A stretch of 64,000 nucleotides of DNA, from contig NZ_CP052909.1 in assembly GCF_014295415.1 (NCBI RefSeq), positions 1,240,001 to 1,304,000 on the forward strand, written 5' to 3'. Below are positions 1-64,000 of the stretch, piece after piece; the stretch's first letter is position 1; each line of letters begins with the position of its first letter. Made by a program: the position numbers and the translations under genes. Below the pieces are notes generated by a model. It was not told the DNA's origin. It saw only the letters and a list, made by a program, of their open reading frames with translations, and searched no databases. The stretch comes from Constantimarinum furrinae (GTDB lineage Bacteria; Bacteroidota; Bacteroidia; Flavobacteriales; Flavobacteriaceae).

Positions 1-185
1 ATACGGTTTCTGTCCAGTATAATTTAAAGTTGAAAAATTGAGGAAAATCTCACCTCATTTTCTTTTTCAAATGTAAGTATTTGAAACTTCCTTGACAAGT
101 CAATTCTGTTCTCTTAACATTTTAATTATAAACTATAGATTGTTAACAAGATTTATATTGTTAATATCTTAAAATTGAGAAAACA
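1..185. other. AT-rich leader region, no gene
   Basis: No credible coding frame is visible. The stretch is AT-rich. A weak Bacteroidota-type promoter can be read just before the first gene: a TTG at 140-142 and TATCTTAA at 165-172, 22 nt apart. The second element departs from the TAnnTTTG consensus in its last bases, so this is only a suggestion. Confidence 0.3.
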
Positions 186-857
186 ATGAACAAAGTAAAA
201 ATTTCAATTAATCAGTTGGTTGATTTCAGATTGGCTACACAAAATAAAAAGCTTAGAATCCTAAGAGATCAAAAAAAGGTTAATCCCTTTAGAGCAAATT
301 GGTATCAAATGTCTCGAAGTCGAATTAAAAAATCAATTGCCACAGGTGGGGATTTAGAACCAATTTTGGCTGGAATTCAAGAGTTAAAAAATAGGAGAAA
401 ACTAACTCCCATGCAGTTAAATAATCGCAATGTATCTATTGAAGCAATGCAGAGATTTTTGAGCATTAAAATTCCAAAAATTTTTAATAATCCAATTACT
501 GTGGTCAAAAATGTTCAGCATAAATCAATAAATATACAAGGTGTTGAAGTTATCATTTCTCCAGATTTGATATTTCGTGCCGAAATTGACGGCCTAACAT
601 ATTATGGAGCAATAAAACTACATATTTCTAAGAATAATGTATTTGATCGGACCCAGTCAAAACAAGTTGCTGCAGCATTATATAAGTTTATGGATGATAA
701 TGTTAAAGAGTCAAAAGGGAAGGTTTTGCCTGAATTTTGTATTTCATTAGACGTTTTTGGGGATAAATTCACCTCCGCTCCAAAAAATTTTATTAAATGC
801 TATGGAGAATTAGAAAGAGTATGTGAAGAAATAAAGTTTCTTTGGCCTGCCGCATAG
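186..857 (+). CDS. hypothetical protein, AT-rich orphan
   Basis: I do not recognise this 223-residue protein. It has no signal peptide or membrane segment and should be cytoplasmic. The N-terminal half is rich in Lys and Arg. The second half contains a Pro-Asp pair (126-127) on a predicted beta strand. A strand ending in Ala-Ile-Lys (Lys144) follows, then a helix with Gln160 and Tyr166. That order resembles the core of PD-(D/E)xK nuclease-like folds, but the second acidic residue is replaced by Ala142, so it may be an inactive relative or a chance likeness. Base composition is clearly more AT-rich than the neighbouring operon, and the gene stands alone between an AT-rich leader and a terminator. 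Both features fit acquired DNA. The ATG start has no competing upstream start. Confidence 0.75.
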   Translation: MNKVKISINQLVDFRLATQNKKLRILRDQKKVNPFRANWYQMSRSRIKKSIATGGDLEPILAGIQELKNRRKLTPMQLNNRNVSIEAMQRFLSIKIPKIFNNPITVVKNVQHKSINIQGVEVIISPDLIFRAEIDGLTYYGAIKLHISKNNVFDRTQSKQVAAALYKFMDDNVKESKGKVLPEFCISLDVFGDKFTSAPKNFIKCYGELERVCEEIKFLWPAA

Positions 858-874
858 TAATAATTTAATACATT

Positions 875-907
875 AAAAAGGGAGGCAAATCGCCTTCCTT
901 TTTTTAT
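875..907 (+). terminator. intrinsic terminator after the orphan gene
   Basis: AAGGGAGGC and GCCTTCCTT pair with one G-T wobble around a short loop, followed by a run of eight T residues. It closes the transcript of the gene ending at 857. Confidence 0.8.
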
Positions 908-938
908 AGATTCTGCTATATTAGCTTTTTTGAATGCT

Positions 939-1439
939 ATGGAAGAAATATTGCCGGTGGCAAGTCACTGTTCTTTTTGTGATACAGAAATGCAACCCGA
1001 ACAGTTCTATTGTGAGCAGTGCGGATTCCCCGAAAGGAAAACAGAATTTGAAAAATCACGCTTTCACGCAAAGCGGGTACGAAAAAAGCAATGGACTCAG
1101 GAAGCTTCAGGGAAGATCAGATCGGGGCGAATCAGCCTCTTTGTCGTAGCCGCGATTTCCTTACTTACCGGAATATTCTATTTTTACAGATATGAAGACA
1201 ATGCCACTTTAATTGCCTCTGCTATCCTCGCCATAATCTATTTAGGACTGGGCTTTTGGTCGCAGCAACGTCCGTTAATTGCGCTTATCCTCGGACTTTT
1301 AGTCTTCGTAACCACCATTGTGATCAACGGTCTGTTCGAGCCTGAAACTATTTATAAGGGTATCATTTTGAAGATTTTTATCATTGCTTATTTAGGAAAG
1401 GGTATTAATTCGGCTTTACAATTGCGTAATTCGGAATAA
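939..1439 (+). CDS. zinc-ribbon integral membrane protein
   Basis: The protein starts with a short cytoplasmic zinc ribbon: two Cys-x2-Cys knuckles, CSFC and CEQC, about 14 residues apart. A basic linker follows, then four closely packed hydrophobic segments that look like transmembrane helices. I chose the ATG at 939. An in-frame TTG at 930 lies three codons upstream and adds nothing recognisable. The gene ends only 3 nt before the next start, and the next protein also begins with a zinc ribbon, so the two are almost certainly one operon and may work together in the membrane. No enzymatic motif is visible. The family is unknown to me. Confidence 0.8.
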   Translation: MEEILPVASHCSFCDTEMQPEQFYCEQCGFPERKTEFEKSRFHAKRVRKKQWTQEASGKIRSGRISLFVVAAISLLTGIFYFYRYEDNATLIASAILAIIYLGLGFWSQQRPLIALILGLLVFVTTIVINGLFEPETIYKGIILKIFIIAYLGKGINSALQLRNSE

Positions 1440-1442
1440 CGC

Positions 1443-2198
1443 ATGGAACGAAATTGTCCTAATTGTGATCAACCATTAAGAGTCGAAGCTTTGTTTTGCG
1501 GGAATTGCGGGAAAAAGATTTCGGTGCGAAATATGGACGTTGAGAACAGCAGTGTTCGCAATGTCTTACTTTTTTATGTCACCTTTTTAATCTATGCTAT
1601 CGTTTCCTGGGCGATCTACGCCGAAAGTGATTCCTTGCTTACGGAGATCCTTCTTGAGACTGTCTTTGTGTTGCTAACGGTTTTATTTAGTCTGTTCGAT
1701 GCCAAACGTATTCTGGCGCTCTATAACAGCACCTACATTACTTGGAGAAGTCTTGTTTTCTCTATTGTATTTCCATTTATTACTGCCGGTCTTGTTTATT
1801 TTGGAATCGAATATCTCAATGAATTACTCGATGAGGTGAGTTACAATCTGTTTTATGACTATATCGGGTATGAAAACTCCTTTTTCTGGGCGTTCCTGTT
1901 TATTGCGATCATCGCACCCGTTTTTGAAGAATTGGCATTCAGAGGATTTTTATTCAATCAGTTGGGAAATGTTTCCACTCCTCAAGTCACCATATTAGCG
2001 ACAGCGATTTTATTTGCTTTGGTCCATTTTTCGTTTATTTCCTTCGTCTGGATCTTTCCCTTCGGGTTGGTATTGGGATATCTAAGGCATAAATACAAAA
2101 CACTTTGGTTGGGGATGTTGGTGCATTTTATTCATAATCTATTGGTACTGATGATAGAATATTACTATTTTAACGAAGGTGATATTTTTACGCTGTAA
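1443..2198 (+). CDS. CPBP-family intramembrane metalloprotease with N-terminal zinc ribbon
   Basis: Residues 5-23 form a zinc ribbon (CPNC and CGNC). Six or more transmembrane helices follow. The CPBP (CAAX protease and bacteriocin-processing, Abi) signature is complete: Glu162-Glu163-x3-Arg167, then Phe-x3-His195, and a third motif with His228 and Asn232. These residues form the membrane-embedded metal site in the family, related to Rce1. The substrate cannot be predicted. The zinc ribbon faces the cytoplasm and could recruit a partner. The gene follows the zinc-ribbon membrane protein with a 3-nt gap, pointing to joint function. Confidence 0.9.
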   Translation: MERNCPNCDQPLRVEALFCGNCGKKISVRNMDVENSSVRNVLLFYVTFLIYAIVSWAIYAESDSLLTEILLETVFVLLTVLFSLFDAKRILALYNSTYITWRSLVFSIVFPFITAGLVYFGIEYLNELLDEVSYNLFYDYIGYENSFFWAFLFIAIIAPVFEELAFRGFLFNQLGNVSTPQVTILATAILFALVHFSFISFVWIFPFGLVLGYLRHKYKTLWLGMLVHFIHNLLVLMIEYYYFNEGDIFTL

Positions 2199-2204
2199 TG
2201 AAGC

Positions 2205-2921
2205 CTACTTCAGAATATCGGTACCCAGATATTCATCATTCTTATTGTAATACCAGGCTCTTACTTTCGGCATTCTTATATCCTGAATAATTTTTTCTTC
2301 AGAAAGAAGGATGTATTCTCCGGTATTTTTTCCTTCCTTTTCGGGATCGCCCTTAAAGAACTGATACATTTCCAAGGCATAACTTTTCGGATTAAAATAA
2401 AAGAACCACACATCCTTGCCCACAGCTTCATCGTAGCTTACTCTTAAAACCAGATATTCCTTTCCTTTAAATTCTTTTCTAATGACCTTCTCATCAATCT
2501 GCGTTCCGGGATCTTTTAACTTCATGGGCAAACCGTAGAGGTAGGTGTAATAATTCTTGTATAGGCGAGCTCTGTCGCACTTCTCCTTAAAGCTTGATGA
2601 AGCTGTTGGTTGTACATTTCCCTTACTGCATATCGTAAAAGAACAATCGTCCTTGTCTAAGGTGTACTGGGTGGTAATACTATCTTTTTCAACCGAAAGA
2701 TTGAAAAACTCATTTGGAAGATCGATAGTAACCTCACTCATTCTTTCCGGGCTATTTGGAGTTTTTAGCTGAACAAAAAAGCTGGCATCAAACTTTTGCC
2801 ATCGGTCTGAAGGATCGTGGTATGCAATAGCTTTTGCGAGTAATTCAGTTCCGCTAATTTCCTGAGCCAAAGTGACACATGGCAGTATTCCAATTAATAT
2901 TCCCAAGAAAATAGTTCTCAT
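2205..2921 (-). CDS. secreted protein, DUF6503/LolA-like
   Basis: A 238-residue protein with a clear signal peptide (hydrophobic residues 3-15, cleavage after Ala-Gln near 20). The rest is beta-strand rich with alternating polar and aromatic residues, in the style of the LolA/LppX-like half-barrel proteins that Bacteroidota genomes annotate as DUF6503. I assign this by overall look, not by a motif. It is probably periplasmic and may bind lipid or lipoprotein. It converges with the CPBP gene (6-nt gap) and lies downstream of the PiT gene beyond a terminator, so it is likely transcribed separately. Confidence 0.65.
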   Translation of the reverse strand: MRTIFLGILIGILPCVTLAQEISGTELLAKAIAYHDPSDRWQKFDASFFVQLKTPNSPERMSEVTIDLPNEFFNLSVEKDSITTQYTLDKDDCSFTICSKGNVQPTASSSFKEKCDRARLYKNYYTYLYGLPMKLKDPGTQIDEKVIRKEFKGKEYLVLRVSYDEAVGKDVWFFYFNPKSYALEMYQFFKGDPEKEGKNTGEYILLSEEKIIQDIRMPKVRAWYYNKNDEYLGTDILK

Positions 2922-2955
2922 ATAGTGGATTTTTCAGAATAAATATAGAATAAAA

Positions 2956-2988
2956 AACCTTGCCCGATCAGAGCGCACGGGCAAGGTT
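2956..2988 (-). terminator. intrinsic terminator of the PiT gene
   Basis: A perfect 11-bp stem, AACCTTGCCCG with CGGGCAAGGTT, around an 11-nt loop. On the minus strand it is followed by a T run, as needed to end the transcript of the phosphate transporter that stops at 3009. Confidence 0.85.
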
Positions 2989-3008
2989 AGAATATTTAAT
3001 ACATCAGA

Positions 3009-5249
3009 TTACTTCTTGTAACTTCTGTAGTATTCTTCCAATAAATTGGTAAGAGCCGTCACCAGATCCTTTGTTTCCAGTAGCAAGCTGAAATACAAGG
3101 TTGTATTCTTCGGGCTGGATTCTTCGGTTCGAGTTCGTGCTATTTGCTTGTCGATCTTTTCTGAAACAAAGCGGAATAGTTCATTTTTCTTATCCAAGAT
3201 GGAACTGATTTTTTCAATTTCCCGATTCTTAAAGATACTTTCTATTTCAGTTAGAAGTGCTTCGAGCGTATTGTCTATCTCCTGAAGGTCTTTTATCTGA
3301 TTGAATCGAAGTGCTTTGTGATTATTGTTCACGTGTTTGTAACTCGCTTTGGCAATGTATTCCAAAGATTGAGTAACATCGGTGAGATATCCTAAAACAA
3401 TGATATAGAAGTTACTTCCCCGCACACTTGTTTCATCCAGATTTTTAATAAAGTAGAAGATGTGATTACGCAGTTCTTCAACTTCATCGTCCAGTTTCTT
3501 AACCCCTTTTCTACTTTTCTTAAGTCGGGAGGTATCCTGCTTGGCTAATCCCCGAAGCATATCGCTGTAGATCTTATTCGTTCTTTTTACAACACTAACG
3601 ATGGTATCTGCACTCTCTTCAATTATCCCTTGAACTGTGCTACTCGCAGCTTTTTTCAGTTTATCGGGAGCAGTTACCACGTTACTTCTCTTTTTGTGAA
3701 CCATAAAGTTACGGATCAGGAGCAGAATGGCTAATAACAGCAATACGGGAATCATTACCTGCTGATTCCAATTAATAAGGAATGCAAGGGTTCCGGCAGC
3801 AACAAAGGCACTAAACGCTGTAAAGAACCATCCTCCAATGACATTTAAAACACCGGCTACTCTGTAGACTGCACTTTCTCGCCCCCATGCTCTGTCTGCC
3901 AGGGAAGTACCCATCGCCACCATAAACGTAACATAGGTTGTAGATAGCGGTAATTTCATCGATGTTGCTATAGAGATCAAAACTCCGGCCACGGTTAAGT
4001 TTATTGATGCCCGAATCATATCGAAAGCTGGAAGCTCATAGGATTTACTCTTGGGAAGAGCTACCACGGGTTTTTCAAAACGCGAGTTCATATTTTCCAA
4101 GGTAGATTTTGGCAGAATCATGCCTAACCCGGCAGATAGTTTGCTGCTTCCTTTTACGATAGCGCGTGAAAGCATATTTGGCTTAAATTTCTCATGTCCC
4201 TCGCCTTGTCTTGAAAGTCCGATCTCGGTATCGGTAACCGTTTTAGCTTTCTTCGAAAACCATAATGTTAGGACCATGACACCACCTGCAATAAACAGTA
4301 ACATGGGTTCTGCCGGAACTTTGGTAGCAAGAATATTCATAGAGAATGCAGTAGCTGCTTCTCCCGATGCCGCCCAGGCTTCATACGAATGATAGGCTGC
4401 CATGGGTACACCAATAAAATTTACCAGGTCATTTCCGGAAAAGGCGAGCGCCAGTCCGAAGGTTCCTATTCCGATCACAAAAATGAGAATACTCTTTTTA
4501 AAGATCTTCATAAAAGCATAGGAGAATAAGGTCCAGAAAACAAAACTCCCGGCAATTAGCAGCAAAGTCTGATTCTCTAATATTCCTTGAAAATCTCCGT
4601 AATAGGGTGTTCCTTTAAGTCCCTTCAGAAAAATAAAATATCCGATAGCGGTAAGCGCAAAGCCCCCAAAGAGCGCTCCAAAATTCCTGATCTTCTTCTC
4701 ATAATGAAAGGTAAATATAAGTCTCGAAAGGTATTGGACCAGCGCACCTACCGTAAATGCAATAACAACCGATAGCAGGATTCCGGAAATAATTTCGGTG
4801 GCTTTATCGGTATTAATATAGTTTCCAAGATCTGCCCAAGATTGAGTGTCATTAGCGCTTATTTTGATCAAGGCAACCACTACCGCGGCACCCAGCAATT
4901 CAAATACTATAGAAACTGTTGTAGATGTAGGCATTCCCAAAGTATTGAAAAAGTCTAACAACAGTATATCGGTGATCATAACCGCCATGAAAATAATCAT
5001 GATCTCGTTAAAATAAAATTCACCCGGCACGAATATTCCTTTACGGGCAACTTCCATCATTCCACTGGAGAACACGGCGCCTATAAAAATTCCAAGACTT
5101 GCTATGATCATGATACTTTTAAAGGATATCGCTTTGGACCCAATGGCCGAGTTTAGAAAATTTACGGCGTCATTGCTCACTCCCACAATAAGGTCGGCAA
5201 TGGCCAGAACGGCAAGAGCAACGAGCATAAATAAATAAAAATTTTCCAT
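3009..5249 (-). CDS. inorganic phosphate transporter, PiT family, with PhoU-like C-terminal domain
   Basis: A 746-residue inner-membrane protein. The first PiT signature is present near residues 23-40 as GVSNDAVNFLNSAIGSKA and the second near the middle (SMKLPLSTTYVTFMVAMG), as expected for the inverted repeat of the Na+/H+-phosphate symporters. After the last membrane helix, about 200 C-terminal residues are charged and helical, with spacing typical of PhoU-like helical bundles (compare the DUF47/PhoU partners of PiT). So transporter and regulator appear fused, which makes this longer than plain PiT proteins of 400-530 residues. The next gene downstream of its promoter region is a phosphate-selective-type porin, fitting a phosphate uptake module. 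Confidence 0.92.
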   Translation of the reverse strand: MENFYLFMLVALAVLAIADLIVGVSNDAVNFLNSAIGSKAISFKSIMIIASLGIFIGAVFSSGMMEVARKGIFVPGEFYFNEIMIIFMAVMITDILLLDFFNTLGMPTSTTVSIVFELLGAAVVVALIKISANDTQSWADLGNYINTDKATEIISGILLSVVIAFTVGALVQYLSRLIFTFHYEKKIRNFGALFGGFALTAIGYFIFLKGLKGTPYYGDFQGILENQTLLLIAGSFVFWTLFSYAFMKIFKKSILIFVIGIGTFGLALAFSGNDLVNFIGVPMAAYHSYEAWAASGEAATAFSMNILATKVPAEPMLLFIAGGVMVLTLWFSKKAKTVTDTEIGLSRQGEGHEKFKPNMLSRAIVKGSSKLSAGLGMILPKSTLENMNSRFEKPVVALPKSKSYELPAFDMIRASINLTVAGVLISIATSMKLPLSTTYVTFMVAMGTSLADRAWGRESAVYRVAGVLNVIGGWFFTAFSAFVAAGTLAFLINWNQQVMIPVLLLLAILLLIRNFMVHKKRSNVVTAPDKLKKAASSTVQGIIEESADTIVSVVKRTNKIYSDMLRGLAKQDTSRLKKSRKGVKKLDDEVEELRNHIFYFIKNLDETSVRGSNFYIIVLGYLTDVTQSLEYIAKASYKHVNNNHKALRFNQIKDLQEIDNTLEALLTEIESIFKNREIEKISSILDKKNELFRFVSEKIDKQIARTRTEESSPKNTTLYFSLLLETKDLVTALTNLLEEYYRSYKK

Positions 5250-5327
5250 GAGTATGTTTAATTAAACTGGTGCAAATTTCTTATTAAAAAAGAGTTTATT
5301 TGTTACCAAATTGTTATGTATTTTCAG

Positions 5328-6551
5328 TTAAAAATGAAGGTCGAAACCAATTCGGAACTCAATATTATCCGGCTCTCCACCCCGAGACGTATAATTGATA
5401 TCGGTTTGAACCTTTAGTTTATGTCCAACAATATATTTTGAAGCTCCCAGTGTGTACTGCTCACTATTGTCAGATCCGGTGATTGGATCGAAACTCAAGT
5501 TGGTAAAACGGCCCGCGACCTCATAATTATTCTTGAACAAATACCCGGCTTGAAAGTTAAAAGCATTTCCTGTTAACACAACATCTCCGGTAGGATTTCC
5601 TTCGGCGTCCATGGCAGGAAGCCCGTTTTCTTCTACTGCTATAGGTGCATCAGCATCTCGATTCGCATATTCGGCCATGATAGAGAGTCCATCGTATTTA
5701 AACATAGCATCTACAAATATCGTGGTAATATCGGTTTTGTACAGTCCGGTAGAGGTAAACATATAAGACCCTAAATTGCTCCGGGTTTTTACAGCATCAT
5801 CATTATAATCGTATGTAGCGGCCAGCATAAGCTTCGGAGTTTTTTCTCTTTTCAGATCGCTCTGAACATAGTCTCCTCCTCCCTCAAATTCACCAAATGG
5901 AAGTACTTCTATCCTTCCGGTGTATTGATGTCCCCCTAGGTTCCCGGATACAATATTTCGTCCTTCCCCTTGCGATAGTGCAAATTTTTCACGGATAATA
6001 AAGCTTTCTGAAAGATTAGCGTGATGGCGAATTTGAATTCCAAGGTCACGGTCTATATTAAAGCGGCTGTTGAGTAAAGACCGGTCGATAAGCTGAAGGT
6101 TTGCTGAGGATACCACGCGTTCTACGTTTCCGGGAAGTTTAGTTTGCCCGGCCCATAGTTCGAAATTCTCATAAAAATTCCACATAATAACAGCGTCGAG
6201 AATATATCTGGGAGCATTGCCTGTAAATTGATTTGCTCCCGAAATATCACGGTTAGACAAACCAAGTTCAATTTTGTACTTCAACTTTGGTGAATAAGCA
6301 AAACCGTCAAATTTTAATCGGGCTCTTCTTATAAGAAAGTTTTGTTCGGGCTTACCATATGAATCCCCGTCGTGATCCCATTGAGACATTGCTCTAAACT
6401 GAATACGAGGCGCAAATTTAACGCTCCATGAGCTGTCTTTAGCGACAAGATTAAGCATTCCCTTGCCAAACTTGGTTTCTGTAATTTCTTGTGAATTGGC
6501 AGAAATGCATACGCATAACATAGCCACAAGAGTGAGGTAATGACATTTCAT
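5328..6551 (-). CDS. phosphate-selective porin O/P family protein
   Basis: A 407-residue outer membrane beta-barrel with an N-terminal signal peptide (cleavage near Asn-Ser-Gln at about 20). The pattern of alternating strands ending in a C-terminal aromatic (final residues DLHF) is typical of porins. The early motif with RIQFRAMSQWD and the later RRARLKFDGF block match the OprO/OprP porin family. It sits 78 nt upstream of the PiT gene on the same strand, so outer membrane entry and inner membrane uptake of phosphate may be co-expressed. Family membership does not prove phosphate selectivity. Confidence 0.85.
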   Translation of the reverse strand: MKCHYLTLVAMLCVCISANSQEITETKFGKGMLNLVAKDSSWSVKFAPRIQFRAMSQWDHDGDSYGKPEQNFLIRRARLKFDGFAYSPKLKYKIELGLSNRDISGANQFTGNAPRYILDAVIMWNFYENFELWAGQTKLPGNVERVVSSANLQLIDRSLLNSRFNIDRDLGIQIRHHANLSESFIIREKFALSQGEGRNIVSGNLGGHQYTGRIEVLPFGEFEGGGDYVQSDLKREKTPKLMLAATYDYNDDAVKTRSNLGSYMFTSTGLYKTDITTIFVDAMFKYDGLSIMAEYANRDADAPIAVEENGLPAMDAEGNPTGDVVLTGNAFNFQAGYLFKNNYEVAGRFTNLSFDPITGSDNSEQYTLGASKYIVGHKLKVQTDINYTSRGGEPDNIEFRIGFDLHF

Positions 6552-6693
6552 TTAATATCGATTCTAGTTTTTGTCGTTGCAAAGAACCGATTTCTATGTT
6601 AAGTTAATGTTATGCCATCGTAAAGAAACCGAGATAGGCAGTAATTTGAGGCACTTTAACAAGTCTTTATTATCGTAATTGTTATTTTGTTTA

Positions 6694-6701
6694 TATTTTT
6701 G
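6694..6701 (+). promoter_or_regulatory. -7 promoter element before the small membrane protein
   Basis: TATTTTTG matches the Bacteroidota -7 element TAnnTTTG. No good -33 TTG is seen at normal spacing. Its position argues that the TTG codon at 6687 lies upstream of transcription and that the real start is the TTG at 6735. Confidence 0.35.
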
Positions 6702-6734
6702 GCCTTTGTTAAATCAAATTGTCTCTGTATAAGT

Positions 6735-7034
6735 TTGAAATTCCTACCAAAAATATTCTTGTCATTTTTTCTCAGCCTTACCCTATTGGCACCGGTGATC
6801 ATAAATGTAATTACAATGGATCCGGATGCAATAGTAGTAACCAATATTCTAGAAGAAGAGAATAAAAATACACTACAGTTCGATGTGGATGAGAAAAAGG
6901 TAGTGCTGAATCTTTATAAATGGTTTCAGGATTTTCAATATACTTTGAAAGGCAAGAATAACCCTCATTATCGGGAAGCCTTCAGTAGCTATACCGTCAC
7001 AATTCACCTACCCCCTCCTGAATTTATAGGCTAA
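6735..7034 (+). CDS. small membrane-anchored hypothetical protein
   Basis: A 99-residue protein beginning with one strongly hydrophobic segment after Lys-Phe-Leu-Pro-Lys (a signal anchor or uncleaved signal). A soluble, probably periplasmic tail follows that ends in a Pro-rich HLPPPEF stretch. I chose the TTG at 6735 because it places two Lys residues directly before the hydrophobic core. A TTG at 6687 gives a longer form and the ATG at 6816 would remove the membrane segment. The gene precedes the SulP transporter on the same strand by 72 nt. No family is recognised and function is unknown. Confidence 0.55.
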   Translation: MKFLPKIFLSFFLSLTLLAPVIINVITMDPDAIVVTNILEEENKNTLQFDVDEKKVVLNLYKWFQDFQYTLKGKNNPHYREAFSSYTVTIHLPPPEFIG

Positions 7035-7106
7035 TATATTTTCAACGTTTTGTTTTAACTTGTTCAGTCTGAATTGTTATAGATTGAACCTATTTTATTA
7101 GCTATA

Positions 7107-8948
7107 ATGAATAAATTATTTGATTTTAAACATTTTAAAGGAGACTTGTTTGGTGGAATTACTGCCGGAATCGTTGCTTTACCTCTTGCATTAGCTTTTG
7201 GTGTAAGTTCTGGTCTGGGTCCAAGTGCGGGTCTTTATGGTGCTATTTTCGTTAGCTTTTTTGCAGCTTTATTTGGTGGAACCAATACACAAATTTCGGG
7301 ACCAACTGCACCAATGACAGCAGTGAGTATGGTAGTAATTGCGGGGATCATCGCCGTGAATGACGGAGATGTGAACAAAGCGCTACCTGCAATTCTTACT
7401 GTGTTCCTCTTGGCGGGACTAATGCAGATTGGACTGGGGGTGCTAGGTATAGGGAAGTATATAAAGTATATACCCTATCCGGTAGTTTCAGGATTTATGA
7501 CTGCAATAGGTATCATTATCTTGGTTACCCAGATTCTTCCGGCTGTTGGATATTATCCAAAGGAGGATGCCGAATTTGTAGATCAGTTTAAACCACTCGC
7601 GGAAGAGTTAATTTTAGAGAATATCCTCAGAGAAGAAGCAGGAGAAGGCATATTGGTTTTGGAAGATTTTGAAGAGACCATAAAACGTTCTGAAACCATT
7701 TCTCAAGCAGATATTTTAAAAGAGTCACAGACACTTGCAGCAGCGAACGCTTCCGGTGTAATTGGTTCGATTAAAATGCTTCCTAAAGCGCTAAATAATA
7801 TTAATTGGCTGGAATTGCTATTGGCATTAGGAACCATATTAATTATTTATGGTTTTAAACGCATTACCACAGCGGTACCCAGTACCTTGGTTGCGTTGTT
7901 GGTCATGTCGGGGATAGCATATGGATTTAGCCTTGATTATCGTCCCATTGAGCAGATTCCAAGTGGATTGCCCCTTCCTAATCTGGAAATATTTACCGGA
8001 TTCAGCCTTGCCAGTTTAACCCCTTATATTTTCACGGCACTTACACTTGCCTTACTGGGAGCAATAGATTCATTGCTCACTTCGGTGGTGGCCGATAATA
8101 TGACTAAGACCAAGCATAAACCAAACAAGGAATTAGTGGGTCAAGGTATCGGAAATTCTATAGGTGCTATTTTTGGCGGAATTCCGGGAGCGGGAGCGAC
8201 CATACGAACGGTGGTAAATATAAAATCGGGAGGAAAAACTCGTCTTTCGGGTATGATGGCCGGGGTTTTATTGCTGGTGATCCTTTTGTCACTAGGTCCG
8301 GTAGCTTCACAAATTCCCGCAGCAGTACTAGCTGGAATCCTTATCACGGTAGGAATTGGAGTTATGGATTATAAAGGGCTAAAAGCAATTCCTAATATGC
8401 CCAAAGCCGAAGTTATTATTATGATAATTGTATTGGTACTGTCTTCGGTATGGAATCTCGTGTATGCAGTAGGCATTGGTTTAGTGATTGCTTCACTTAT
8501 GTTTATGAAGAAAATGGGCGACCTTACTGCCGAGCGGTCCGATGTAAAACCATTATTAAAGGAACAGGCCTGGGACGATGAACATAATTTTCCTGAAGCT
8601 TTAAAAGAAGAAGTCTTTATAAAGCACATTAAGGGCCCGTTGTTTTTTGGTTCTACTAGTGATTTTCAGCAACTAGCTCAGCAGGTTCCGAACACGGCAA
8701 AAACTGTGGTCATACGTTTAGATCGTATGCAATATATGGATCAATCCGGGTTATATGCCATGGAAGATGTTCTTGTAGATTTGTCCCGTAGAAATATAAC
8801 GGTGTTGTTTGTGGATGTACAAACCCAGCCGCGATACATGATGGAACGAATTGATATTATACCCGATCTTGTTTCTGAAGACCGGATTTTTAAAACATTC
8901 AAAGAATGTTTAAAGTGGATTAATGAAAATGTAAAAGATAAATATTAA
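7107..8948 (+). CDS. SulP-family inorganic anion transporter
   Basis: A 613-residue inner-membrane transporter. The N-terminal region carries the SulP helices (AGIVALPLALAFG and the QISGPTAPMTAV block). Residues from about 500 onward form a STAS domain with the characteristic DQSG turn. Between helices near 150 and 218 there is a soluble, Glu-rich insertion of about 65 residues that many SulP proteins lack. Its stop is 3 nt from the start of a beta-carbonic anhydrase, so the pair is translated from one message. That neighbour argues for bicarbonate as substrate, like BicA-type SulP proteins, although sulfate cannot be excluded from sequence alone. Confidence 0.93.
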   Translation: MNKLFDFKHFKGDLFGGITAGIVALPLALAFGVSSGLGPSAGLYGAIFVSFFAALFGGTNTQISGPTAPMTAVSMVVIAGIIAVNDGDVNKALPAILTVFLLAGLMQIGLGVLGIGKYIKYIPYPVVSGFMTAIGIIILVTQILPAVGYYPKEDAEFVDQFKPLAEELILENILREEAGEGILVLEDFEETIKRSETISQADILKESQTLAAANASGVIGSIKMLPKALNNINWLELLLALGTILIIYGFKRITTAVPSTLVALLVMSGIAYGFSLDYRPIEQIPSGLPLPNLEIFTGFSLASLTPYIFTALTLALLGAIDSLLTSVVADNMTKTKHKPNKELVGQGIGNSIGAIFGGIPGAGATIRTVVNIKSGGKTRLSGMMAGVLLLVILLSLGPVASQIPAAVLAGILITVGIGVMDYKGLKAIPNMPKAEVIIMIIVLVLSSVWNLVYAVGIGLVIASLMFMKKMGDLTAERSDVKPLLKEQAWDDEHNFPEALKEEVFIKHIKGPLFFGSTSDFQQLAQQVPNTAKTVVIRLDRMQYMDQSGLYAMEDVLVDLSRRNITVLFVDVQTQPRYMMERIDIIPDLVSEDRIFKTFKECLKWINENVKDKY

Positions 8949-8951
8949 GAT

Positions 8952-9578
8952 ATGAAAGCACATACAAAAGAAACGCAGGCCACTATGACCCCTCAAAAGG
9001 CGTTGCAATTTTTAAAAGAAGGGAATGAAAGATTTCAAAATAATCTAAGAGCCAACAGAAACTTGTTGCAACAAGTAAATCAAACTACCGATGGACAGTT
9101 TCCGTTTGCTACCATTTTAAGTTGTATAGACTCCAGAGTTTCTGCCGAACTGGTATTCGATCAGGGGTTAGGAGATATTTTCAGTATTCGTATTGCGGGT
9201 AACTTTGTCAATGAAGATATTTTAGGAAGTATGGAATTTGCCTGCAAGCTTGCCGGGACTAAACTACTTGTAGTATTGGGACATACCAGTTGTGGGGCAG
9301 TAAAAGGGGCTTGTGATCACGCCAGACTTGGAAACCTCACTAAGCTTATAAATAAGATTGAGCCTGCGGTAGAAGCGGTAAACGAGCCTACAGACGAAAA
9401 CCTTCGCAATTCTTCAAACCTGGATTTCGTAGATAAAGTTGCTGCAAAAAATGTGGAAATGGCTATAGATAATATCAGAAAAGAAAGCCCGATACTAAAA
9501 GAAATGGAGGAGAAAGGTGAGATTAAAATTGTGGGTGCTATGTATGATATAAGTACCGGAAGTGTTTCATTTAACTAA
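8952..9578 (+). CDS. beta-carbonic anhydrase
   Basis: A 208-residue cytoplasmic zinc enzyme that interconverts CO2 and bicarbonate. The beta-class active site is complete: Cys58-x-Asp60-x-Arg62 and His111-x2-Cys114. The zinc ligands are Cys58, His111 and Cys114; Asp60 and Arg62 form the gating pair. The length fits the family. It is co-transcribed with the SulP transporter, so it probably supplies or consumes bicarbonate moved by that protein. Confidence 0.95.
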   Translation: MKAHTKETQATMTPQKALQFLKEGNERFQNNLRANRNLLQQVNQTTDGQFPFATILSCIDSRVSAELVFDQGLGDIFSIRIAGNFVNEDILGSMEFACKLAGTKLLVVLGHTSCGAVKGACDHARLGNLTKLINKIEPAVEAVNEPTDENLRNSSNLDFVDKVAAKNVEMAIDNIRKESPILKEMEEKGEIKIVGAMYDISTGSVSFN

Positions 9579-9605
9579 GTGAAGCAGGTTCTTTATTGAA
9601 TTATA

Positions 9606-9636
9606 AATCCCGCCTTTTGGCGGGATTTTGCTTTTT
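9606..9636 (+). terminator. intrinsic terminator of the SulP-carbonic anhydrase operon
   Basis: AATCCCGCC and GGCGGGATT form a perfect 9-bp stem with a TTTT loop, followed by a T-rich tail. Confidence 0.9.
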
Positions 9637-9641
9637 ACAAG

Positions 9642-9669
9642 AGAGGCTATCTTTGTATGGATAGCCTCT
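9642..9669. repeat. perfect 9-bp inverted repeat
   Basis: AGAGGCTAT and ATAGCCTCT are separated by 10 nt. There is no strong U-tract after it, so it is not an obvious terminator. It may be an operator or an RNA processing hairpin. It sits directly behind the terminator at 9606. Confidence 0.5.
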
Positions 9670-9896
9670 ACACTTTTAAATCTAGTTGACAAAAACTAAT
9701 CGATCTATGAAAAGTGCTGTTCAAAGAAAGGAGGTTTGTGTAGTCTTATTGTCACCTAAACTTTAAAAAAACATTAAGTTACATGAGATCGTTCCATACA
9801 ACAATATTAATTACATAAAAAACTGAAAAACAAATATTTAAAAGTTTAATGTAAAATTAACGTTAAGTAAACCTTTCATAATTGTTAAGTATTTAA

Positions 9897-9904
9897 TATA
9901 TTTG
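9897..9904 (+). promoter_or_regulatory. -7 promoter element
   Basis: TATATTTG matches TAnnTTTG and lies 30 nt before the ATG at 9935. A TTG at 9882-9884 is too close to be the partner -33 element. Confidence 0.4.
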
Positions 9905-9934
9905 AGTAAGCATTTATCAATTAAAAGATTCACT

Positions 9935-10297
9935 ATGAAAAATACGTTAATACTTTTGGCATTGTTACTAACGGTGGGAGTTGCCTTCGGTCAAAAAATT
10001 AAAAAGGATACTTTCGTAAAAAATGGAGAGCTTATTGAAGCTACTTTGTATCATGACAATGGAGTGATCGCTCAGACCGGCTTTTACAATGCTCAGAATA
10101 AATTAACGGGTGAGTGGACAAGTTACGATACCTTAGGAAACAAAACAGCAGTTGGGACTTATGTGAATGGTGAAAAGACAGGAACCTGGTTTTTTTATCA
10201 GGGAAACGAGATCAAGGAGGTTTCGTATATGAACTCAAAGATCGCCAAGGTCAAATCATGGACATCCGGTGAAACCAGAGTTGTTTCTAACCGATAA
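9935..10297 (+). CDS. secreted MORN/YwqK-like repeat protein
   Basis: A 120-residue exported protein: signal peptide to about residue 19 (cleavage after Phe-Gly-Gln), then short Gly/Trp repeats such as LTGEWTSYD, NKTAVGTYVNGEKTG and TWFFYQGN. These resemble MORN or YwqK-type repeats. I chose the ATG at 9935 because the signal peptide begins there; a TTG at 9902 would add eleven residues before it. Such proteins are common in flavobacteria and their function is not known. It is monocistronic, with its own promoter element and terminator. Confidence 0.75.
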   Translation: MKNTLILLALLLTVGVAFGQKIKKDTFVKNGELIEATLYHDNGVIAQTGFYNAQNKLTGEWTSYDTLGNKTAVGTYVNGEKTGTWFFYQGNEIKEVSYMNSKIAKVKSWTSGETRVVSNR

Positions 10298-10310
10298 AAA
10301 TTAATAAGAG

Positions 10311-10343
10311 AAAAAAAGACCCTCTTTCAAGGGTCTTTTTTTG
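10311..10343. terminator. bidirectional intrinsic terminator
   Basis: A symmetrical hairpin with A7 before and T7 after (stem core AGACCC/GGGTCT). It can stop both the MORN-type gene on the plus strand and the TonB receptor gene that ends at 10365 on the minus strand. Confidence 0.9.
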
Positions 10344-10364
10344 TTTAACACATTTAATAATCAA

Positions 10365-13196
10365 TTAAAAAGTAAGACTATAACTCAGACTTATTTTTTG
10401 TCCGGGATTCCATTTACTATATATCTGATCTGTGGCGCCAAAAGATTCATAAATGCTTTCTATATCGTCATCCAACAAGTTTTCAAATCGTAAACCTATC
10501 GTAGACTGATTGTTTTCACCAAATCTTTTGGATATGTTTAATTTCACATTGTGAAAGGGTAAAGTGAAAACATCGGGGATATCTTCACTTCCAACAATTT
10601 GCAGGGTCTTACCCTGAGTGTTGTAAAAAACACCTCCCTGCCATCCGGAGTCTTCGTCTTCATAATTAAATCCAATATTAATTAGATAAGGTGACTGCCC
10701 CTGTAGCTGACGATTATCATCCAATGTTTCACCATCTCTCAAATTATCAAGCCGGCTTGATCGCTCGTCGGTACTGTATTCCTGTTGTGATTCAATTAAA
10801 GAAAGATTTACATTAAGGTCAATATTGCTTAATCCGGTAATAAAGCCAAGATTCTTCCGCACTTCTAGTTCACCTCCAAACACCATGGCATCTCCTAAAT
10901 TTAATGGTGTAAACTGCCCGGTAGCTCCTCGGATAAACGAGAGCTCAATAGGATCTTTAAACGACTTGTAGAATCCGCTTACTGCAAAGAAATCACCACC
11001 TTCTCCATACTTTTCATACCGGATATCGAAGTTATCAATATATGAGGGCTGAACATGTATGTTTCCAATAAAGAATGTACTGTTTATAGGATCAAATATT
11101 TCAGCAAGTGAAGCTTCTTTAAACGACGGTCTAGCGGTTGTTCTTGAATAGGATGTTCTAATTTTTTTGTCTGCCTCTTCATTTAGATCGAAGATTAAAT
11201 TGGCCGATGGGAAAAAATCGGACTTATCAATGATGGTTGTATCGTCAAAAATATCCCCTTGCTGGTTCTGTCCTGTATATATAAGATCATATTTTTCGAA
11301 GCGAACACCGAGAATAGCATTAAACCAGTTGTTTATCTTAAATTCTTCAGAAATATATGCCGCACCAATTGTGATCTCCGAATCGAAGGCATCAGATTCA
11401 TTCGAATCCTCTCTTACATAAACCCCACTGTTGGTTTCAGCATCGTATATATTTTCTTCAGATAATAATGCATCGGGATCACCGCCAAATATCGTACTTG
11501 CTATGTTAATTAGGGGGAAGGAATATTTTTCAATCGAAAAATCACGTTGCTTATAGGTGTATGCTCCTCCAAATTTTAATTTCGCATCATAACCAAATAA
11601 TTGATGTTTACGATCTATTCCAAGTTTCCCCGAAAGATTCACTTCTTCCAGATCTCTAAAATATCGGCTTGCGTCCCCTGATTCACTGGGTTCAATCGTA
11701 AATATTTCTTCATTGGTTTCAGGATCAATCGTTACTCGAAACGGAGTTACTCTAAAATCCTTGTCGTACACCAATGCAAGAGAGGGTGATAGCTTGTATT
11801 CAATGGTCCAGTTTCCTTCATCCAGCGAATGTTTTCCGCTGAAAAGCATATTGGAAATGGAACGTTGGGTATATATAAGGTTGTCTTTCTTTATATCGTT
11901 AGAATTATTTACCCGGTTCGACTGTCTGAAAATTGAGGCTTCAGATTCACCATTCTGGATATGCAGGAAATTGATTCGGTATTTAGACTTTTCAGTTTTA
12001 AAGGATAATCCAGCCAATCCGCTAATAAGCACGTTATTATTTCCAACTTCCCCGGTTTGAGTTCGGTCGGGACGCAACTCCAAGACAGAAGAATCCTGAT
12101 CGTCCAGTCTAAAAACTTGCCCGTCTATATATTCATCATAATAAGCAGTTTCATTTCTGTAGGAAAGAGAAGCTAAAAATCCCAGTTTATTTTCTCCTAT
12201 ATCAAAGGAATTACCCGCAGTAGCCGAGAAGTTTACATCCATCAAACTTTTCTCACGCTGGGCAGCGAGTGTATTTTCAAAACGACGGGTTAAAATTTCA
12301 ACTACTTCCCCGTTTTGTTGGGGTAAAGGGATTTCCTGAGCTGAAGGAATAGGATTATCACGAAGTCCGTCGTCAAAGCCTAAGTAGTCAGTTCCACTTT
12401 TGGCATCTACCAAATAGTCATTCTTAAAATGAAAGTCGGAATTATATCCCAAGCCGATCGAAAGACTGTATTGCTCACTACCGGGAATATCTTTGGTTAC
12501 GATGTCCACAACCCCTCCGGTAAAATCGGCGGGCTGATCGGCAGTAGAAGATTTTATTACAATAATATTGTCCAGAATCTGGGTAGGAAAAATATCCAAT
12601 TGGAGGGTGTTACGGTTTGGATCAAGTCCCGGTACGTCTACGCCGTTTAAAATAGACTTGGTATATCGATCACCGAGACCTCTTACATAAACAAATTTCC
12701 CTCCTTGTACCGAAACACCCGGAACATTTTTAACAGCACTGGCAATATCACTGGCGCCCGACTTTTTTATGGATTCTACTGAAAGGCCATCCAATAGTAC
12801 AACAGAGTTCTTTTGAAAACTTAAAACGGCCGATTCAGTATTTTGACGGGCTGTGGCCGTAACCACAACCTCATCAAGTTGTCCCGCACTCGCATTGAGG
12901 GTAACATTGATCGTTGTAGTCCCTCCTGCTTCTACAGAGATATCTGTGATTTCTTGTGTTTGATACCCTACAAATGAATACACCAGAGTATAGGTTCCTG
13001 CTTCTAGCTCGAGGGCATAGATCCCGTCAAAATCTGATGTAGTTCCCTTTTGAGTATCCTTAACGATAACATTTGCAAAAGCCAGAACGTCGTTAAATTC
13101 TCCATCATTTATTTTTCCTGAAATGGTTCCGGATTGTGAAAAGGCAAGACCGGATATAAAGAAGGTAATGAAGAAATGTAATAGTGTCTTTTTCAT
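10365..13196 (-). CDS. TonB-dependent outer membrane receptor with carboxypeptidase-regulatory-like domain
   Basis: A 943-residue outer membrane transporter. It has a signal peptide (1-20), an N-terminal CarboxypepD-reg-like beta sandwich (about 23-107), then a linker with the TonB-box-like DEVVVTATA. The plug domain follows, containing VRGLGDRYTKS, and then a 22-strand-type barrel ending in LSYSLTF. It lacks the SusC-specific DGVYVDN-type plug motif and is not followed by SusD. Instead, a beta-helix lipoprotein gene lies upstream on the same strand, across a 100-nt gap that holds a hairpin. The substrate is unknown; nearby phosphate and anion genes are only a loose hint. Confidence 0.92.
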   Translation of the reverse strand: MKKTLLHFFITFFISGLAFSQSGTISGKINDGEFNDVLAFANVIVKDTQKGTTSDFDGIYALELEAGTYTLVYSFVGYQTQEITDISVEAGGTTTINVTLNASAGQLDEVVVTATARQNTESAVLSFQKNSVVLLDGLSVESIKKSGASDIASAVKNVPGVSVQGGKFVYVRGLGDRYTKSILNGVDVPGLDPNRNTLQLDIFPTQILDNIIVIKSSTADQPADFTGGVVDIVTKDIPGSEQYSLSIGLGYNSDFHFKNDYLVDAKSGTDYLGFDDGLRDNPIPSAQEIPLPQQNGEVVEILTRRFENTLAAQREKSLMDVNFSATAGNSFDIGENKLGFLASLSYRNETAYYDEYIDGQVFRLDDQDSSVLELRPDRTQTGEVGNNNVLISGLAGLSFKTEKSKYRINFLHIQNGESEASIFRQSNRVNNSNDIKKDNLIYTQRSISNMLFSGKHSLDEGNWTIEYKLSPSLALVYDKDFRVTPFRVTIDPETNEEIFTIEPSESGDASRYFRDLEEVNLSGKLGIDRKHQLFGYDAKLKFGGAYTYKQRDFSIEKYSFPLINIASTIFGGDPDALLSEENIYDAETNSGVYVREDSNESDAFDSEITIGAAYISEEFKINNWFNAILGVRFEKYDLIYTGQNQQGDIFDDTTIIDKSDFFPSANLIFDLNEEADKKIRTSYSRTTARPSFKEASLAEIFDPINSTFFIGNIHVQPSYIDNFDIRYEKYGEGGDFFAVSGFYKSFKDPIELSFIRGATGQFTPLNLGDAMVFGGELEVRKNLGFITGLSNIDLNVNLSLIESQQEYSTDERSSRLDNLRDGETLDDNRQLQGQSPYLINIGFNYEDEDSGWQGGVFYNTQGKTLQIVGSEDIPDVFTLPFHNVKLNISKRFGENNQSTIGLRFENLLDDDIESIYESFGATDQIYSKWNPGQKISLSYSLTF

Positions 13197-13224
13197 TTAT
13201 TTGTCTTAAAAATATTATGTAAAA

Positions 13225-13257
13225 CAATTGCTCGCCTTTTAAAAAAGCGAGCAATTG
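13225..13257 (-). terminator. strong hairpin between lipoprotein and TonB receptor genes
   Basis: CAATTGCTCGC and GCGAGCAATTG form a perfect 11-bp stem, and the A/T-rich loop can pair further. On the minus strand it is followed by TTTTA. It lies between two co-directional genes, so it may terminate or attenuate transcription into the receptor gene, or stabilise the upstream mRNA. Confidence 0.7.
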
Positions 13258-13296
13258 CGGCTGATATTTAAATAATTATAAATTGGGTATTCGCGA

Positions 13297-14553
13297 TTAA
13301 AAAGCTCCTCTTGAACTTGCATAAGTCCAGCCAAAGGAACTAAGGTTAGCACCACCTGTTGTTCCATTTGCAGACCAGTTGGCAGCTCTTGTTGTAAAAT
13401 CAGGGTTTAGGATAATTTCGGTTTCTCCGGTTCCGGTCTTTTCAATAAAGATTTCATTGGCCGGGGTTACATCTACAACCCAGTTCTGAAAAATTATATC
13501 TCCGTTTAAAAAGTTTTGTGCTACTCCGTTATTGTCAAGCTCAACATCCGATTCAGCTTTAAACCCAATAGCCAGAACGTTTTTTGTGGTTCCCATAGCA
13601 CCATCTCTATAGTCGGCATATTCTCCGTTCTCGGTGTTGAGGTTCCCAATCATGGTAAGGCCATCAATCACAAATGAGCCAAGTAAAGACCCTTCAGGAC
13701 CATCGATTTCCAATCCGTGATCTGAGATATCTCCGAGAACAACTACAGAATTTGTTATGGTTCCCGAATAAGCCTGGTCTATATCGAGTCCGTCATCTCC
13801 TTGAGCCCAAACTACAATGTTTGATGCATTTACTGTACCCCCGAAGAATTCAACTCCGTCATCTACATTACCTACCACTTCAATATTGGAAATTGTAGTT
13901 CCGCTTCCAACACCACCCAACGTAAGTCCGTTAATTTCATTTCCTTCTCCTATCAATGTTCCTCCATGACGAATAGAAACATAATTTAAAGTCCCGGAAT
14001 CATCACCCGGATTGTTGCCACCATAGAGTCCGTTGGTGTCACTTGCCGGTATTCCTTCAATTTGTGCCTGTGTAGCGTTTCCGTCGACTGAAATTGGAGC
14101 TCTACCCAGAATTAGTAAACCACCCCAAAGTCCTCTGTCGTTTTGAGATAAATTTGAACCCGAAGATTGGCCCACCTGTATGTTATCTGCTATTGAGGTG
14201 AAAATAATTGGATTGCTCGCAGTACCGTTGGCTTCAATTTTTCCACCTCTGGCAATGATAAGTGTTGAAGCGTTTGCTTCCTGTCCGGCAAATGCCTTTA
14301 TAACAGTACCTTCTTCTATACTTAGTGTAACACCGTCGGTTACTGTAACTCTTCCTTCCAGCTCCCAGATAAGGTCGTTGGTTAAAGTCATATCCTCCGT
14401 GATCTGTCCGGAAAGACGAGTGTTAACTACAGAGCCGTCGTCACCATCATCTGTCGGTATCACAGTTCCGTTGTCATCTCCGCTGCAGCTTACTGCAAAA
14501 ACCATTGCAGTTAGTGCAAAAATTGTTACGTAAAAATTTTTCATTGTTTTCAA
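13297..14553 (-). CDS. beta-helix lipoprotein partnered with TonB receptor
   Basis: A 418-residue lipoprotein: signal with the lipobox Ala-Val-Ser-Cys (Cys23), then an Asp/Gly-rich spacer typical of surface-exposed Bacteroidota lipoproteins. The body is made of short repeated strands with Gly, Asn and Asp turns (for example NGLTLGGVGSGTTISNIEVVG and its relatives), which suggests a right-handed parallel beta-helix. No catalytic residues stand out. It lies directly upstream of the TonB-dependent receptor, so it could be its surface ligand-binding partner in the way SusD serves SusC, although it is unrelated to SusD. The second Met at residue 4 is an alternative start. Confidence 0.75.
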   Translation of the reverse strand: MKTMKNFYVTIFALTAMVFAVSCSGDDNGTVIPTDDGDDGSVVNTRLSGQITEDMTLTNDLIWELEGRVTVTDGVTLSIEEGTVIKAFAGQEANASTLIIARGGKIEANGTASNPIIFTSIADNIQVGQSSGSNLSQNDRGLWGGLLILGRAPISVDGNATQAQIEGIPASDTNGLYGGNNPGDDSGTLNYVSIRHGGTLIGEGNEINGLTLGGVGSGTTISNIEVVGNVDDGVEFFGGTVNASNIVVWAQGDDGLDIDQAYSGTITNSVVVLGDISDHGLEIDGPEGSLLGSFVIDGLTMIGNLNTENGEYADYRDGAMGTTKNVLAIGFKAESDVELDNNGVAQNFLNGDIIFQNWVVDVTPANEIFIEKTGTGETEIILNPDFTTRAANWSANGTTGGANLSSFGWTYASSRGAF

Positions 14554-14735
14554 AGTGTTATTGATTTATTGGTTTAAATTTTCATTGCAAATAAACAAGC
14601 ACAATGTAAAGTTGGTGTTAGTTACAGATTACTAGTTCTTTATTCTAAGGTTATCTAAACGTTAATCACAGACCTTCTTTAATTTTTTGCACGGCACCCC
14701 TAATTTGGTATCTTGCATCCTTAAACGAATCAACT

Positions 14736-16076
14736 ATGATGCAATGGGAACAGTTGCTATCCCTGAAACGACAAGGGGATATAAATAAGCGCCTGCGAAC
14801 CGAACAGGATGAAACGCGACTGGGATTTGAAGTAGATTACGACAGAGTGATCTTTTCGTCGGCCTTTAGAAGTCTTCAGGATAAAACGCAGGTCATTCCA
14901 CTTTCCAAAACATCTTTTGTACATACCCGCTTAACACATAGTCTTGAAGTCTCGGTAGTGGGAAGATCTTTGGGAAGAACCGTTGGAAAGGCAATTCTCG
15001 AAAAACACCCTCAGTTACAAACCGTCCACGGACATCATTTTAATGACTTTGGGGCTATAGTGGCGGCTGCGGCTTTGGCACATGATATAGGAAACCCACC
15101 CTTCGGACATAGCGGAGAAAAAGCGATTGGAGATTATTTCCAAAACGGAAACGGTAACAGATTTAAGGCGAGGCTTTCCGATAGTGAGTTTCAGGATCTT
15201 ATTGATTATGAAGGTAATGCCAACGGTTTCAAAATTCTCACAGAGAGTAAGCAAGGCGTAGAAGGGGGATTGCGATTGTCGTTTGCAACATTGGGAGCAT
15301 TCATAAAATATCCTAAAGAATCACTTCCGAAGAAACCCACTAAACATATAGCCGATAAGAAATACGGAGTCTTTCAGAGTGAAATTCCCTTCTTTACTGA
15401 AGTTGCCACTGAGCTTGGATTACAACCAAGAGCTAAGGGAACGAGCATTAGTTATTGCAGGCACCCGCTTGCCTATTTGGTAGAAGCTGCAGATGACATT
15501 TGTTATACTATAATCGATTTTGAAGACGGAATTAATCTCGGATTGATCGAAGAGGAGGTTGCCCTCGAATATCTTATTAATCTTGTTAAGGACACGATCA
15601 ATAGAGAAAAATACAACAGTCTGAAAAAAGCATCAGACCGATTAGCATATCTGCGATCTTTGGCGATTAACACCCTTATCACTGAGGCATCCGGTATTTT
15701 TCTTCACCACGAAGAACAAATACGATCCGGAGATTTTTCAGAAGCATTGCTGGATAAGAGTAAGTTTAAGGCACAAATTGATGATATTCTTAAAATAAGT
15801 ATAGAAAAGATCTATAAAAGCAACGAAGTGATTGAAAAGGAGATCGCCGGATATACGATACTATCTACCTTATTGGACACCTATACCACTGCCTTTGAAA
15901 ACCATCTCAATAATAGGGCGCGGCATTACGACAAACTCATTTTAAAGGAATTCGACGGAATGTTGGATAACAAAGCTTCTGAATATGAATATTTAATGGA
16001 ATGCTGCAATTATATTTCACGACTTACCGATGGTAATGCCCTTCAGATCTTTCAAAAGATAAAAGGAAATCTTTAA
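14736..16076 (+). CDS. dgt: deoxyguanosinetriphosphate triphosphohydrolase (dGTPase)
   Basis: A 446-residue cytoplasmic HD-domain enzyme of the Dgt family, which cleaves dGTP to deoxyguanosine and triphosphate and so shapes dNTP pools. The HD signature is clear: His68 in THSLEV, then AHDIGNPPFGHSGE with His116-Asp117, and a later acidic helix EAADDICYTIIDFEDG that supplies the last metal ligand. Length fits the dGTPase type. Its stop codon overlaps the stop codon of the convergent dxs by 3 nt, so no terminator lies between them. Confidence 0.93.
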   Translation: MMQWEQLLSLKRQGDINKRLRTEQDETRLGFEVDYDRVIFSSAFRSLQDKTQVIPLSKTSFVHTRLTHSLEVSVVGRSLGRTVGKAILEKHPQLQTVHGHHFNDFGAIVAAAALAHDIGNPPFGHSGEKAIGDYFQNGNGNRFKARLSDSEFQDLIDYEGNANGFKILTESKQGVEGGLRLSFATLGAFIKYPKESLPKKPTKHIADKKYGVFQSEIPFFTEVATELGLQPRAKGTSISYCRHPLAYLVEAADDICYTIIDFEDGINLGLIEEEVALEYLINLVKDTINREKYNSLKKASDRLAYLRSLAINTLITEASGIFLHHEEQIRSGDFSEALLDKSKFKAQIDDILKISIEKIYKSNEVIEKEIAGYTILSTLLDTYTTAFENHLNNRARHYDKLILKEFDGMLDNKASEYEYLMECCNYISRLTDGNALQIFQKIKGNL

Positions 16077-17848
16077 TGAAACGATTTAATTGCCTTTAGT
16101 ATTTTTTCTGAAGAGATCCCTGCCAGATCGTGTAATTCGGTTACGGTGCCGTGCTCCGGAAAACAATCGGGAATTCCAAGAATCTCAATTTTATTGTGGT
16201 ACTGATGGCGTACTGCGAATTGTGAAATTACACTTCCGAAGCCACCATTTATAACACCGTCTTCCACTGTAATGATGTGGGTATACTCTGAAAAAATCTG
16301 ATGCAATAATGCTTCGTCCAGAGGTTTTAAAAATCGCATATCGAAATGCCCCACTGTCGAACTATCATCCAACGATTCAATGGCAGCTGAAACATTAGAA
16401 GCGATAGCACCTATACTTAGCACAGCAATTGTACTACCGGATTTGAGCGTTTCTGCGTGGCCCATTTTAATTTCTGAAAAGGGAACCTTCCAGTCTAAGA
16501 TGGTTCCTCTGCCCCGCGGATATCGTATCGCGATAGGATGTTTCAGTTCCAGTTGAGTGGTATACAAGATGTTGCGAAGTTCAATTTCATTTCTGGGGGC
16601 AAAGATCATTAGATTAGGGATACAATTTAGATAAGCGAGATCGAAGATCCCATGATGTGTGGCCCCGTCTTCTCCCACGATGCCCGCACGATCCAAACAA
16701 AATATTACAGGAAGATCCTGTAAGCAAACATCGTGAATTAACTGATCGTAGGCGCGTTGAAGGAAGGTAGAATATATGTTACAATATACAGTGAGGCCCT
16801 GTGTTGCGAGCCCGGCAGCAAATGTCACGGCATGTTGTTCGGCGATTCCCACATCGAAGGCGCGTTCAGGGAATGCATCCATCATAAATTTCAAGGAACT
16901 TCCGGTAGGCATGGCGGGAGTAATTCCCACGATCTTTTCATTCTTACCGGCGAGTTCCACCAGGGTTTTTCCGAATACATCCTGAAATTTGGGCGGCAGA
17001 ACAGTAGTTCTATCCTTGGGTAGTAAGTCTCCGGTTTCGGCATCAAATTTTCCGGGAGCGTGGTATTTCACCTGATCTTCTTCAGCTTGCCGCAGTCCTT
17101 TTCCCTTTTTGGTAATTACATGAAGTAATTTCGGACCTTTTATATCTTTTAATCTGTTTAATTCTGAAATTAGTTTTGAGATATCATGCCCGTCTATAGG
17201 TCCGGAGTAGTTGAAATTTAAAGCTTCAAATACATTGTCTGTTTCAGGGGCACCGTCCAGTGTTACTTTAGTTAGGTAGTCTTTAAGTGCGCCTACACTC
17301 GGGTCTATGCCTATCGCATTGTCGTTCAGGATCACCAGGAGGTTCGTAGAGGTAACTCCGGCGTGGTTAAGCGCTTCAAACGCCATACCACTGGCTATGG
17401 ATGCATCTCCTACCACGGCAATGTGCTGTCTGTGGACAGCACCTGTCAATTGCGAAGCAATTGCCATACCCAGCGCAGCTGAGATTGCCGTGCTGCTGTG
17501 CCCGGTTCCAAAGGCGTCGTATTCACTTTCACTTCGTTTTGGAAAACCGCTTATACCGTTTAAACGTCTGTTGGAATCGAAGATATCTTTTCTTCCGGTA
17601 AGGATCTTATGGCCGTAGGCCTGATGCCCTACATCCCAAATAAGAAGATCTTCGGGAGTATTAAAGACATAATGCAATGCAATAGTGAGTTCGACCACTC
17701 CAAGACTTGCTCCCAAATGGCCTTCTTTTACCGCAACGATATTAATTATAAAATCACGAAGTTCCCTGGAAAGTTGAGGCAGTCGATCTTCGGGAATTTT
17801 ACGCAGATCTTCGGGAAATTTAATACTATGAAGCAGTCTGTCCGGCAT
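16073..17848 (-). CDS. dxs: 1-deoxy-D-xylulose-5-phosphate synthase
   Basis: A 591-residue thiamine-diphosphate enzyme that joins pyruvate and glyceraldehyde 3-phosphate in the first step of the MEP isoprenoid pathway. The transketolase-like fold is intact: GHLGASLG near 43-50, the TPP/Mg motif starting at 147, the ILNDN end of that motif, and the catalytic Glu in FDVGIAEQH. The usual GDG of the TPP motif reads GDA here. The protein is about 30-50 residues shorter than many homologues. A TATCTTTG promoter element ends only 4 nt before the ATG, so the mRNA may be leaderless. Confidence 0.95.
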   Translation of the reverse strand: MPDRLLHSIKFPEDLRKIPEDRLPQLSRELRDFIINIVAVKEGHLGASLGVVELTIALHYVFNTPEDLLIWDVGHQAYGHKILTGRKDIFDSNRRLNGISGFPKRSESEYDAFGTGHSSTAISAALGMAIASQLTGAVHRQHIAVVGDASIASGMAFEALNHAGVTSTNLLVILNDNAIGIDPSVGALKDYLTKVTLDGAPETDNVFEALNFNYSGPIDGHDISKLISELNRLKDIKGPKLLHVITKKGKGLRQAEEDQVKYHAPGKFDAETGDLLPKDRTTVLPPKFQDVFGKTLVELAGKNEKIVGITPAMPTGSSLKFMMDAFPERAFDVGIAEQHAVTFAAGLATQGLTVYCNIYSTFLQRAYDQLIHDVCLQDLPVIFCLDRAGIVGEDGATHHGIFDLAYLNCIPNLMIFAPRNEIELRNILYTTQLELKHPIAIRYPRGRGTILDWKVPFSEIKMGHAETLKSGSTIAVLSIGAIASNVSAAIESLDDSSTVGHFDMRFLKPLDEALLHQIFSEYTHIITVEDGVINGGFGSVISQFAVRHQYHNKIEILGIPDCFPEHGTVTELHDLAGISSEKILKAIKSFH

Positions 17849-17852
17849 TGTA

Positions 17853-17860
17853 CAAAGATA
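17853..17860 (-). promoter_or_regulatory. -7 promoter element for dxs
   Basis: On the minus strand this reads TATCTTTG, a perfect TAnnTTTG match, ending 4 nt before the dxs ATG. If used, transcription begins at or next to the start codon. Confidence 0.5.
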
Positions 17861-17922
17861 CGGTTATTCGCCGTTCGTAAACAGGGATTCCTTAATTTTG
17901 AATTTTAAACATTCCATAAAAG

Positions 17923-18372
17923 ATGCTCAAACCTTACGATGATAACTATTTTATGAAACGGGCACTGCAGGAAGCAGAACAGGCTTATGTAAAAGGGGAA
18001 ATTCCAATAGGTGCGGTGATCGTAAGTAATGATCAGATCATTGCCCGGGCGCATAACCTTACCGAAACATTGAACGATGTCACTGCACATGCCGAAATGC
18101 AGGCGATTACCGCAGCGGCAAATTATTTGGGAGGGAAGTATCTCACCAAGTGTACATTGTATGTCACTATAGAGCCTTGCCAGATGTGTGCGGGAGCGTT
18201 GTATTGGAGTCAGATATCCAAGATTGTATACGGTGCCAGAGATGAGCAACGTGGATGTATTTCTTTAAACACCAAATTACACCCTAAAACGACCATGACC
18301 GGAGGAATATTGGAAAATGAAGCGGCTCATCTTCTTAAAAAATTCTTTATAGAGAAACGGAATTTAAACTAA
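17923..18372 (+). CDS. tadA: tRNA-specific adenosine deaminase
   Basis: A 149-residue cytidine-deaminase-fold enzyme that converts A34 to inosine in tRNA-Arg(ACG). The catalytic set is present: HAEMQA (zinc His and proton-shuttling Glu) and PCQMCAGA (two zinc Cys). Its size and the MKRALQEAEQAYVKGEIPIGAV opening fit TadA. It is transcribed divergently from dxs and ends at a shared bidirectional terminator. Confidence 0.94.
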   Translation: MLKPYDDNYFMKRALQEAEQAYVKGEIPIGAVIVSNDQIIARAHNLTETLNDVTAHAEMQAITAAANYLGGKYLTKCTLYVTIEPCQMCAGALYWSQISKIVYGARDEQRGCISLNTKLHPKTTMTGGILENEAAHLLKKFFIEKRNLN

Positions 18373-18403
18373 AAAAACCCGCTTCATTGGAAGCAGGTTT
18401 TTG
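18371..18403. terminator. bidirectional terminator between tadA and the cold shock gene
   Basis: AAAAAAACCCGCTTC pairs with GGAAGCAGGTTTTT with one mismatch. Poly-A and poly-T flanks let it work for both the plus-strand tadA and the minus-strand cold shock gene. Confidence 0.8.
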
Positions 18404-18425
18404 GCTAGCGGTTGGTATGATATAT

Positions 18426-18623
18426 CTATTCGTGAATGACGCGCACTTGTGCCGCAACCATTCCTTTTCGTCCTTCTTCTTCAACATACTCTACTTTGTC
18501 GCCCTCGTTAAGTGCCTCACCATTAAGACCTGTTACGTGTACAAAGATGTCTTTGCCGGTTTCATCATTGGTGATAAAACCGTAACCTTTTGATTCGTTA
18601 AAAAACTTTACTGTTCCTTCCAT
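18426..18623 (-). CDS. cold shock domain protein, CspA family
   Basis: A 65-residue single-domain OB-fold nucleic-acid-binding protein. RNP1 is KGYGFI (12-17) and RNP2 is DIFVHV (25-30). The size is that of CspA-type RNA chaperones. A perfect TACCTTTG -7 element lies about 31 nt upstream, so it has its own promoter and a short leader. It is separate from the upstream ClC/membrane-protein pair. Confidence 0.95.
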   Translation of the reverse strand: MEGTVKFFNESKGYGFITNDETGKDIFVHVTGLNGEALNEGDKVEYVEEEGRKGMVAAQVRVIHE

Positions 18624-18654
18624 TGTAAATAAAAAATAAATTAATAATAAGAAA

Positions 18655-18662
18655 CAAAGGTA
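18655..18662 (-). promoter_or_regulatory. -7 promoter element for the cold shock gene
   Basis: The minus strand reads TACCTTTG, matching TAnnTTTG, about 31 nt before the ATG. No TTG is visible at the -33 position. Confidence 0.45.
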
Positions 18663-18718
18663 GTATATATGGCGGGATAGGGAAGTATTTTGTTAAGAAT
18701 TTTTACAAAACAACTGAT

Positions 18719-18964
18719 TTATAGCTTCTTATCTTTACTGAATTTCCTCATTTTTTCTATGTTCTCTTTAGTGAGCATATAGTCTTTTACGCTTCTTTTC
18801 CGCCAGCGATAATAAATAAATAACGGCATAAGTATAAAAACACCAGTCACGATAGAAATTCCGATTAAAAAATCCCCTGTTGCAAAATTGTCCGGCTTTA
18901 TATAAAACCCTATACCTCCACAAATAAGGATTGAAAAGAATAATATGATTATAACGTACTTCAT
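18719..18964 (-). CDS. small two-helix membrane protein
   Basis: An 81-residue protein with two hydrophobic segments (about 3-20 and 35-52) and a basic tail rich in Lys and Arg. It starts 4 nt after the end of the ClC channel gene, so the two are co-transcribed. No family is recognised. It could be an accessory subunit of the channel, but this rests only on position. Confidence 0.7.
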   Translation of the reverse strand: MKYVIIILFFSILICGGIGFYIKPDNFATGDFLIGISIVTGVFILMPLFIYYRWRKRSVKDYMLTKENIEKMRKFSKDKKL

Positions 18965-18968
18965 AATT

Positions 18969-20765
18969 TTATCTTCCTGAAAAGTCTATGAGTTTCCTTC
19001 GGTATGCAGTTAGTAATTTTGATTTAGAAACAAATCCGTAATATTTGCCCTTGGAGATTACCGGGAGATTCCATGCTCCCGAATCCTGAAATTTTTTCAT
19101 GACCTGCGTCATTTTATCTTCGGCTAAATTAATAATTGCCGGGGGATTTTGCATGAGATCACGGGCAATTACTTCATTGTACAACGATTGATCGAACATA
19201 ACCGGTCTCAGATCATCTAATAAGATGATTCCTTCCAAGGCCTGAGTTTCGGTATTGACGACCGGAAATATATTGCGATTTGATTTTACAACGGCTCTGT
19301 GTACGATCTCTCCTAAAGTAAGATCGGGTGATACTGAAATAAAATTCTGTTCCACTACCGAACTAATGTTCATTAATGTGAGCACAGCATGATCCTTGTT
19401 ATGGGTGATCAACTCTCCTTTACGTCCTAATTCCATGGCGTAAACCGAATGTGGAACAAAGTATTTTGTGATAGAAAATGAAATGGCAGCTGTGATCATT
19501 AACGGTACAAAAAGCTCATAACCACCGGTTACCTCTGCAATCAAAAATATAGCTGTTAAAGGTGCGTGTAAAACCCCTGCCATTAAACCCGTCATCCCAA
19601 CCAGCGTAAAATTACTTTCCGAAACCTGTGTGGAAAGGATTCCGGTTGAATTAATGATCTTCGCTACACAATATCCCATGATGCTTCCCATAAATAGCGT
19701 AGGAGCAAATATACCACCAACACCTCCCGCACCAAATGTCAGGGAGCTGGCCACTACCTTAAACAACACTAATCCAACTAACAATGCAATGACCATCCAT
19801 ACATTGCTCAGGTCGAGATTAAAAATGTTGTTTTCCAATGCTTTTTCAGGGTTTCCCTGCACCAGATTATTTATCACGTCAAAACCTTCCCCGTAAAGTG
19901 GAGGAATAAAATAAACCAAAACTCCTATTCCGAGTCCGCCGATTATCAATCGCTTCACAGGAGACCCTATCCGCTCAAAGAATTTCTGAAAACGTTCGTA
20001 AGTTTCGGTAAAATAAATGGAGACGAAACCGGCGATTATTCCCAGGAGAATGTAAAACGGAATATTGCCCATAGTAAATTCATCCTGAATACTAAAAGGG
20101 AGCAGAATATCATTTCCGAAGAAAAAATACGAAGTAAGTAATGATGAAACCGAGGCTAATAATAAGGGAATTAACGAGACCAACGTAAGATCGAGGCTAA
20201 ACACTTCCACCGCGAAGATAATGGCTGCGATCGGTGCTTTAAAGATCGACGCCATAGCGCCCGCAGCTGCACAACCTATGAGCAGAGTGCGGGTTGCCTG
20301 ATTCATATGTAACAAACGGGAGAGGTTTGAGCTTAAAGCTGCTCCCGTGGCAACGGTGGGGCCTTCAAGCCCTACCGAGCCTCCAAACCCTACTGTGATC
20401 GGTGCCGTGATCAAGCTTCCGTACATTTGGAATTGACGCATTATTCCTTTTTTCTTTGAAATAGCAAAAAGGGTCGCCGGAATGCCCTGAGTGGGAGGGT
20501 TTTTAATAAAATATTTTATAATAAGGTAGGTTAATCCCAATCCGATAATGGGAAAAATAAAATAGAATGCAGTTTGGTACTCTTTAATGAGTGTGCCCTT
20601 TAAGAGCAGTTCTATAAAATGTGTTCCGTTCTTTATGAGTACCGCTCCAATACCCGACAAAAAACCAACAACAATGCTTACAATAAAAACGAACTGCTTG
20701 TGCGGAATATGCTTCAAACGCCAGATGAGGAATCGCGTAAGTAATGTTCGCTTTTGATTAGGCAT
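18969..20765 (-). CDS. ClC-family chloride channel/antiporter with CBS domains
   Basis: A 598-residue membrane protein. The ClC selectivity motifs are visible: GGSVGLEGP (the gating Glu of GxEGP is kept) and GAGGVGGIFAPTLFMG. After the membrane part, a pair of CBS-like domains (about 460-590) probably senses adenine nucleotides. The gating Glu fits either a Cl-/H+ antiporter or a channel. A terminator for aspS lies between its start and the aspS gene, so it has its own promoter or receives read-through. The 81-residue membrane protein follows it by 4 nt. Confidence 0.93.
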   Translation of the reverse strand: MPNQKRTLLTRFLIWRLKHIPHKQFVFIVSIVVGFLSGIGAVLIKNGTHFIELLLKGTLIKEYQTAFYFIFPIIGLGLTYLIIKYFIKNPPTQGIPATLFAISKKKGIMRQFQMYGSLITAPITVGFGGSVGLEGPTVATGAALSSNLSRLLHMNQATRTLLIGCAAAGAMASIFKAPIAAIIFAVEVFSLDLTLVSLIPLLLASVSSLLTSYFFFGNDILLPFSIQDEFTMGNIPFYILLGIIAGFVSIYFTETYERFQKFFERIGSPVKRLIIGGLGIGVLVYFIPPLYGEGFDVINNLVQGNPEKALENNIFNLDLSNVWMVIALLVGLVLFKVVASSLTFGAGGVGGIFAPTLFMGSIMGYCVAKIINSTGILSTQVSESNFTLVGMTGLMAGVLHAPLTAIFLIAEVTGGYELFVPLMITAAISFSITKYFVPHSVYAMELGRKGELITHNKDHAVLTLMNISSVVEQNFISVSPDLTLGEIVHRAVVKSNRNIFPVVNTETQALEGIILLDDLRPVMFDQSLYNEVIARDLMQNPPAIINLAEDKMTQVMKKFQDSGAWNLPVISKGKYYGFVSKSKLLTAYRRKLIDFSGR

Positions 20766-20777
20766 ATATCAGATAAA

Positions 20778-20798
20778 AAATCCTGCAAAGCAGGATTT
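20778..20798 (-). terminator. intrinsic terminator of aspS
   Basis: AAATCCTGC and GCAGGATTT form a perfect 9-bp stem with an AAA loop, followed on the minus strand by six T residues. It lies in the 37-nt gap between aspS and the ClC gene. Confidence 0.9.
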
Positions 20799-20802
20799 GT
20801 GG

Positions 20803-22554
20803 TTATTTTAAATCTAGCCGAAGACCGAGCTCGTTAAGCTGAGCCTGATCCAAAGGGGCAGGAGCATCGATCATTACATCTCTTCCTGCATTGTTCTTCG
20901 GAAAGGCAATAAAGTCCCTAATGGTTTCTTGTCCGCCAAGAATAGCAACCAATCGATCCAGTCCAAAAGCAATTCCTCCGTGTGGTGGCGCACCAAACTG
21001 AAACGCATCCATTAAAAATCCAAATTGTTCTTTTGCCTCATCCGGAGTAAATCCAAGATAATCGAACATTTTAGCCTGTGTTTTTTTATCGTGAATACGA
21101 ATCGATCCTCCTCCAATTTCATTTCCGTTCAATACCAGATCATAGGCATTTGCTTTTACCGCGCCCGGATCAGACTCCAAAAGTTGCATTTGGCCGGGTT
21201 TTGGACTGGTAAACGGATGGTGCATGGCATGATAGCGCTGAGTATCCTCATCCCACTCCAACAACGGAAAGTCTATAACCCAAAGCGGGGCAAATTCATT
21301 GGATTTACGCAACCCAAGTCGCTGTGCCAACTCCATACGAAGCGCACTTAACTGTCCTCTCACTTTATTCTGATCTCCCGAAAGCACACAAATTAGATCT
21401 CCTTTTGAAGCACCTGTGGCCTCCGCCCATCGGGCAAGATCCTCCTGATCATAAAATTTATCGACCGAAGATTTAAAGCTTCCGTCTTCATTACAACGAA
21501 CATATACCATTCCCAAAGCCCCTATCTGAGGTCGCTTTATCCAATCTATCAATTGATCTATTTCCTTTCGCGTGTACTTATTTCCTTCAGGAACAGCAAT
21601 ACCTACGACCAATTCTGCCGAATTAAAGACATTGAAATCCTTGTGCTGCGCAATAGCGTTCAATTCGCCAAATTCCATTCCGAAGCGAATATCGGGCTTA
21701 TCGTTCCCATAACGCTTCATCGCTTCCTCATAGGTCATTCTCGGGAAATTTCCCGGTGCTACACCGTGGATTTCTTTTAGCAAATGACGTGTTAACCCTT
21801 CGAAGGTGTTTAAAATATCCTCCTGTTCCACAAAAGCCATCTCACAGTCGATTTGGGTGAACTCAGGTTGTCTGTCGGCACGAAGATCTTCATCACGAAA
21901 ACATTTTACGATCTGAAAATATTTGTCCATTCCACCTACCATTAGCAACTGCTTGAAAGTTTGTGGTGACTGCGGAAGGGCGTAAAACTGCCCTTCGTTC
22001 ATCCGAGAAGGAACAACAAAATCACGAGCCCCTTCGGGAGTGGATTTAATTAGATATGGTGTTTCAACCTCCACGAAATTCTTGTCTGAAAGATAATTGC
22101 GGACAGCCATGGTTACCTTATGACGAAAAATAAGGTTTTCTCGTACCGGATTTCTTCGTATATCCAAATACCTGTATTTCATTCGAAGATCTTCCCCGCC
22201 ATCAGTCGCATCTTCTATCGTAAACGGAGGCGTTAAGGCTTCGTTGAGTATATCGAGTTTGGAAACGAGAATTTCGATCTCGCCTGTAGGCATATTCGGA
22301 TTCTTGGATTCACGCTCTATAACGGTTCCAGTAACCTGAATGACGAATTCCCTACCCAATTTTGCAGCTCGATCCATCATCTCTTTGGGAGTGGATTCCT
22401 CATTAAAAATAAGTTGAGTGATTCCGTAGCGATCCCTAAGATCTACCCAAATTATAAATCCTTTATTTCTTATTTTCTGAACCCAACCCGATAGGGTCAC
22501 TTCCAGATTAATATCGTTTGCGGTCAATTGACCATTTGTATGCGTTCTGTACAT
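20803..22554 (-). CDS. aspS: aspartate--tRNA ligase
   Basis: A 583-residue class II aminoacyl-tRNA synthetase of the bacterial type. It has an N-terminal OB-fold anticodon domain ([19 protein letters not shown]), motif 2 in [18 protein letters not shown], the bacterial GAD-type insertion, and motif 3 in [16 protein letters not shown]. Length matches the family. It is monocistronic, with a TAACTTTG promoter element 42 nt upstream and its own terminator. Confidence 0.97.
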
Positions 22555-22596
22555 TGAAGCTTGATCGAATTATACTCAGTATTGCGAGTGAAGCTG

Positions 22597-22604
22597 CAAA
22601 GTTA
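22597..22604 (-). promoter_or_regulatory. -7 promoter element for aspS
   Basis: The minus strand reads TAACTTTG, matching TAnnTTTG, with a leader of about 40 nt to the aspS start. No clear -33 TTG. Confidence 0.4.
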
Positions 22605-22753
22605 AAAAGATATTGATGATTGCAGATATTTTGAAGGCTATTATTATATGATTTTCAGGTTCTTCTAAAAATATCTGTGTTAATATGTGTGTAAATGCAA
22701 TAAATTCATAAAATCTTTAGTAATTTCGGAGAATTAACCTAAAATTAACAACT

Positions 22754-25732
22754 ATGAAACAAAACAACTCTAATCGCAGGATGCTCCTGCTATTATTATT
22801 TATTTTTCCGTGTTTTGTGTTTGCACAAACAACCATAACCGGAACAGTAAACAGTGACAAAGGGGATACGATTCCTTTCGCAAATGTAATTGAGAAAGGA
22901 ACCACCAATGGAACGACTACCGACATGGATGGTAATTTTTCTATTCAGGTTTCAACTGTACCGGCGACCTTAGTATTTTCGTCTTTAGGATTTGAAACTG
23001 TGGAGCAACAGGTATCATCGGCTGGAGCTATTTCTGTGACTATGGCCGAATCTGCCGAAGCGCTCGAAGAAGTTGTAGTAACCGGACTGGCTACTTCAGT
23101 AAAAAGAACCAATTCCGCTAACGCAGTAGCTTCAATATCGGCCGAAGAACTAACAGGTACAACACCACCACCTACACTGGATGGAGCGTTGTACGGGAAA
23201 TTTGCCGGAGCTATTGTAAATGCAAATTCCGGAGCACCTGGTGGAGGATTGTCGATCAAACTACGTGGTGCTACCTCACTTCAGGGAAACATCCAGCCAT
23301 TATATATTATTGATGGAGTGTATGTAGATAACTCTTCACTTGCAGCAGGTCTTAATGCTGTTTCCGCTGCCGCCGCAGGAGGAAGTGCTTCTAACCAGGA
23401 TAACCCAACGAACAGAATTGCAGATATTAACCCTGAGGATATTGAGAGTATTGAGATTCTTAAAGGTGCGTCTGCAGCGGCAATCTACGGATCGCGTGCA
23501 GCTGCCGGGGTGGTGATCATCACAACCAAAAAAGGTAAAGCTGGAGAAACTAAATTCAGATTCTCTCAATCTACCGGTTGGAACGAGGCCATAAACTTAT
23601 TAGGTCTTAGAGATTACACTACCGAAAGAGTCCGTACTTCATTTGGGGATGCTGCGGCACAGGAATTTAATCTTGCGCGTGCTCAGGGTAGGCTAATTGA
23701 TTATGAAAAGGAGATTTACGGAGAACACGGGTTTATAAGCATCACCAACTTTAGTATGAGCGGTGGAGACGATAAATCTAAATTCTATGCCGGGGTAAGT
23801 CATAATAACGAAAATGGTATTGTACAAAATACCGGTTATGAAAAAACCTCGCTACGTCTAAATCTGGATCACAAGCCTAAAGATTATTTAAAGCTTGCAT
23901 TAAGTACGAATTATATCTATTCTTCTTCAGATAGAGGGTTCTTTAATAATGATAACTCCGGAACCACTATTGGGGTAACCCTTACCGGTACTACTCCGTG
24001 GTTACAGTTATTCCCTGATGAGAATGGAGTATATCCGGACAATCCTGCAGGGGCATCTAACCCACTACAAACACGTGATCTGGTTAGAAATAATGAAACT
24101 GTAAACCGTGTTATTATGGGTGGATCGGCTAATCTTGATATATATCGTGCCGATAATTCAAATCTTGAATTGATACTTCGAGGCGGTTTGGATTTCTACG
24201 GTCAACAATCTAGAGCGATCTTTCCAAAAGAGCTTCAATTTCAAAAATTGATCAACGGTGGTCTTAACGGTGTATCCGTTCAAGGTGAAACTCAGAATAA
24301 GAATTATAACTTATCTGCTTTCCTTGTACATAATATAAATACCGATAGCGATATTAATTTCAGAACTCAAGCAGGTCTTACTAGAGAGTATTTCGACCAA
24401 AATACGCAGTTAATTACAGCGTCAGGATTGGTTGCTTCTGAAACCAACGTCGATCAGGCTGCCAATACTGGGGTGAATCAAACCCGACTTTTACAGGAAG
24501 ACTCAGGATTCTTTGCACAGGAAGAAATTAACTTTAAGGATATGTTTATTGCTACTGTTGGTGTAAGAGGGGATAAGTCCTCGAACAATGGAGATGCAAA
24601 TGAATTATTTTACTATCCTAAAGCATCACTTGCAGTAAATCTTAATGAAATGGGCTTCTGGGGCGATGGTTCTGTTTGGAATCAATTTAAGCTTCGAGCA
24701 GCCTACGGTGAGGCAGGAAACTTCCCTCCTTTTGGAGCCTTGTTTACTTCCTATAATGCCTTTTCAACCGACGGCTTGTTAGGAATTAGCCTTATTGGAA
24801 TTAGAGGTGATGGATCGTTAAAATCGGAAAGACAAAAAGAACTTGAATTTGGTACAGACCTTGGTTTCTTTGATGGACGTTTATCCCTCTCCGGAACCTA
24901 TTATATCAAAACAATTGATGATCTAATCCTTCGGGCAGCCTTAGAACCTTCAACAGGTTTTACCACTCAATTCGTAAATGCAGGAGAGCTTCAGAACAAG
25001 GGTATCGAACTTTCATTGAATGCTACGCCTGTGATCACGGATGATTTTCAATGGGACCTCAGTGTAAACTTTTTTAAGAATACATCAGAGATTACTCGAT
25101 TAGATGTGCCAGCATTTAATGTTGGAGCTTTTGGAGCAACTTTGGGAACCTATAGAATCGAAGAGGGCTCAAGTGCAACTCAAATCGTTGGTATTGGACC
25201 AAACCCGGGTGAAAACGGATTCCAGCAATTTGGAGATTCAGAACCTGACTTCCAGATGGCATTTAACAATAGCCTGAGATATAAGAACTTCGACCTGTCT
25301 TTCTTATGGCAATGGAAAAATGGTGGGGAGAATATTAATCTTACCACATTGCTTTCCGACTTAAATGGTACGACCCATGATTATGATGATATCGCACTAG
25401 ACCCAGAAGGTCAGTTAGGTAATGGAGATTATAGATTGAGTCAGTTAGGCTCTTCAGCAGAAGTGTTTGTAGAAGATGCGTCATACCTTCGTTTACGGGA
25501 ATTAGGTCTTTATTATACCATTAATAAAAGAGCCATGTCCGGAGTGTTAGGTGGGAATATAGACAGTGTTCGCTTAGGATTTTCCGGAACTAACTTGATC
25601 AATATTTTCGACTATAACAGTTACGATCCTGAGGTGTCTAACTTTGGTGGCGGAACAATCTTTACAGGAGTAGAGGTAACTCCATTTCCATCTTCAAAAA
25701 GATTCTTATTTCACGTAGCAGTTAACTTTTAA
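22754..25732 (+). CDS. SusC/RagA-family TonB-linked outer membrane protein
   Basis: A 992-residue outer membrane transporter. It has a signal peptide (about 1-25), a carboxypeptidase-like beta-sandwich (TITGTVNSDKGDTIPFANV), a DEVVV-like TonB box (EEVVVTGLA), and a plug with the SusC signature PLYIIDGVYVDN and GASAAAIYGSRAAAGVVIITTKKG. A long barrel follows, ending in LFHVAVNF. SusC proteins pair with a SusD lid lipoprotein to import oligosaccharides or other large ligands. The SusD gene follows after 12 nt. No glycoside hydrolase, sulfatase or regulator is next to the pair, so the substrate cannot be inferred. Confidence 0.95.
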   Translation: MKQNNSNRRMLLLLLFIFPCFVFAQTTITGTVNSDKGDTIPFANVIEKGTTNGTTTDMDGNFSIQVSTVPATLVFSSLGFETVEQQVSSAGAISVTMAESAEALEEVVVTGLATSVKRTNSANAVASISAEELTGTTPPPTLDGALYGKFAGAIVNANSGAPGGGLSIKLRGATSLQGNIQPLYIIDGVYVDNSSLAAGLNAVSAAAAGGSASNQDNPTNRIADINPEDIESIEILKGASAAAIYGSRAAAGVVIITTKKGKAGETKFRFSQSTGWNEAINLLGLRDYTTERVRTSFGDAAAQEFNLARAQGRLIDYEKEIYGEHGFISITNFSMSGGDDKSKFYAGVSHNNENGIVQNTGYEKTSLRLNLDHKPKDYLKLALSTNYIYSSSDRGFFNNDNSGTTIGVTLTGTTPWLQLFPDENGVYPDNPAGASNPLQTRDLVRNNETVNRVIMGGSANLDIYRADNSNLELILRGGLDFYGQQSRAIFPKELQFQKLINGGLNGVSVQGETQNKNYNLSAFLVHNINTDSDINFRTQAGLTREYFDQNTQLITASGLVASETNVDQAANTGVNQTRLLQEDSGFFAQEEINFKDMFIATVGVRGDKSSNNGDANELFYYPKASLAVNLNEMGFWGDGSVWNQFKLRAAYGEAGNFPPFGALFTSYNAFSTDGLLGISLIGIRGDGSLKSERQKELEFGTDLGFFDGRLSLSGTYYIKTIDDLILRAALEPSTGFTTQFVNAGELQNKGIELSLNATPVITDDFQWDLSVNFFKNTSEITRLDVPAFNVGAFGATLGTYRIEEGSSATQIVGIGPNPGENGFQQFGDSEPDFQMAFNNSLRYKNFDLSFLWQWKNGGENINLTTLLSDLNGTTHDYDDIALDPEGQLGNGDYRLSQLGSSAEVFVEDASYLRLRELGLYYTINKRAMSGVLGGNIDSVRLGFSGTNLINIFDYNSYDPEVSNFGGGTIFTGVEVTPFPSSKRFLFHVAVNF

Positions 25733-25744
25733 AAAAAAATTATT

Positions 25745-27076
25745 ATGAAAAAACACATATATAAAATTTTGTTCTTTGCTTCGATCATGACAACATTGGT
25801 GTCCTGTGAAGTAAAAGAATTTTCAGACCTAAACAGTCCGGAGGTAGATGCCTTCCGGGAGAACCTTACGAGGGGGGACTTACAAGATCTGGTTGGAGGG
25901 ATCCTCTACAGTTCCAGAGTAACCTTAGGAACCTATTTTGACGACAACGGGATCATTGGAAGAGAATATTACAGATTCTCAAGTTCCGATCCTCGTTTTA
26001 CGACCGATCTGCTGGGTGGGGATAATTCGGTATTAGACAACAATACCTTTTATATTACCAATCCCTGGGCAGCAAGATACCGAACCGTAAAGAATGCAAA
26101 TTTAATTCTCGAATTCCTTGATGGTCAGGATACGTCAGCTCAATTTACGAATCAGGAAGTTACTGCAACAGAAGGATTTCTTAAAACCTTTATCGCTTAT
26201 GAATTACTGCTTAACTTGAATCTTACCGACGAGAATGGGATTCGTGTTGATGTAACCGATGAAAATAACTTAGGGCCTTTTGTTTCTAAATCTGCAGCAT
26301 TGTCCGCAATACGAGCGATGTTAGTAGACGCGGCTTCAGACCTGTCCAATGGTGGTGGAAGCTTTCCGTTTCTTCTATCTTCAGGATTTGCAGGATTCGA
26401 CGACCCTTCATCATTTCTTCAGTTTAACAAAGCAATTTCAGCACGTGTAGCTGCCTATCAGGGAGATGACGCTGCCGTTTTAAATTTCTTAGGAGATTCA
26501 TTCCTGAACTTGAGCAGTGGTGACCTGGATACAGGAGTATACTATACCTTCTCTGAAGATCAAACTAGTTTGATCAATCCACTATTTATCTCAGTTGGAG
26601 GATCTTCTGCTGCTCAGGCACGTATCGTAGAGCCTTCGTTCTTTACAGATGCTGAAACAGGGGATACCAGGGTTGCTGCAAAGACCGCACAACTTAGTGG
26701 GCCTGTTACTTTAGATGGACTGGAAGGAGATCATATAGTCTTCGTATATCAATCTAACGATCAGCCTATCGCTATCATAAGAAACGAGGAGTTAATTCTT
26801 TTGTATGCTGAAGCGAATATTTCTATAAATCCCGCCGAATCTGTAGCAGCCCTGGATCTAATTAGAGCCAGTGCAGGCTTAGGACCATATACCGGTGGAT
26901 TAGATGCGGCCTCTCTTACCGATGAGATGCTTCATCAGCGCAGATATTCCTTATTTGCTGAAGGACACAGATGGATAGACATGAGACGATATGGACGATT
27001 AGGAGATCTTCCATTGGCAAGACCGGATGATGATGTTTGGGATAAATTCCCAATTCCATTGACCGAGAATCAATAA
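25745..27076 (+). CDS. RagB/SusD-family nutrient-uptake lipoprotein
   Basis: A 443-residue surface lipoprotein with lipobox Leu-Val-Ser-Cys (Cys21). The TPR-like helical SusD fold shows in NPWAARYRTVKNANLILEFL, and the C-terminal SusD signature in LHQRRYSLFAEGHRWIDMRRYG. It binds ligand over the SusC barrel. It is translated 12 nt after SusC and the unit ends in a strong terminator. Confidence 0.94.
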   Translation: MKKHIYKILFFASIMTTLVSCEVKEFSDLNSPEVDAFRENLTRGDLQDLVGGILYSSRVTLGTYFDDNGIIGREYYRFSSSDPRFTTDLLGGDNSVLDNNTFYITNPWAARYRTVKNANLILEFLDGQDTSAQFTNQEVTATEGFLKTFIAYELLLNLNLTDENGIRVDVTDENNLGPFVSKSAALSAIRAMLVDAASDLSNGGGSFPFLLSSGFAGFDDPSSFLQFNKAISARVAAYQGDDAAVLNFLGDSFLNLSSGDLDTGVYYTFSEDQTSLINPLFISVGGSSAAQARIVEPSFFTDAETGDTRVAAKTAQLSGPVTLDGLEGDHIVFVYQSNDQPIAIIRNEELILLYAEANISINPAESVAALDLIRASAGLGPYTGGLDAASLTDEMLHQRRYSLFAEGHRWIDMRRYGRLGDLPLARPDDDVWDKFPIPLTENQ

Positions 27077-27091
27077 TAGGTTAATAAAAAC

Positions 27092-27125
27092 AAAAAACCC
27101 TCTTCAAATCGAAGAGGGTTTTTTA
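27092..27125. terminator. strong bidirectional terminator after SusD
   Basis: A perfect 14-bp stem, AAAAAACCCTCTTC with GAAGAGGGTTTTTT, and a 5-nt loop. It can end both the SusCD transcript and the convergent RND efflux operon that stops at 27143. Confidence 0.95.
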
Positions 27126-27142
27126 ATTCTTGATCTTTTTAA

Positions 27143-30100
27143 TTATGCCGGATTTAATTTTCCGGTTTTGTCTTCTGAAAATCTGATCTTCGCACGATTC
27201 AGCAAATAAAACATCGTAGGCACAATCACCAGAGTTAAGAAGGTCGCAAAACTCAATCCGAAGATGATCGTCCATGACATTGGACCCCAAAAAATGGTAT
27301 TGTCTCCGCCAATATAGATCTGCGGATCGAATTCAGTAAACAAGGTAAAGAAGTTAATATTAAACCCAATAGCTAAAGGAATCAACCCTAAGATCGTGGT
27401 TATCGCTGTTAAGAGTACCGGTCTTAAACGATTCTTTCCGGCCGCGATTATAGCTTCTCGATAATCGGTTCTGCTTAACAACTCATCTTCTCCTATTCCT
27501 AATTCTTCCTTTTTACGGTCAATGAGCAATTGCGTATAATCGATGAGTACGATCGCATTGTTCACCACGATACCCGCTAGTGATATGATCCCCATCATCG
27601 TCATAATGACCACGAAATCCATCTGAAAGATCACCAACCCAAACAATACCCCTATAAAACTTAAGATTATCGCTACAAAAATGATAATAGGCTTAGATAC
27701 CGAATTAAACTGAGCAACAATAATGAGTAGTATTAAGGCCAAAGCGATCACCAAGGCTGAAAATAAAAAAGCCATGTTTTTATCCTGCTCTTCCTGTTCC
27801 CCTGTAAAATCGTATGAAATTCCGCGCGGAAACTCATAATTAGCAAGCGATCCTTCTATTTTCTGAACGATCTCGGTAGCATTAGCACCTTCCAAAACAT
27901 TAGAATAAATGGTAATAACGCGCTTTAAATCTTTTCTTTTAATAGAACTGAAGGTGGCAATATTTTCGGTCGTAACCAGAGCCGAAATCGGAACACTTCT
28001 AAGGACCCCTTTATTGTCGCGAAATGTTATATTTTGATTGAAAAGAGCACTTTCATTATACCGGTTTTCGTTTCCGAAACGAACAAAAATATCATAGTCA
28101 TCTTCCCCTTCCTTATAGGTAGACGAATCGAAACCGTAAATAGCACTACGTAATACCTGACCCACCTGAGCGGTACTTACTCCAAGCTCTCCAGCCTTCT
28201 TGCGGTCTACAAACACCTCCATTTCAGGTTTATTCTGATTAACATCCAGCTTCAGTTCTTCAATACCGGGTATCGACTGACTGTTAATATATTCCTGAAC
28301 GTTTTGTGCTTCAGCCAGTAGTTGGTCGTAATTATCACCTTTTAATTCAAGATTTATGGCATACCCAGCCGGTGGTCCATTTGCATCTTTGTCCACAATA
28401 ACGCTTACTCCAGGATAGCCCTGTACTGCATTTCGCAATTCACTTAGTACATCACCACTGCTCACTTTATCCCCATCTTCATCATAACGGTATTTGAATT
28501 CCCTGAACAAAACGGTTACTTTTCCCCGGTGAGGCATTTCGTTTGTCGAAGCTCCATCGGTTTGAGGGTTCCCGGCACCTTCACCCACCTGAGAAATAAT
28601 TGACTCTGCCATAAAATTGTACGGCTCGCCATCCTTCATATACTTGTACTTGTCCAATACATCAAATACCTGTTGTTCAATAGTACGAGTAATCTCATTG
28701 GTCTTTTCAATATCGGTGCCTTCAGGATATTCTATATAAACGATAGCCTGATTTGGCTGGTTCTCCGGAAAGAACAATATATTGGGCTGAGCCAATCCGA
28801 AGACTATAAAAGATAAGATCAATAATCCGAAAGTTCCGAAAACGAATTTATAGGCATTACTTCCTCGTAAAGCAAAATCCAGAAATTTATCATATCTGCG
28901 CTCTAAAGCCGGCAGCCATTTCTTCTGGAATTTCTTAGATCCGGGAGTAAGCACATACTTAAAGAACCATAATAATGCCGCGACAAAAACAAATAAGTTT
29001 CCAAAGCCAATCAATGTGCTGGGGCTTCCAACGGCACCCAGTATACTAAATAGAATTCCAACGGCAAGTAATCCCAACCCTTGCTTTAAAAGTGAGGTTT
29101 TCGCTCTGTTCTTCCATCCAATGAATGACATTACCAGTGCTGCGATGAGCACTATGGTCCCTAAAATCTGAAATATAAGATGCGTTTCGGTTAAGCCTGA
29201 AATTATAAGTAATCCTCCAAAGATCAATAAGGCCAGACTTATCCTGAACAAACTCTTTTTCGAGATCTCACCTTCTTCGGTTTTCATTAATACCGAAGTT
29301 AACATTGAGTTTATGACGAGCGCCACGAACAACGAAGAAAATAGTACCATGGCCAGAGTAAGCGGGAAATAGATCATAAATTTCCCCATTATACCGGGCC
29401 AGAACCCCAACGGTAGAAATGCGGCAAGAGTCGTGGCCGTAGATGCAATAATGGGCCATGCGATCTCTCCCACTCCCTGTTTAGCCGCTTCCAATCTGGG
29501 AACCCCTTCATCCATGAGACGATATACGTTTTCGACCACAACGATCCCGTTATCCACCAGCATTCCGAGTCCCATGACCGTAGCAAATAATACCATGGTG
29601 TTAAGCGTGATATTCATCCCCAGAAATCCTCCAAAGATCGGTAGGATAAGGAATGACAATAAAATCGATAGCGGGATAGCAATACCTACAAATAGTGCAT
29701 TTCGAAAGCCCAGAAAGAACATTAAAACACTAACAACCAGCAAGACCCCAAATATGATACTGTTCTCTAGCTCGGCTACCTGCGCTTCTGTGCGCGTAGA
29801 TTCGTCACTGGTTATAGATATTTCCAGATCGGTTGGTAAGTAGGTCCCTTTTGCTTCATTAATTATTTCCTTGATCTGCGCTATAGCGGCGATCATGTTT
29901 TCACCGCTTTTCTTTTTGATACTCAACATGACCACAGGCTCTCCATACTCACGTGCATAGGTGGTTTTGTCTTTTTCTCTAAAATTTATGGTCGCAACAT
30001 CACGCAAGAGTACAACGCCGCCATCTTCCTTTACCACGATATTTTCGAGGTCGTTGGGTTTGTCGATCTCGCCAATTACCCTGATATTTCGTCTAAGACC

Positions 30101-30802
30101 ATTCTCAATAACATTTCCTCCCGAAATGGTGACATTCTCATTCTGAATGGCTTGTATCACCTGATTTAAACTGAGATTGGCAGCAGTCATTTTATAGACA
30201 TCCACCGCAACCTCTACTTCCTTATCCTGAACCCCAAGAAGGGTGGCTTCCTTGATCTCCGGGAGATCTTCGATCTCGTCCTGAAGATCTTCAGCAAACT
30301 CCTTTAGCTGCTCACTGGGATAGTCTCCTTTCAAATTAATTTGAGCGATGGGAGTTATTTCTGAAATATTGAGATCGAACGCATTGGGCTCGACCTTAGC
30401 TCCTCCATCGATGGTAGGCCAGTCCTGTTGCGCTTTTACAGCATCGATCTTATCTTTTACCTTAACCTTTGCCTCTTCAGGGGTAATGGTTTCTTCAAAT
30501 TCTACCGTGATCATGGAATAATCCTGAAGTGAATTGGATGTGATCTTGGTAACTCCCGAAATATCATTGATCTCTTCTTCCAAAGGTTTGGTTATCAACT
30601 TTTCGACATCTTCGGCCGCATTACCGGGAAATATGGAACTTACATAGATCTTTGATTCAATGATCTCCGGAAAGGATTCCCGGGGTAAATTTATATACGA
30701 CATTAACCCGCCAATTAGGACGATCCCAATAAGCACAAATACCGTCATACGGTTATCTATCGCCCAGTTAGAAAGTCCGAAATATTTTTTCTTTTGTTCC
30801 AT
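27143..30802 (-). CDS. efflux RND transporter permease subunit (HAE1 type)
   Basis: A 1219-residue inner-membrane drug/proton antiporter of the AcrB group. It shows the usual start (NRMTVFVLIGIVLIGG), the porter domains, the proton-relay helix with GLGMLVDNGIVVVENV, and the second-half ISLAGIVVNNAIVLIDY. The protein is 150-200 residues longer than AcrB. The excess sits between roughly residues 505 and 645, after the sixth helix, as four to five extra hydrophobic segments joined by short charged loops. It forms one operon with the adaptor, the TolC channel and the TetR regulator upstream. Confidence 0.95.
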   Translation of the reverse strand: MEQKKKYFGLSNWAIDNRMTVFVLIGIVLIGGLMSYINLPRESFPEIIESKIYVSSIFPGNAAEDVEKLITKPLEEEINDISGVTKITSNSLQDYSMITVEFEETITPEEAKVKVKDKIDAVKAQQDWPTIDGGAKVEPNAFDLNISEITPIAQINLKGDYPSEQLKEFAEDLQDEIEDLPEIKEATLLGVQDKEVEVAVDVYKMTAANLSLNQVIQAIQNENVTISGGNVIENGLRRNIRVIGEIDKPNDLENIVVKEDGGVVLLRDVATINFREKDKTTYAREYGEPVVMLSIKKKSGENMIAAIAQIKEIINEAKGTYLPTDLEISITSDESTRTEAQVAELENSIIFGVLLVVSVLMFFLGFRNALFVGIAIPLSILLSFLILPIFGGFLGMNITLNTMVLFATVMGLGMLVDNGIVVVENVYRLMDEGVPRLEAAKQGVGEIAWPIIASTATTLAAFLPLGFWPGIMGKFMIYFPLTLAMVLFSSLFVALVINSMLTSVLMKTEEGEISKKSLFRISLALLIFGGLLIISGLTETHLIFQILGTIVLIAALVMSFIGWKNRAKTSLLKQGLGLLAVGILFSILGAVGSPSTLIGFGNLFVFVAALLWFFKYVLTPGSKKFQKKWLPALERRYDKFLDFALRGSNAYKFVFGTFGLLILSFIVFGLAQPNILFFPENQPNQAIVYIEYPEGTDIEKTNEITRTIEQQVFDVLDKYKYMKDGEPYNFMAESIISQVGEGAGNPQTDGASTNEMPHRGKVTVLFREFKYRYDEDGDKVSSGDVLSELRNAVQGYPGVSVIVDKDANGPPAGYAINLELKGDNYDQLLAEAQNVQEYINSQSIPGIEELKLDVNQNKPEMEVFVDRKKAGELGVSTAQVGQVLRSAIYGFDSSTYKEGEDDYDIFVRFGNENRYNESALFNQNITFRDNKGVLRSVPISALVTTENIATFSSIKRKDLKRVITIYSNVLEGANATEIVQKIEGSLANYEFPRGISYDFTGEQEEQDKNMAFLFSALVIALALILLIIVAQFNSVSKPIIIFVAIILSFIGVLFGLVIFQMDFVVIMTMMGIISLAGIVVNNAIVLIDYTQLLIDRKKEELGIGEDELLSRTDYREAIIAAGKNRLRPVLLTAITTILGLIPLAIGFNINFFTLFTEFDPQIYIGGDNTIFWGPMSWTIIFGLSFATFLTLVIVPTMFYLLNRAKIRFSEDKTGKLNPA

Positions 30803-30813
30803 TATGGTCCTGA

Positions 30814-31992
30814 TTAGTTGGTGGTTTTAATTTTTACTTTCGAACCGTCTTTAAGTGTTAAGGCGCCTTCTTTCACAATGGTTTCTCCATCCTCAAGACC
30901 GCTTAATACTTCAATCTGTCCTTCGTATTTTTTTCCGGTTTCAACTTGTCGTTTTGTCACCATAGCTTCGTCATTCTCCACTTCAGAAATTAAAAACACA
31001 AACTTTTCACCCTTACTGTTCTCCTGTATTACATTGGCCGGAATTAATTTAGCGTCATCCTCGCTGTAATCATTTATTTCGAGCTTGGCAACTAGATTCG
31101 GCTTTATCATTTTATCCTTGTTCGGAATATCGATCTCAATATCGAATGTCCTGTTATTCGGATTAATATAATTACCTACACTTTTAACTTTACCATCGAT
31201 ACTGGTATTGAGTGCCGGAAAGGATACCTTAACCTTGGTTCCCTGAGTAATACTTCCTAAATAATTTTCAGGAATTGACGCCTTCACATACATGTCGCTA
31301 AGGTTTACTATGCGCATTAGAGCCTGAGACCCGGGCGCTACTACCTGACCCTGCTCGGTGATCACTTCGTCTATCTCCCCGCTAAAAGGAGCCCGAACCG
31401 TTGTTCTGCCCAATTGAGCTCTCATCTGATTCACAGCGCTCTGCGAAGCTTCCATATTCGATTTGGCTTGTAAATATTGTATCTCACTTCCAATTTTTTG
31501 ATCCCAAAGACGTTGCTGACGCTCATAAGTGGTCTTTGCTAATTGATATTGGGTTTCCAGTTGTGCCAACTGATTTGAAAGTCCGCCGTCATCTATTCTC
31601 GCCAGAACCTGTCCTTTACTTACCCGATCCCCTTCTTTAACATATACCTTCGTTAACAATCCCTGATATTCGGGATAGATGAGAATATTCTGATTGGTCT
31701 CAACATTTCCCTGTATGTCAATAAAATGTGAGAATAAGGTATCATTAACCGTAAAGGTTGTAACCAAAGGATACTTCTTTAAGGTGTCCTTTTCTGCGAT
31801 TGCTGCATCGAGTTGAGCTATGACCTTAGAAATACTGTCATAGGACGCCATAACCGTTTGTTTTTTGGCCTTGATAGCTTCAAGATCTCCGCTTTCAATA
31901 ACAGCATCAACCGATCGGGGATCTGTTTCTCCACACGAGATAAGTGTAAGGGAAGCAATTAGAAGGATGAATATATTTTTCATAGTAAGCAT
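30814..31992 (-). CDS. efflux RND periplasmic adaptor subunit (membrane fusion protein)
   Basis: A 392-residue lipoprotein (Leu-Ile-Ser-Cys lipobox, Cys20). After a coiled-coil start come the biotinyl-lipoyl-like half (VYVKEGDRVSKGQVLARID), an alpha-hairpin (LAQLETQYQLAKTTYERQQ) that docks with TolC, the other lipoyl half (APFSGEIDEVITEQGQVV) and a beta-barrel. It joins permease and outer membrane channel. It lies 11 nt upstream of the permease gene. A second ATG at 31983 is an alternative start and would still keep the signal. Confidence 0.95.
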   Translation of the reverse strand: MLTMKNIFILLIASLTLISCGETDPRSVDAVIESGDLEAIKAKKQTVMASYDSISKVIAQLDAAIAEKDTLKKYPLVTTFTVNDTLFSHFIDIQGNVETNQNILIYPEYQGLLTKVYVKEGDRVSKGQVLARIDDGGLSNQLAQLETQYQLAKTTYERQQRLWDQKIGSEIQYLQAKSNMEASQSAVNQMRAQLGRTTVRAPFSGEIDEVITEQGQVVAPGSQALMRIVNLSDMYVKASIPENYLGSITQGTKVKVSFPALNTSIDGKVKSVGNYINPNNRTFDIEIDIPNKDKMIKPNLVAKLEINDYSEDDAKLIPANVIQENSKGEKFVFLISEVENDEAMVTKRQVETGKKYEGQIEVLSGLEDGETIVKEGALTLKDGSKVKIKTTN

Positions 31993-32002
31993 ATTTTCGT
32001 GA

Positions 32003-33361
32003 TTAGTTGTTGGTTCTTAATTGCGGAGTATTTAATACAGTCTCCAGATTCGCTTTATTGTTTATTAGCTCTAACATAGCCTGAAAATATTGTTGCTGAG
32101 CCGTGTACAATTGAGTTTGTGCCTGACGCAGATCGAAACTGGTTGAAAGGCCTTCAACAAACTTTATATTGTTCTTGTTCTCAATTCGTTGAGCCAGTGC
32201 CAGATTTTTCTTGGCGTTCTCGTAATTCTCTATCGAAAATTGATAATTACTCTTAGCACTGTTCACTTCAAGTTGAACGTTCTGAATAGTCTCTTCCAAT
32301 TGAGTTTCGGCCTGCTCTAACGCAATTTTAGCCCGTTGCGTTTTTGCACTCCTCAATCCGCTGCTAAAAATGGGGATATTCATATTCACGCCTAATATGG
32401 AGGATTGAAACCAACGCTGGTCACCATCAAAGAAGGAAAACTCATCACTATTGGCAGCGGTACCGTAATTTACAAAGGCCGAGATGGTTGGAAGGGCTCT
32501 GCTCTTTTCCAGTTTAAGCTCAAGATTTCGTTGCTCGGTAAGATTGTACGCTATTTTGTAGTCCACATTTTCCTCAATATTCACTTCGGCTTCGAGAAAA
32601 CGAAGCGATATATTGTTCTCGGCCAGATCGTCGAGACTATCTTCAAATAAAACATTCGACTCCACATCTATGCCCAAAGCGACATTAAACATTTGTCTTG
32701 CGATAGAAGCAGAGCGATACGCATTGTTCAAGTTGGTTTCTATATCCAAAAGCGTAATTTCCAATTGTTCCACACTTTCTTCTTCCGTTAAACCATTTTC
32801 ATAGATCTTACGGGTTTCGAAAAGGTTCTTTTCAAGATTTTCTTTATTCTTTTCAAAAATTGCAATAAGTTCTTCGGATAGCAATACACTGCCGTAGGCA
32901 TTGATGACGCCTTTGCGAACTTCAAGATTTGTTTTCTCGGCGGCATTTTCCGAAAAATCCAGAAAAGCCTTGGCGGCCTGCAGCCCTACTAAATAGCTTC
33001 CGTCAAAAATGAGCTGATCCAGGGTGGCAGTAGCCGAAGCATTTTGTTTGGTGCCAAAGGTAACGGGAACAAAAGTACCGGGTGCTCCACCTGTAAATTC
33101 ACCCGGAATGAAGGTAACAGGCTGCTTAAGATTGTTTTGGTAATTTATATTTCCACTTATTTGAGGCAGTCCCGTTGCCGTGGTTTCCCACTTTTGCTTT
33201 ATAGCTTTTGCAATGTCCCTGCGGGCATTGATGGCGGTGTAATTACTGTCCAGAGCAAAGGATACAGCTTCTTCCAATGTAAAACTATAGGAAGATTTTT
33301 CCTGTGAAAATGACAGAATTGAGGTACATACCGCAAATATTAAAATGAATATTCTGGTCAT
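32003..33361 (-). CDS. TolC-family outer membrane efflux protein
   Basis: A 452-residue outer membrane channel with a signal peptide (cleavage near Ser-Phe-Ser-Gln). It has two OEP repeats made of long coiled-coil helices. The closing YQFSIENYENAKKNLALAQR and EGLSTSFDLRQAQTQLY block is typical of the family. Its start overlaps the stop of the TetR gene by one base (TAATG), so translation is coupled. Confidence 0.94.
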   Translation of the reverse strand: MTRIFILIFAVCTSILSFSQEKSSYSFTLEEAVSFALDSNYTAINARRDIAKAIKQKWETTATGLPQISGNINYQNNLKQPVTFIPGEFTGGAPGTFVPVTFGTKQNASATATLDQLIFDGSYLVGLQAAKAFLDFSENAAEKTNLEVRKGVINAYGSVLLSEELIAIFEKNKENLEKNLFETRKIYENGLTEEESVEQLEITLLDIETNLNNAYRSASIARQMFNVALGIDVESNVLFEDSLDDLAENNISLRFLEAEVNIEENVDYKIAYNLTEQRNLELKLEKSRALPTISAFVNYGTAANSDEFSFFDGDQRWFQSSILGVNMNIPIFSSGLRSAKTQRAKIALEQAETQLEETIQNVQLEVNSAKSNYQFSIENYENAKKNLALAQRIENKNNIKFVEGLSTSFDLRQAQTQLYTAQQQYFQAMLELINNKANLETVLNTPQLRTNN

Positions 33362-33966
33362 TATGTTGATTGTTGATTGATAATTTTATTTAAAGTTTTA
33401 AGCCCTTCTTTGGTAACGATCCCTCTTAGATGGTATTCAAGATATTCTGAAAGCAGAAATGCCTTAGGGAAATTTTCAACCGGGAAAAGCGAATCGTCTT
33501 TAATTCCCATAACACCAACATAATAGATTCGGGAAACAAAACCGATGTCAATATTCTCTCTGTAAAGCCCCATTTCCTTTCCTCGTTTAAGATTTTCAAC
33601 TGTACAATCTTTCATAACCTCGTGCTGTTGTTCTTTTACACTTTCGGCGATCTGTGGGTAATATTTCTGCAGTTGATATTGAGGAGAGGATTTTTCGTCC
33701 TTTAATTGCAGCATCATAAATTTCTTGATCTCGTATAATTCTTCAATTGGGTTTTTATCAGATTCTCTAATATGGTCGATACCACAAGAAATCTTGTTGA
33801 AAAGTAACTGAGTTACTTCACTCACAAGCTCCGTTTTGTTTTTAAAATGAGTGTATATCGTTTTTTTGGAGATACCCATTTCATTGGCGATGTCGTCCAT
33901 AGTCACACTTTTAAAACCAAAAGTGATGAACATATCTGCCGCTTTTTGTATAATCGTTTCTTTCAT
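33361..33966 (-). CDS. TetR/AcrR-family transcriptional regulator
   Basis: A 201-residue repressor-type protein. The N-terminal helix-turn-helix is clear (FKSVTMDDIANEMGISKKT then IYTHFKNKTELV). The C-terminal ligand domain is helical and divergent. I chose the ATG at 33966; a TTG four codons upstream lies inside the promoter element. It is the first gene of the efflux operon, so it probably represses its own operon and is released by a pump substrate. Confidence 0.93.
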   Translation of the reverse strand: MKETIIQKAADMFITFGFKSVTMDDIANEMGISKKTIYTHFKNKTELVSEVTQLLFNKISCGIDHIRESDKNPIEELYEIKKFMMLQLKDEKSSPQYQLQKYYPQIAESVKEQQHEVMKDCTVENLKRGKEMGLYRENIDIGFVSRIYYVGVMGIKDDSLFPVENFPKAFLLSEYLEYHLRGIVTKEGLKTLNKIINQQST

Positions 33967-33975
33967 TTGCGGGTG

Positions 33976-34006
33976 CAAATGTATATCACGGAAACTTTAA
34001 AAACAA
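33976..34006 (-). promoter_or_regulatory. promoter of the TetR-efflux operon
   Basis: On the minus strand TTG (34006-34004) and TACATTTG (33983-33976) are 20 nt apart, an excellent Bacteroidota promoter. The -7 element ends 9 nt before the ATG at 33966, so the 5' leader is only a few bases. The operator of the TetR protein should overlap this site. Confidence 0.65.
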
Positions 34007-34135
34007 TAAAAGTTTCCAAAGTTTTACATTTATTTAACATTTTGTTAAAAAATCCGGGTGAAGGCATTAAAAGTTGATCTTTGGGTGGTATGTAAAAGGC
34101 AAGTATTATTTTAGCCGGAAATTTGCAAGTAGTAC

Positions 34136-35110
34136 ATGAAGGATTTATCTGTATACCGCGAGGCCATTGAGTCACATCTATCCAATATTCTGAAGGTAAA
34201 GGAACCCGTTCAATTGTATGAACCTATTTCGTATATCATGTATCTTGGAGGGAAAAGATTGCGACCGGTATTAACCTTAATGACTTGCGATTATTTCGAT
34301 ACTCCTATTGAAAAGGCTATGAACGCTGCTCTGGCCATAGAGCTTTTCCATAATTTTTCATTAATTCATGATGATATAATGGACCATGCGCCTTTACGGA
34401 GGGGAGAAGAAACCGTACATGAAAAATGGGATGTCAATACAGGAATCCTGTCCGGCGACGCTATGCTTATATTAGCATATCGGTTATTTGAAGATTATGA
34501 TCCGGAGTTGTTTAGAGATCTTGCCAAACTTTTCAGTAAGACTGCGATTGAGGTCTGTGAAGGTCAACAATACGATGTGGCATTCGAAACCCGGGATGAT
34601 GTTTCCATAGATGAATATGTAAAAATGATCGCCTATAAAACAGCGGTTTTATTGGGAGCGGCATTAAAAATGGGGGCCATGGTAGCGAATGCTTCGGAAG
34701 GGTCTCAAAAGAGCTTATATGATTTCGGATGTAATCTTGGGATCGCGTTTCAGCTTCAGGATGATTATCTGGACGCTTTCGGCAATGCTGAAACTTTCGG
34801 TAAGCAGGTAGGTGGTGATATCATTGCCAACAAAAAGACCTTTCTGTATTTAAAAGCGATGGAGCAGAGTGCTGAATCAGATCGGGAAACCCTTCAGCAC
34901 TTATTCGGAATTTCTCCCAAAGATCCTTCTCAAAAAATCGAAACGGTAAAGCAGATCTTTCAGGAAACCGGTGCGGCTGAAGCTACTCAGCTTGAAATAA
35001 AAAAATACACGCAAATGGCTAATAAGGACCTTGAAAGTCTGGAACTTTCCGAAGAGAAAAAGCAAGCCTTCAGAGATTTTGCGACTACCTTAATGAATCG
35101 TACCGTTTAA
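34136..35110 (+). CDS. polyprenyl diphosphate synthase
   Basis: A 324-residue trans-isoprenyl diphosphate synthase. Both Asp-rich motifs are intact: LIHDDIMD followed by LRRGEETVH, and FQLQDDYLDAFG. It condenses isopentenyl diphosphate with an allylic starter. Product length (geranylgeranyl to octaprenyl, for example for menaquinone) cannot be told from sequence by eye. Its stop codon overlaps the stop of the convergent small barrel gene. Confidence 0.93.
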   Translation: MKDLSVYREAIESHLSNILKVKEPVQLYEPISYIMYLGGKRLRPVLTLMTCDYFDTPIEKAMNAALAIELFHNFSLIHDDIMDHAPLRRGEETVHEKWDVNTGILSGDAMLILAYRLFEDYDPELFRDLAKLFSKTAIEVCEGQQYDVAFETRDDVSIDEYVKMIAYKTAVLLGAALKMGAMVANASEGSQKSLYDFGCNLGIAFQLQDDYLDAFGNAETFGKQVGGDIIANKKTFLYLKAMEQSAESDRETLQHLFGISPKDPSQKIETVKQIFQETGAAEATQLEIKKYTQMANKDLESLELSEEKKQAFRDFATTLMNRTV

Positions 35111-35637
35111 AAATAAACCCGCACAAAAGGCATCCAAGCATTTGCATAAATACTATCCTCCTCCTCGTACAACACATCATATCTAATGCCAATCGTTACA
35201 TGTTGGGTTCGATAACCGACACCCAAAAACAAAGCGGGATACCAATAAGTATCATCTTCTATTCCAAGGGATTCTTCGAAATTTCGAGAGACATGGAGTT
35301 CCTCAAACTCGGCAGAAAGCTGAATTTCTGGAATCACATTGTATAAGCCCAGCACACTACCTCCTAAAATGGTAGCATTGTAACGATCCTTTAAACTACT
35401 ATAAGTTCCATTAAGCCCTACCCCCAATGCAAATTGAGAATTGAACTCGTAAATGGCACTTGGTGCCAGGGTTCCGCTAAAAAAACCATCCCCAAAACTA
35501 AGTCCGATTCCACCTCCAAATCGAACCTGTGACCAGAAAGGCGATCGCTTTTCCTGAGCGAATGTATTCAAAGAAATTAGAAGCAGACAAAGTGAGAAAA
35601 TGAGTTTTACAGAACACCGTCTTTGGGCTAAATTCAT
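35107..35637 (-). CDS. small outer membrane beta-barrel protein
   Basis: A 176-residue exported protein. The signal peptide ends near LNTFAQ, and the rest alternates in beta strands and closes with FVRVYF, so it is probably an 8-strand barrel. I chose the ATG at 35637; the frame extends to a TTG at 35661, and a GTG at 35613 would give the tightest signal peptide. It lies between the polyprenyl synthase and sucA, divergent from sucA. Homologues beside sucA in flavobacteria are, from memory, sometimes mislabelled alpha-ketoglutarate decarboxylase. Nothing in the sequence supports such activity. Confidence 0.75.
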   Translation of the reverse strand: MNLAQRRCSVKLIFSLCLLLISLNTFAQEKRSPFWSQVRFGGGIGLSFGDGFFSGTLAPSAIYEFNSQFALGVGLNGTYSSLKDRYNATILGGSVLGLYNVIPEIQLSAEFEELHVSRNFEESLGIEDDTYWYPALFLGVGYRTQHVTIGIRYDVLYEEEDSIYANAWMPFVRVYF

Positions 35638-35705
35638 TGGGAAAGTTTTAAGATTAACCAACTATAAATATATAAAATCGAGGGGGGAAGTAATTAGAAT
35701 TGTTG

Positions 35706-35713
35706 TATTTTTG
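35706..35713 (+). promoter_or_regulatory. -7 promoter element for sucA
   Basis: TATTTTTG matches TAnnTTTG, 38 nt before the sucA ATG. No -33 TTG at proper distance. Confidence 0.4.
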
Positions 35714-35751
35714 TAACGTTTTATCAAAAAAGAGTCTTCTATTTTCCAATT

Positions 35752-38502
35752 ATGGATAAATTTTCATTTCTCAATGCGGTTCACCCTTCGTTTATCGCAG
35801 ATCTTTACGACAAATATTTACAATTTCCGGATAGTATAGAGCCCAGTTGGCGCGCATTTTTTCAGGGGTTCGATTTTGGTATCGAGAACGGATCTTTGGA
35901 AGCTTTGGGAATTGAACAAAACGGAGTTGAAATCCCGGGTGATGTACTCAAGGAGTTTCAGGTAATCAAACTCATTGACGGTTACCGAAACCGCGGACAT
36001 CTTTTTACAAAGACCAATCCCGTTAGAGAGCGAAGAAAATATATTCCAACGCTGGATATCGAGAATTTCGGCCTCAGCAATGACGATCTTCAAACCACAT
36101 TTAAAGCCGGAGAGGTACTCGGAATTGGAGAAGCGACTCTGGAACAAATTATTAAACACCTCAACAGTATTTATTGCGATTCTATTGGGATCGAATATAT
36201 GTATATTAGAAAACCTGAAGAGATACAATGGATTCAGGATAAGCTGAACATCAATGATAATCAGCCAAAATTTTCCGAAGCACAAAAAAAACACATCTTA
36301 AAAAAATTAAATGAGGCGGTCGCCTTCGAAAATTTCCTGCACACCAAATATGTTGGCCAAAAGCGTTTCTCGCTTGAAGGTGGAGAAAGCCTAATTCCTG
36401 CCCTCGACACCTTAATCGAGAATGCAGCCGAAAAGGGAGTGGAAGAGTTTGTAATGGGAATGGCTCACCGAGGTCGTTTAAGTACCTTGCTCAATATCTT
36501 CGGAAAAAGCGCAAAGGATATATTTAGTGAGTTCGACGGTAAGGACTACGAACAGGATATTTTTGACGGTGATGTTAAGTACCATCTCGGATGGACTTCA
36601 AAACGAACTTCAGACAGTGGAAAGGAGATTAACCTCAATATTGCGCCTAATCCATCACACTTGGAAACAGTTGGCGCAGTAGTTCAAGGAATTGCCAGAG
36701 CGAAACAGGACCGAAAATACAAGAATTCGATCGAAAAAGTCTTGCCTATAGTCGTCCACGGTGATGCTGCCATTGCCGGACAGGGAATAGTTTACGAAGT
36801 TGTACAAATGGCCCAGCTTGATGGATATAAAACAGGGGGGACCATTCATATAGTGGTTAACAATCAAGTTGGATTTACCACTAATTATCTCGACGGACGA
36901 TCCTCTACTTACTGCACCGATGTAGGTAAAGTAACTTTGTCCCCTGTCATGCACGTGAATGCCGATGATGCGGAGGCTGTGGTGCATGCCATGCTTTTTG
37001 CACTGGATTTCCGTATGACTTTTAAAAGGGACGTATTTATAGATCTGCTAGGGTATAGAAAGTATGGGCATAACGAAGGTGACGAACCCCGCTTTACACA
37101 ACCTCAGCTATATAAAGCGATCGCGAAACATCGCAACCCGCGTGATATTTATGCCGAGAAGCTATTCAAACAAGGAATTATAGATGAAGGGTATACACAA
37201 AAATTAGAAGAGGAATACAAAAATAAATTAGAGGAAAAACTGGAAGATTCACGTAAAGTGGATAAAACCGAGATCACGGCTATCATGAAAGATGCCTGGG
37301 AAGGTTTCCATTATGCTCAGGAAGAAAAAATGATGGAAGCCGTCGATACTACGGTCGATATTAAAGATCTAACCGAGATCGCCGAGGTGATCACTCAGCT
37401 TCCAAAGGATAAAAAGTTCCTGAGAAAGATCAGTAAACTAATTGACGCCCGCCACACCATGTATTTTAAAGACAATAAGTTGGATTGGGCTATGGGGGAG
37501 TTATTGGCCTATGGCACTTTGCTGAAAGAAGGGTACGATGTGCGCATGTCCGGACAGGATGTGGAACGTGGTACCTTCTCTCATCGTCATGCTGTAGTAA
37601 AGGTTGAAGAGAGTGAAGAAGAGATCGTGCTTCTTAATAATTTAAATGGGAAACAAGGCGATTTTTATATTTACAATTCATTGCTTTCAGAATATGGCGT
37701 CGTAGGATTCGATTATGGATATGCCATGGCGAGTCCTAATACACTTACCATCTGGGAAGCACAATTTGGCGACTTCAGCAATGGCGCCCAGATCATGATC
37801 GATCAATATATTTCGGCAGCCGAAGATAAGTGGAAGACTCAAAACGGTTTGGTCATGCTTTTACCACACGGTTACGAAGGTCAGGGTGCAGAACATTCTT
37901 CTGCTCGAATGGAGCGTTATCTTCAAATGTGTGCGACAGACAATATGTTTGTGGCAGATTGTACCACACCGGCTAATATGTTTCATTTGCTGAGAAGACA
38001 AATGAAGGTGGATTATCGCAAACCACTTATTATATTTACACCGAAGAGTTTGTTGAGACATCCTAAAGTGGTATCCACTAAGGAAGATTTTGCTGAAGGT
38101 AGTTTCCAAATGTTGATCGATGACACCGAAGCCTTAAAGCGAAAAGACAAGATAAAAACACTGGTGTTTGTTTCGGGAAAATTCTATTACGATCTGCTTG
38201 AGAAACAGGAAGAACTAGGAAGAAAAGATATGGCCATTGTTAGAATAGAGCAACTGTTCCCATTGCCCATTGAGCAAATGAAAGCTGTAATGAAGCAATA
38301 TAAAAATGCGAAGGATGTTGTTTGGGCCCAGGAAGAACCAAGAAATATGGGAGCCTATTCTCACCTGCTGTTGCATTTTGATGAAGCCAAGAATTTTAGA
38401 GTGTGCAGCCGAAAGATGTATGCTGCGCCGGCATCAGGAAGTTCGGTGCGCTCAAAGTTACGTCATGAAAAAGTGATTGAAAGTGTTTTTAGTACAGATT
38501 AG
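35752..38502 (+). CDS. sucA: 2-oxoglutarate dehydrogenase E1 component
   Basis: A 916-residue thiamine-diphosphate enzyme that decarboxylates 2-oxoglutarate in the TCA cycle. The N-terminus has the E1o-type motif FLNAVHPSFIADLYDKYL. The TPP site shows as VMGMAHRGRLSTLLNIFGK and VHGDAAIAGQGIVYEV. The C-terminal half contains SGQDVERGTFSHRHAV and LLPHGYEGQGAEHSSARMER, both typical of SucA. The E2 gene follows after 38 nt, giving the usual sucAB unit. The E3 subunit is not in this window. Confidence 0.97.
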   Translation: MDKFSFLNAVHPSFIADLYDKYLQFPDSIEPSWRAFFQGFDFGIENGSLEALGIEQNGVEIPGDVLKEFQVIKLIDGYRNRGHLFTKTNPVRERRKYIPTLDIENFGLSNDDLQTTFKAGEVLGIGEATLEQIIKHLNSIYCDSIGIEYMYIRKPEEIQWIQDKLNINDNQPKFSEAQKKHILKKLNEAVAFENFLHTKYVGQKRFSLEGGESLIPALDTLIENAAEKGVEEFVMGMAHRGRLSTLLNIFGKSAKDIFSEFDGKDYEQDIFDGDVKYHLGWTSKRTSDSGKEINLNIAPNPSHLETVGAVVQGIARAKQDRKYKNSIEKVLPIVVHGDAAIAGQGIVYEVVQMAQLDGYKTGGTIHIVVNNQVGFTTNYLDGRSSTYCTDVGKVTLSPVMHVNADDAEAVVHAMLFALDFRMTFKRDVFIDLLGYRKYGHNEGDEPRFTQPQLYKAIAKHRNPRDIYAEKLFKQGIIDEGYTQKLEEEYKNKLEEKLEDSRKVDKTEITAIMKDAWEGFHYAQEEKMMEAVDTTVDIKDLTEIAEVITQLPKDKKFLRKISKLIDARHTMYFKDNKLDWAMGELLAYGTLLKEGYDVRMSGQDVERGTFSHRHAVVKVEESEEEIVLLNNLNGKQGDFYIYNSLLSEYGVVGFDYGYAMASPNTLTIWEAQFGDFSNGAQIMIDQYISAAEDKWKTQNGLVMLLPHGYEGQGAEHSSARMERYLQMCATDNMFVADCTTPANMFHLLRRQMKVDYRKPLIIFTPKSLLRHPKVVSTKEDFAEGSFQMLIDDTEALKRKDKIKTLVFVSGKFYYDLLEKQEELGRKDMAIVRIEQLFPLPIEQMKAVMKQYKNAKDVVWAQEEPRNMGAYSHLLLHFDEAKNFRVCSRKMYAAPASGSSVRSKLRHEKVIESVFSTD

Positions 38503-38540
38503 ATTAAATAACCAAGTCCGAAAAGGAAAATAGAAATTAT

Positions 38541-39845
38541 ATGGCATTAGAAATGAAAGTTCCCTCACCTGGGGAGTCCATAACTGAAGTTGAAATAGCA
38601 CAATGGTTGGTTGAGGATGGAGATTATGTAGAGAAGGATCAGGCTATCGCCGAAGTGGATAGCGACAAGGCCACCTTAGAATTACCAGCAGAAGCCAGCG
38701 GAATTATCACCCTCAAAGCAGAAGAAGGTGATGCTGTCGCGGTTGGAGATGTTGTGTGCCTCATCGATACCGATGCGCCTCGCCCCGATGGAAAGGAGGA
38801 GGTTGAAACCTATAAAAATCCGGGAGACGAAAAAGGAGAAGGAAATGCGGGCCCGGATCTCGATAAAGCCGATGCCGAGAACAAGGATACCGGAGAGAAA
38901 GCCAAAGCACTGGTTCAAACACCATCGAAATCATCTACGCCATCTCAGAAACAGGATCAAAAAACGTATGCCAGCGGAACCCCGTCTCCAGCGGCCAAAA
39001 AGATTCTTTCAGAAAAGGATATCGACCCTTCAACGGTCAAAGGGAGCGGTCGTGATGGCCGAATTACCAAATCGGATGCCGAAAATGCAAAACCCTCCAT
39101 GGGTTCACCCGGAACCGGTGGCCGAGGGTCTGAACGCAAAAAACTCTCAATGCTGCGCCGTAAGGTAGCCGAACGACTGGTTTCAGCAAAAAATGAAACG
39201 GCCATGCTCACGACCTTTAACGAAGTGAACATGTCTGCCATCTTCGATCTTAGAAAAGAATACAAGGAATCGTTTAAAGAGAAACACGGTGTGAGCCTCG
39301 GATTTATGTCATTTTTTACTTTGGCCGTGGTGAGAGCTCTGGATCTTTATCCCGATGTCAACTCAATGATAGACGGAGATTATAAGATTACTTACGATTA
39401 TAAGGATATTTCAATTGCGGTTTCCGGACCAAAAGGGCTAATGGTGCCTGTAATTCGAAATGCTGAAAATCTTACTTTCAGAGGAGTTGAAAGTGAAGTA
39501 AAACGCTTGGCCATACGAGCCCGGGACGGGCAGATAACTGTGGATGAAATGACCGGAGGAACCTTTACCATATCTAATGGAGGTGTCTTCGGAAGTATGC
39601 TCTCAACACCCATTATCAATCCACCTCAATCGGGTATCTTAGGGATGCACAACATTGTTGAACGCCCCATAGCAGTAGATGGAAAAGTGGGGATTGCACC
39701 TATAATGTATGTTGCATTGTCTTATGATCACCGAATCATCGATGGAAAGGAGTCTGTTGGATTTCTGGTTGCTGTAAAAGAAGCGCTTGAAAATCCCGAA
39801 GAGCTTTTAATGGATAACGATATAAAGAAAGCCTTAGAACTTTAA
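38541..39845 (+). CDS. sucB: 2-oxoglutarate dehydrogenase E2, dihydrolipoyllysine-residue succinyltransferase
   Basis: A 434-residue core subunit. One lipoyl domain (1-77) has the lipoylated Lys in [10 protein letters not shown] Pro/Ser/Lys-rich linker follows, then the peripheral subunit binding domain ([19 protein letters not shown] and [12 protein letters not shown]). The catalytic domain ends with [13 protein letters not shown], where the HRxxDG motif carries the active His and Asp. It is co-transcribed with sucA and ends in a strong terminator. Confidence 0.97.
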
Positions 39846-39866
39846 TCACGCAAATTCAATACAATA

Positions 39867-39896
39867 AAAAAACCCCGGAATGTTTCGGGGTTTTTT
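39867..39896. terminator. bidirectional terminator after sucB
   Basis: AAAAAACCCCG and CGGGGTTTTTT form a perfect 11-bp stem with an 8-nt loop. It can also end the minus-strand transcript from the response regulator and the small membrane ORF. Confidence 0.93.
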
Positions 39897-39929
39897 GTTT
39901 GCTTAGTTAGTTGAAATTAAACCTGGCTA

Positions 39930-40067
39930 TTATTTATATGAAACAAAATAATTCAGAATGTTAAGCAAAATGATGCTAACAATGGATAGAATTATTAAAA
40001 CAACGACTACTTTCTTCAGTGTTGTTTTCTTATTCGTATAATTCTTTTTCAGCATCGCATCTTGCAT
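39930..40067 (-). CDS. 45-residue single-pass membrane protein
   Basis: This short frame reads MQDAMLKKNYTN, then a basic KKTTLKK stretch, one hydrophobic helix of about 22 residues (VVVVLIILSIVSIILLNIL) and a short polar tail ending in Tyr-Lys. The positive-inside pattern fits an inner-membrane protein with a cytoplasmic N-terminus. It lies between the response regulator gene (55 nt upstream on the same strand) and the terminator at 39867-39896, where it is correctly placed to be the last gene of that transcript. Function is unknown. It is small enough that chance cannot be ruled out. Confidence 0.55.
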   Translation of the reverse strand: MQDAMLKKNYTNKKTTLKKVVVVLIILSIVSIILLNILNYFVSYK

Positions 40068-40122
40068 AGTGTAAAGATGGGAAATTACTTACTTTATTAA
40101 AATACGTGTTAACACGTAATTT

Positions 40123-40755
40123 TTATATAAGCCTGTCGTGATGCTCTTTAGCCCAGATAAGTAGACTGTTCGTCTTGGGTTCCAGATTTAGTTTGGTAAT
40201 GATATTACTGCGATGCTTTTCGACGGTTCTATAAGAGATAAATAATAAAGAAGCGATCTCTTTATTGGTTTTATCGTTTGCAATGAGCTTCAGAATTTTT
40301 TTTTCTGAAGGAGTTAGGATCGAAAGTGAATCATCGTACTCTTTATTTGTACTTAATAATTCCTTGATCTTTGGGCTAAAAAAGGCGTCTCCTTGTGATA
40401 CAGTAGTAATACAGTTTTCGATCTCTTCTAGAGCAAATTCTTTCAATACATATCCAAAAATATTGAGCTCCTGAGCTTTTTCATATAATTCCCGCTCTTT
40501 ATGCAGGGTAATGAGAACAATTTTAGTGTCTATACCATTAGCCTTACATTTCTTTGCGATCTCCAAACCACTCAAGTATGGCATCTGAATATCTAAAATC
40601 GCTATATCGGGATTTAATTTGGTAATAAGATTATATGCCTCTCTGCCATCGGTCCCGCTCCCAACAATGTTGTATTCCCGTTCGAGTAAAAAATCGTTTA
40701 ACCCTTTCAGTAAGAGAGGGTGGTCGTCTGCTATGATGATCGAATGACGATTCAT
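40123..40755 (-). CDS. LuxR/NarL-type response regulator
   Basis: A 210-residue two-component regulator. The receiver domain has the acidic pair at 10-11, the phosphoacceptor Asp55 in AILDIQMP and a conserved Lys near 109. The C-terminal LuxR-type helix-turn-helix reads LTPSEKKILKLIANDKTNKE then IASLLFISYRTVEKHRSNI. It overlaps the upstream kinase gene by 4 nt (ATGA), so the two form a matched pair. Its targets are unknown. Confidence 0.95.
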   Translation of the reverse strand: MNRHSIIIADDHPLLLKGLNDFLLEREYNIVGSGTDGREAYNLITKLNPDIAILDIQMPYLSGLEIAKKCKANGIDTKIVLITLHKERELYEKAQELNIFGYVLKEFALEEIENCITTVSQGDAFFSPKIKELLSTNKEYDDSLSILTPSEKKILKLIANDKTNKEIASLLFISYRTVEKHRSNIITKLNLEPKTNSLLIWAKEHHDRLI

Positions 40756-42767
40756 GATACCGGAAATTGAAATTCGATTAATGTACCGTTATTTTTCTTA
40801 GACTGAACGATCATTTGCCCGTTAAGGAATTTAGTTCGCTCCATAAGCGTCTTTAGCCCCAGTGACTTTACAGCACTGTATTTTTCAGAAAAATCGAATC
40901 CAATCCCATTATCCTTAATAGAAATGACGATCTTATTGGGAGCTTTTGAAATTGAGACCTTGCTGGCTTCCGCCTTGGCATGTTTAATAATATTGCTTAA
41001 ACTTTCCTGAACTATGCGGTAAATATTAACTTCCTGCTCAGAATTAAAAAGATTATCTATGTTTTCTATTTCTGAAGATATAAAGAGCGTGGTGTTTTCA
41101 TCAACCTGATTAATAGTATATTCTATCGCCTTGGTAATGCCCATTTCCTGAAGTTGAAAAGGATGCAACGCTCTAGAAATTGCTCTTACTTCATCAATGG
41201 TCTCGTCTACCATAGATTTAGTTTCGGTATCACCGGTATTCAGTAATTTATTTTTTATGAGTAACAGCCGCTGTCCAAGACCGTCATGCAAGTCTTTGGA
41301 GATTCGCAATCGTTCTTCTTCTTGTGAAATAAGCAGATCCTGGCTGTATTTCTCCTGAAGTAATTTTTTACTTTTTAATACCTGTCGGTTCCTGTATAAT
41401 AATAAAAGTCCAAAAAAGAGTACTAGTGCTATAATGATAAAAATTATCAATTCCTTAAAGGCTTGGTTGTCTTTTTCCAATAGCTGGATGCTCGCACTTT
41501 GCGCTACGAGTTCTTTTTCTTTCTTTTCGGTCTCATACAACGTTTGATAGTATGCCAGCGAATTGGCAGTACTCCTGTTATACACCGAATCTTTTATAGC
41601 CGTATATTGACTGCGGTTCTCGACACTTTTTTGATAGTCGCCATTGGCTAAATATAGGGCAGCCAGAAGATCGTACGATTCTAATATCGCATCGGTATAA
41701 TTATAAGATTTTGAATCATTCAGTTTTTCCAGAGCATAATCAATGGCAGTATCATAATCTTCTAGCGCAAAATGAAAATTGGCTATGGCGCCATTATAAG
41801 ATATTCTGGAACTGATATTTTCAACACCTTTAATCCACTCACTTAATTTTAATACTGCTTTGGCCGCATTATCAGTATCATTCTCTGAGGAGTAATATTC
41901 CACCAGTTTTGAGTTGACATAGATTAACTGATCTATGCTTCTGTCCTCCTCCGGAATACTCTCAAGGATACTAAGCGCCATATGTAAATTCTCGAGAAAG
42001 CGTTTTTTGTCTCCCTGCTTTTTATAGTCCAGGGCCTGATTGTAGTATTCTACTACCAGGTAATTATTCAAGCCCAGTTCTTTAAGCTTTACGATAATTT
42101 TATCCCGTTCTTCCTTCGCTTTATCGTAAAACCCATTCATACTGAACATGGTTGTTATACCCTGCTGCGAATGCACCATATAGGCGTAGTCTTCTAAAGC
42201 TTCAAAGTATTCATACGCTTTTTTATAGCTTTCCCCGGCAGGGACAAATTTACCTAAGCTCGAATAGGCCTGACCTCTGAATAAATAGGCATCAGCCTTA
42301 TAAAGAGAGTCTTTTACACCAAAATTTTCCAGTGCCAAAGTAAAATCATCTATCGCATCTCTGAGGTTAATTTTAAAATTGGCATTGCCACGCTTCAGAT
42401 ATAATCCCCCTAATAAAAAACTATCTCTTATCTTATATTTATGGGCGATAATACCGTTAATTATTGTCACCGCTTTCTCCGGCTGATTCTTCCGATTAGT
42501 AATAACCGCCTGTAAACGCATAGCCTTGCGAGCTGCCTGTTCGATACTGTCCATTTCCTTTGCCAGGTCTATGAACCGGAGACTATATTCTACAAATACA
42601 TCGTCGTCTTGTCGGTAAGATTTGGATATCACTGAATCCAAAGCGGTTAATTTTTCAGATACATTCGATGTCGTTTCGGCTAAATTCTTGTAATGTTCTA
42701 TATCCTGAGCATTCACCAATAAGGAGTGCACACACAAAAGAAGTAGGGAAAAGAATGATTTTGTCAA
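40752..42767 (-). CDS. TPR-containing sensor histidine kinase (HisKA_3 type)
   Basis: A 671-residue membrane kinase. It has a signal peptide (1-20), a long periplasmic array of tetratricopeptide-like helices, and one transmembrane helix (LIIFIIIALVLFFGLLLLY). A short coiled coil follows, then the HisKA_3 dimer helix with the phosphoacceptor His in RISKDLHDGLGQRL. The ATPase domain is of the NarX/DegS type, with IYRIVQESLSNIIKHAKA and DNGIGF. The start is TTG at 42767; it falls exactly before the signal peptide and no ATG is available. The signal is unknown; TPR sensors of this kind are widespread in Bacteroidota. Confidence 0.93.
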   Translation of the reverse strand: MTKSFFSLLLLCVHSLLVNAQDIEHYKNLAETTSNVSEKLTALDSVISKSYRQDDDVFVEYSLRFIDLAKEMDSIEQAARKAMRLQAVITNRKNQPEKAVTIINGIIAHKYKIRDSFLLGGLYLKRGNANFKINLRDAIDDFTLALENFGVKDSLYKADAYLFRGQAYSSLGKFVPAGESYKKAYEYFEALEDYAYMVHSQQGITTMFSMNGFYDKAKEERDKIIVKLKELGLNNYLVVEYYNQALDYKKQGDKKRFLENLHMALSILESIPEEDRSIDQLIYVNSKLVEYYSSENDTDNAAKAVLKLSEWIKGVENISSRISYNGAIANFHFALEDYDTAIDYALEKLNDSKSYNYTDAILESYDLLAALYLANGDYQKSVENRSQYTAIKDSVYNRSTANSLAYYQTLYETEKKEKELVAQSASIQLLEKDNQAFKELIIFIIIALVLFFGLLLLYRNRQVLKSKKLLQEKYSQDLLISQEEERLRISKDLHDGLGQRLLLIKNKLLNTGDTETKSMVDETIDEVRAISRALHPFQLQEMGITKAIEYTINQVDENTTLFISSEIENIDNLFNSEQEVNIYRIVQESLSNIIKHAKAEASKVSISKAPNKIVISIKDNGIGFDFSEKYSAVKSLGLKTLMERTKFLNGQMIVQSKKNNGTLIEFQFPVS

Positions 42768-42826
42768 ATCTCTATTGGTTTGTTACAGGAAGACTTTAAA
42801 AATACTAAAAAAATGTAACGCGCTGA

Positions 42827-43264
42827 TTATTTAACATATAAAGCATTTCGTCCATAATCGATCACAGCTCGAACCTCCTTTAAAAAATCGGCGCCTATAA
42901 TTCCGTGCACGACCTCTTCTTCCACCTGGGAAAGTGCTTCGTTTACATGGGAGAGATCGAAAATAATAAATGACATCTTGTTCAGTGTCCAGGATCCAAT
43001 GGTAAAAGTATTGTTCCATGTTACTTCCGTAAGCATATTTATGGCACCCGCACCGGCTGCTTTTATTGAACTTTCTTCACTTTTCATAGCAAAATACGAT
43101 ACACTCTCGAAGCCAATACAGCTCGTTGATGCTCCGGTGTCTAAAATAAAACTACCCTTTTTCCCGTTGATGCTAGCGGTGAATTTATAATGCCCGCTAT
43201 TTAATTTTTTTAAAGGGATTCTGTAAAACCCTTTCTTCTCCAATAATGATCTAAGTTGCGTCAC
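42827..43264 (-). CDS. retropepsin-like aspartic protease
   Basis: A 145-residue protein with the single-lobe aspartic protease motif Asp42-Thr-Gly-Ala-Ser in FILDTGASTS, then a second strand region and HGIIGADFL, in the layout of retropepsin-like or clan AA bacterial proteases that act as dimers. No signal peptide remains with the start chosen. I chose the GTG at 43264: the longer open frame to 43426 runs antisense through tatD and is not protein-like. It is divergent from tatD by 49 nt. The substrate is unknown. Confidence 0.8.
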   Translation of the reverse strand: MTQLRSLLEKKGFYRIPLKKLNSGHYKFTASINGKKGSFILDTGASTSCIGFESVSYFAMKSEESSIKAAGAGAINMLTEVTWNNTFTIGSWTLNKMSFIIFDLSHVNEALSQVEEEVVHGIIGADFLKEVRAVIDYGRNALYVK

Positions 43265-43274
43265 CCAATTTTTT

Positions 43275-43308
43275 TTGTAAATATAGGCAACAAAAATGGT
43301 TAGCTTTG
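43275..43308 (+). promoter_or_regulatory. promoter of tatD-ansA
   Basis: TTG at 43275-43277 and TAGCTTTG at 43301-43308, 23 nt apart. The -7 element ends 5 nt before the ATG at 43314, so the transcript is predicted to be leaderless. An upstream in-frame ATG at 43296 lies inside the promoter and is therefore unlikely to be used. Confidence 0.55.
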
Positions 43309-43313
43309 CAAAC

Positions 43314-44078
43314 ATGTTAACCGATACCCACACACATCTGTACAGTGAAGCCTTCAATGATGACCGTGAAGCAATGATGCAGCGTGCCTTTAAAGCAAAG
43401 ATCAATAGGTTTTTTATTCCTGCCATAGATTCTGGATATACCGAGGCAATGTACGCTCTCGAAAGCCGTTATCCGGAGCATGTTTATTTAATGATGGGAT
43501 TGCATCCTACATCAGTTAAAGAAAACTATAAAGAAGAACTTGCCCATGTTAGAGCGCAGTTTGAAAAGCGCTCGTTTTATGCGGTGGGTGAGATTGGTAT
43601 CGATCTGTATTGGGATAAATCCACTTTGGAAATTCAGAAGATCGCATTTAGAGAACAGATAAAACTTGCAAAACAATATACTTTGCCAATTGTTATTCAT
43701 TGCAGGGAAGCCTTCGATGAGATATTTGACGTTTTAGAAACCGAAAAAGATGAAAATCTCTTCGGAATTTTTCATTGTTTTACCGGAACTCGGGAGCAAG
43801 CAGAGCGAGCCCTTTCCTTCAACATGAAACTGGGAATTGGAGGGGTGGTTACTTTCAAAAACGGAAAGATCGACCGGTTTTTAGATCAAATCCCACTAAC
43901 GGAGATCGTGCTCGAAACCGACTCACCTTATCTTTCGCCTGTACCTTACAGAGGGAAACGGAATGAAAGTAGTTACCTATCTTTAGTCTGTAAAAAGGTA
44001 GCGACGCTCTATGGAATTTCTGAAGAAGAAGTCGCAAGAATAACCACCGAGAACTCAAAAGCCGTATTTGGAGTCTAA
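43314..44078 (+). CDS. tatD: TatD-family metal-dependent hydrolase (3'-5' exonuclease)
   Basis: A 254-residue TIM-barrel metalloenzyme. Metal ligands are visible: His6 and His8 in TDTHTHLY, Glu in GEIGIDLYW, His in IHCREA, His in FHCFTG, and Asp in LETDSPYLSP. Family members degrade DNA 3'-5', especially oxidised or apoptotic-type DNA, and some are D-aminoacyl-tRNA deacylase-like. I chose the ATG at 43314 over 43296 because the promoter element overlaps the upstream Met. It forms an operon with the asparaginase gene 33 nt downstream. Confidence 0.92.
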   Translation: MLTDTHTHLYSEAFNDDREAMMQRAFKAKINRFFIPAIDSGYTEAMYALESRYPEHVYLMMGLHPTSVKENYKEELAHVRAQFEKRSFYAVGEIGIDLYWDKSTLEIQKIAFREQIKLAKQYTLPIVIHCREAFDEIFDVLETEKDENLFGIFHCFTGTREQAERALSFNMKLGIGGVVTFKNGKIDRFLDQIPLTEIVLETDSPYLSPVPYRGKRNESSYLSLVCKKVATLYGISEEEVARITTENSKAVFGV

Positions 44079-44111
44079 ACTCCGGGGAACTTAGTATTTA
44101 ATACAAACCTA

Positions 44112-45140
44112 ATGAAAAAGCCAGCTAACATACTCCTTATCTACACCGGAGGTACCATTGGGATGATCAAGGATTTTGAAACAGGGACCTTGAAAAATTT
44201 TAATTTCAAAGATCTGTTAAAACATATCCCCGAATTAAAACTTCTGGATTGTAAAATTGCGACTAAAAGTTTTAAAGAGCCCATAGACAGTTCAAATATG
44301 AACCCAGCATATTGGGTAGACCTTGCAATGATCATTGAAAAAGAATACGACAATTTTGACGGATTTGTAGTGCTGCACGGGAGTGATACTATGTCCTATA
44401 CCGCCTCGGCTTTGAGTTTTATGTTGGAAAACCTCAGTAAACCGGTAATTTTCACAGGCTCACAACTTCCCATTGGTGACCTTAGAACCGATGCCAAAGA
44501 AAATTTGATCACCTCGATACAAATTGCAGCGCTGCAGGAAAAGGGAAATCCTAAAATTTCTGAAGTAGGACTGTATTTTGAATATAAATTATACCGTGCA
44601 AATCGAACGACGAAGATCAATGCCGAACATTTTGAGGCATTCGCTTCCCTAAACTATCCGGCACTGGCAGAAAGCGGTGTTCACTTAGTGGTTTCCTCTG
44701 AAGTACTCTATAAACCCAACAGGCGGAAGAAGCTGAAAGTAAATAAGAAGCTGGAATCTGGAGTGGTATTGCTGAAGATGTTTCCGGGAATGGATGAAGC
44801 GACAATATCACATATTTTAGCTTACGATAAAATGAAAGGTTTGGTATTGGAAACCTATGGTAGCGGAAATGTATCGAATGAGGAATGGTTTTTAAAAGCT
44901 CTGAAATCGGTTGTAGCCAGAGGCATACCTGTTGTGAATGTTACGCAATGTTCTGGAGGAAGTGTAACCATGGGACTTTATGAAACCAGTGTTGAACTTA
45001 AAAAAATGGGAGTGATCTCTGGAAAGGATATTACTACTGAAGCGGCTCTTGCAAAAATGATGTATCTTCTGGGTCAGAATGTATCTTCCAACAGTTTTAA
45101 GACTTTTTTCGAAACATCATTACGTGGAGAAATGCAGTAA
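44112..45140 (+). CDS. ansA: type I L-asparaginase
   Basis: A 342-residue cytoplasmic amidohydrolase that makes aspartate and ammonia from asparagine. Both catalytic Thr motifs are present: IYTGGTIGM near the start and VLHGSDTMSYTASALSFML. The lack of a signal peptide and the length fit the cytoplasmic type I enzyme. It is probably co-transcribed with tatD. Confidence 0.93.
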   Translation: MKKPANILLIYTGGTIGMIKDFETGTLKNFNFKDLLKHIPELKLLDCKIATKSFKEPIDSSNMNPAYWVDLAMIIEKEYDNFDGFVVLHGSDTMSYTASALSFMLENLSKPVIFTGSQLPIGDLRTDAKENLITSIQIAALQEKGNPKISEVGLYFEYKLYRANRTTKINAEHFEAFASLNYPALAESGVHLVVSSEVLYKPNRRKKLKVNKKLESGVVLLKMFPGMDEATISHILAYDKMKGLVLETYGSGNVSNEEWFLKALKSVVARGIPVVNVTQCSGGSVTMGLYETSVELKKMGVISGKDITTEAALAKMMYLLGQNVSSNSFKTFFETSLRGEMQ

Positions 45141-45219
45141 ATAAAGACTTGAAAAATTTTATCAAACTATTTTTTTTTTGTTATTTGCCGACCCGTTCTT
45201 AATCATAGTATTTTTATTT

Positions 45220-45307
45220 AGAGAGGTGGCCGAGTGGTCGAAGGCGCACGCCTGGAAAGTGTGTATACGCCAAAAGCGTATCGAGGGTTCGAATCCCTTC
45301 CTCTCTG
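45220..45307 (+). tRNA. tRNA-Ser (anticodon GGA)
   Basis: An 88-nt class II tRNA. The acceptor stem pairs AGAGAGG with CCTCTCT, followed by discriminator G. The anticodon loop is CTGGAAA with anticodon GGA at 45254-45256. A long variable arm (TACGC/GCGTA) is typical of serine tRNA, and the T-arm carries TTCGAAT. The 3' CCA is not encoded. Confidence 0.97.
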
Positions 45308-45310
45308 CGA

Positions 45311-45375
45311 ATACATTTATAAGGGAGTAATTTTTACAAGCTCGCTTGATAAAAATTACGACCGAAATAAATGTA
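45311..45375. repeat. nested inverted repeat behind tRNA-Ser
   Basis: Outer arms TACATTTAT/ATAAATGTA (45312-45320, 45367-45375) enclose a second pair GTAATTTTTA/TAAAAATTAC (45327-45336, 45350-45359), which in turn encloses CAAG/CTTG. All arms are perfect. This may be a transcript end, a processing structure or the remains of a palindromic element. It is followed at once by another perfect hairpin, CAATTGC-GAA-GCAATTG. Confidence 0.65.
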
Positions 45376-45421
45376 CAATTGCGAAGCAATTGCAGCAATC
45401 TTGTATTCCCGGCATACCCTT

Positions 45422-45726
45422 CCGGGATCATCGAGCGCAGCGAGATAATCCTGAATTGTGCTAATTTGTGTTGTATGGTGTTCCGGGATCATCGAGCGCA
45501 GCGAGATAATCCTGAATTGTGCTAATTTGTGTTGTATGGTGTTTTGGGATCATCGAGCGCAGCGAGATAATCCTGAATTGTGCTAATTTGTGTTGGATGG
45601 TGTTCTGGGATCATCGAGCGCAGCGAGATAATCCTGAATTGTGCTAATTTGTGTTGTATGGTGTTCTGGGATCATCGAACACAGTGAGATAATCCTGAAT
45701 TGAAATAGTTTGTTTGTGGCTCTCCT
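45422..45726. repeat. five tandem 61-bp units with a conserved hairpin
   Basis: Units begin at 45422, 45483, 45544, 45605 and 45666. The first four are nearly identical; the fifth diverges after its first 36 nt or so. Each has a 27-nt palindromic core (GGATCATCGAGCGCAGCGAG then ATAATCC) and an AT-rich remainder. In the fifth unit one core base pair changes from G-C to A-T on both sides, which preserves pairing. There are no unique spacers between units, so this is not CRISPR. No frame through it looks protein-coding. Confidence 0.9.
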
Positions 45727-45919
45727 GTAGATTTACAAGTAGGGGTAGCATCATTTCCATATGCCAAAGTCCTTTAGAGAAACCGATTTTGGAATCCGGA
45801 AATTTTCCAGATTATACTTAGTTATATGAGACTCAACCTATTCGATCTGAACCTTCAAACCTACGTTACATACTGGGGGTCGGTGAAGTTTAACCGTTTA
45901 TCTAATCAAAAATATATAA

Positions 45920-45951
45920 TTGTAGATTAACTAATAATTTTTATATCTTTA
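45920..45951 (+). promoter_or_regulatory. promoter of the TolQ/ExbD operon
   Basis: TTG at 45920-45922 and TATCTTTA at 45944-45951, 21 nt apart. The -7 element has A in place of the final G, as in two other promoters of this window. It leaves a leader of about 30 nt. Confidence 0.5.
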
Positions 45952-45987
45952 AACCTTTAACTAAAAACAAACTTTAAGTCGATAGCA

Positions 45988-46791
45988 ATGAAAAAATTAT
46001 TTTCTATTATGGCAATTGCCGCACTTGTTTTTGCGGGATCATTTAACGCAAATGCAGCGGAAGCACAAATTATGCCTACCAGCGTACAAACTTTGGTAAA
46101 TGCAGCCACGGTAACCATTATTCAGGATGAAGAGGCTGCCTCTGCAGAAGAGCCACAAGGTTGGCATCAGAATTTAAAACAACGATTCATCGAAGGTGGT
46201 CCCGGATTTATGGGAATCGTACTTTTGTGTTTAATTCTTGGATTAGCAATTGCTATAGAGAGAATTATCTACTTAAACCTTTCTACAACGAACACTCAAA
46301 AGCTTGCTGAGAACGTTGAAGATGCATTGAATAGCGGTGGTATTGAAGCGGCCAAGGAAGTATGTAGAAACACAAAAGGACCTGTTGCGTCTATCTACTA
46401 TCAGGGTCTAGACAGAGCCGATGAGAGCATTGAAGCAGCCGAAAAAGCTGTTGTTGCTTATGGTGGTGTTCAAATGGGACAATTAGAGAAAAATGTTTCT
46501 TGGATTTCATTGTTTATTGCTCTTGCTCCTATGCTTGGTTTCATGGGAACAGTAATAGGTATGATTCTTGCATTCGATAAGATTCAGTCTGCAGGTGATA
46601 TGAACCCTTCACTTGTAGCCGGGGGTATTAAAGTTGCATTATTAACGACAGTATTTGGTTTGATCGTTGCTATTATACTGCAGATCTTTTACAATTACAT
46701 TATTGCTAAAATTGACAGTATTGTAAACAGTATGGAAGATGCTTCTATCACATTAATCGATATGCTGGTAGATTACAAAAACAAACGATAA
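45988..46791 (+). CDS. MotA/TolQ/ExbB proton channel family protein
   Basis: A 267-residue inner-membrane protein of the ExbB/TolQ type. It has an N-terminal signal-like segment (1-24), an unusually long periplasmic stretch before the first channel helix (about 77-96), and the two signature helices near the C-terminus (LFIALAPMLGFMGTVIGMI and VALLTTVFGLIVAIILQIFY). With ExbD it uses the proton gradient to drive TonB or Tol systems. It heads a four-gene operon with two ExbD genes, the usual arrangement in Bacteroidota. Confidence 0.93.
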   Translation: MKKLFSIMAIAALVFAGSFNANAAEAQIMPTSVQTLVNAATVTIIQDEEAASAEEPQGWHQNLKQRFIEGGPGFMGIVLLCLILGLAIAIERIIYLNLSTTNTQKLAENVEDALNSGGIEAAKEVCRNTKGPVASIYYQGLDRADESIEAAEKAVVAYGGVQMGQLEKNVSWISLFIALAPMLGFMGTVIGMILAFDKIQSAGDMNPSLVAGGIKVALLTTVFGLIVAIILQIFYNYIIAKIDSIVNSMEDASITLIDMLVDYKNKR

Positions 46792-46809
46792 TTTAAAATA
46801 TACCAAATA

Positions 46810-47235
46810 ATGGGTTTACATAAAATATTAAAAATAGTAGCATTGCTTCTAAGTGTTGCAGGGATTATCTGTTTAGGGATAATTTTGGCAGCCGGAGACG
46901 ATGTTGTCAAGGAAACCGGAAAGGGTGTCGATGGCTTCTTATATGTAGCGTACATCATTTTTGCCCTGGTACTTTTATTCGTTCTGATATTTGTTCTTAA
47001 AGGTCTGCTCGCAGGCGATATTAAGAAAACACTTATGTCGGTTGGAGTATTCTTACTTATAGTAGTAATCTCTTATGTACTTGCTGATGGAGTTGAAACT
47101 CAAATGAGAGACGGTGAAATGCTTTCAGCAAGTGGCTCGAAGTGGGTAGGAACAGGACTATATACCTTTTACATCTTAGCAATTTTTGCTATAGGTGCTA
47201 TGATTTTCAGCGGAATTAAAAAAGTAACAAAATAA
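46810..47235 (+). CDS. unknown membrane protein within the TolQ/ExbD operon
   Basis: A 141-residue protein with four hydrophobic helices and short loops. It starts 18 nt after the TolQ-type gene and its stop overlaps the start of the first ExbD gene (TAATG), so it is translated together with the proton channel. No known domain is recognised. Position suggests an accessory subunit of the energising complex, but that is inference. Confidence 0.8.
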   Translation: MGLHKILKIVALLLSVAGIICLGIILAAGDDVVKETGKGVDGFLYVAYIIFALVLLFVLIFVLKGLLAGDIKKTLMSVGVFLLIVVISYVLADGVETQMRDGEMLSASGSKWVGTGLYTFYILAIFAIGAMIFSGIKKVTK

Positions 47236-47867
47236 TGGCTAGAAGAGCATCACCCGAAGTTAATGCAGGATCTATGGCAGACATTGCCTTCCTCTTGCTT
47301 ATCTTTTTCCTGGTAACTACTACCATCGAAAAGGATAAGGGGATCGCACGTCAGTTACCTCCCATTGAGCCTCCTACGGAGGAGCCTCCATTAATTAAGC
47401 AAAAGAACCTGTTCATTGTAAATGTGAACAAAAGCGACCAATTATTGGTTGAAGAAGAGTTAATGGAACTTAAAAACCTTCGCCAGGCAGCTATCGATTT
47501 TCTGGATAATGGCGGAGCTCCGGCAGGAAGCCCTGAACATTGTAACTACTGTAAAGGAAAACGTGACCCGGCATCGTCCGATAATCCCGATAAGGCGGTT
47601 ATTTCGGTGCAGAATGACCGTTTAACGTCTTATAAGATGTATATAAGTGTTCAAAATGAACTGGTAGCGGCATATAATTATTTAAGAGACCGTGAGTCAC
47701 AACGCTTATACGGCTGGAAATTTACCGAAGTGAAAAAAGCGATTGATGAGGGTAACTACCCTGGCGGAGAGACAGCCATAGCAGAGGCGAAAGAGAAACT
47801 TGAGAACATTCAGAAATTGTTTCCTTTAAAACTCTCTGAAGCCGAACCGAAAAGCAGAGGACAATAA
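47235..47867 (+). CDS. ExbD/TolR-family protein with CxxC insertion
   Basis: A 210-residue single-pass protein. The essential helix Asp is Asp16 in GSMADIAFLLLIFFLV, preceded by a short cytoplasmic tail. A Pro/Glu-rich linker follows (QLPPIEPPTEEPPL) and then the periplasmic ExbD domain. Within it is an insertion carrying Cys103-x2-Cys106 (EHCNYCKGK), which plain ExbD proteins lack. It is longer than E. coli ExbD (about 140). It works with the TolQ-type subunit. Confidence 0.92.
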   Translation: MARRASPEVNAGSMADIAFLLLIFFLVTTTIEKDKGIARQLPPIEPPTEEPPLIKQKNLFIVNVNKSDQLLVEEELMELKNLRQAAIDFLDNGGAPAGSPEHCNYCKGKRDPASSDNPDKAVISVQNDRLTSYKMYISVQNELVAAYNYLRDRESQRLYGWKFTEVKKAIDEGNYPGGETAIAEAKEKLENIQKLFPLKLSEAEPKSRGQ

Positions 47868-47880
47868 ACAAAAAGCGATT

Positions 47881-48354
47881 ATGTCAAAATTTAAAAAGAA
47901 AAAAGGCGGGGAAGTCCCGGCAGTAAACACGGCATCTTTACCGGATATTGTTTTTATGCTATTGTTCTTTTTTATGGTAGTAACGGTACTACGGGATAAT
48001 AACCTTTTGGTAAAAAATGAATTGCCAAAGGCCGATCAGGTTGAAAAGTTGCAAAAGGACAGATCTGTATATATCTATGCCGGAAAACCAAGCGAACGCT
48101 ATAAAGACAAGTATGGAACTGAAGGTAGAATTCAGATCGGAGATAAATACACCGATGTTTCTCAGGTGGGATCTGCTTTGGAAGAAGCACGTCGTAAATT
48201 ATTACCCGAACTACAGGATAAAGTAATGGTTGCCCTTAAAGTCGACGGGGAGACCAATACAGGTCTCGTAAGTGATATTAAGCAGGAATTAAGAGAATTG
48301 AATATGCTTAAAATAATTTATATTACTACTCCCGGGAACGAAACCGATAATTAG
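47881..48354 (+). CDS. ExbD/TolR-family protein, second copy
   Basis: A 157-residue single-pass protein. A basic start (FKKKKGG) precedes the helix with the conserved Asp22 in SLPDIVFMLLFFFMVV, then a compact periplasmic domain. It follows the first ExbD gene by 13 nt and ends the operon. Two different ExbD genes suggest a heteromeric complex or two partners for one channel. Confidence 0.92.
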   Translation: MSKFKKKKGGEVPAVNTASLPDIVFMLLFFFMVVTVLRDNNLLVKNELPKADQVEKLQKDRSVYIYAGKPSERYKDKYGTEGRIQIGDKYTDVSQVGSALEEARRKLLPELQDKVMVALKVDGETNTGLVSDIKQELRELNMLKIIYITTPGNETDN

Positions 48355-48376
48355 AAATTTGATACCCCTTTATATA

Positions 48377-48408
48377 AAACGCCTTGATACTTTTCAGGGC
48401 GTTTTTTT
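48377..48408 (+). terminator. intrinsic terminator of the TolQ/ExbD operon
   Basis: AAACGCCTTGA pairs with TCAGGGCGTTT through 11 bp with one G-T wobble, then seven T residues. The T run ends in the TTG that serves the next promoter. Confidence 0.9.
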
Positions 48409-48441
48409 GTTTTACATATAAAGGAAATACATTTATCTTTA
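48407..48441 (+). promoter_or_regulatory. promoter of the PorT-like gene
   Basis: TTG at 48407-48409 (in the terminator tail) and TATCTTTA at 48434-48441, 24 nt apart. The -7 element ends 4 nt before the ATG at 48446, which predicts a leaderless transcript. Confidence 0.45.
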
Positions 48442-48445
48442 TCCT

Positions 48446-49147
48446 ATGTCAATTATTCAAATGCGTTTGTTTTTCTTCTTTCTGTTGGCCACAACTTGTT
48501 GCGTTATGGCTCAGGATACCATTCAATCCTCACCGGATACAAAGTATCGTGAAGATCAGTTTTACATTGGAGCTACTTACAATCTCATCACACAAGTGCC
48601 GGACGATGTAAATATACGCGGACTTTCTGGAGGCGTGCATTTTGGCTTTGTTAGGGATATACCCTTTAATCAACGTAGAAATCTCGCGATAGCCGTTGGC
48701 GCTGGACTTTCTTTTGATCGCTACGGACAAACATTGTTTATAGGTGAGACCGATTCAGAAAAGACTATTTTTAGTGTGTTGGATGATGATATTAATTACG
48801 ACACAAACAGGTTTAGTACGGCTGCTATCGAAGCTCCTATAGAATTTCGATGGAGAACTTCCACAGCCGAATCCTATAAATTCTGGAGAATTTATGCAGG
48901 TTTAAGGGTTGGTTATGTGTATTGGTATAAAAGTACCTTTAAACAAACTGATAACAATGTGAATCAAACCGATATACCTGAATTCGACCGGACGAGATTA
49001 GGGCTTACCCTTAGTTTTGGATACAATACATTTAATTTCTATGGCTACTACAGTATTAATCCCTTCTTTACCAATGCCGCGACTACCGATGGACAACAGG
49101 TAGATTTTAAGACCATAAAGGTCGGACTCATATTCTACATTCTATAA
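48446..49147 (+). CDS. PorT-like outer membrane beta-barrel protein
   Basis: A 233-residue exported protein. The signal peptide ends near Val-Met-Ala-Gln at 23; the mature part has barrel strands with aromatic girdles such as KFWRIYAGLRVGYVYWYKS and closes with VGLIFYIL. The layout fits the PorT/outer-membrane beta-barrel group (PF13568 type). Whether it is the type IX secretion PorT itself cannot be settled by eye; no other T9SS gene is adjacent. Its stop overlaps the stop of the convergent PAP2-like gene. Confidence 0.75.
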   Translation: MSIIQMRLFFFFLLATTCCVMAQDTIQSSPDTKYREDQFYIGATYNLITQVPDDVNIRGLSGGVHFGFVRDIPFNQRRNLAIAVGAGLSFDRYGQTLFIGETDSEKTIFSVLDDDINYDTNRFSTAAIEAPIEFRWRTSTAESYKFWRIYAGLRVGYVYWYKSTFKQTDNNVNQTDIPEFDRTRLGLTLSFGYNTFNFYGYYSINPFFTNAATTDGQQVDFKTIKVGLIFYIL

Positions 49148-49747
49148 CCAGAAATTGAGCAATATAAATTGCGGAACGACACCTACAAAAAACCCGGTGA
49201 TTATCTCCGGATAATTGTGTGATTCGGTATGTAATCGTGATGAAGCGACCCACCCGTTAGCAATAAATAACAGAACGATCCAGAGCAGTAAATTGATCTT
49301 AAAATGTATGCTGAGCGCCATTAGGAACATGGTAACACCTGCAATACCCATTTGATGCAAACTGATCTTGATCTTAAAAAAAACCAGTATTAAGGCAGTT
49401 ATCGCTGAAAACAAAATACCCACGAAAAAATAATACAATTCAATACTGTCGTAAGGGTCAAAGACCATCTTAATTATTAAAAGCAAAAGCACGCTTTGGA
49501 TCATAAGTGGCACCTTGCGCTCTTTTACTTCTTCTAACTGAACGGAGGAAACTACGTTAAGGTTTTTTAATAGGTAAAATGTGATAAGCGGAATGAGTAA
49601 GGTAATTATTGCTACGGCTATTAATTTTGCTCGTATCAACTCCGGATCCACATACCTTGGTGTAATAATAAAATACAGGAAAGTGCCTAAGAGAGGCATC
49701 AACAGTGGATGAAAAAGATAGGCTGCAATTCGTAAAAAATAATTCAT
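49142..49747 (-). CDS. PAP2-like integral membrane protein, divergent active site
   Basis: A 201-residue protein with about six membrane helices. Three places recall the PAP2 phosphatase signature: KERKVP (75-80) for KxxxxxxRP, SLHQMG (129-134) for PSGH, and SRLHTESHNYPE (170-181), which fits SRx5Hx3D except that Glu replaces Asp. So it may be an unusual lipid phosphatase or a relative without that activity. The ATG at 49747 shares one base with the rpoN stop (TGATG), so translation follows rpoN; a TTG one codon earlier is the alternative. Confidence 0.65.
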   Translation of the reverse strand: MNYFLRIAAYLFHPLLMPLLGTFLYFIITPRYVDPELIRAKLIAVAIITLLIPLITFYLLKNLNVVSSVQLEEVKERKVPLMIQSVLLLLIIKMVFDPYDSIELYYFFVGILFSAITALILVFFKIKISLHQMGIAGVTMFLMALSIHFKINLLLWIVLLFIANGWVASSRLHTESHNYPEIITGFFVGVVPQFILLNFWL

Positions 49748-51210
49748 CAAATTTCTTTTCTAAGTCTTGCTACAGGCATATCCAATTGTTCGCGATATTT
49801 TGCCACGGTACGTCGGGCAATGGGATACCCTTTTTCTTTAAGAATCTTAGCCAGTTTATCGTCGGTTAAGGGCTTCTTTTTGTTTTCCTCGGAAATCGTT
49901 ATTTCAAGGATCTTCTTAATTTCCCTCGTCGAGACGTCTTCACCCTGATCGTTTTTCATGGATTCACTGAAAAACTCCTTAATCAGCTTAGTACCATAAG
50001 GTGTATCCACATATTTACTATTGGCAACTCTTGAAACAGTCGAAACATCCATGTCAATCTTATCGGCAATATCCTTTAAGATCATAGGTTTTAATTTGCG
50101 CTCATCGCCTGTTAAAAAGTATTCCTTTTGATGGTGCATAATGGAGTTCATCGTGACAAAAAGAGTTTGCTGTCTTTGTTTTATAGCATCAATAAACCAT
50201 TTTGCAGCATCCAACTTTTGCTTTATAAACATCACCGCATCCTTCTGGGATTTCGATTTATCCTTAGATTCCTTATACCCCTTTAGCATATTTGTGTATT
50301 CTCTAGAGACATGCAACTCGGGTGCGTTTCGACCGTTTAAAGTAAGCTCAAGCTCACCATCGACGATCTTAATGGCAAAATCGGGCACTACGTGTTCTAC
50401 CATTCTCGTATTTCCTGAAAAGGTTCCGCCCGGTTTTGGGTTCAACCCCTCAATTTCGTGTATGGCATCCCGCAGCTGATCCTCGGTAATATCGAATTTC
50501 TGAAGTAATTTTTTATAATGCTTTTTGGAAAAATGGTCGAAGGATTCTTTTATGATCGCTGTTGCCAGCTCAACTTCTGCAGTGGGTTCTTTGCGCTCCA
50601 ACTGAAGGAAAAGACATTCCTGAAGATCTCTCGCCGCAACGCCCGGAGGGTCTAACTCCTGTACGATCTTAAGTACCTTCTCTACTTTTTCTTCCGAAGT
50701 GTATACATTTTGAGTAAATGCCAGATCATCAACGATGTCCTGAATATCCCTCCGAATATAACCACTTTCATCTACGCTTCCTACCAAAAATTGTGCGATC
50801 TCTTCTTCCTCATCGTCCAGCCTATATGTATTTAACTGCTGAAGCAAGTGCTGATTAAATGAAGTGCCCGAAGCATAGGGGGTTTGCTTTTCCTCATCGT
50901 CGGCACTGTAATTGTTGGCCGACAGCTTATAACTGGGGGTCTCATCATCACTTAAGTAATCATCTACGTTGATGTCGGTTTCAATAACTTCCGAACCATC
51001 ATTATAATCATCTTCATAAGCGTCTTCATTGCTAAAATCATCATAAGGATCTTCATCATCCTTTCCGCCTTCAAGAGCAGGATTCTCCTCCATTTCCTGA
51101 GAGATCCTTTGCTCGAATGCCTGCGTGGGAAGCTGAATCAATTTCATTAACTGAATCTGCTGAGGCGAAAGCTTCTGGGATAATTTAAAGTTTAATTGTT
51201 GTTTTAGCAT
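49747..51210 (-). CDS. rpoN: RNA polymerase sigma-54 factor
   Basis: A 487-residue sigma factor. Region I is Gln-rich (LKQQLNFKLSQKLSPQQIQL) and contacts the activator. An acidic region II of about 60 residues follows, then the core-binding region. The C-terminal RpoN box ARRTVAKYRE recognises the -24 element. I chose the ATG at 51210, which gives the family's MLKQQL start; a TTG at 51228 adds six residues. The upstream gap holds the asnS terminator and a heptamer repeat. No sigma-54 activator is in this window. Confidence 0.96.
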   Translation of the reverse strand: MLKQQLNFKLSQKLSPQQIQLMKLIQLPTQAFEQRISQEMEENPALEGGKDDEDPYDDFSNEDAYEDDYNDGSEVIETDINVDDYLSDDETPSYKLSANNYSADDEEKQTPYASGTSFNQHLLQQLNTYRLDDEEEEIAQFLVGSVDESGYIRRDIQDIVDDLAFTQNVYTSEEKVEKVLKIVQELDPPGVAARDLQECLFLQLERKEPTAEVELATAIIKESFDHFSKKHYKKLLQKFDITEDQLRDAIHEIEGLNPKPGGTFSGNTRMVEHVVPDFAIKIVDGELELTLNGRNAPELHVSREYTNMLKGYKESKDKSKSQKDAVMFIKQKLDAAKWFIDAIKQRQQTLFVTMNSIMHHQKEYFLTGDERKLKPMILKDIADKIDMDVSTVSRVANSKYVDTPYGTKLIKEFFSESMKNDQGEDVSTREIKKILEITISEENKKKPLTDDKLAKILKEKGYPIARRTVAKYREQLDMPVARLRKEI

Positions 51211-51242
51211 TGCAATTGCGTTGTTCAATATAAAGTTAAAAA

Positions 51243-51277
51243 AAACCAGCTACTTACATACGTAAGCAACCAGTTTT
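51243..51277 (-). terminator. intrinsic terminator of asnS
   Basis: On the minus strand a 15-bp stem with several G-U pairs (AACTGGTTGCTTAC against GTAAGTAGCTGGTT, loop GTAT) is followed by eight T residues. It lies after asnS and before rpoN. Confidence 0.8.
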
Positions 51278-51303
51278 AATATAATGTTGTGATATGTTTT
51301 AAT

Positions 51304-51352
51304 GTCGGAAGTCGGAAGTCGGAAGTCGGAAGTCGGAAGTCGGAAGCCAGAA
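51304..51352. repeat. heptanucleotide microsatellite (GTCGGAA)6
   Basis: Six perfect copies of GTCGGAA (51304-51345) and one copy with two changes (51346-51352). It lies between the asnS stop and the rpoN start, on the asnS side of the terminator, so transcripts of asnS run through it. Confidence 0.95.
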
Positions 51353-51365
51353 GTTGATTGGTAAA

Positions 51366-52808
51366 TTAGAATTCGGCATTTCCAGGGGTACGCGGATAAG
51401 GGATCACATCGCGAATATTACCCATTCCCGTTACGAACTGAACCATTCTCTCAAATCCTAGCCCGAAACCGCTGTGTACTGCTGTTCCGAATTTGCGCAA
51501 CTCCAGGTACCACCACAGCTCCTTTTCATCGATACCCATCTCGGTGATTTTCTGCTTTAGTACGTCATAACGCTCTTCCCGTTGCGATCCGCCGACGATC
51601 TCACCTATGCCGGGGAAAAGCACATCCATGGCTCTAACCGTTTTACCATCCTCATTTAAACGCATATAAAAGGCTTTGATCTTGGCAGGATAATCGAAAA
51701 GAATTACAGGGCACTTAAAGTGCTTCTCCACCAAAAAGCGTTCATGTTCACTTTGTAAGTCGGCACCCCATTCTTCAATGATATACTTGAATTTTTTCTT
51801 CTGATTTGGTTTCGATCTTTTTAAAATGTCTATGGCCTCAGTATAACTTACCCGTTTAAAATTATTGTCGATAATGAATTTTAGCTTATCGCGGAGCACC
51901 ATGTCACTCCGCTCTGCCTGAGGCTTGCTCTTTTCCTCTTCCAAAAGGCGATTTTCAAGAAACTCCAGGTCGTCGGCACAGTGGTTCAGCGCATAGTTAA
52001 TAATGTATTTGATAAAATCTTCGGCCAAGTCCATATTCCCGGCAAGATCACAAAATGCGATCTCCGGTTCTATCATCCAGAATTCTGCAAGATGCCGTGA
52101 TGTATTACTGTTTTCGGCTCTGAAGGTAGGCCCAAAAGTATATACCTTACCCAGCCCCATAGCATAGGTTTCAGCTTCCAACTGCCCACTCACTGTAAGA
52201 TTGGTCTCTTTCTCGAAAAAATCTTCTTTATAATTCACATTGCCCTTCTCATCGAGTGGGGGATTCTTAGGGTCCAGAGAGCTTACTCTAAACATCTCTC
52301 CCGCACCTTCTGCATCGCTACCGGTGATGATTGGCGCATGCATATAGTAAAATCCGTTCTTCTGAAAATATTCATGAACGGCAAACGCCAGCTTAGACCG
52401 GATTCTCATTACCGCTCCGAACGTATTAGTACGCACGCGTAAATGAGCCTGTTCTCTAAGTTTTTCAAGGGTATGACGCTTGGGAGATAGTATGGTAAGT
52501 TTCACATCTTCAGGATTTGCCTCACCAAGGATTTCAATTTCCGAGACCTGCACTTCCACACTTTGACCCTGACCCTGACTTTCAACCAGAACACCGGTAA
52601 CAGAGACTGCTGCCCCGGTTGTGATCTTTTTCAGAATTTCTTCATCAACTTTTTCGAAGTCTACAACACACTGTAAATTTTTAATGGTGGATCCATCGTT
52701 TAAAGCAATAAAACGATTACTTCGGAAGGAACGAACCCATCCTTTTACATTTATCTCATGTATTGAGGGTTCAGTCTGCAATAATGTAATGATCTCTGTA
52801 TGATGCAT
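51366..52808 (-). CDS. asnS: asparagine--tRNA ligase
   Basis: A 480-residue class II synthetase. It has an N-terminal OB-fold ([18 protein letters not shown]), motif 2 in [21 protein letters not shown] and motif 3 in [20 protein letters not shown]. The short acidic and asparagine-type active-site pattern separates it from aspartyl enzymes. The length fits. It has its own promoter and terminator. Confidence 0.97.
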
Positions 52809-52827
52809 GATTCAATTTTTGAAGGGG

Positions 52828-52858
52828 TAAAGATACTTTTTACGAATAAAATGAACAA
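52828..52858 (-). promoter_or_regulatory. promoter of asnS
   Basis: On the minus strand TTG (52858-52856) and TATCTTTA (52835-52828) are 20 nt apart, 20 nt before the ATG. The same TATCTTTA form serves the TolQ and PorT-like promoters. Confidence 0.5.
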
Positions 52859-52866
52859 CTAAAGCA

Positions 52867-55266
52867 CTAGCTATCATCATCATTTTCATCCTCTCCGTCG
52901 GGAATGATTTGAAGGGCAGGTTGCTTGAAGGTTTCTTTGTTCGCAATACTTCTTTCCAAAGACAATAATAAACAGGGAAGAAGCAATAAATTGGCTAGCA
53001 TGGCAAATAATAACGTTGCCGAAACCAGCGCTCCCAAAGCCACAGTGCCGCCGAAACTAGATATGGTAAATACCGAAAACCCAAAAAACAACACGATAGA
53101 TGTATAGAACATACTCACCCCGGTCTCCCGTAATGCCGCGTATACCGATTTTTTGATCTTCCAGTTATTAGCGATCAATTCCTGCCTGTATTTTGCCAAA
53201 AAGTGAATGGTGTCATCCACCGAAATTCCAAAGGCTATACTAAACACCAGTATGGTGGAAGGTTTTATAGGAACACCCAAGAAGCCCATAAGTCCGGCGG
53301 TTATAATAAGTGGGAGTAAATTAGGAATTAATGACACCAGGATCATTCGTGCACTTCGAAACATCCAGGCCATAAAAAGAGCGATGAGAAAAATGGCTAG
53401 CGATAATGAAATCACGAGATTGTTAACGAGATATTTCGTTCCCTTCTGAAATACTACAGCTTTTCCTGTGACCGAAACATTATATCGTTCGGGGGGGAAT
53501 ATCTTATCTATTTTAATTCTAAGATCCTCTTCAATTCTTTCGTAACGCTCGGTTTCGGTATCCTTCATAAAAGTCGTGATACGCGCATATTGACCGGTAC
53601 TGTCTACATAACTTGATAGAAGATTCGAATTTTCAACACTGTTCTTTGCATAGGAGAGTAAAAAAGTTCGCTCTTGACTATTAGGTAATTGATAATACTC
53701 TGGGTTGTTGTTGTAATAGGCCTGCTTGGAGTATTTTGTAAGTTCGGCGACCGAGATTGGGCGGGAGAATTCGGGAAATTCCTCAATAAACACCTGCAAT
53801 TCATCAATTCGCTTTAAAGTCGCGAGTTTCATCACTCCCTTAGGGCGTTTAGTGTCTACAAGGATCTCCAGAGGCATGATTCCCTCATATTCCTGTTCAA
53901 AGAATTTGATATCCTTAAAGAATTCTGCTTTTTTCGGCATATCCTCAATAAGACTTCCCGAGATCTTTATTTGGAACATCCCGATTATACTGGCACATAA
54001 CAAGACAACCGCTGAAGTATAGATCGCTATTCGGTGTTCCCTCACCGTAACTTCCATCCAGTTTACAAAGCGTGCGATCCAGTTTTTATTCAGATGCTTT
54101 AGGTGCTTGTATTTCGGAATTGCCATATAGCTGTATACTATAGGGATAATAAATAAACTAAGAAGAAATATAGCTATGATATTAATGGACGCAACTATAC
54201 CAAACTCCTTTAGAAGTTTGCTGTTGGTAAGAATGAATGTCGCAAATCCTGAAGCCGTGGTTACATTCGTCATCAAGGTGGCATTTCCAATTTTACTGAT
54301 GACCCGTTGAAGGGATTTTGCCTGATTCCCGTGATTTTTGATCTCCTGCTGGTATTTATTGATAAGGAAAATGCAATTTGGAATACCAATAACAATAATA
54401 AGCGGTGGGATCAACGCTGTGAGAACCGTTATCTCATAATGCAACAAGCCAAGGATGCCAAAAGCCCACATTACCCCAATGATCACGGTTGCCATTGAAA
54501 TTAAAGTCGCTCTAAACGATCTGAAAAAGAAAAAGAAGATCATGGAGGTTACCAACAATGCAGCCCCGATAAACATTCCTATTTCATCAATTATATTTTG
54601 TGAGTTTAAGGTTCGGATATAGGGCATGCCCGAAGTGTACACCTCAATTCCTGTCTGTTCTTCAAAATCTTCAATTAACGGAATGAGATCTTCAACGATA
54701 AAATCTTTTCGCGCTGCCGTATTTACAATGTCCTTTTTTAAATAGATCGCCGTGCGTACCGATTGTTTGTCCGGACTGTAAACTAATCCTTCATAAAAAG
54801 GAAGGTTGTTAAATAACTCATAGGAATATCTGTTGAGTTTTTTTTGAGTGAATACACTGTCCTTTATAAACGGTACTAATTGAAATCCTAAAGTGTCGGT
54901 TCGTTTTTCTAATTTCTGAAGATCTCCTACAGACAGTGTTAGATCGACTTCGGTGTTTGCGCCAATATCTTTCGAAAGAGTGGTCCAGGCAGTAAATTTT
55001 TCAGGGGTGAATAACGAAGAATCCTTAACGCCTATAACGATCAGGTTTCCTTCTTCACCGAACTCTTTTAGAAATTTTGTGTATTCCAGATTTACCTCAT
55101 GATCGTCTGGCAGAAGGTTTGCTTCGGTATAGGTAAATCGCATATGCTTCCATTGTAACGCGAGAAGCACGGTAATTGCCGCAATAACAATGAGAATAGT
55201 AGTACGATTCCGCAAAATGAATCGGGCGACTGTGCTCCAAAATCCTATACTGAATAATTTATCCAA
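52867..55266 (-). CDS. RND-family exporter of the MMPL/HAE3 type
   Basis: A 799-residue inner-membrane protein made of two similar halves, each with one helix, a periplasmic domain and five helices. The conserved helices read ITVLTALIPPLIIVIGIPNC and KPSTILVFSIAFGISVDDTI, the latter carrying the Asp pair of the proton relay. It lacks an adaptor or TolC partner, as is usual for MMPL/hopanoid-type exporters of lipids. The start is TTG at 55266; the next in-frame Met is past the first helix. The DUF5686-like barrel gene lies 77 nt upstream on the same strand. Confidence 0.9.
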   Translation of the reverse strand: MDKLFSIGFWSTVARFILRNRTTILIVIAAITVLLALQWKHMRFTYTEANLLPDDHEVNLEYTKFLKEFGEEGNLIVIGVKDSSLFTPEKFTAWTTLSKDIGANTEVDLTLSVGDLQKLEKRTDTLGFQLVPFIKDSVFTQKKLNRYSYELFNNLPFYEGLVYSPDKQSVRTAIYLKKDIVNTAARKDFIVEDLIPLIEDFEEQTGIEVYTSGMPYIRTLNSQNIIDEIGMFIGAALLVTSMIFFFFFRSFRATLISMATVIIGVMWAFGILGLLHYEITVLTALIPPLIIVIGIPNCIFLINKYQQEIKNHGNQAKSLQRVISKIGNATLMTNVTTASGFATFILTNSKLLKEFGIVASINIIAIFLLSLFIIPIVYSYMAIPKYKHLKHLNKNWIARFVNWMEVTVREHRIAIYTSAVVLLCASIIGMFQIKISGSLIEDMPKKAEFFKDIKFFEQEYEGIMPLEILVDTKRPKGVMKLATLKRIDELQVFIEEFPEFSRPISVAELTKYSKQAYYNNNPEYYQLPNSQERTFLLSYAKNSVENSNLLSSYVDSTGQYARITTFMKDTETERYERIEEDLRIKIDKIFPPERYNVSVTGKAVVFQKGTKYLVNNLVISLSLAIFLIALFMAWMFRSARMILVSLIPNLLPLIITAGLMGFLGVPIKPSTILVFSIAFGISVDDTIHFLAKYRQELIANNWKIKKSVYAALRETGVSMFYTSIVLFFGFSVFTISSFGGTVALGALVSATLLFAMLANLLLLPCLLLSLERSIANKETFKQPALQIIPDGEDENDDDS

Positions 55267-55343
55267 ATCTAACTTCCTTTTGGCCCGGGCAAAGGTATGA
55301 ATTCTCTTTAAGGAAGGATATAATTCGCTTTGCTTTTATTGAG

Positions 55344-56609
55344 CTAAAGCTTCAGATAAAAAGTAAATTTGAAAGAAATATTGTCTTCCGTATCGGGCAA
55401 ATGATAAAACCCGTATCTGTATGCAAAACTAAGTCCGAACCCAAAAAGAAGTTTATTTAATTCAAACCCCGATTCAGAATAAACTTCGGTAAGTGTATTA
55501 AAAGGAATTCCTAAATGTTCTTCTGAATTCTGAAGGTCTCCCAAAGCATGACGTGTCACAAAAACAAGTTCGGGTTTAAATCGCTTCCCGAGGTTAAACC
55601 TACGCAAACTGTGTTTCACCTGAAGCGTTGTAAGTCGGTCTGAAAAGAATTCCCCGAAATACATGGTTTCAAAGCTACGTCTCCCGGCTACAGAAAAACG
55701 CTGAAAGATCTCATCCTTGGTTGGACTGTTGGGATAGGCATGAAATAGGTGCGTTAGGGGGACTTCACCGGTAGCAAAATTTCCTTCCAGCAAAATGTTG
55801 GTAGAGGATAGGTCTGTTCTTTTTATATAGTAATCGAGCTTTAGACCAAATTTTGTATACGTAAAATCGCTTCTCACTATTCCGGGAATACCCTGGGTTA
55901 CTTGAGCACTTATTTTCGGAAATCCGTCAAAATATTCAATTCTTCCGTCTTCGGTAGTAAAAAAATTGGTTTTCGGACTTATACGAACAGACGCCGTAAC
56001 TTCAGCGGTATTGTAACTGTCGTAAAAGATACCGTCATCCAAGAACCGATAATCTTCAATCTGATCAATTCGGGAGCGGGAAAATCGCAATTCAGAAAGA
56101 AATTTTGGGCTAAACTCATGCTGGATATTGGTTTGCCATGTTCGGTATTTATAAAATTGTGTCACATTAACCAGACGTGGTTCGAAAACTGAATACACTC
56201 GCGCGTCGGTTAAATAATTAAACGTTCCAATTTCCCGAATATCATCTATATAGGATACATTGATCCAGGTCTTGGTTTCGGCATTTAAACGCACACTTCC
56301 ACCTAAACTGAATTTAATATCCTTATCCTTAAATCCGCGCGCAAAATAGCCGCCCAGTTTTACGTCATCGAAGAGCTTCTCATTGGTTAATCCGCCTACG
56401 CCCAATCTAATTCCTTCGTAATTGTTGTATTTTATTAGATATCTTAGATCGACATCAAAAAAGCCGATGGGATAAAATCCTGTACTTAACGGACTATCCT
56501 TCTTTTCGGTTCGGGTTGCGGTTGTATCTTGTTTGGTTTGAATTGCCGGCTCCTGCGCAAACACAGCTATTTCCAAAAGCAGAAATATTAATAAAAGTAA
56601 GTTGCGCAT
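55344..56609 (-). CDS. outer membrane beta-barrel related to DUF5686
   Basis: A 421-residue exported protein. I chose the ATG at 56609, which begins a clean signal peptide (RNLLLLIFLLLEIAVFAQ); the frame extends upstream without signal character. The body, with STGFYPIGFFDVDLRYLIK, GIRLGVGGLTNEKLFDDVKL and the many aromatic strands that close with FKFTFYLKL, looks like the C-terminal barrel half of DUF5686 proteins. Those are usually near 800 residues and also carry a CarboxypepD-like domain, absent here. It lies upstream of an MMPL-type exporter on the same strand. Confidence 0.7.
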   Translation of the reverse strand: MRNLLLLIFLLLEIAVFAQEPAIQTKQDTTATRTEKKDSPLSTGFYPIGFFDVDLRYLIKYNNYEGIRLGVGGLTNEKLFDDVKLGGYFARGFKDKDIKFSLGGSVRLNAETKTWINVSYIDDIREIGTFNYLTDARVYSVFEPRLVNVTQFYKYRTWQTNIQHEFSPKFLSELRFSRSRIDQIEDYRFLDDGIFYDSYNTAEVTASVRISPKTNFFTTEDGRIEYFDGFPKISAQVTQGIPGIVRSDFTYTKFGLKLDYYIKRTDLSSTNILLEGNFATGEVPLTHLFHAYPNSPTKDEIFQRFSVAGRRSFETMYFGEFFSDRLTTLQVKHSLRRFNLGKRFKPELVFVTRHALGDLQNSEEHLGIPFNTLTEVYSESGFELNKLLFGFGLSFAYRYGFYHLPDTEDNISFKFTFYLKL

Positions 56610-56643
56610 AGAGGGATGAGGTTCAAAATGTAAAATTAAAAAC

Positions 56644-56664
56644 AAAGCGGCATATAGCCGCTTT
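56644..56664 (-). terminator. intrinsic terminator of pyrH-frr
   Basis: AAAGCGGC and GCCGCTTT form a perfect 8-bp stem with a 5-nt loop. On the minus strand a T-rich tract follows. Confidence 0.85.
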
Positions 56665-56692
56665 ATTTAGTATTGTTTAACGTAGTTTACGC

Positions 56693-57247
56693 TTAAACCT
56701 TCATTATTTCCGCTTCTTTTCGCTCAAATATTTCATCGATACGCTTAATGTGAGTGTCGGTCATGGTTTGAATATCGATCTCCAGATTTTTCTTCATATC
56801 TTCAGAAATGTCCAGTTCTTTGATCTCGTTATTAGCGTTCTTTCGGTCATTTCTAACCCCTATTTTTGCTTCTTCAGCTTCGGCTTTCGCTTGTTTGGCA
56901 AGATCTCTTCGACGTTCTTCGGTTAATGGTGGAACATTGATGATAACACTTTCGCCGTTATTCATCGGATTAAAACCCAGATTCGCTAAATGAATTCCTT
57001 TTTCAATTTCGGGAATTAATCCCTTCTCCCAGGGTTGTATGGAAATAGTCATCCCATCGGGAGTGTTTACGTTGGATACCTGATTTAACGGTGTTGGTGT
57101 TCCGTAATAATCGACCATTACTCCTGCAACCATAGAAGGAGTGGCTTTTCCTGCCCGGATGTTTACAAGTTTTTTTTCTAAATGCTGAAGCGCTTTACCC
57201 ATGGCTTCCCGGGTACTGTCGATTATAAATTTAATTTCTTCTTCCAT
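56693..57247 (-). CDS. frr: ribosome recycling factor
   Basis: A 184-residue protein that, with EF-G, splits the post-termination ribosome. The three-helix body and small beta domain are recognisable: KIRAGKATPSMV-like NIRAGKATPSM near 30, VNTPDGMTISIQPWEKGLIPEIEK and LTEERRRDLAKQAK. It ends the pyrH-frr pair with a terminator behind it. Confidence 0.97.
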   Translation of the reverse strand: MEEEIKFIIDSTREAMGKALQHLEKKLVNIRAGKATPSMVAGVMVDYYGTPTPLNQVSNVNTPDGMTISIQPWEKGLIPEIEKGIHLANLGFNPMNNGESVIINVPPLTEERRRDLAKQAKAEAEEAKIGVRNDRKNANNEIKELDISEDMKKNLEIDIQTMTDTHIKRIDEIFERKEAEIMKV

Positions 57248-57306
57248 GTTATAAATTTTATAAGCGGGTTTTCAAAAATGATGCCACTGAAAATTATCTG
57301 AAGTAT

Positions 57307-58014
57307 TTAAAGATTTACTTTGGTTCCAATCTTTTCACCAGATACCACCTTAATAAGGTTGCCTTTGGTGTTCATATCGAATACGATGATCGGAAGTGAA
57401 TTCTCCTGGCTTAACGTAAAAGCCGTCGTATCCATAACTTTTAATCCTTTTTTTAGGACTTCATCAAAGCTAATAAAATCAAATTTAGTAGCTGCCGAAT
57501 CTTTTTCGGGGTCGCCGGAATAGATTCCGTCAACTCGTGTACCTTTTAGGATAACATCGGCGCCAATTTCGATTGCCCGGAGTACTGCAGCAGAATCGGT
57601 TGTAAAATAAGGGTTTCCGGTTCCGCCACCAAAGATTACTACTCTGCCTTTTTCAAGATGTCTTATTGCTTTTCTACGAATAAACGGTTCTGCTACTTCA
57701 TTGATCTTAATAGCGCTTTGAAGCCTGGTAGGAATATCTTCGTCTTCCAAGGCGCTTTGTAATGCAAGTCCATTTATCACTGTTGCAAGCATTCCCATAT
57801 GATCTCCCTGTACACGATCCATACCACGGCTGGCTCCTGCCACACCCCTAAAGATATTGCCGCCGCCAATAACAATGGCAACTTCAACACCTAAATTGGT
57901 AATTTGTTTTATTTCTTCGGCATATTCTTTAAGTCGTTCGGGGTCTATTCCATACTGTCGGCTCCCCATTAGGGCTTCGCCCGAAAGTTTTAAAAGAATT
58001 CTTTTGTATTGCAT
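57307..58014 (-). CDS. pyrH: UMP kinase
   Basis: A 235-residue amino-acid-kinase-fold enzyme that makes UDP from UMP. Motifs: [10 protein letters not shown] at the start, [10 protein letters not shown] and [14 protein letters not shown]. It is followed by frr after 59 nt. A terminator separates it from tsf upstream, so read-through or an unseen promoter supplies it. Confidence 0.97.
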
Positions 58015-58072
58015 AGCGGAATTTTACAGCGTAAAAATAAAGAAAATATTTGACGATAAAATCATAAAATAA

Positions 58073-58105
58073 AAAACCGCCTATTAGTTTCACTAATGGC
58101 GGTTT
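58073..58105 (-). terminator. terminator between tsf and pyrH
   Basis: AAAACCGCC and GGCGGTTTT are joined by an inner ATTAGT/ACTAAT pairing, giving a long stem. On the minus strand a T-rich run follows. It probably ends most rpsB-tsf transcription. Confidence 0.88.
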
Positions 58106-58126
58106 TACTACTTAGCAATGATATAC

Positions 58127-59101
58127 TTATGCTAACGATACTCTTTTAAAAGACACCACATCAACATCACCGTATGTCTTCACATATTCGGCAACAGATT
58201 TCTTTTCGTCCTTGATAAAGTTCTGATCCAACAGGCATTTTTCCTGATCCAAGGTTGTATTGTCTGAAATAAATCTTTCAATTTTACCCGGAAGAATTCT
58301 GTCCCAGATCTGTTCAGGTTTGCCTTCTGCCTTCAATTCGGCTTTAGCATCTTCCTCGGCCTGTGCTAACACTTCGTCGGTTAGCTGCGCTCTGGAAATA
58401 TACTTAGGAACGTTTTTAAGGGTTTTACCCAGACGTCCTAATTCGATATTGTCTTTTTCAATAACAGCGATACGCGCTTCAGTTTCTGAAGCTACAAAAG
58501 CAGCGTCAAAATCTTTGTAAGATAGCGTTGTAGCTCCCATAGAAGCAACCTGCATAGCAACATCCTTGGCCAAAGTTTCAGCATTGTCAACTGCAGATGA
58601 TAATCCAACCAACGCAGCGATCTTATTACCGTGAATGTAAGAACCAACGAAAGGGGCTTCTAACGATTCGAATGCACCAATCTCAATTTTCTCACCAATA
58701 ACACCGGTTTGCTCCAAAAGTTTTTCTTCAACCGTCATTCCATCGTAGTTTGCTGCTAAGAATTCTTCTTTTGAAGAGGTTCCAAGAGCAATCTCGGCCA
58801 TTTTGTTTGCCATAGCAACAAAATCGTCATTCTTCGCAACGAAATCGGTTTCGCAGTTCAAAGAAACAATAACTCCTTTCGTAGTATCGTCACTTACTTT
58901 CGCAATAACAGCACCTTCGCTAGAATCTCTGTCGGCTCTCTTTTCAGCGATCTTCTGACCTTTCTTACGAAGGATCTCAATAGCTTTGTCAAAATCACCT
59001 TCGGCCTCTACTAATGCCTTTTTACAGTCCATCATACCGGCTCCGGTTTTTTTGCGTAATTCATTTACTTCTGCGGCGGTTACTTTTACCATCGTACTCA
59101 T
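58127..59101 (-). CDS. tsf: translation elongation factor Ts
   Basis: A 324-residue nucleotide exchange factor for EF-Tu. The N-terminal UBA domain with LRKKTGAGMMDCKKALVE is diagnostic. It is about 40 residues longer than the E. coli protein, as is usual in Bacteroidota. It follows rpsB by 23 nt. The second Met (VKVTAAEVNELR) is an alternative start. Confidence 0.97.
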   Translation of the reverse strand: MSTMVKVTAAEVNELRKKTGAGMMDCKKALVEAEGDFDKAIEILRKKGQKIAEKRADRDSSEGAVIAKVSDDTTKGVIVSLNCETDFVAKNDDFVAMANKMAEIALGTSSKEEFLAANYDGMTVEEKLLEQTGVIGEKIEIGAFESLEAPFVGSYIHGNKIAALVGLSSAVDNAETLAKDVAMQVASMGATTLSYKDFDAAFVASETEARIAVIEKDNIELGRLGKTLKNVPKYISRAQLTDEVLAQAEEDAKAELKAEGKPEQIWDRILPGKIERFISDNTTLDQEKCLLDQNFIKDEKKSVAEYVKTYGDVDVVSFKRVSLA

Positions 59102-59124
59102 TATTTTAATTTTATGAAATAAAT

Positions 59125-59916
59125 TTATTCTTCTTCAGTTGATGCTACTGCCTTCGCAACAGCTTTCTTCTTTGGTGCTTTATCTTTTTTAGCTTTTGGC
59201 TCGTCGTCATTTTCTTCTTTTCCGCCTTTTCTTTCAGCCAATCCTTCGATCACTGCTTCAGAAACTCTAGACATTACCTTTTCGATAGATTTTGAAGCGT
59301 CATCGTTAGAAGGAATTACATAATCGATCTCACGCGGATCACTATTGGTATCAACCATAGCGAAAATTGGAATGTTCAGTTTTTGAGCTTCCTTTACGGC
59401 AATATGCTCACGTGTAGTATCCACAATAAACAATGCTCCCGGAAGACGACTCATATCGCTGATAGAACCTAAGTTCTTTTCCAGCTTAGCACGAAGACGA
59501 TCTACTTGCAATCGCTCTTTCTTTGAAAGCGTGTTAAAAGTTCCGTCTTGTTTCATACGGTCTATGGATGCCATTTTCTTTACAGCTTTTCTAATCGTAA
59601 CAAAGTTGGTAAGCATCCCGCCCGGCCATCTTTCAGTAATGTAGGGCATGCTCGCGTTACCTGCTTTTTCAGCTACGATATCCTTGGCTTGTTTTTTGGT
59701 AGCAACAAAAAGGATCTTTCTTCCGCTCGCGGCGATCTTTGAAAGTGCCTCACAAGCTTCATCAAGCTTTGCTGCTGTTTTGTAAAGGTTGAGGATGTGG
59801 ATCCCGTTACGCTCCATATAGATGTAAGGAGCCATGTTCGGATTCCATTTTCTGGTGAGGTGACCAAAATGTACACCTGCATCCAGTAAGTCTTTAACTT
59901 CTGTGTTTTTTGCCAT
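59125..59916 (-). CDS. rpsB: 30S ribosomal protein S2
   Basis: A 263-residue ribosomal protein. Family blocks are visible: DAGVHFGHLTRKWNPNM, TKKQAKDIV, RWPGGMLTNFVTI and ALFIVDTTREHIAVKEAQ. A charged Lys/Glu/Ala tail of about 35 residues ends the protein. It lies upstream of tsf and downstream of rpsI; the 207-nt gap between rpsI and rpsB contains several hairpins. Confidence 0.97.
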   Translation of the reverse strand: MAKNTEVKDLLDAGVHFGHLTRKWNPNMAPYIYMERNGIHILNLYKTAAKLDEACEALSKIAASGRKILFVATKKQAKDIVAEKAGNASMPYITERWPGGMLTNFVTIRKAVKKMASIDRMKQDGTFNTLSKKERLQVDRLRAKLEKNLGSISDMSRLPGALFIVDTTREHIAVKEAQKLNIPIFAMVDTNSDPREIDYVIPSNDDASKSIEKVMSRVSEAVIEGLAERKGGKEENDDEPKAKKDKAPKKKAVAKAVASTEEE

Positions 59917-60123
59917 TTTTTAATAGTTTACGTTCTGTAAATAGATAGCAACCTTTTTTTGGTTATCTGTAGCATTGGGCCGAAGATTCACCGTTATTAT
60001 GGTTTAGATGCTAAACTAGTTTCCGCCCGTAGCGGAGAACAGCGATTTTTAATAAATAATAAATATGAACTTAACATTTGAATTGGGTACCTTCTCGTGA
60101 AGTACCCAATCCAAAAATTTTTC
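59917..60123 (-). promoter_or_regulatory. structured leader of rpsB
   Basis: The region between rpsI and rpsB contains at least three inverted repeats: AGATAGCAACC with GGTTATCT around T7 (59943-59968), GTTTAG-ATG-CTAAAC (60002-60016) and TCCGC-CCGTA-GCGGA (60022-60036). A further one, at 60082-60110, lies directly after rpsI. No TAnnTTTG element is found here, so rpsB may depend on rplM-rpsI read-through. S2 autoregulation through such a leader is known in other bacteria, but this one is only a guess. Confidence 0.4.
60082..60110. terminator. perfect hairpin after rpsI
   Basis: ATTGGGTAC and GTACCCAAT form a 9-bp stem with an 11-nt loop. There is no strong U-tract on the minus strand, so it may act as a partial terminator or a processing site rather than a full stop. 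Confidence 0.5.
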
Positions 60124-60510
60124 TTAACGTTTCGAGAACTGGAATTTCTTACGCGCTTTCTTCTGTCCGAATTTCTTACGCTCAACCATTCTCGGATCTC
60201 TGGTCATTAAACCTTCCGGCTTAAGCACCAATCTGTGCTCTTCATTTACTTCACACATTGCTCGAGACAATGCCAAACGAATAGCTTCTGCCTGTCCGGT
60301 AATTCCACCACCAAAAACATTTACGTTGATATCGTACGTTTTGTCGTTATCAGTTAATGTTAGGGGTTGTCTTACTTTATACTGAAGCGTCGCCGTTGGA
60401 AAATAAGTTTCCATGTCACGCTTGTTTACTGTGATGTTTCCTTTTCCTTCAGAAAGGTATACACGAGCCACAGCTGTTTTTCTTCTACCAATTTTATGAA
60501 TAGTATCCAT
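60124..60510 (-). CDS. rpsI: 30S ribosomal protein S9
   Basis: A 128-residue protein with the family start IGRRKTAVARVYL, the GGGITGQAEAIRLALSRAM block and the basic C-terminal tail ending KFQFSKR that reaches the P-site tRNA. The start ATG shares one base with the rplM stop codon, so translation is coupled to L13. Confidence 0.97.
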   Translation of the reverse strand: MDTIHKIGRRKTAVARVYLSEGKGNITVNKRDMETYFPTATLQYKVRQPLTLTDNDKTYDINVNVFGGGITGQAEAIRLALSRAMCEVNEEHRLVLKPEGLMTRDPRMVERKKFGQKKARKKFQFSKR

Positions 60511-60965
60511 TACTTACTTTCGTTTAGGTTAATGGTTCTTGGTTTTTGTGCCTCCTGACCGTGTTCTTCACCGGCGTAGACTTTTAAATTTCTGAATAAT
60601 TCAGCACCCAATTTATTCTTAGGAAGCATCCCTTTTACAGCTTTTTCAATAACTCTTGCAGGGTCTTTACTGAACAATTCGCTGGCAGTCAAACTACGTT
60701 GTCCGCCAGGGTAGCCTGTGTGACGTATATAGGTCTTGGCCTCCCATTTGTTTCCTGTTAGGTTGATCTTTGCGGCATTGGTAACAATTACATTGTCTCC
60801 ACAATCAACATGAGGGGTAAAACTTGGTTTGTGCTTTCCGCGAAGTAATTTTGCTACTTCACTGGCAAAACGACCAAGTGTCTGCCCGTCAGCATCAACA
60901 TGTAACCACTCCTTAGTAACGGTGGCTTTGTTGGCTGAAATTGTTTTATAACTTAGTGTATCCAC
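60510..60965 (-). CDS. rplM: 50S ribosomal protein L13
   Basis: A 151-residue protein with the L13 blocks [53 protein letters not shown] and [11 protein letters not shown]. The start codon is GTG. It heads the rplM-rpsI unit, with a perfect promoter 70-100 nt upstream and a leader hairpin in between. Confidence 0.97.
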
Positions 60966-60978
60966 TTTTATTGATTTT

Positions 60979-61004
60979 ACTAACTGTCTTCACCCACAGT
61001 CAGT
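60979..61004 (-). promoter_or_regulatory. hairpin in the rplM leader
   Basis: On the minus strand ACTGACTGT and ACAGTTAGT form a 9-bp stem with one G-U pair and an 8-nt loop, 13 nt before the GTG start. Its place fits an autoregulatory site for L13, a kind of leader reported in several phyla. Confidence 0.45.
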
Positions 61005-61038
61005 GTTAAACATTCCTTCTTTTGGATAAATCGGGGTG

Positions 61039-61068
61039 CAAATGTACTATTATTTATTTGAAAAACAA
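61039..61068 (-). promoter_or_regulatory. promoter of rplM-rpsI
   Basis: On the minus strand TTG (61068-61066), 19 nt, then TACATTTG (61046-61039). Both elements and spacing match the Bacteroidota housekeeping consensus exactly. Confidence 0.75.
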
Positions 61069-61313
61069 CACATCAAACTTTATTTTTTGTAGGCAACAAA
61101 TCAAGTTTTCATTCGATACAATTATCAATTACAGTCTTATAAAGTAGTCTTTTCAGTGCAGTAAGATTTAATAATGGGTCCCTCATATTTTCTTATTATA
61201 TTACATCAGGACAACGATAATTGTGACAGGGTTGTTAAAATTTTCTTAAAGAAGATATAAAACTGTCACTTCGCGTCGTTTTAACAGTCTCTTATTCATC
61301 AATCTAACTAATC

Positions 61314-63941
61314 ATGAAGTCTAATCAACTCTTCCTATTACCCTTTTTTTTCTTGGGGTTTTTATCTATTCAATCACAGGAATCCGAAAAACCGGACAAA
61401 AAAACATATACCACAACAGCCGTTGCACATGAAAACGCTCCTGTTATTGATGGTCTCCTTAATGATGCCGCATGGGAGACTGTGGAATGGAGCTCCGGTT
61501 ATGTTGAAAATCAGCCGGACAATGGCACCGACCCAACCGAGCAGACTAAATTCAAGATACTTTATGACGATAAAAATCTTTATGTGGTCTTTAGATGTTA
61601 TGACAGCGAACCCGATAAGATCGTAAAACGACTCTCACGCCGTGACGGTTTTGAAGGAGACTGGGTAGAGATCAATATCGATAGTTATAACGACGATCGA
61701 ACCGGATTTTCATTTACTTTAACTGCTGCTGGGGTAAAGGGAGATGAGTTTATTTCGAATAATGGGAATAACTGGGACAGCAGTTGGAACCCCATCTGGT
61801 ATGCCAAAACTTCTATTGATGCCGAAGGCTGGGTGGCCGAAATGCGAATTCCCTTAAGTCAGTTGCGATTCGGAAATGAGCAAGAGCAGGTATGGGGGTT
61901 ACAATCTACCCGAAGGTATTTTAGAAATGAGGAGCGCTCACTCTGGCAACCGGTACTTCCCAATTCGCCGGGTTGGGTAAGTGAATTCGGAGAATTGCGA
62001 GGCTTAAAAGGCCTAAAGCCCCAAAAGCAATTGGAAATTCAACCTTACGGATTGGCACAGGTCGATACTTACGAAAAGGAGCCTGGAAATCCTTTTCGGG
62101 ATGGAAGTGACAGTAGATTTACAGCCGGCCTGGATGCCAAGATCGGGATTACCAATGACCTTACTCTGGATGTCACTATTAACCCCGATTTTGGTCAGGT
62201 AGATGCCGATCCCGGTGCTATAGCATTGGACGGTTTTGAGATCTTCTTTCAGGAAAGACGTCCCTTTTTCGTAGAGAATAAAAATATATTCGATTATAGT
62301 TTTGCAGGTAATCAGGACAATCTTTTCTTCTCAAGAAGAATAGGACGAAGCCCCCAGGGTTCTGCATTCGGGCCTACAACAGCCTATGTGGATTCACCCG
62401 ACAATTCAACAATTTTAGGAGCCGCTAAATTTAGCGGTAAGACAAAGGATGGATGGTCTGTAGGGGTACTTGAAAGTGTCACCGCAAAGGAGTATGCCGA
62501 TGTCGTAGATGTCAATGGTGATGAAAGTGAAGTTCAGGTGGAACCGCTTACCAACTATCTGGTGGGAAGAGTCCAGAAAGACTTTAACGATAGAAACAGT
62601 TTTATAGGAGGAATTTTCACGGCAACTAACCGGAGTTTAGAAGATAATCTCATGTTTTTACATGACAATGCGTATTCGGGTGGCCTGGATTTTAAACACA
62701 ATTGGCAGGAACGAAAGTACTATGTGGAAGGCAGTGCCGTATTAAGTCAGGTAAATGGCTCTGAAGCAGCCATCACCAGAACACAGCGGTCGATCGTGCA
62801 TTTATTTCAGCGTGAAGATGCTGGACATGTTTCGGTTGATGAAACCAAGACTTCATTAACCGGTACGGGAGGTCGCTTCGAAATTGGTAGAGGAGGTGGG
62901 GGAAACTGGCAGTACAACCTGGGAGGAAACTGGCGTTCCCCGGAGTTGGAACTGAATGATCTCGGATTTTTAAGGCAAGCCGATGAGATTCGCCAATATG
63001 CAAATGTTCGGCGGTTCTGGAACAAACCTACCAGTTGGTTTAGACGTGCGAGACTTGGTTTTAATCAATTTTCAAGCTATGACTTTGAAGGTAATTTCAA
63101 CAGGATCCAATATGAAATTAATGGGAACGTAAATTATATCAATAATTGGTGGACCGATTTCGGGGCCGCCCATAAACCGCGCATTTTCGTAAATACCACA
63201 TTAAGGGGCGGCCCCAGATGGCGATACTCCGACGAGAATTTTTGGTATTTGTTTTCAGGAACCGATGAACGGAAGAAATTAAGTATGGTTGTAGGTTATG
63301 TTAATTCCAGAGCGAGCCAGGATAACTTTTCTTTGGATCGTTATGAGATCAGCTTCAGATATCAACCCCTCAATGCACTCAGTCTTTCGTTATTAGCCGA
63401 ATACGAACAAAACCCAAGTAAGACCCAATATGTGAGTCAGCAAAACTTCAACGGCACGACGCGCTATATCATGGGGGCCATCGATCAAGAGACCCTGTCA
63501 ACCACACTTCGGATTAATTATACCATTAATCCCAATCTTTCGGTACAGTATTATGGTCAGCCCTTTATTTTCAGAGGACGATTTTCAGATTTCAATTATG
63601 TAAACAATCCTATAGCCGAAGATCTGAACGAGCGGGTTACCCTTTATGGAGCCAATCAGATCGCCTTGGACGGCAACACTTATCATGTAGATGAGGATCT
63701 TGACGGGATAACCGATTATTCCTTCGGAAAACCGGATTTGGCTTTTGTTCAGTATCGTTCAAATTTGGTAGTACGCTGGGAATATATTCCCGGCTCTGAA
63801 ATCTTTTTAGTCTGGTCGCAGGGGATTACCGGACTAGGGGAAGCTTCCAATGATTTTGATACTATAATCGACAATCAGTTGTTAAGTGAGAGACCGCAAA
63901 ATACATTTTTGATCAAGGCGACATATCGTTTCGTATTGTAA
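61314..63941 (+). CDS. DUF5916 protein with CBM9-like domain and outer membrane barrel
   Basis: An 875-residue exported protein with a signal peptide (to about residue 22). Residues about 35-230 form a CBM9-like beta-sandwich (PVIDGLLNDAAWETVEW, then DDKNLYVVFRCYDSEPDKIV and GFEGDWVEINIDSYNDDRTG). The rest is the DUF5916 region: LTLDVTINPDFGQVDADP, FFQERRPFFVENKNIFDY and a long series of barrel strands closing with FLIKATYRFVL. The function of this widespread Bacteroidota family is unknown. The CBM9-like part suggests binding to sugar ends, but no partner genes are beside it. It ends near the window edge with a terminator. Confidence 0.92.
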   Translation: MKSNQLFLLPFFFLGFLSIQSQESEKPDKKTYTTTAVAHENAPVIDGLLNDAAWETVEWSSGYVENQPDNGTDPTEQTKFKILYDDKNLYVVFRCYDSEPDKIVKRLSRRDGFEGDWVEINIDSYNDDRTGFSFTLTAAGVKGDEFISNNGNNWDSSWNPIWYAKTSIDAEGWVAEMRIPLSQLRFGNEQEQVWGLQSTRRYFRNEERSLWQPVLPNSPGWVSEFGELRGLKGLKPQKQLEIQPYGLAQVDTYEKEPGNPFRDGSDSRFTAGLDAKIGITNDLTLDVTINPDFGQVDADPGAIALDGFEIFFQERRPFFVENKNIFDYSFAGNQDNLFFSRRIGRSPQGSAFGPTTAYVDSPDNSTILGAAKFSGKTKDGWSVGVLESVTAKEYADVVDVNGDESEVQVEPLTNYLVGRVQKDFNDRNSFIGGIFTATNRSLEDNLMFLHDNAYSGGLDFKHNWQERKYYVEGSAVLSQVNGSEAAITRTQRSIVHLFQREDAGHVSVDETKTSLTGTGGRFEIGRGGGGNWQYNLGGNWRSPELELNDLGFLRQADEIRQYANVRRFWNKPTSWFRRARLGFNQFSSYDFEGNFNRIQYEINGNVNYINNWWTDFGAAHKPRIFVNTTLRGGPRWRYSDENFWYLFSGTDERKKLSMVVGYVNSRASQDNFSLDRYEISFRYQPLNALSLSLLAEYEQNPSKTQYVSQQNFNGTTRYIMGAIDQETLSTTLRINYTINPNLSVQYYGQPFIFRGRFSDFNYVNNPIAEDLNERVTLYGANQIALDGNTYHVDEDLDGITDYSFGKPDLAFVQYRSNLVVRWEYIPGSEIFLVWSQGITGLGEASNDFDTIIDNQLLSERPQNTFLIKATYRFVL

Positions 63942-63953
63942 GGAAACATTAAC

Positions 63954-63978
63954 AAATTGCTGGCAATTTTTTGTTTTT
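63954..63978 (+). terminator. intrinsic terminator of the DUF5916 gene
   Basis: AAATTGC and GCAATTT with a two-base centre, followed by TTTGTTTTT. The small loop means the real stem is 6 bp with CTGG in the loop. Confidence 0.65.
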
Positions 63979-64000
63979 AATTCTGTTGTTTTGTCACCTT

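Follow-up and report, generated by a model that had tools for sequence, protein, structure and literature searches.

A 61-bp hairpin array behind tRNA-Ser(GGA) of Constantimarinum furrinae, apparently the multiplied end of a small non-coding element at tRNA and tmRNA 3' ends

Gene content and tandem array of the tRNA-Ser(GGA) locus

The window analysed here is a stretch of 64,000 nucleotides of Constantimarinum furrinae, bases 1240001-1304000 of a 2.99-Mb one-contig genome. Between a tRNA-Ser(GGA) gene and a gene that we take from its sequence to be ExbB/MotA-like, it carries a folded block followed by a tandem array (Table 1). The initial annotation had described five units of 61 bp, and these are present with a spacing of exactly 61 bases between core starts; TRF on the window reports one array here, with 96% match. 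Cores 1 to 4 are identical and the fifth reads GGATCATCGAACACAGTGAGATAATCC, with the exchange noticed earlier, G to A at core position 11 and C to T at position 17, by which the pairing is kept; loop position 13 has changed too. The 34 nt between the cores are also repeated, unlike the unique spacers of a CRISPR.

Table 1. Features of the tRNA-Ser(GGA) locus, in window coordinates.
Feature	Position	Strand	Basis
tRNA-Ser(GGA), host gene of the element	45220..45308	+	ARAGORN; Rfam RF00005, 56 bits
Folded block between tRNA and array; outer inverted repeat GAATACA (45309-45315) / TGTATTC (45402-45408)	45309..45408	+	letters checked; fold
P1 stem TACATTTAT (45312-45320) / ATAAATGTA (45367-45375), encloses P3	45312..45375	+	minimum-energy fold; letters checked
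P3 long hairpin, apical CAAG-CTCG-CTTG, motif common to elements behind other tRNAs	45327..45359	+	fold, comparison
P4 hairpin CAATTGC-GAA-GCAATTG, GNA triloop	45376..45392	+	fold, comparison
Tandem array, period 61, 4.6 copies	45420..45702	+	TRF
Core hairpin 1, GGATcATC-GA-GC-GNA-GC-GA-GATaATCC	45425..45451	+	pattern search, letters checked
Core hairpin 2	45486..45512	+	pattern search, letters checked
Core hairpin 3	45547..45573	+	pattern search, letters checked
Core hairpin 4	45608..45634	+	pattern search, letters checked
Core hairpin 5, worn, G-C to A-T at core positions 11/17	45669..45695	+	letters checked
ExbB/MotA-like gene (presumed from its sequence), marks the far side of the insert	45988..46791	+	ORF; distance in relatives

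The ExbB-like gene lies directly 3' of tRNA-Ser in many relatives. From the tRNA tail to its ATG there are 694 nt in C. furrinae, against 85-102 nt in 19 of the 29 relatives for which the locus was returned; in eight more it is longer (135-755 nt), 27 distances having been determined in all. The relative G027 has neither block nor array behind this tRNA, and alignment to it shows the flank resuming before the exbB-like start (score 239; shuffled maximum 60), with about 570 extra bases in C. furrinae, made up of the block, the array and about 180 more. The window's own locus shows an insertion only, without a copy of the tRNA tail (17 nt, at most three substitutions), and 45309-45987 holds no integrase gene, the sole ORF of at least 80 aa that reaches in being an antisense frame of 89 aa that spans the tRNA. 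A BLAST search of the own genome with the complete array matched the array alone. At one mismatch or fewer, GAGCGNAGCGAGA occurs at nine places in this genome, four of them in the array, compared with six for the reversed pattern. Elsewhere in the window, a seven-base repeat (GTCGGAA, 7.3 copies, 51304-51354) stands upstream of a minus-strand gene that reads like sigma-54.

Core hairpin in other genomes

The core is a short imperfect palindrome of 27 nt with a C.A and a tandem G.A mismatch. A single 61-nt unit folds no better than dinucleotide shuffles (z -0.18 as RNA, +0.50 as DNA), so that support for the hairpin comes from the comparison between species; core hairpin 1 is not formed in the minimum-energy fold of block and first core at Ser(GGA). 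With up to two mismatches the core is confined to the array in its own genome (four matches), but the exact degenerate core occurs in 38 genomic stretches of a collection of 84,980 genomes. Classified from their titles, 37 of these stretches bear Bacteroidetes names; the exception (L053), a contig labelled Euryarchaeota, has a Bacteroidetes-type element behind tRNA-Cys and is probably mis-binned.

A tRNA gene on the same strand lies 80-206 nt upstream of the exact core in 31 of the 38 stretches. Among the remaining seven, L059 is a second core on a contig whose element stands behind tRNA-Ser (L048), two follow a bare tRNA tail (L042, L046), one a partial tail (L060) and one no tail (L051), while in the last two (L063, L067) the core lies within 150 nt of the start of the stretch. 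Among 397 genomes of the family, 23 carry the core with at most two mismatches and none the reversed control pattern, and in 20 of the 22 other than C. furrinae the locus listed first follows a tRNA or tmRNA gene, the remaining two being at contig ends. The host genes comprise Ser, Pro, Tyr, Arg, Gln, Met and Cys tRNAs as well as tmRNA; elements of the Tyr type keep a spacing of 80-84 nt, and their pairing, across genera. No exact core was found in viral contigs. The initial annotation gave tRNA-Ser only as the location of the array and missed the tie of the element to tRNA genes. The array very probably belongs to a family of tRNA-linked elements.

Forty-four distinct cores were collected by a pattern allowing three mismatches, which limits the variation that can be seen among them. 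Three pairs nevertheless change on both sides: pair 7-21 is CG in 32 cores, TA in four and AT in one (TG in three, unpaired in four), pair 11-17 is GC in 33, CG in four and AT in two (GT in three, AA in two), and pair 12-16 is CG in 39 and TA in two (TG in three). The mismatches are mostly kept, the C.A in 34 cores and the tandem G.A in 39 and 43, and all four bases occur in the middle of the triloop. The recurrence of core and mismatches in many Bacteroidetes, together with these two-sided changes and those of the Tyr-type block below, supports constraint on the hairpin and the earlier suggestion of selection on structure. A G-N-A loop closed by C-G makes an unusually stable DNA hairpin, so the core fold could act as DNA or as RNA.

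A folded block between tRNA and core

At Ser(GGA), block and first core together fold below mononucleotide shuffles (z -3.8; -43.7 against -26.1, sd 3.7), and the P4 loop is identical in the corresponding block of the congeneric genomes G012 and G265. Most loci follow one plan, read by eye on minimum-energy folds in which not every stem is visible at every locus: P1, a terminator-like P2 (long type only), a long P3 with an apical CTTG-type loop, and P4, mostly with a GNA loop, followed by the partner strand of P1, a C-rich linker and the core. Measured from the end of the tRNA to that of the core, the element is about 100-280 bp long and holds no gene. Relative to mononucleotide shuffles, 44 of 46 distinct blocks have z values of -3 or lower, the exceptions being L072 (-2.4) and L064 (-1.8).

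Between loci the letters of the stems vary while the pairing stays. RNAalifold on a plain alignment of 12 Tyr-type sequences (block and core) predicts 20 pairs, 12 of which are changed on both sides. A comparison by eye of G012 with G265 at their common Ser locus finds one pair in P3 and one in P4 with both partners exchanged, and another P3 pair broken. P2 resembles, again by eye, an intrinsic terminator, and the Tyr element stands within a row of tRNA genes. As to known RNA families, only the tRNA reached the Rfam gathering score, both in the window and in ten related loci searched at E <=1; RsaA, SpF41, plastid UTRs and a miRNA scored below it and were rejected, the two SpF41 matches (E 0.4 and 0.58) overlapping the tRNA and the start of the block.

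Tandem arrays at tRNA and tmRNA ends

RF00005 finds 37 tRNAs in the own genome, and we examined the 35 distinct ones for TRF arrays with a period of at least 35 that start within 300 nt behind the tRNA. The 17 TRF rows obtained represent 13 distinct arrays, four of which are seen again from a neighbouring upstream tRNA. Such arrays stand directly behind 13 of the 35 tRNAs, namely Leu(taa), Leu(gag), Tyr, Val(gac), Phe, Arg(tct), Arg(acg), Arg(tcg), Pro(ggg), Asp, Gln, one Met and Ser(GGA), with up to nine copies and with units that are 85-99% alike within an array. A control of 364 kb, made up of the window and 15 further stretches of 20 kb each, holds only two arrays of period at least 35, that of Ser(GGA) and one abutting tmRNA, and chance is for this reason an unlikely source of the 61-bp array. 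TRF on the 3-kb loci of RNase P RNA and SRP RNA gave no such array. Directly at the tmRNA 3' end of the own genome (L152, 16215-16694), a 263-bp unit is repeated 1.8 times.

Arrays are fewer in relatives, with 2 of 35 tRNAs in G012, 0 of 35 in G027 and 1 of 20 examined in an Olivibacter genome; these differing counts indicate that the arrays are an expansion of the own lineage and that the elements are more widespread. Two 52-bp arrays of another family genome (L249, 11808-11907 and 12296-12551) lie in a 15-kb stretch without any tRNA, a counter-example to a strict tRNA rule: in some genomes long arrays also stand apart from tRNA ends. At L251 (15110-15897), two arrays lie 270 nt or more behind tRNA-Arg(tct), one of them with AGGATCACGAG...CGAGTAATCC units.

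Tail copies and filled and empty sites

At some tRNAs the element ends in a copy of the 3' tail of its own tRNA. Within each genome, the terminal 26 nt of the tRNAs are more similar to the roughly 400 nt that follow their own gene (forward strand) than the tails of other tRNAs are: the means were 15.4 against 12.5 in permutations (sd 0.44) for the own genome, 17.2 against 13.2 (0.49) for G012 and 13.9 against 12.3 (0.34) for G027, and none of 5000 permutations reached the observed mean in any of the three (32, 29 and 29 tRNAs). The reverse strand gives nothing convincing, the observed mean being reached by 195, 3939 and 3253 of the 5000 permutations. This test is better than an earlier one of the bases after the core, in which likewise none of 5000 permutations reached the observed value but which depends on L076, L077 and L097, the only ones of 46 loci with tail matches of at least five bases right after the AATCC of the first core. 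Behind tRNA-Phe of both G012 and G265, for example, the core is succeeded by a copy of the tail. The left arm of the core may, in our reading, be matched to the T-stem of its own tRNA at Met, Leu, His, Phe and Asp.

The comparison of the congeneric G012 (filled) and G265 (empty) shows exact insertion at the tRNA 3' end, with the tail as a direct repeat, at Met and Val(gac). From the tRNA end to the end of the tail copy the inserts measure 168 and 170 bp respectively, and the flank of the empty species starts, at its first base, right after the tail copy (scores 209 and 155; shuffled maxima 57 and 47). Displaced flanks were not significant at Asn (34, shuffled maximum 43), Arg(acg) (30, 43), Pro(tgg) (34, 51) and Leu(taa) (47, 49); at Leu(taa) the flank lies inside the insert. 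The terminator displaced at Val looks, by eye, like the P2 of the element itself, so that tail and terminator seem to be duplicated. L083 has a tail copy between a long-type block and the short-type block that follows it, an arrangement for which simple duplication gives no explanation.

An automatic search for displaced terminators in the own genome, G012 and G027 yielded nothing but adjacent tRNA genes and, in one case, the block that follows a neighbouring Val tRNA, and was set aside. Behind tRNA-Arg(tcg) of G012 (L177), the sequence reads like the start of a phage-type integrase, perhaps of a larger element in the same tRNA end.

Tyrosine recombinases and a resident integron-like locus

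The own genome has four tyrosine recombinases (PF00589): XerD, a XerC-like enzyme, one that we read as island type, and a solitary one. The last fits best the NCBIfam model 'tyrosine recombinase/integron integrase' with 217.8 bits (cut-off 220), and scores 194 bits as integron integrase (cut-off 265), above XerD (182) and XerC (179). Outside the window, a chromosomal integron-like locus (L245, G000:C1:1777001-1795000, at about 3900-9262) places this solitary, XerA/IntI-like recombinase beside a presumably coaD-like gene, so named from its sequence; the recombinase is followed by small ORFs and by five palindromic attC-like sites with both boxes, AACGGCTATC-like ... GATAGCCAGGnCCGTT. The tRNA cores lack these resident boxes and have GGATCACC ... 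GGTAATCC instead of AACGGCTATC ... GATAGCCAGGnCCGTT.

At E 1e-40, 249 of the 397 family genomes have a match to the XerA/IntI-like recombinase, which in draft assemblies frequently lies close to the end of a contig. With this preset threshold it occurs in 16 of 23 core-bearing genomes and 233 of 374 others (p 0.66); at 1e-100, a threshold chosen afterwards, in 11 of 23 and 78 of 374 (p 0.007, kinship uncorrected). We regard the solitary XerA/IntI-like enzyme as a candidate, no more, for the mover of the element.

Origin of the element

Taken together, the array behind tRNA-Ser(GGA) is apparently the multiplied right end of a small non-coding element sited at tRNA and tmRNA 3' ends, which we call a 'tRNA-tail element'. 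Its position, folding, conserved pairing, tail copies at other tRNAs and exact filled and empty sites at two tRNAs of congeneric species are observations; as to how such elements came to lie there, we lean, if only slightly, towards integration by site-specific recombination. Recombination would take place between the tail and T-arm sequence of the element and that of the tRNA gene, which would keep an intact end, a long-type element supplying its own terminator, and the core would form the right-hand junction. The element encodes no enzyme, and a recombinase would therefore have to act in trans. Once the element was inserted at tRNA-Ser(GGA), its tail copy would have decayed, and the hairpin-bearing end would have been tandemly duplicated, with replication slippage or unequal recombination at the hairpin as the likeliest cause. 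Several observations count against integration: the window's own locus has no tail copy, only three of 46 loci have a tail match of at least five bases right after the first core, four filled and empty comparisons show no displaced flank, no enzyme is linked to the element, and viral contigs are without the exact core. The constant spacing and pairing of the Tyr type across genera, moreover, look vertical. For the empty sites, the main alternative is loss through the direct repeats, since recombination between these would also leave a perfect empty site.

A vertically inherited, structured tRNA trailer, in which block and core would be a putative functional RNA (for processing, protection, termination or perhaps release of a small RNA) that is selected and occasionally lost by repeat recombination, seems to us unlikely on the whole, if by no means negligible. 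The two-sided changes in the Tyr-type alignment and at the Ser locus of G012 and G265, where one P3 pair is nonetheless broken, agree with it, as do the terminator-like P2 and the place of the Tyr element within a row of tRNA genes; against it stand the many relatives in which the same tRNA has no such element, as at Ser, where 19 of 29 are compact, the downstream tail copies, and the sites at Met and Val that are exactly filled in one species and empty in the other. The Tyr type in its constancy favours a functional trailer, and both readings may hold, with an old element domesticated at some tRNAs. We find it rather improbable that the loci are scars of prophages, islands or conjugative elements, that is, attachment-site remains after larger elements had left: tRNA and tmRNA ends are classic integration sites (PMC6764341 and PMC3146451) and tail direct repeats are found, but the same order of hairpins in blocks behind different tRNAs would not be expected of random remains.

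Slippage in a hairpin-prone, highly transcribed spot, with nothing beyond a neutral minisatellite, would fit the likeness of the units, the uneven number of arrays (13 here, 2 and 0 in G012 and G027) and the fold of a single unit, which does not exceed shuffles. It accounts for tandem multiplication but not for a core common to tRNAs of many Bacteroidetes, nor for tail copies, and it leaves unexplained why 364 kb lack arrays apart from tRNA and tmRNA ends; we judge it distinctly improbable. The initial annotation had held that an absence of further copies would favour a neutral minisatellite; copies of the element do exist, so this fails for the element, while the tandem multiplication may still be neutral slippage. 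A REP or BIME-type palindrome moved by a RAYT (Y1) transposase, also considered there, would suit an imperfect 27-nt palindrome in tandem units. The own genome, however, has no match to Y1_Tnp (PF01797), a search that gave matches in 5 of 14 control genomes, and the core with up to two mismatches is confined to the array without dispersed copies; as far as these searches reach, we reject this reading for the own genome and consider it hardly credible.

Comparison with known systems

The rtT repeats have an Rfam entry and consist of tandem units with a tRNA 3' end. Like those of the E. coli tyrT operon (Bosl and Kersten 1991, as cited in PMC2965389), the arrays described here are tandem repeats directly behind a tRNA, as 13 of the 35 tRNAs show, and some of the units in relatives terminate with a tRNA 3'-end copy, which is lacking from the units at Ser(GGA). 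They differ in having no Rfam match, in lying behind many tRNAs rather than in one operon, in the recurrent P1-P4 and core, and in belonging to Bacteroidetes.

Islands and phages are likewise found at these gene ends. The 10K island of Riemerella in tRNA-Arg has a 53-bp direct repeat (PMC6764341), which in our reading looks like tail plus terminator, and islands of Dehalococcoides are integrated at the ends of ssrA, the tmRNA gene (PMC3146451). The elements share with such islands the exact insertion at the gene end, the tail direct repeat (Met and Val of G012), an intact gene and the use of both tRNA and tmRNA; they differ in their small size and lack of genes, in being folded and in being often tandemly multiplied. 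With REP/BIME sequences and their RAYTs (PMC3733652), they have short imperfect palindromes, sometimes in tandem, in common, whereas they are undispersed, tied to tRNA ends and without a RAYT match. Integron attC arrays are also arrays of folded palindromic sites, and the own genome has both a XerA/IntI-like recombinase and an attC-like array of its own, but the tRNA cores are without the boxes of that array and there are no gene cassettes. A much wider reading would see a class of folded mini-elements spread throughout the phylum, which carry no gene, target the T-arm and tail of tRNA or tmRNA genes and are moved in trans by a recombinase recognising folded strands (the solitary XerA/IntI-like enzyme being one candidate), the arrays behind a third of all tRNA genes then being a tRNA-based counterpart of integron cassette arrays; it is a speculation to which we give little credence.

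The literature consulted, mostly outside subscription journals, describes no such arrays in Bacteroidetes, which is weak evidence of novelty. If the proposal is true, a small structured element that is neither gene, REP nor known RNA family colonises the space behind tRNA genes in many Bacteroidetes, where it may decide termination and trimming of host tRNAs. It would explain the clustering of long tandem arrays at tRNA ends in the own genome, and the natural filled and empty sites would allow one to ask how a gene-less piece of 170 bp integrates. Tandem repeats scored as neutral minisatellites may then mark the ends of elements.

A second hairpin type

A second type of hairpin, AAAATGTCCnnnGGACATTTT and its variants adjoining CTCGGTCC-like sequence, is found in the own genome at the tails of tRNA-Val(tac), His and Asn and at tmRNA. 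Behind Asn of G265 (L229), it ends in a long copy of the tRNA tail.
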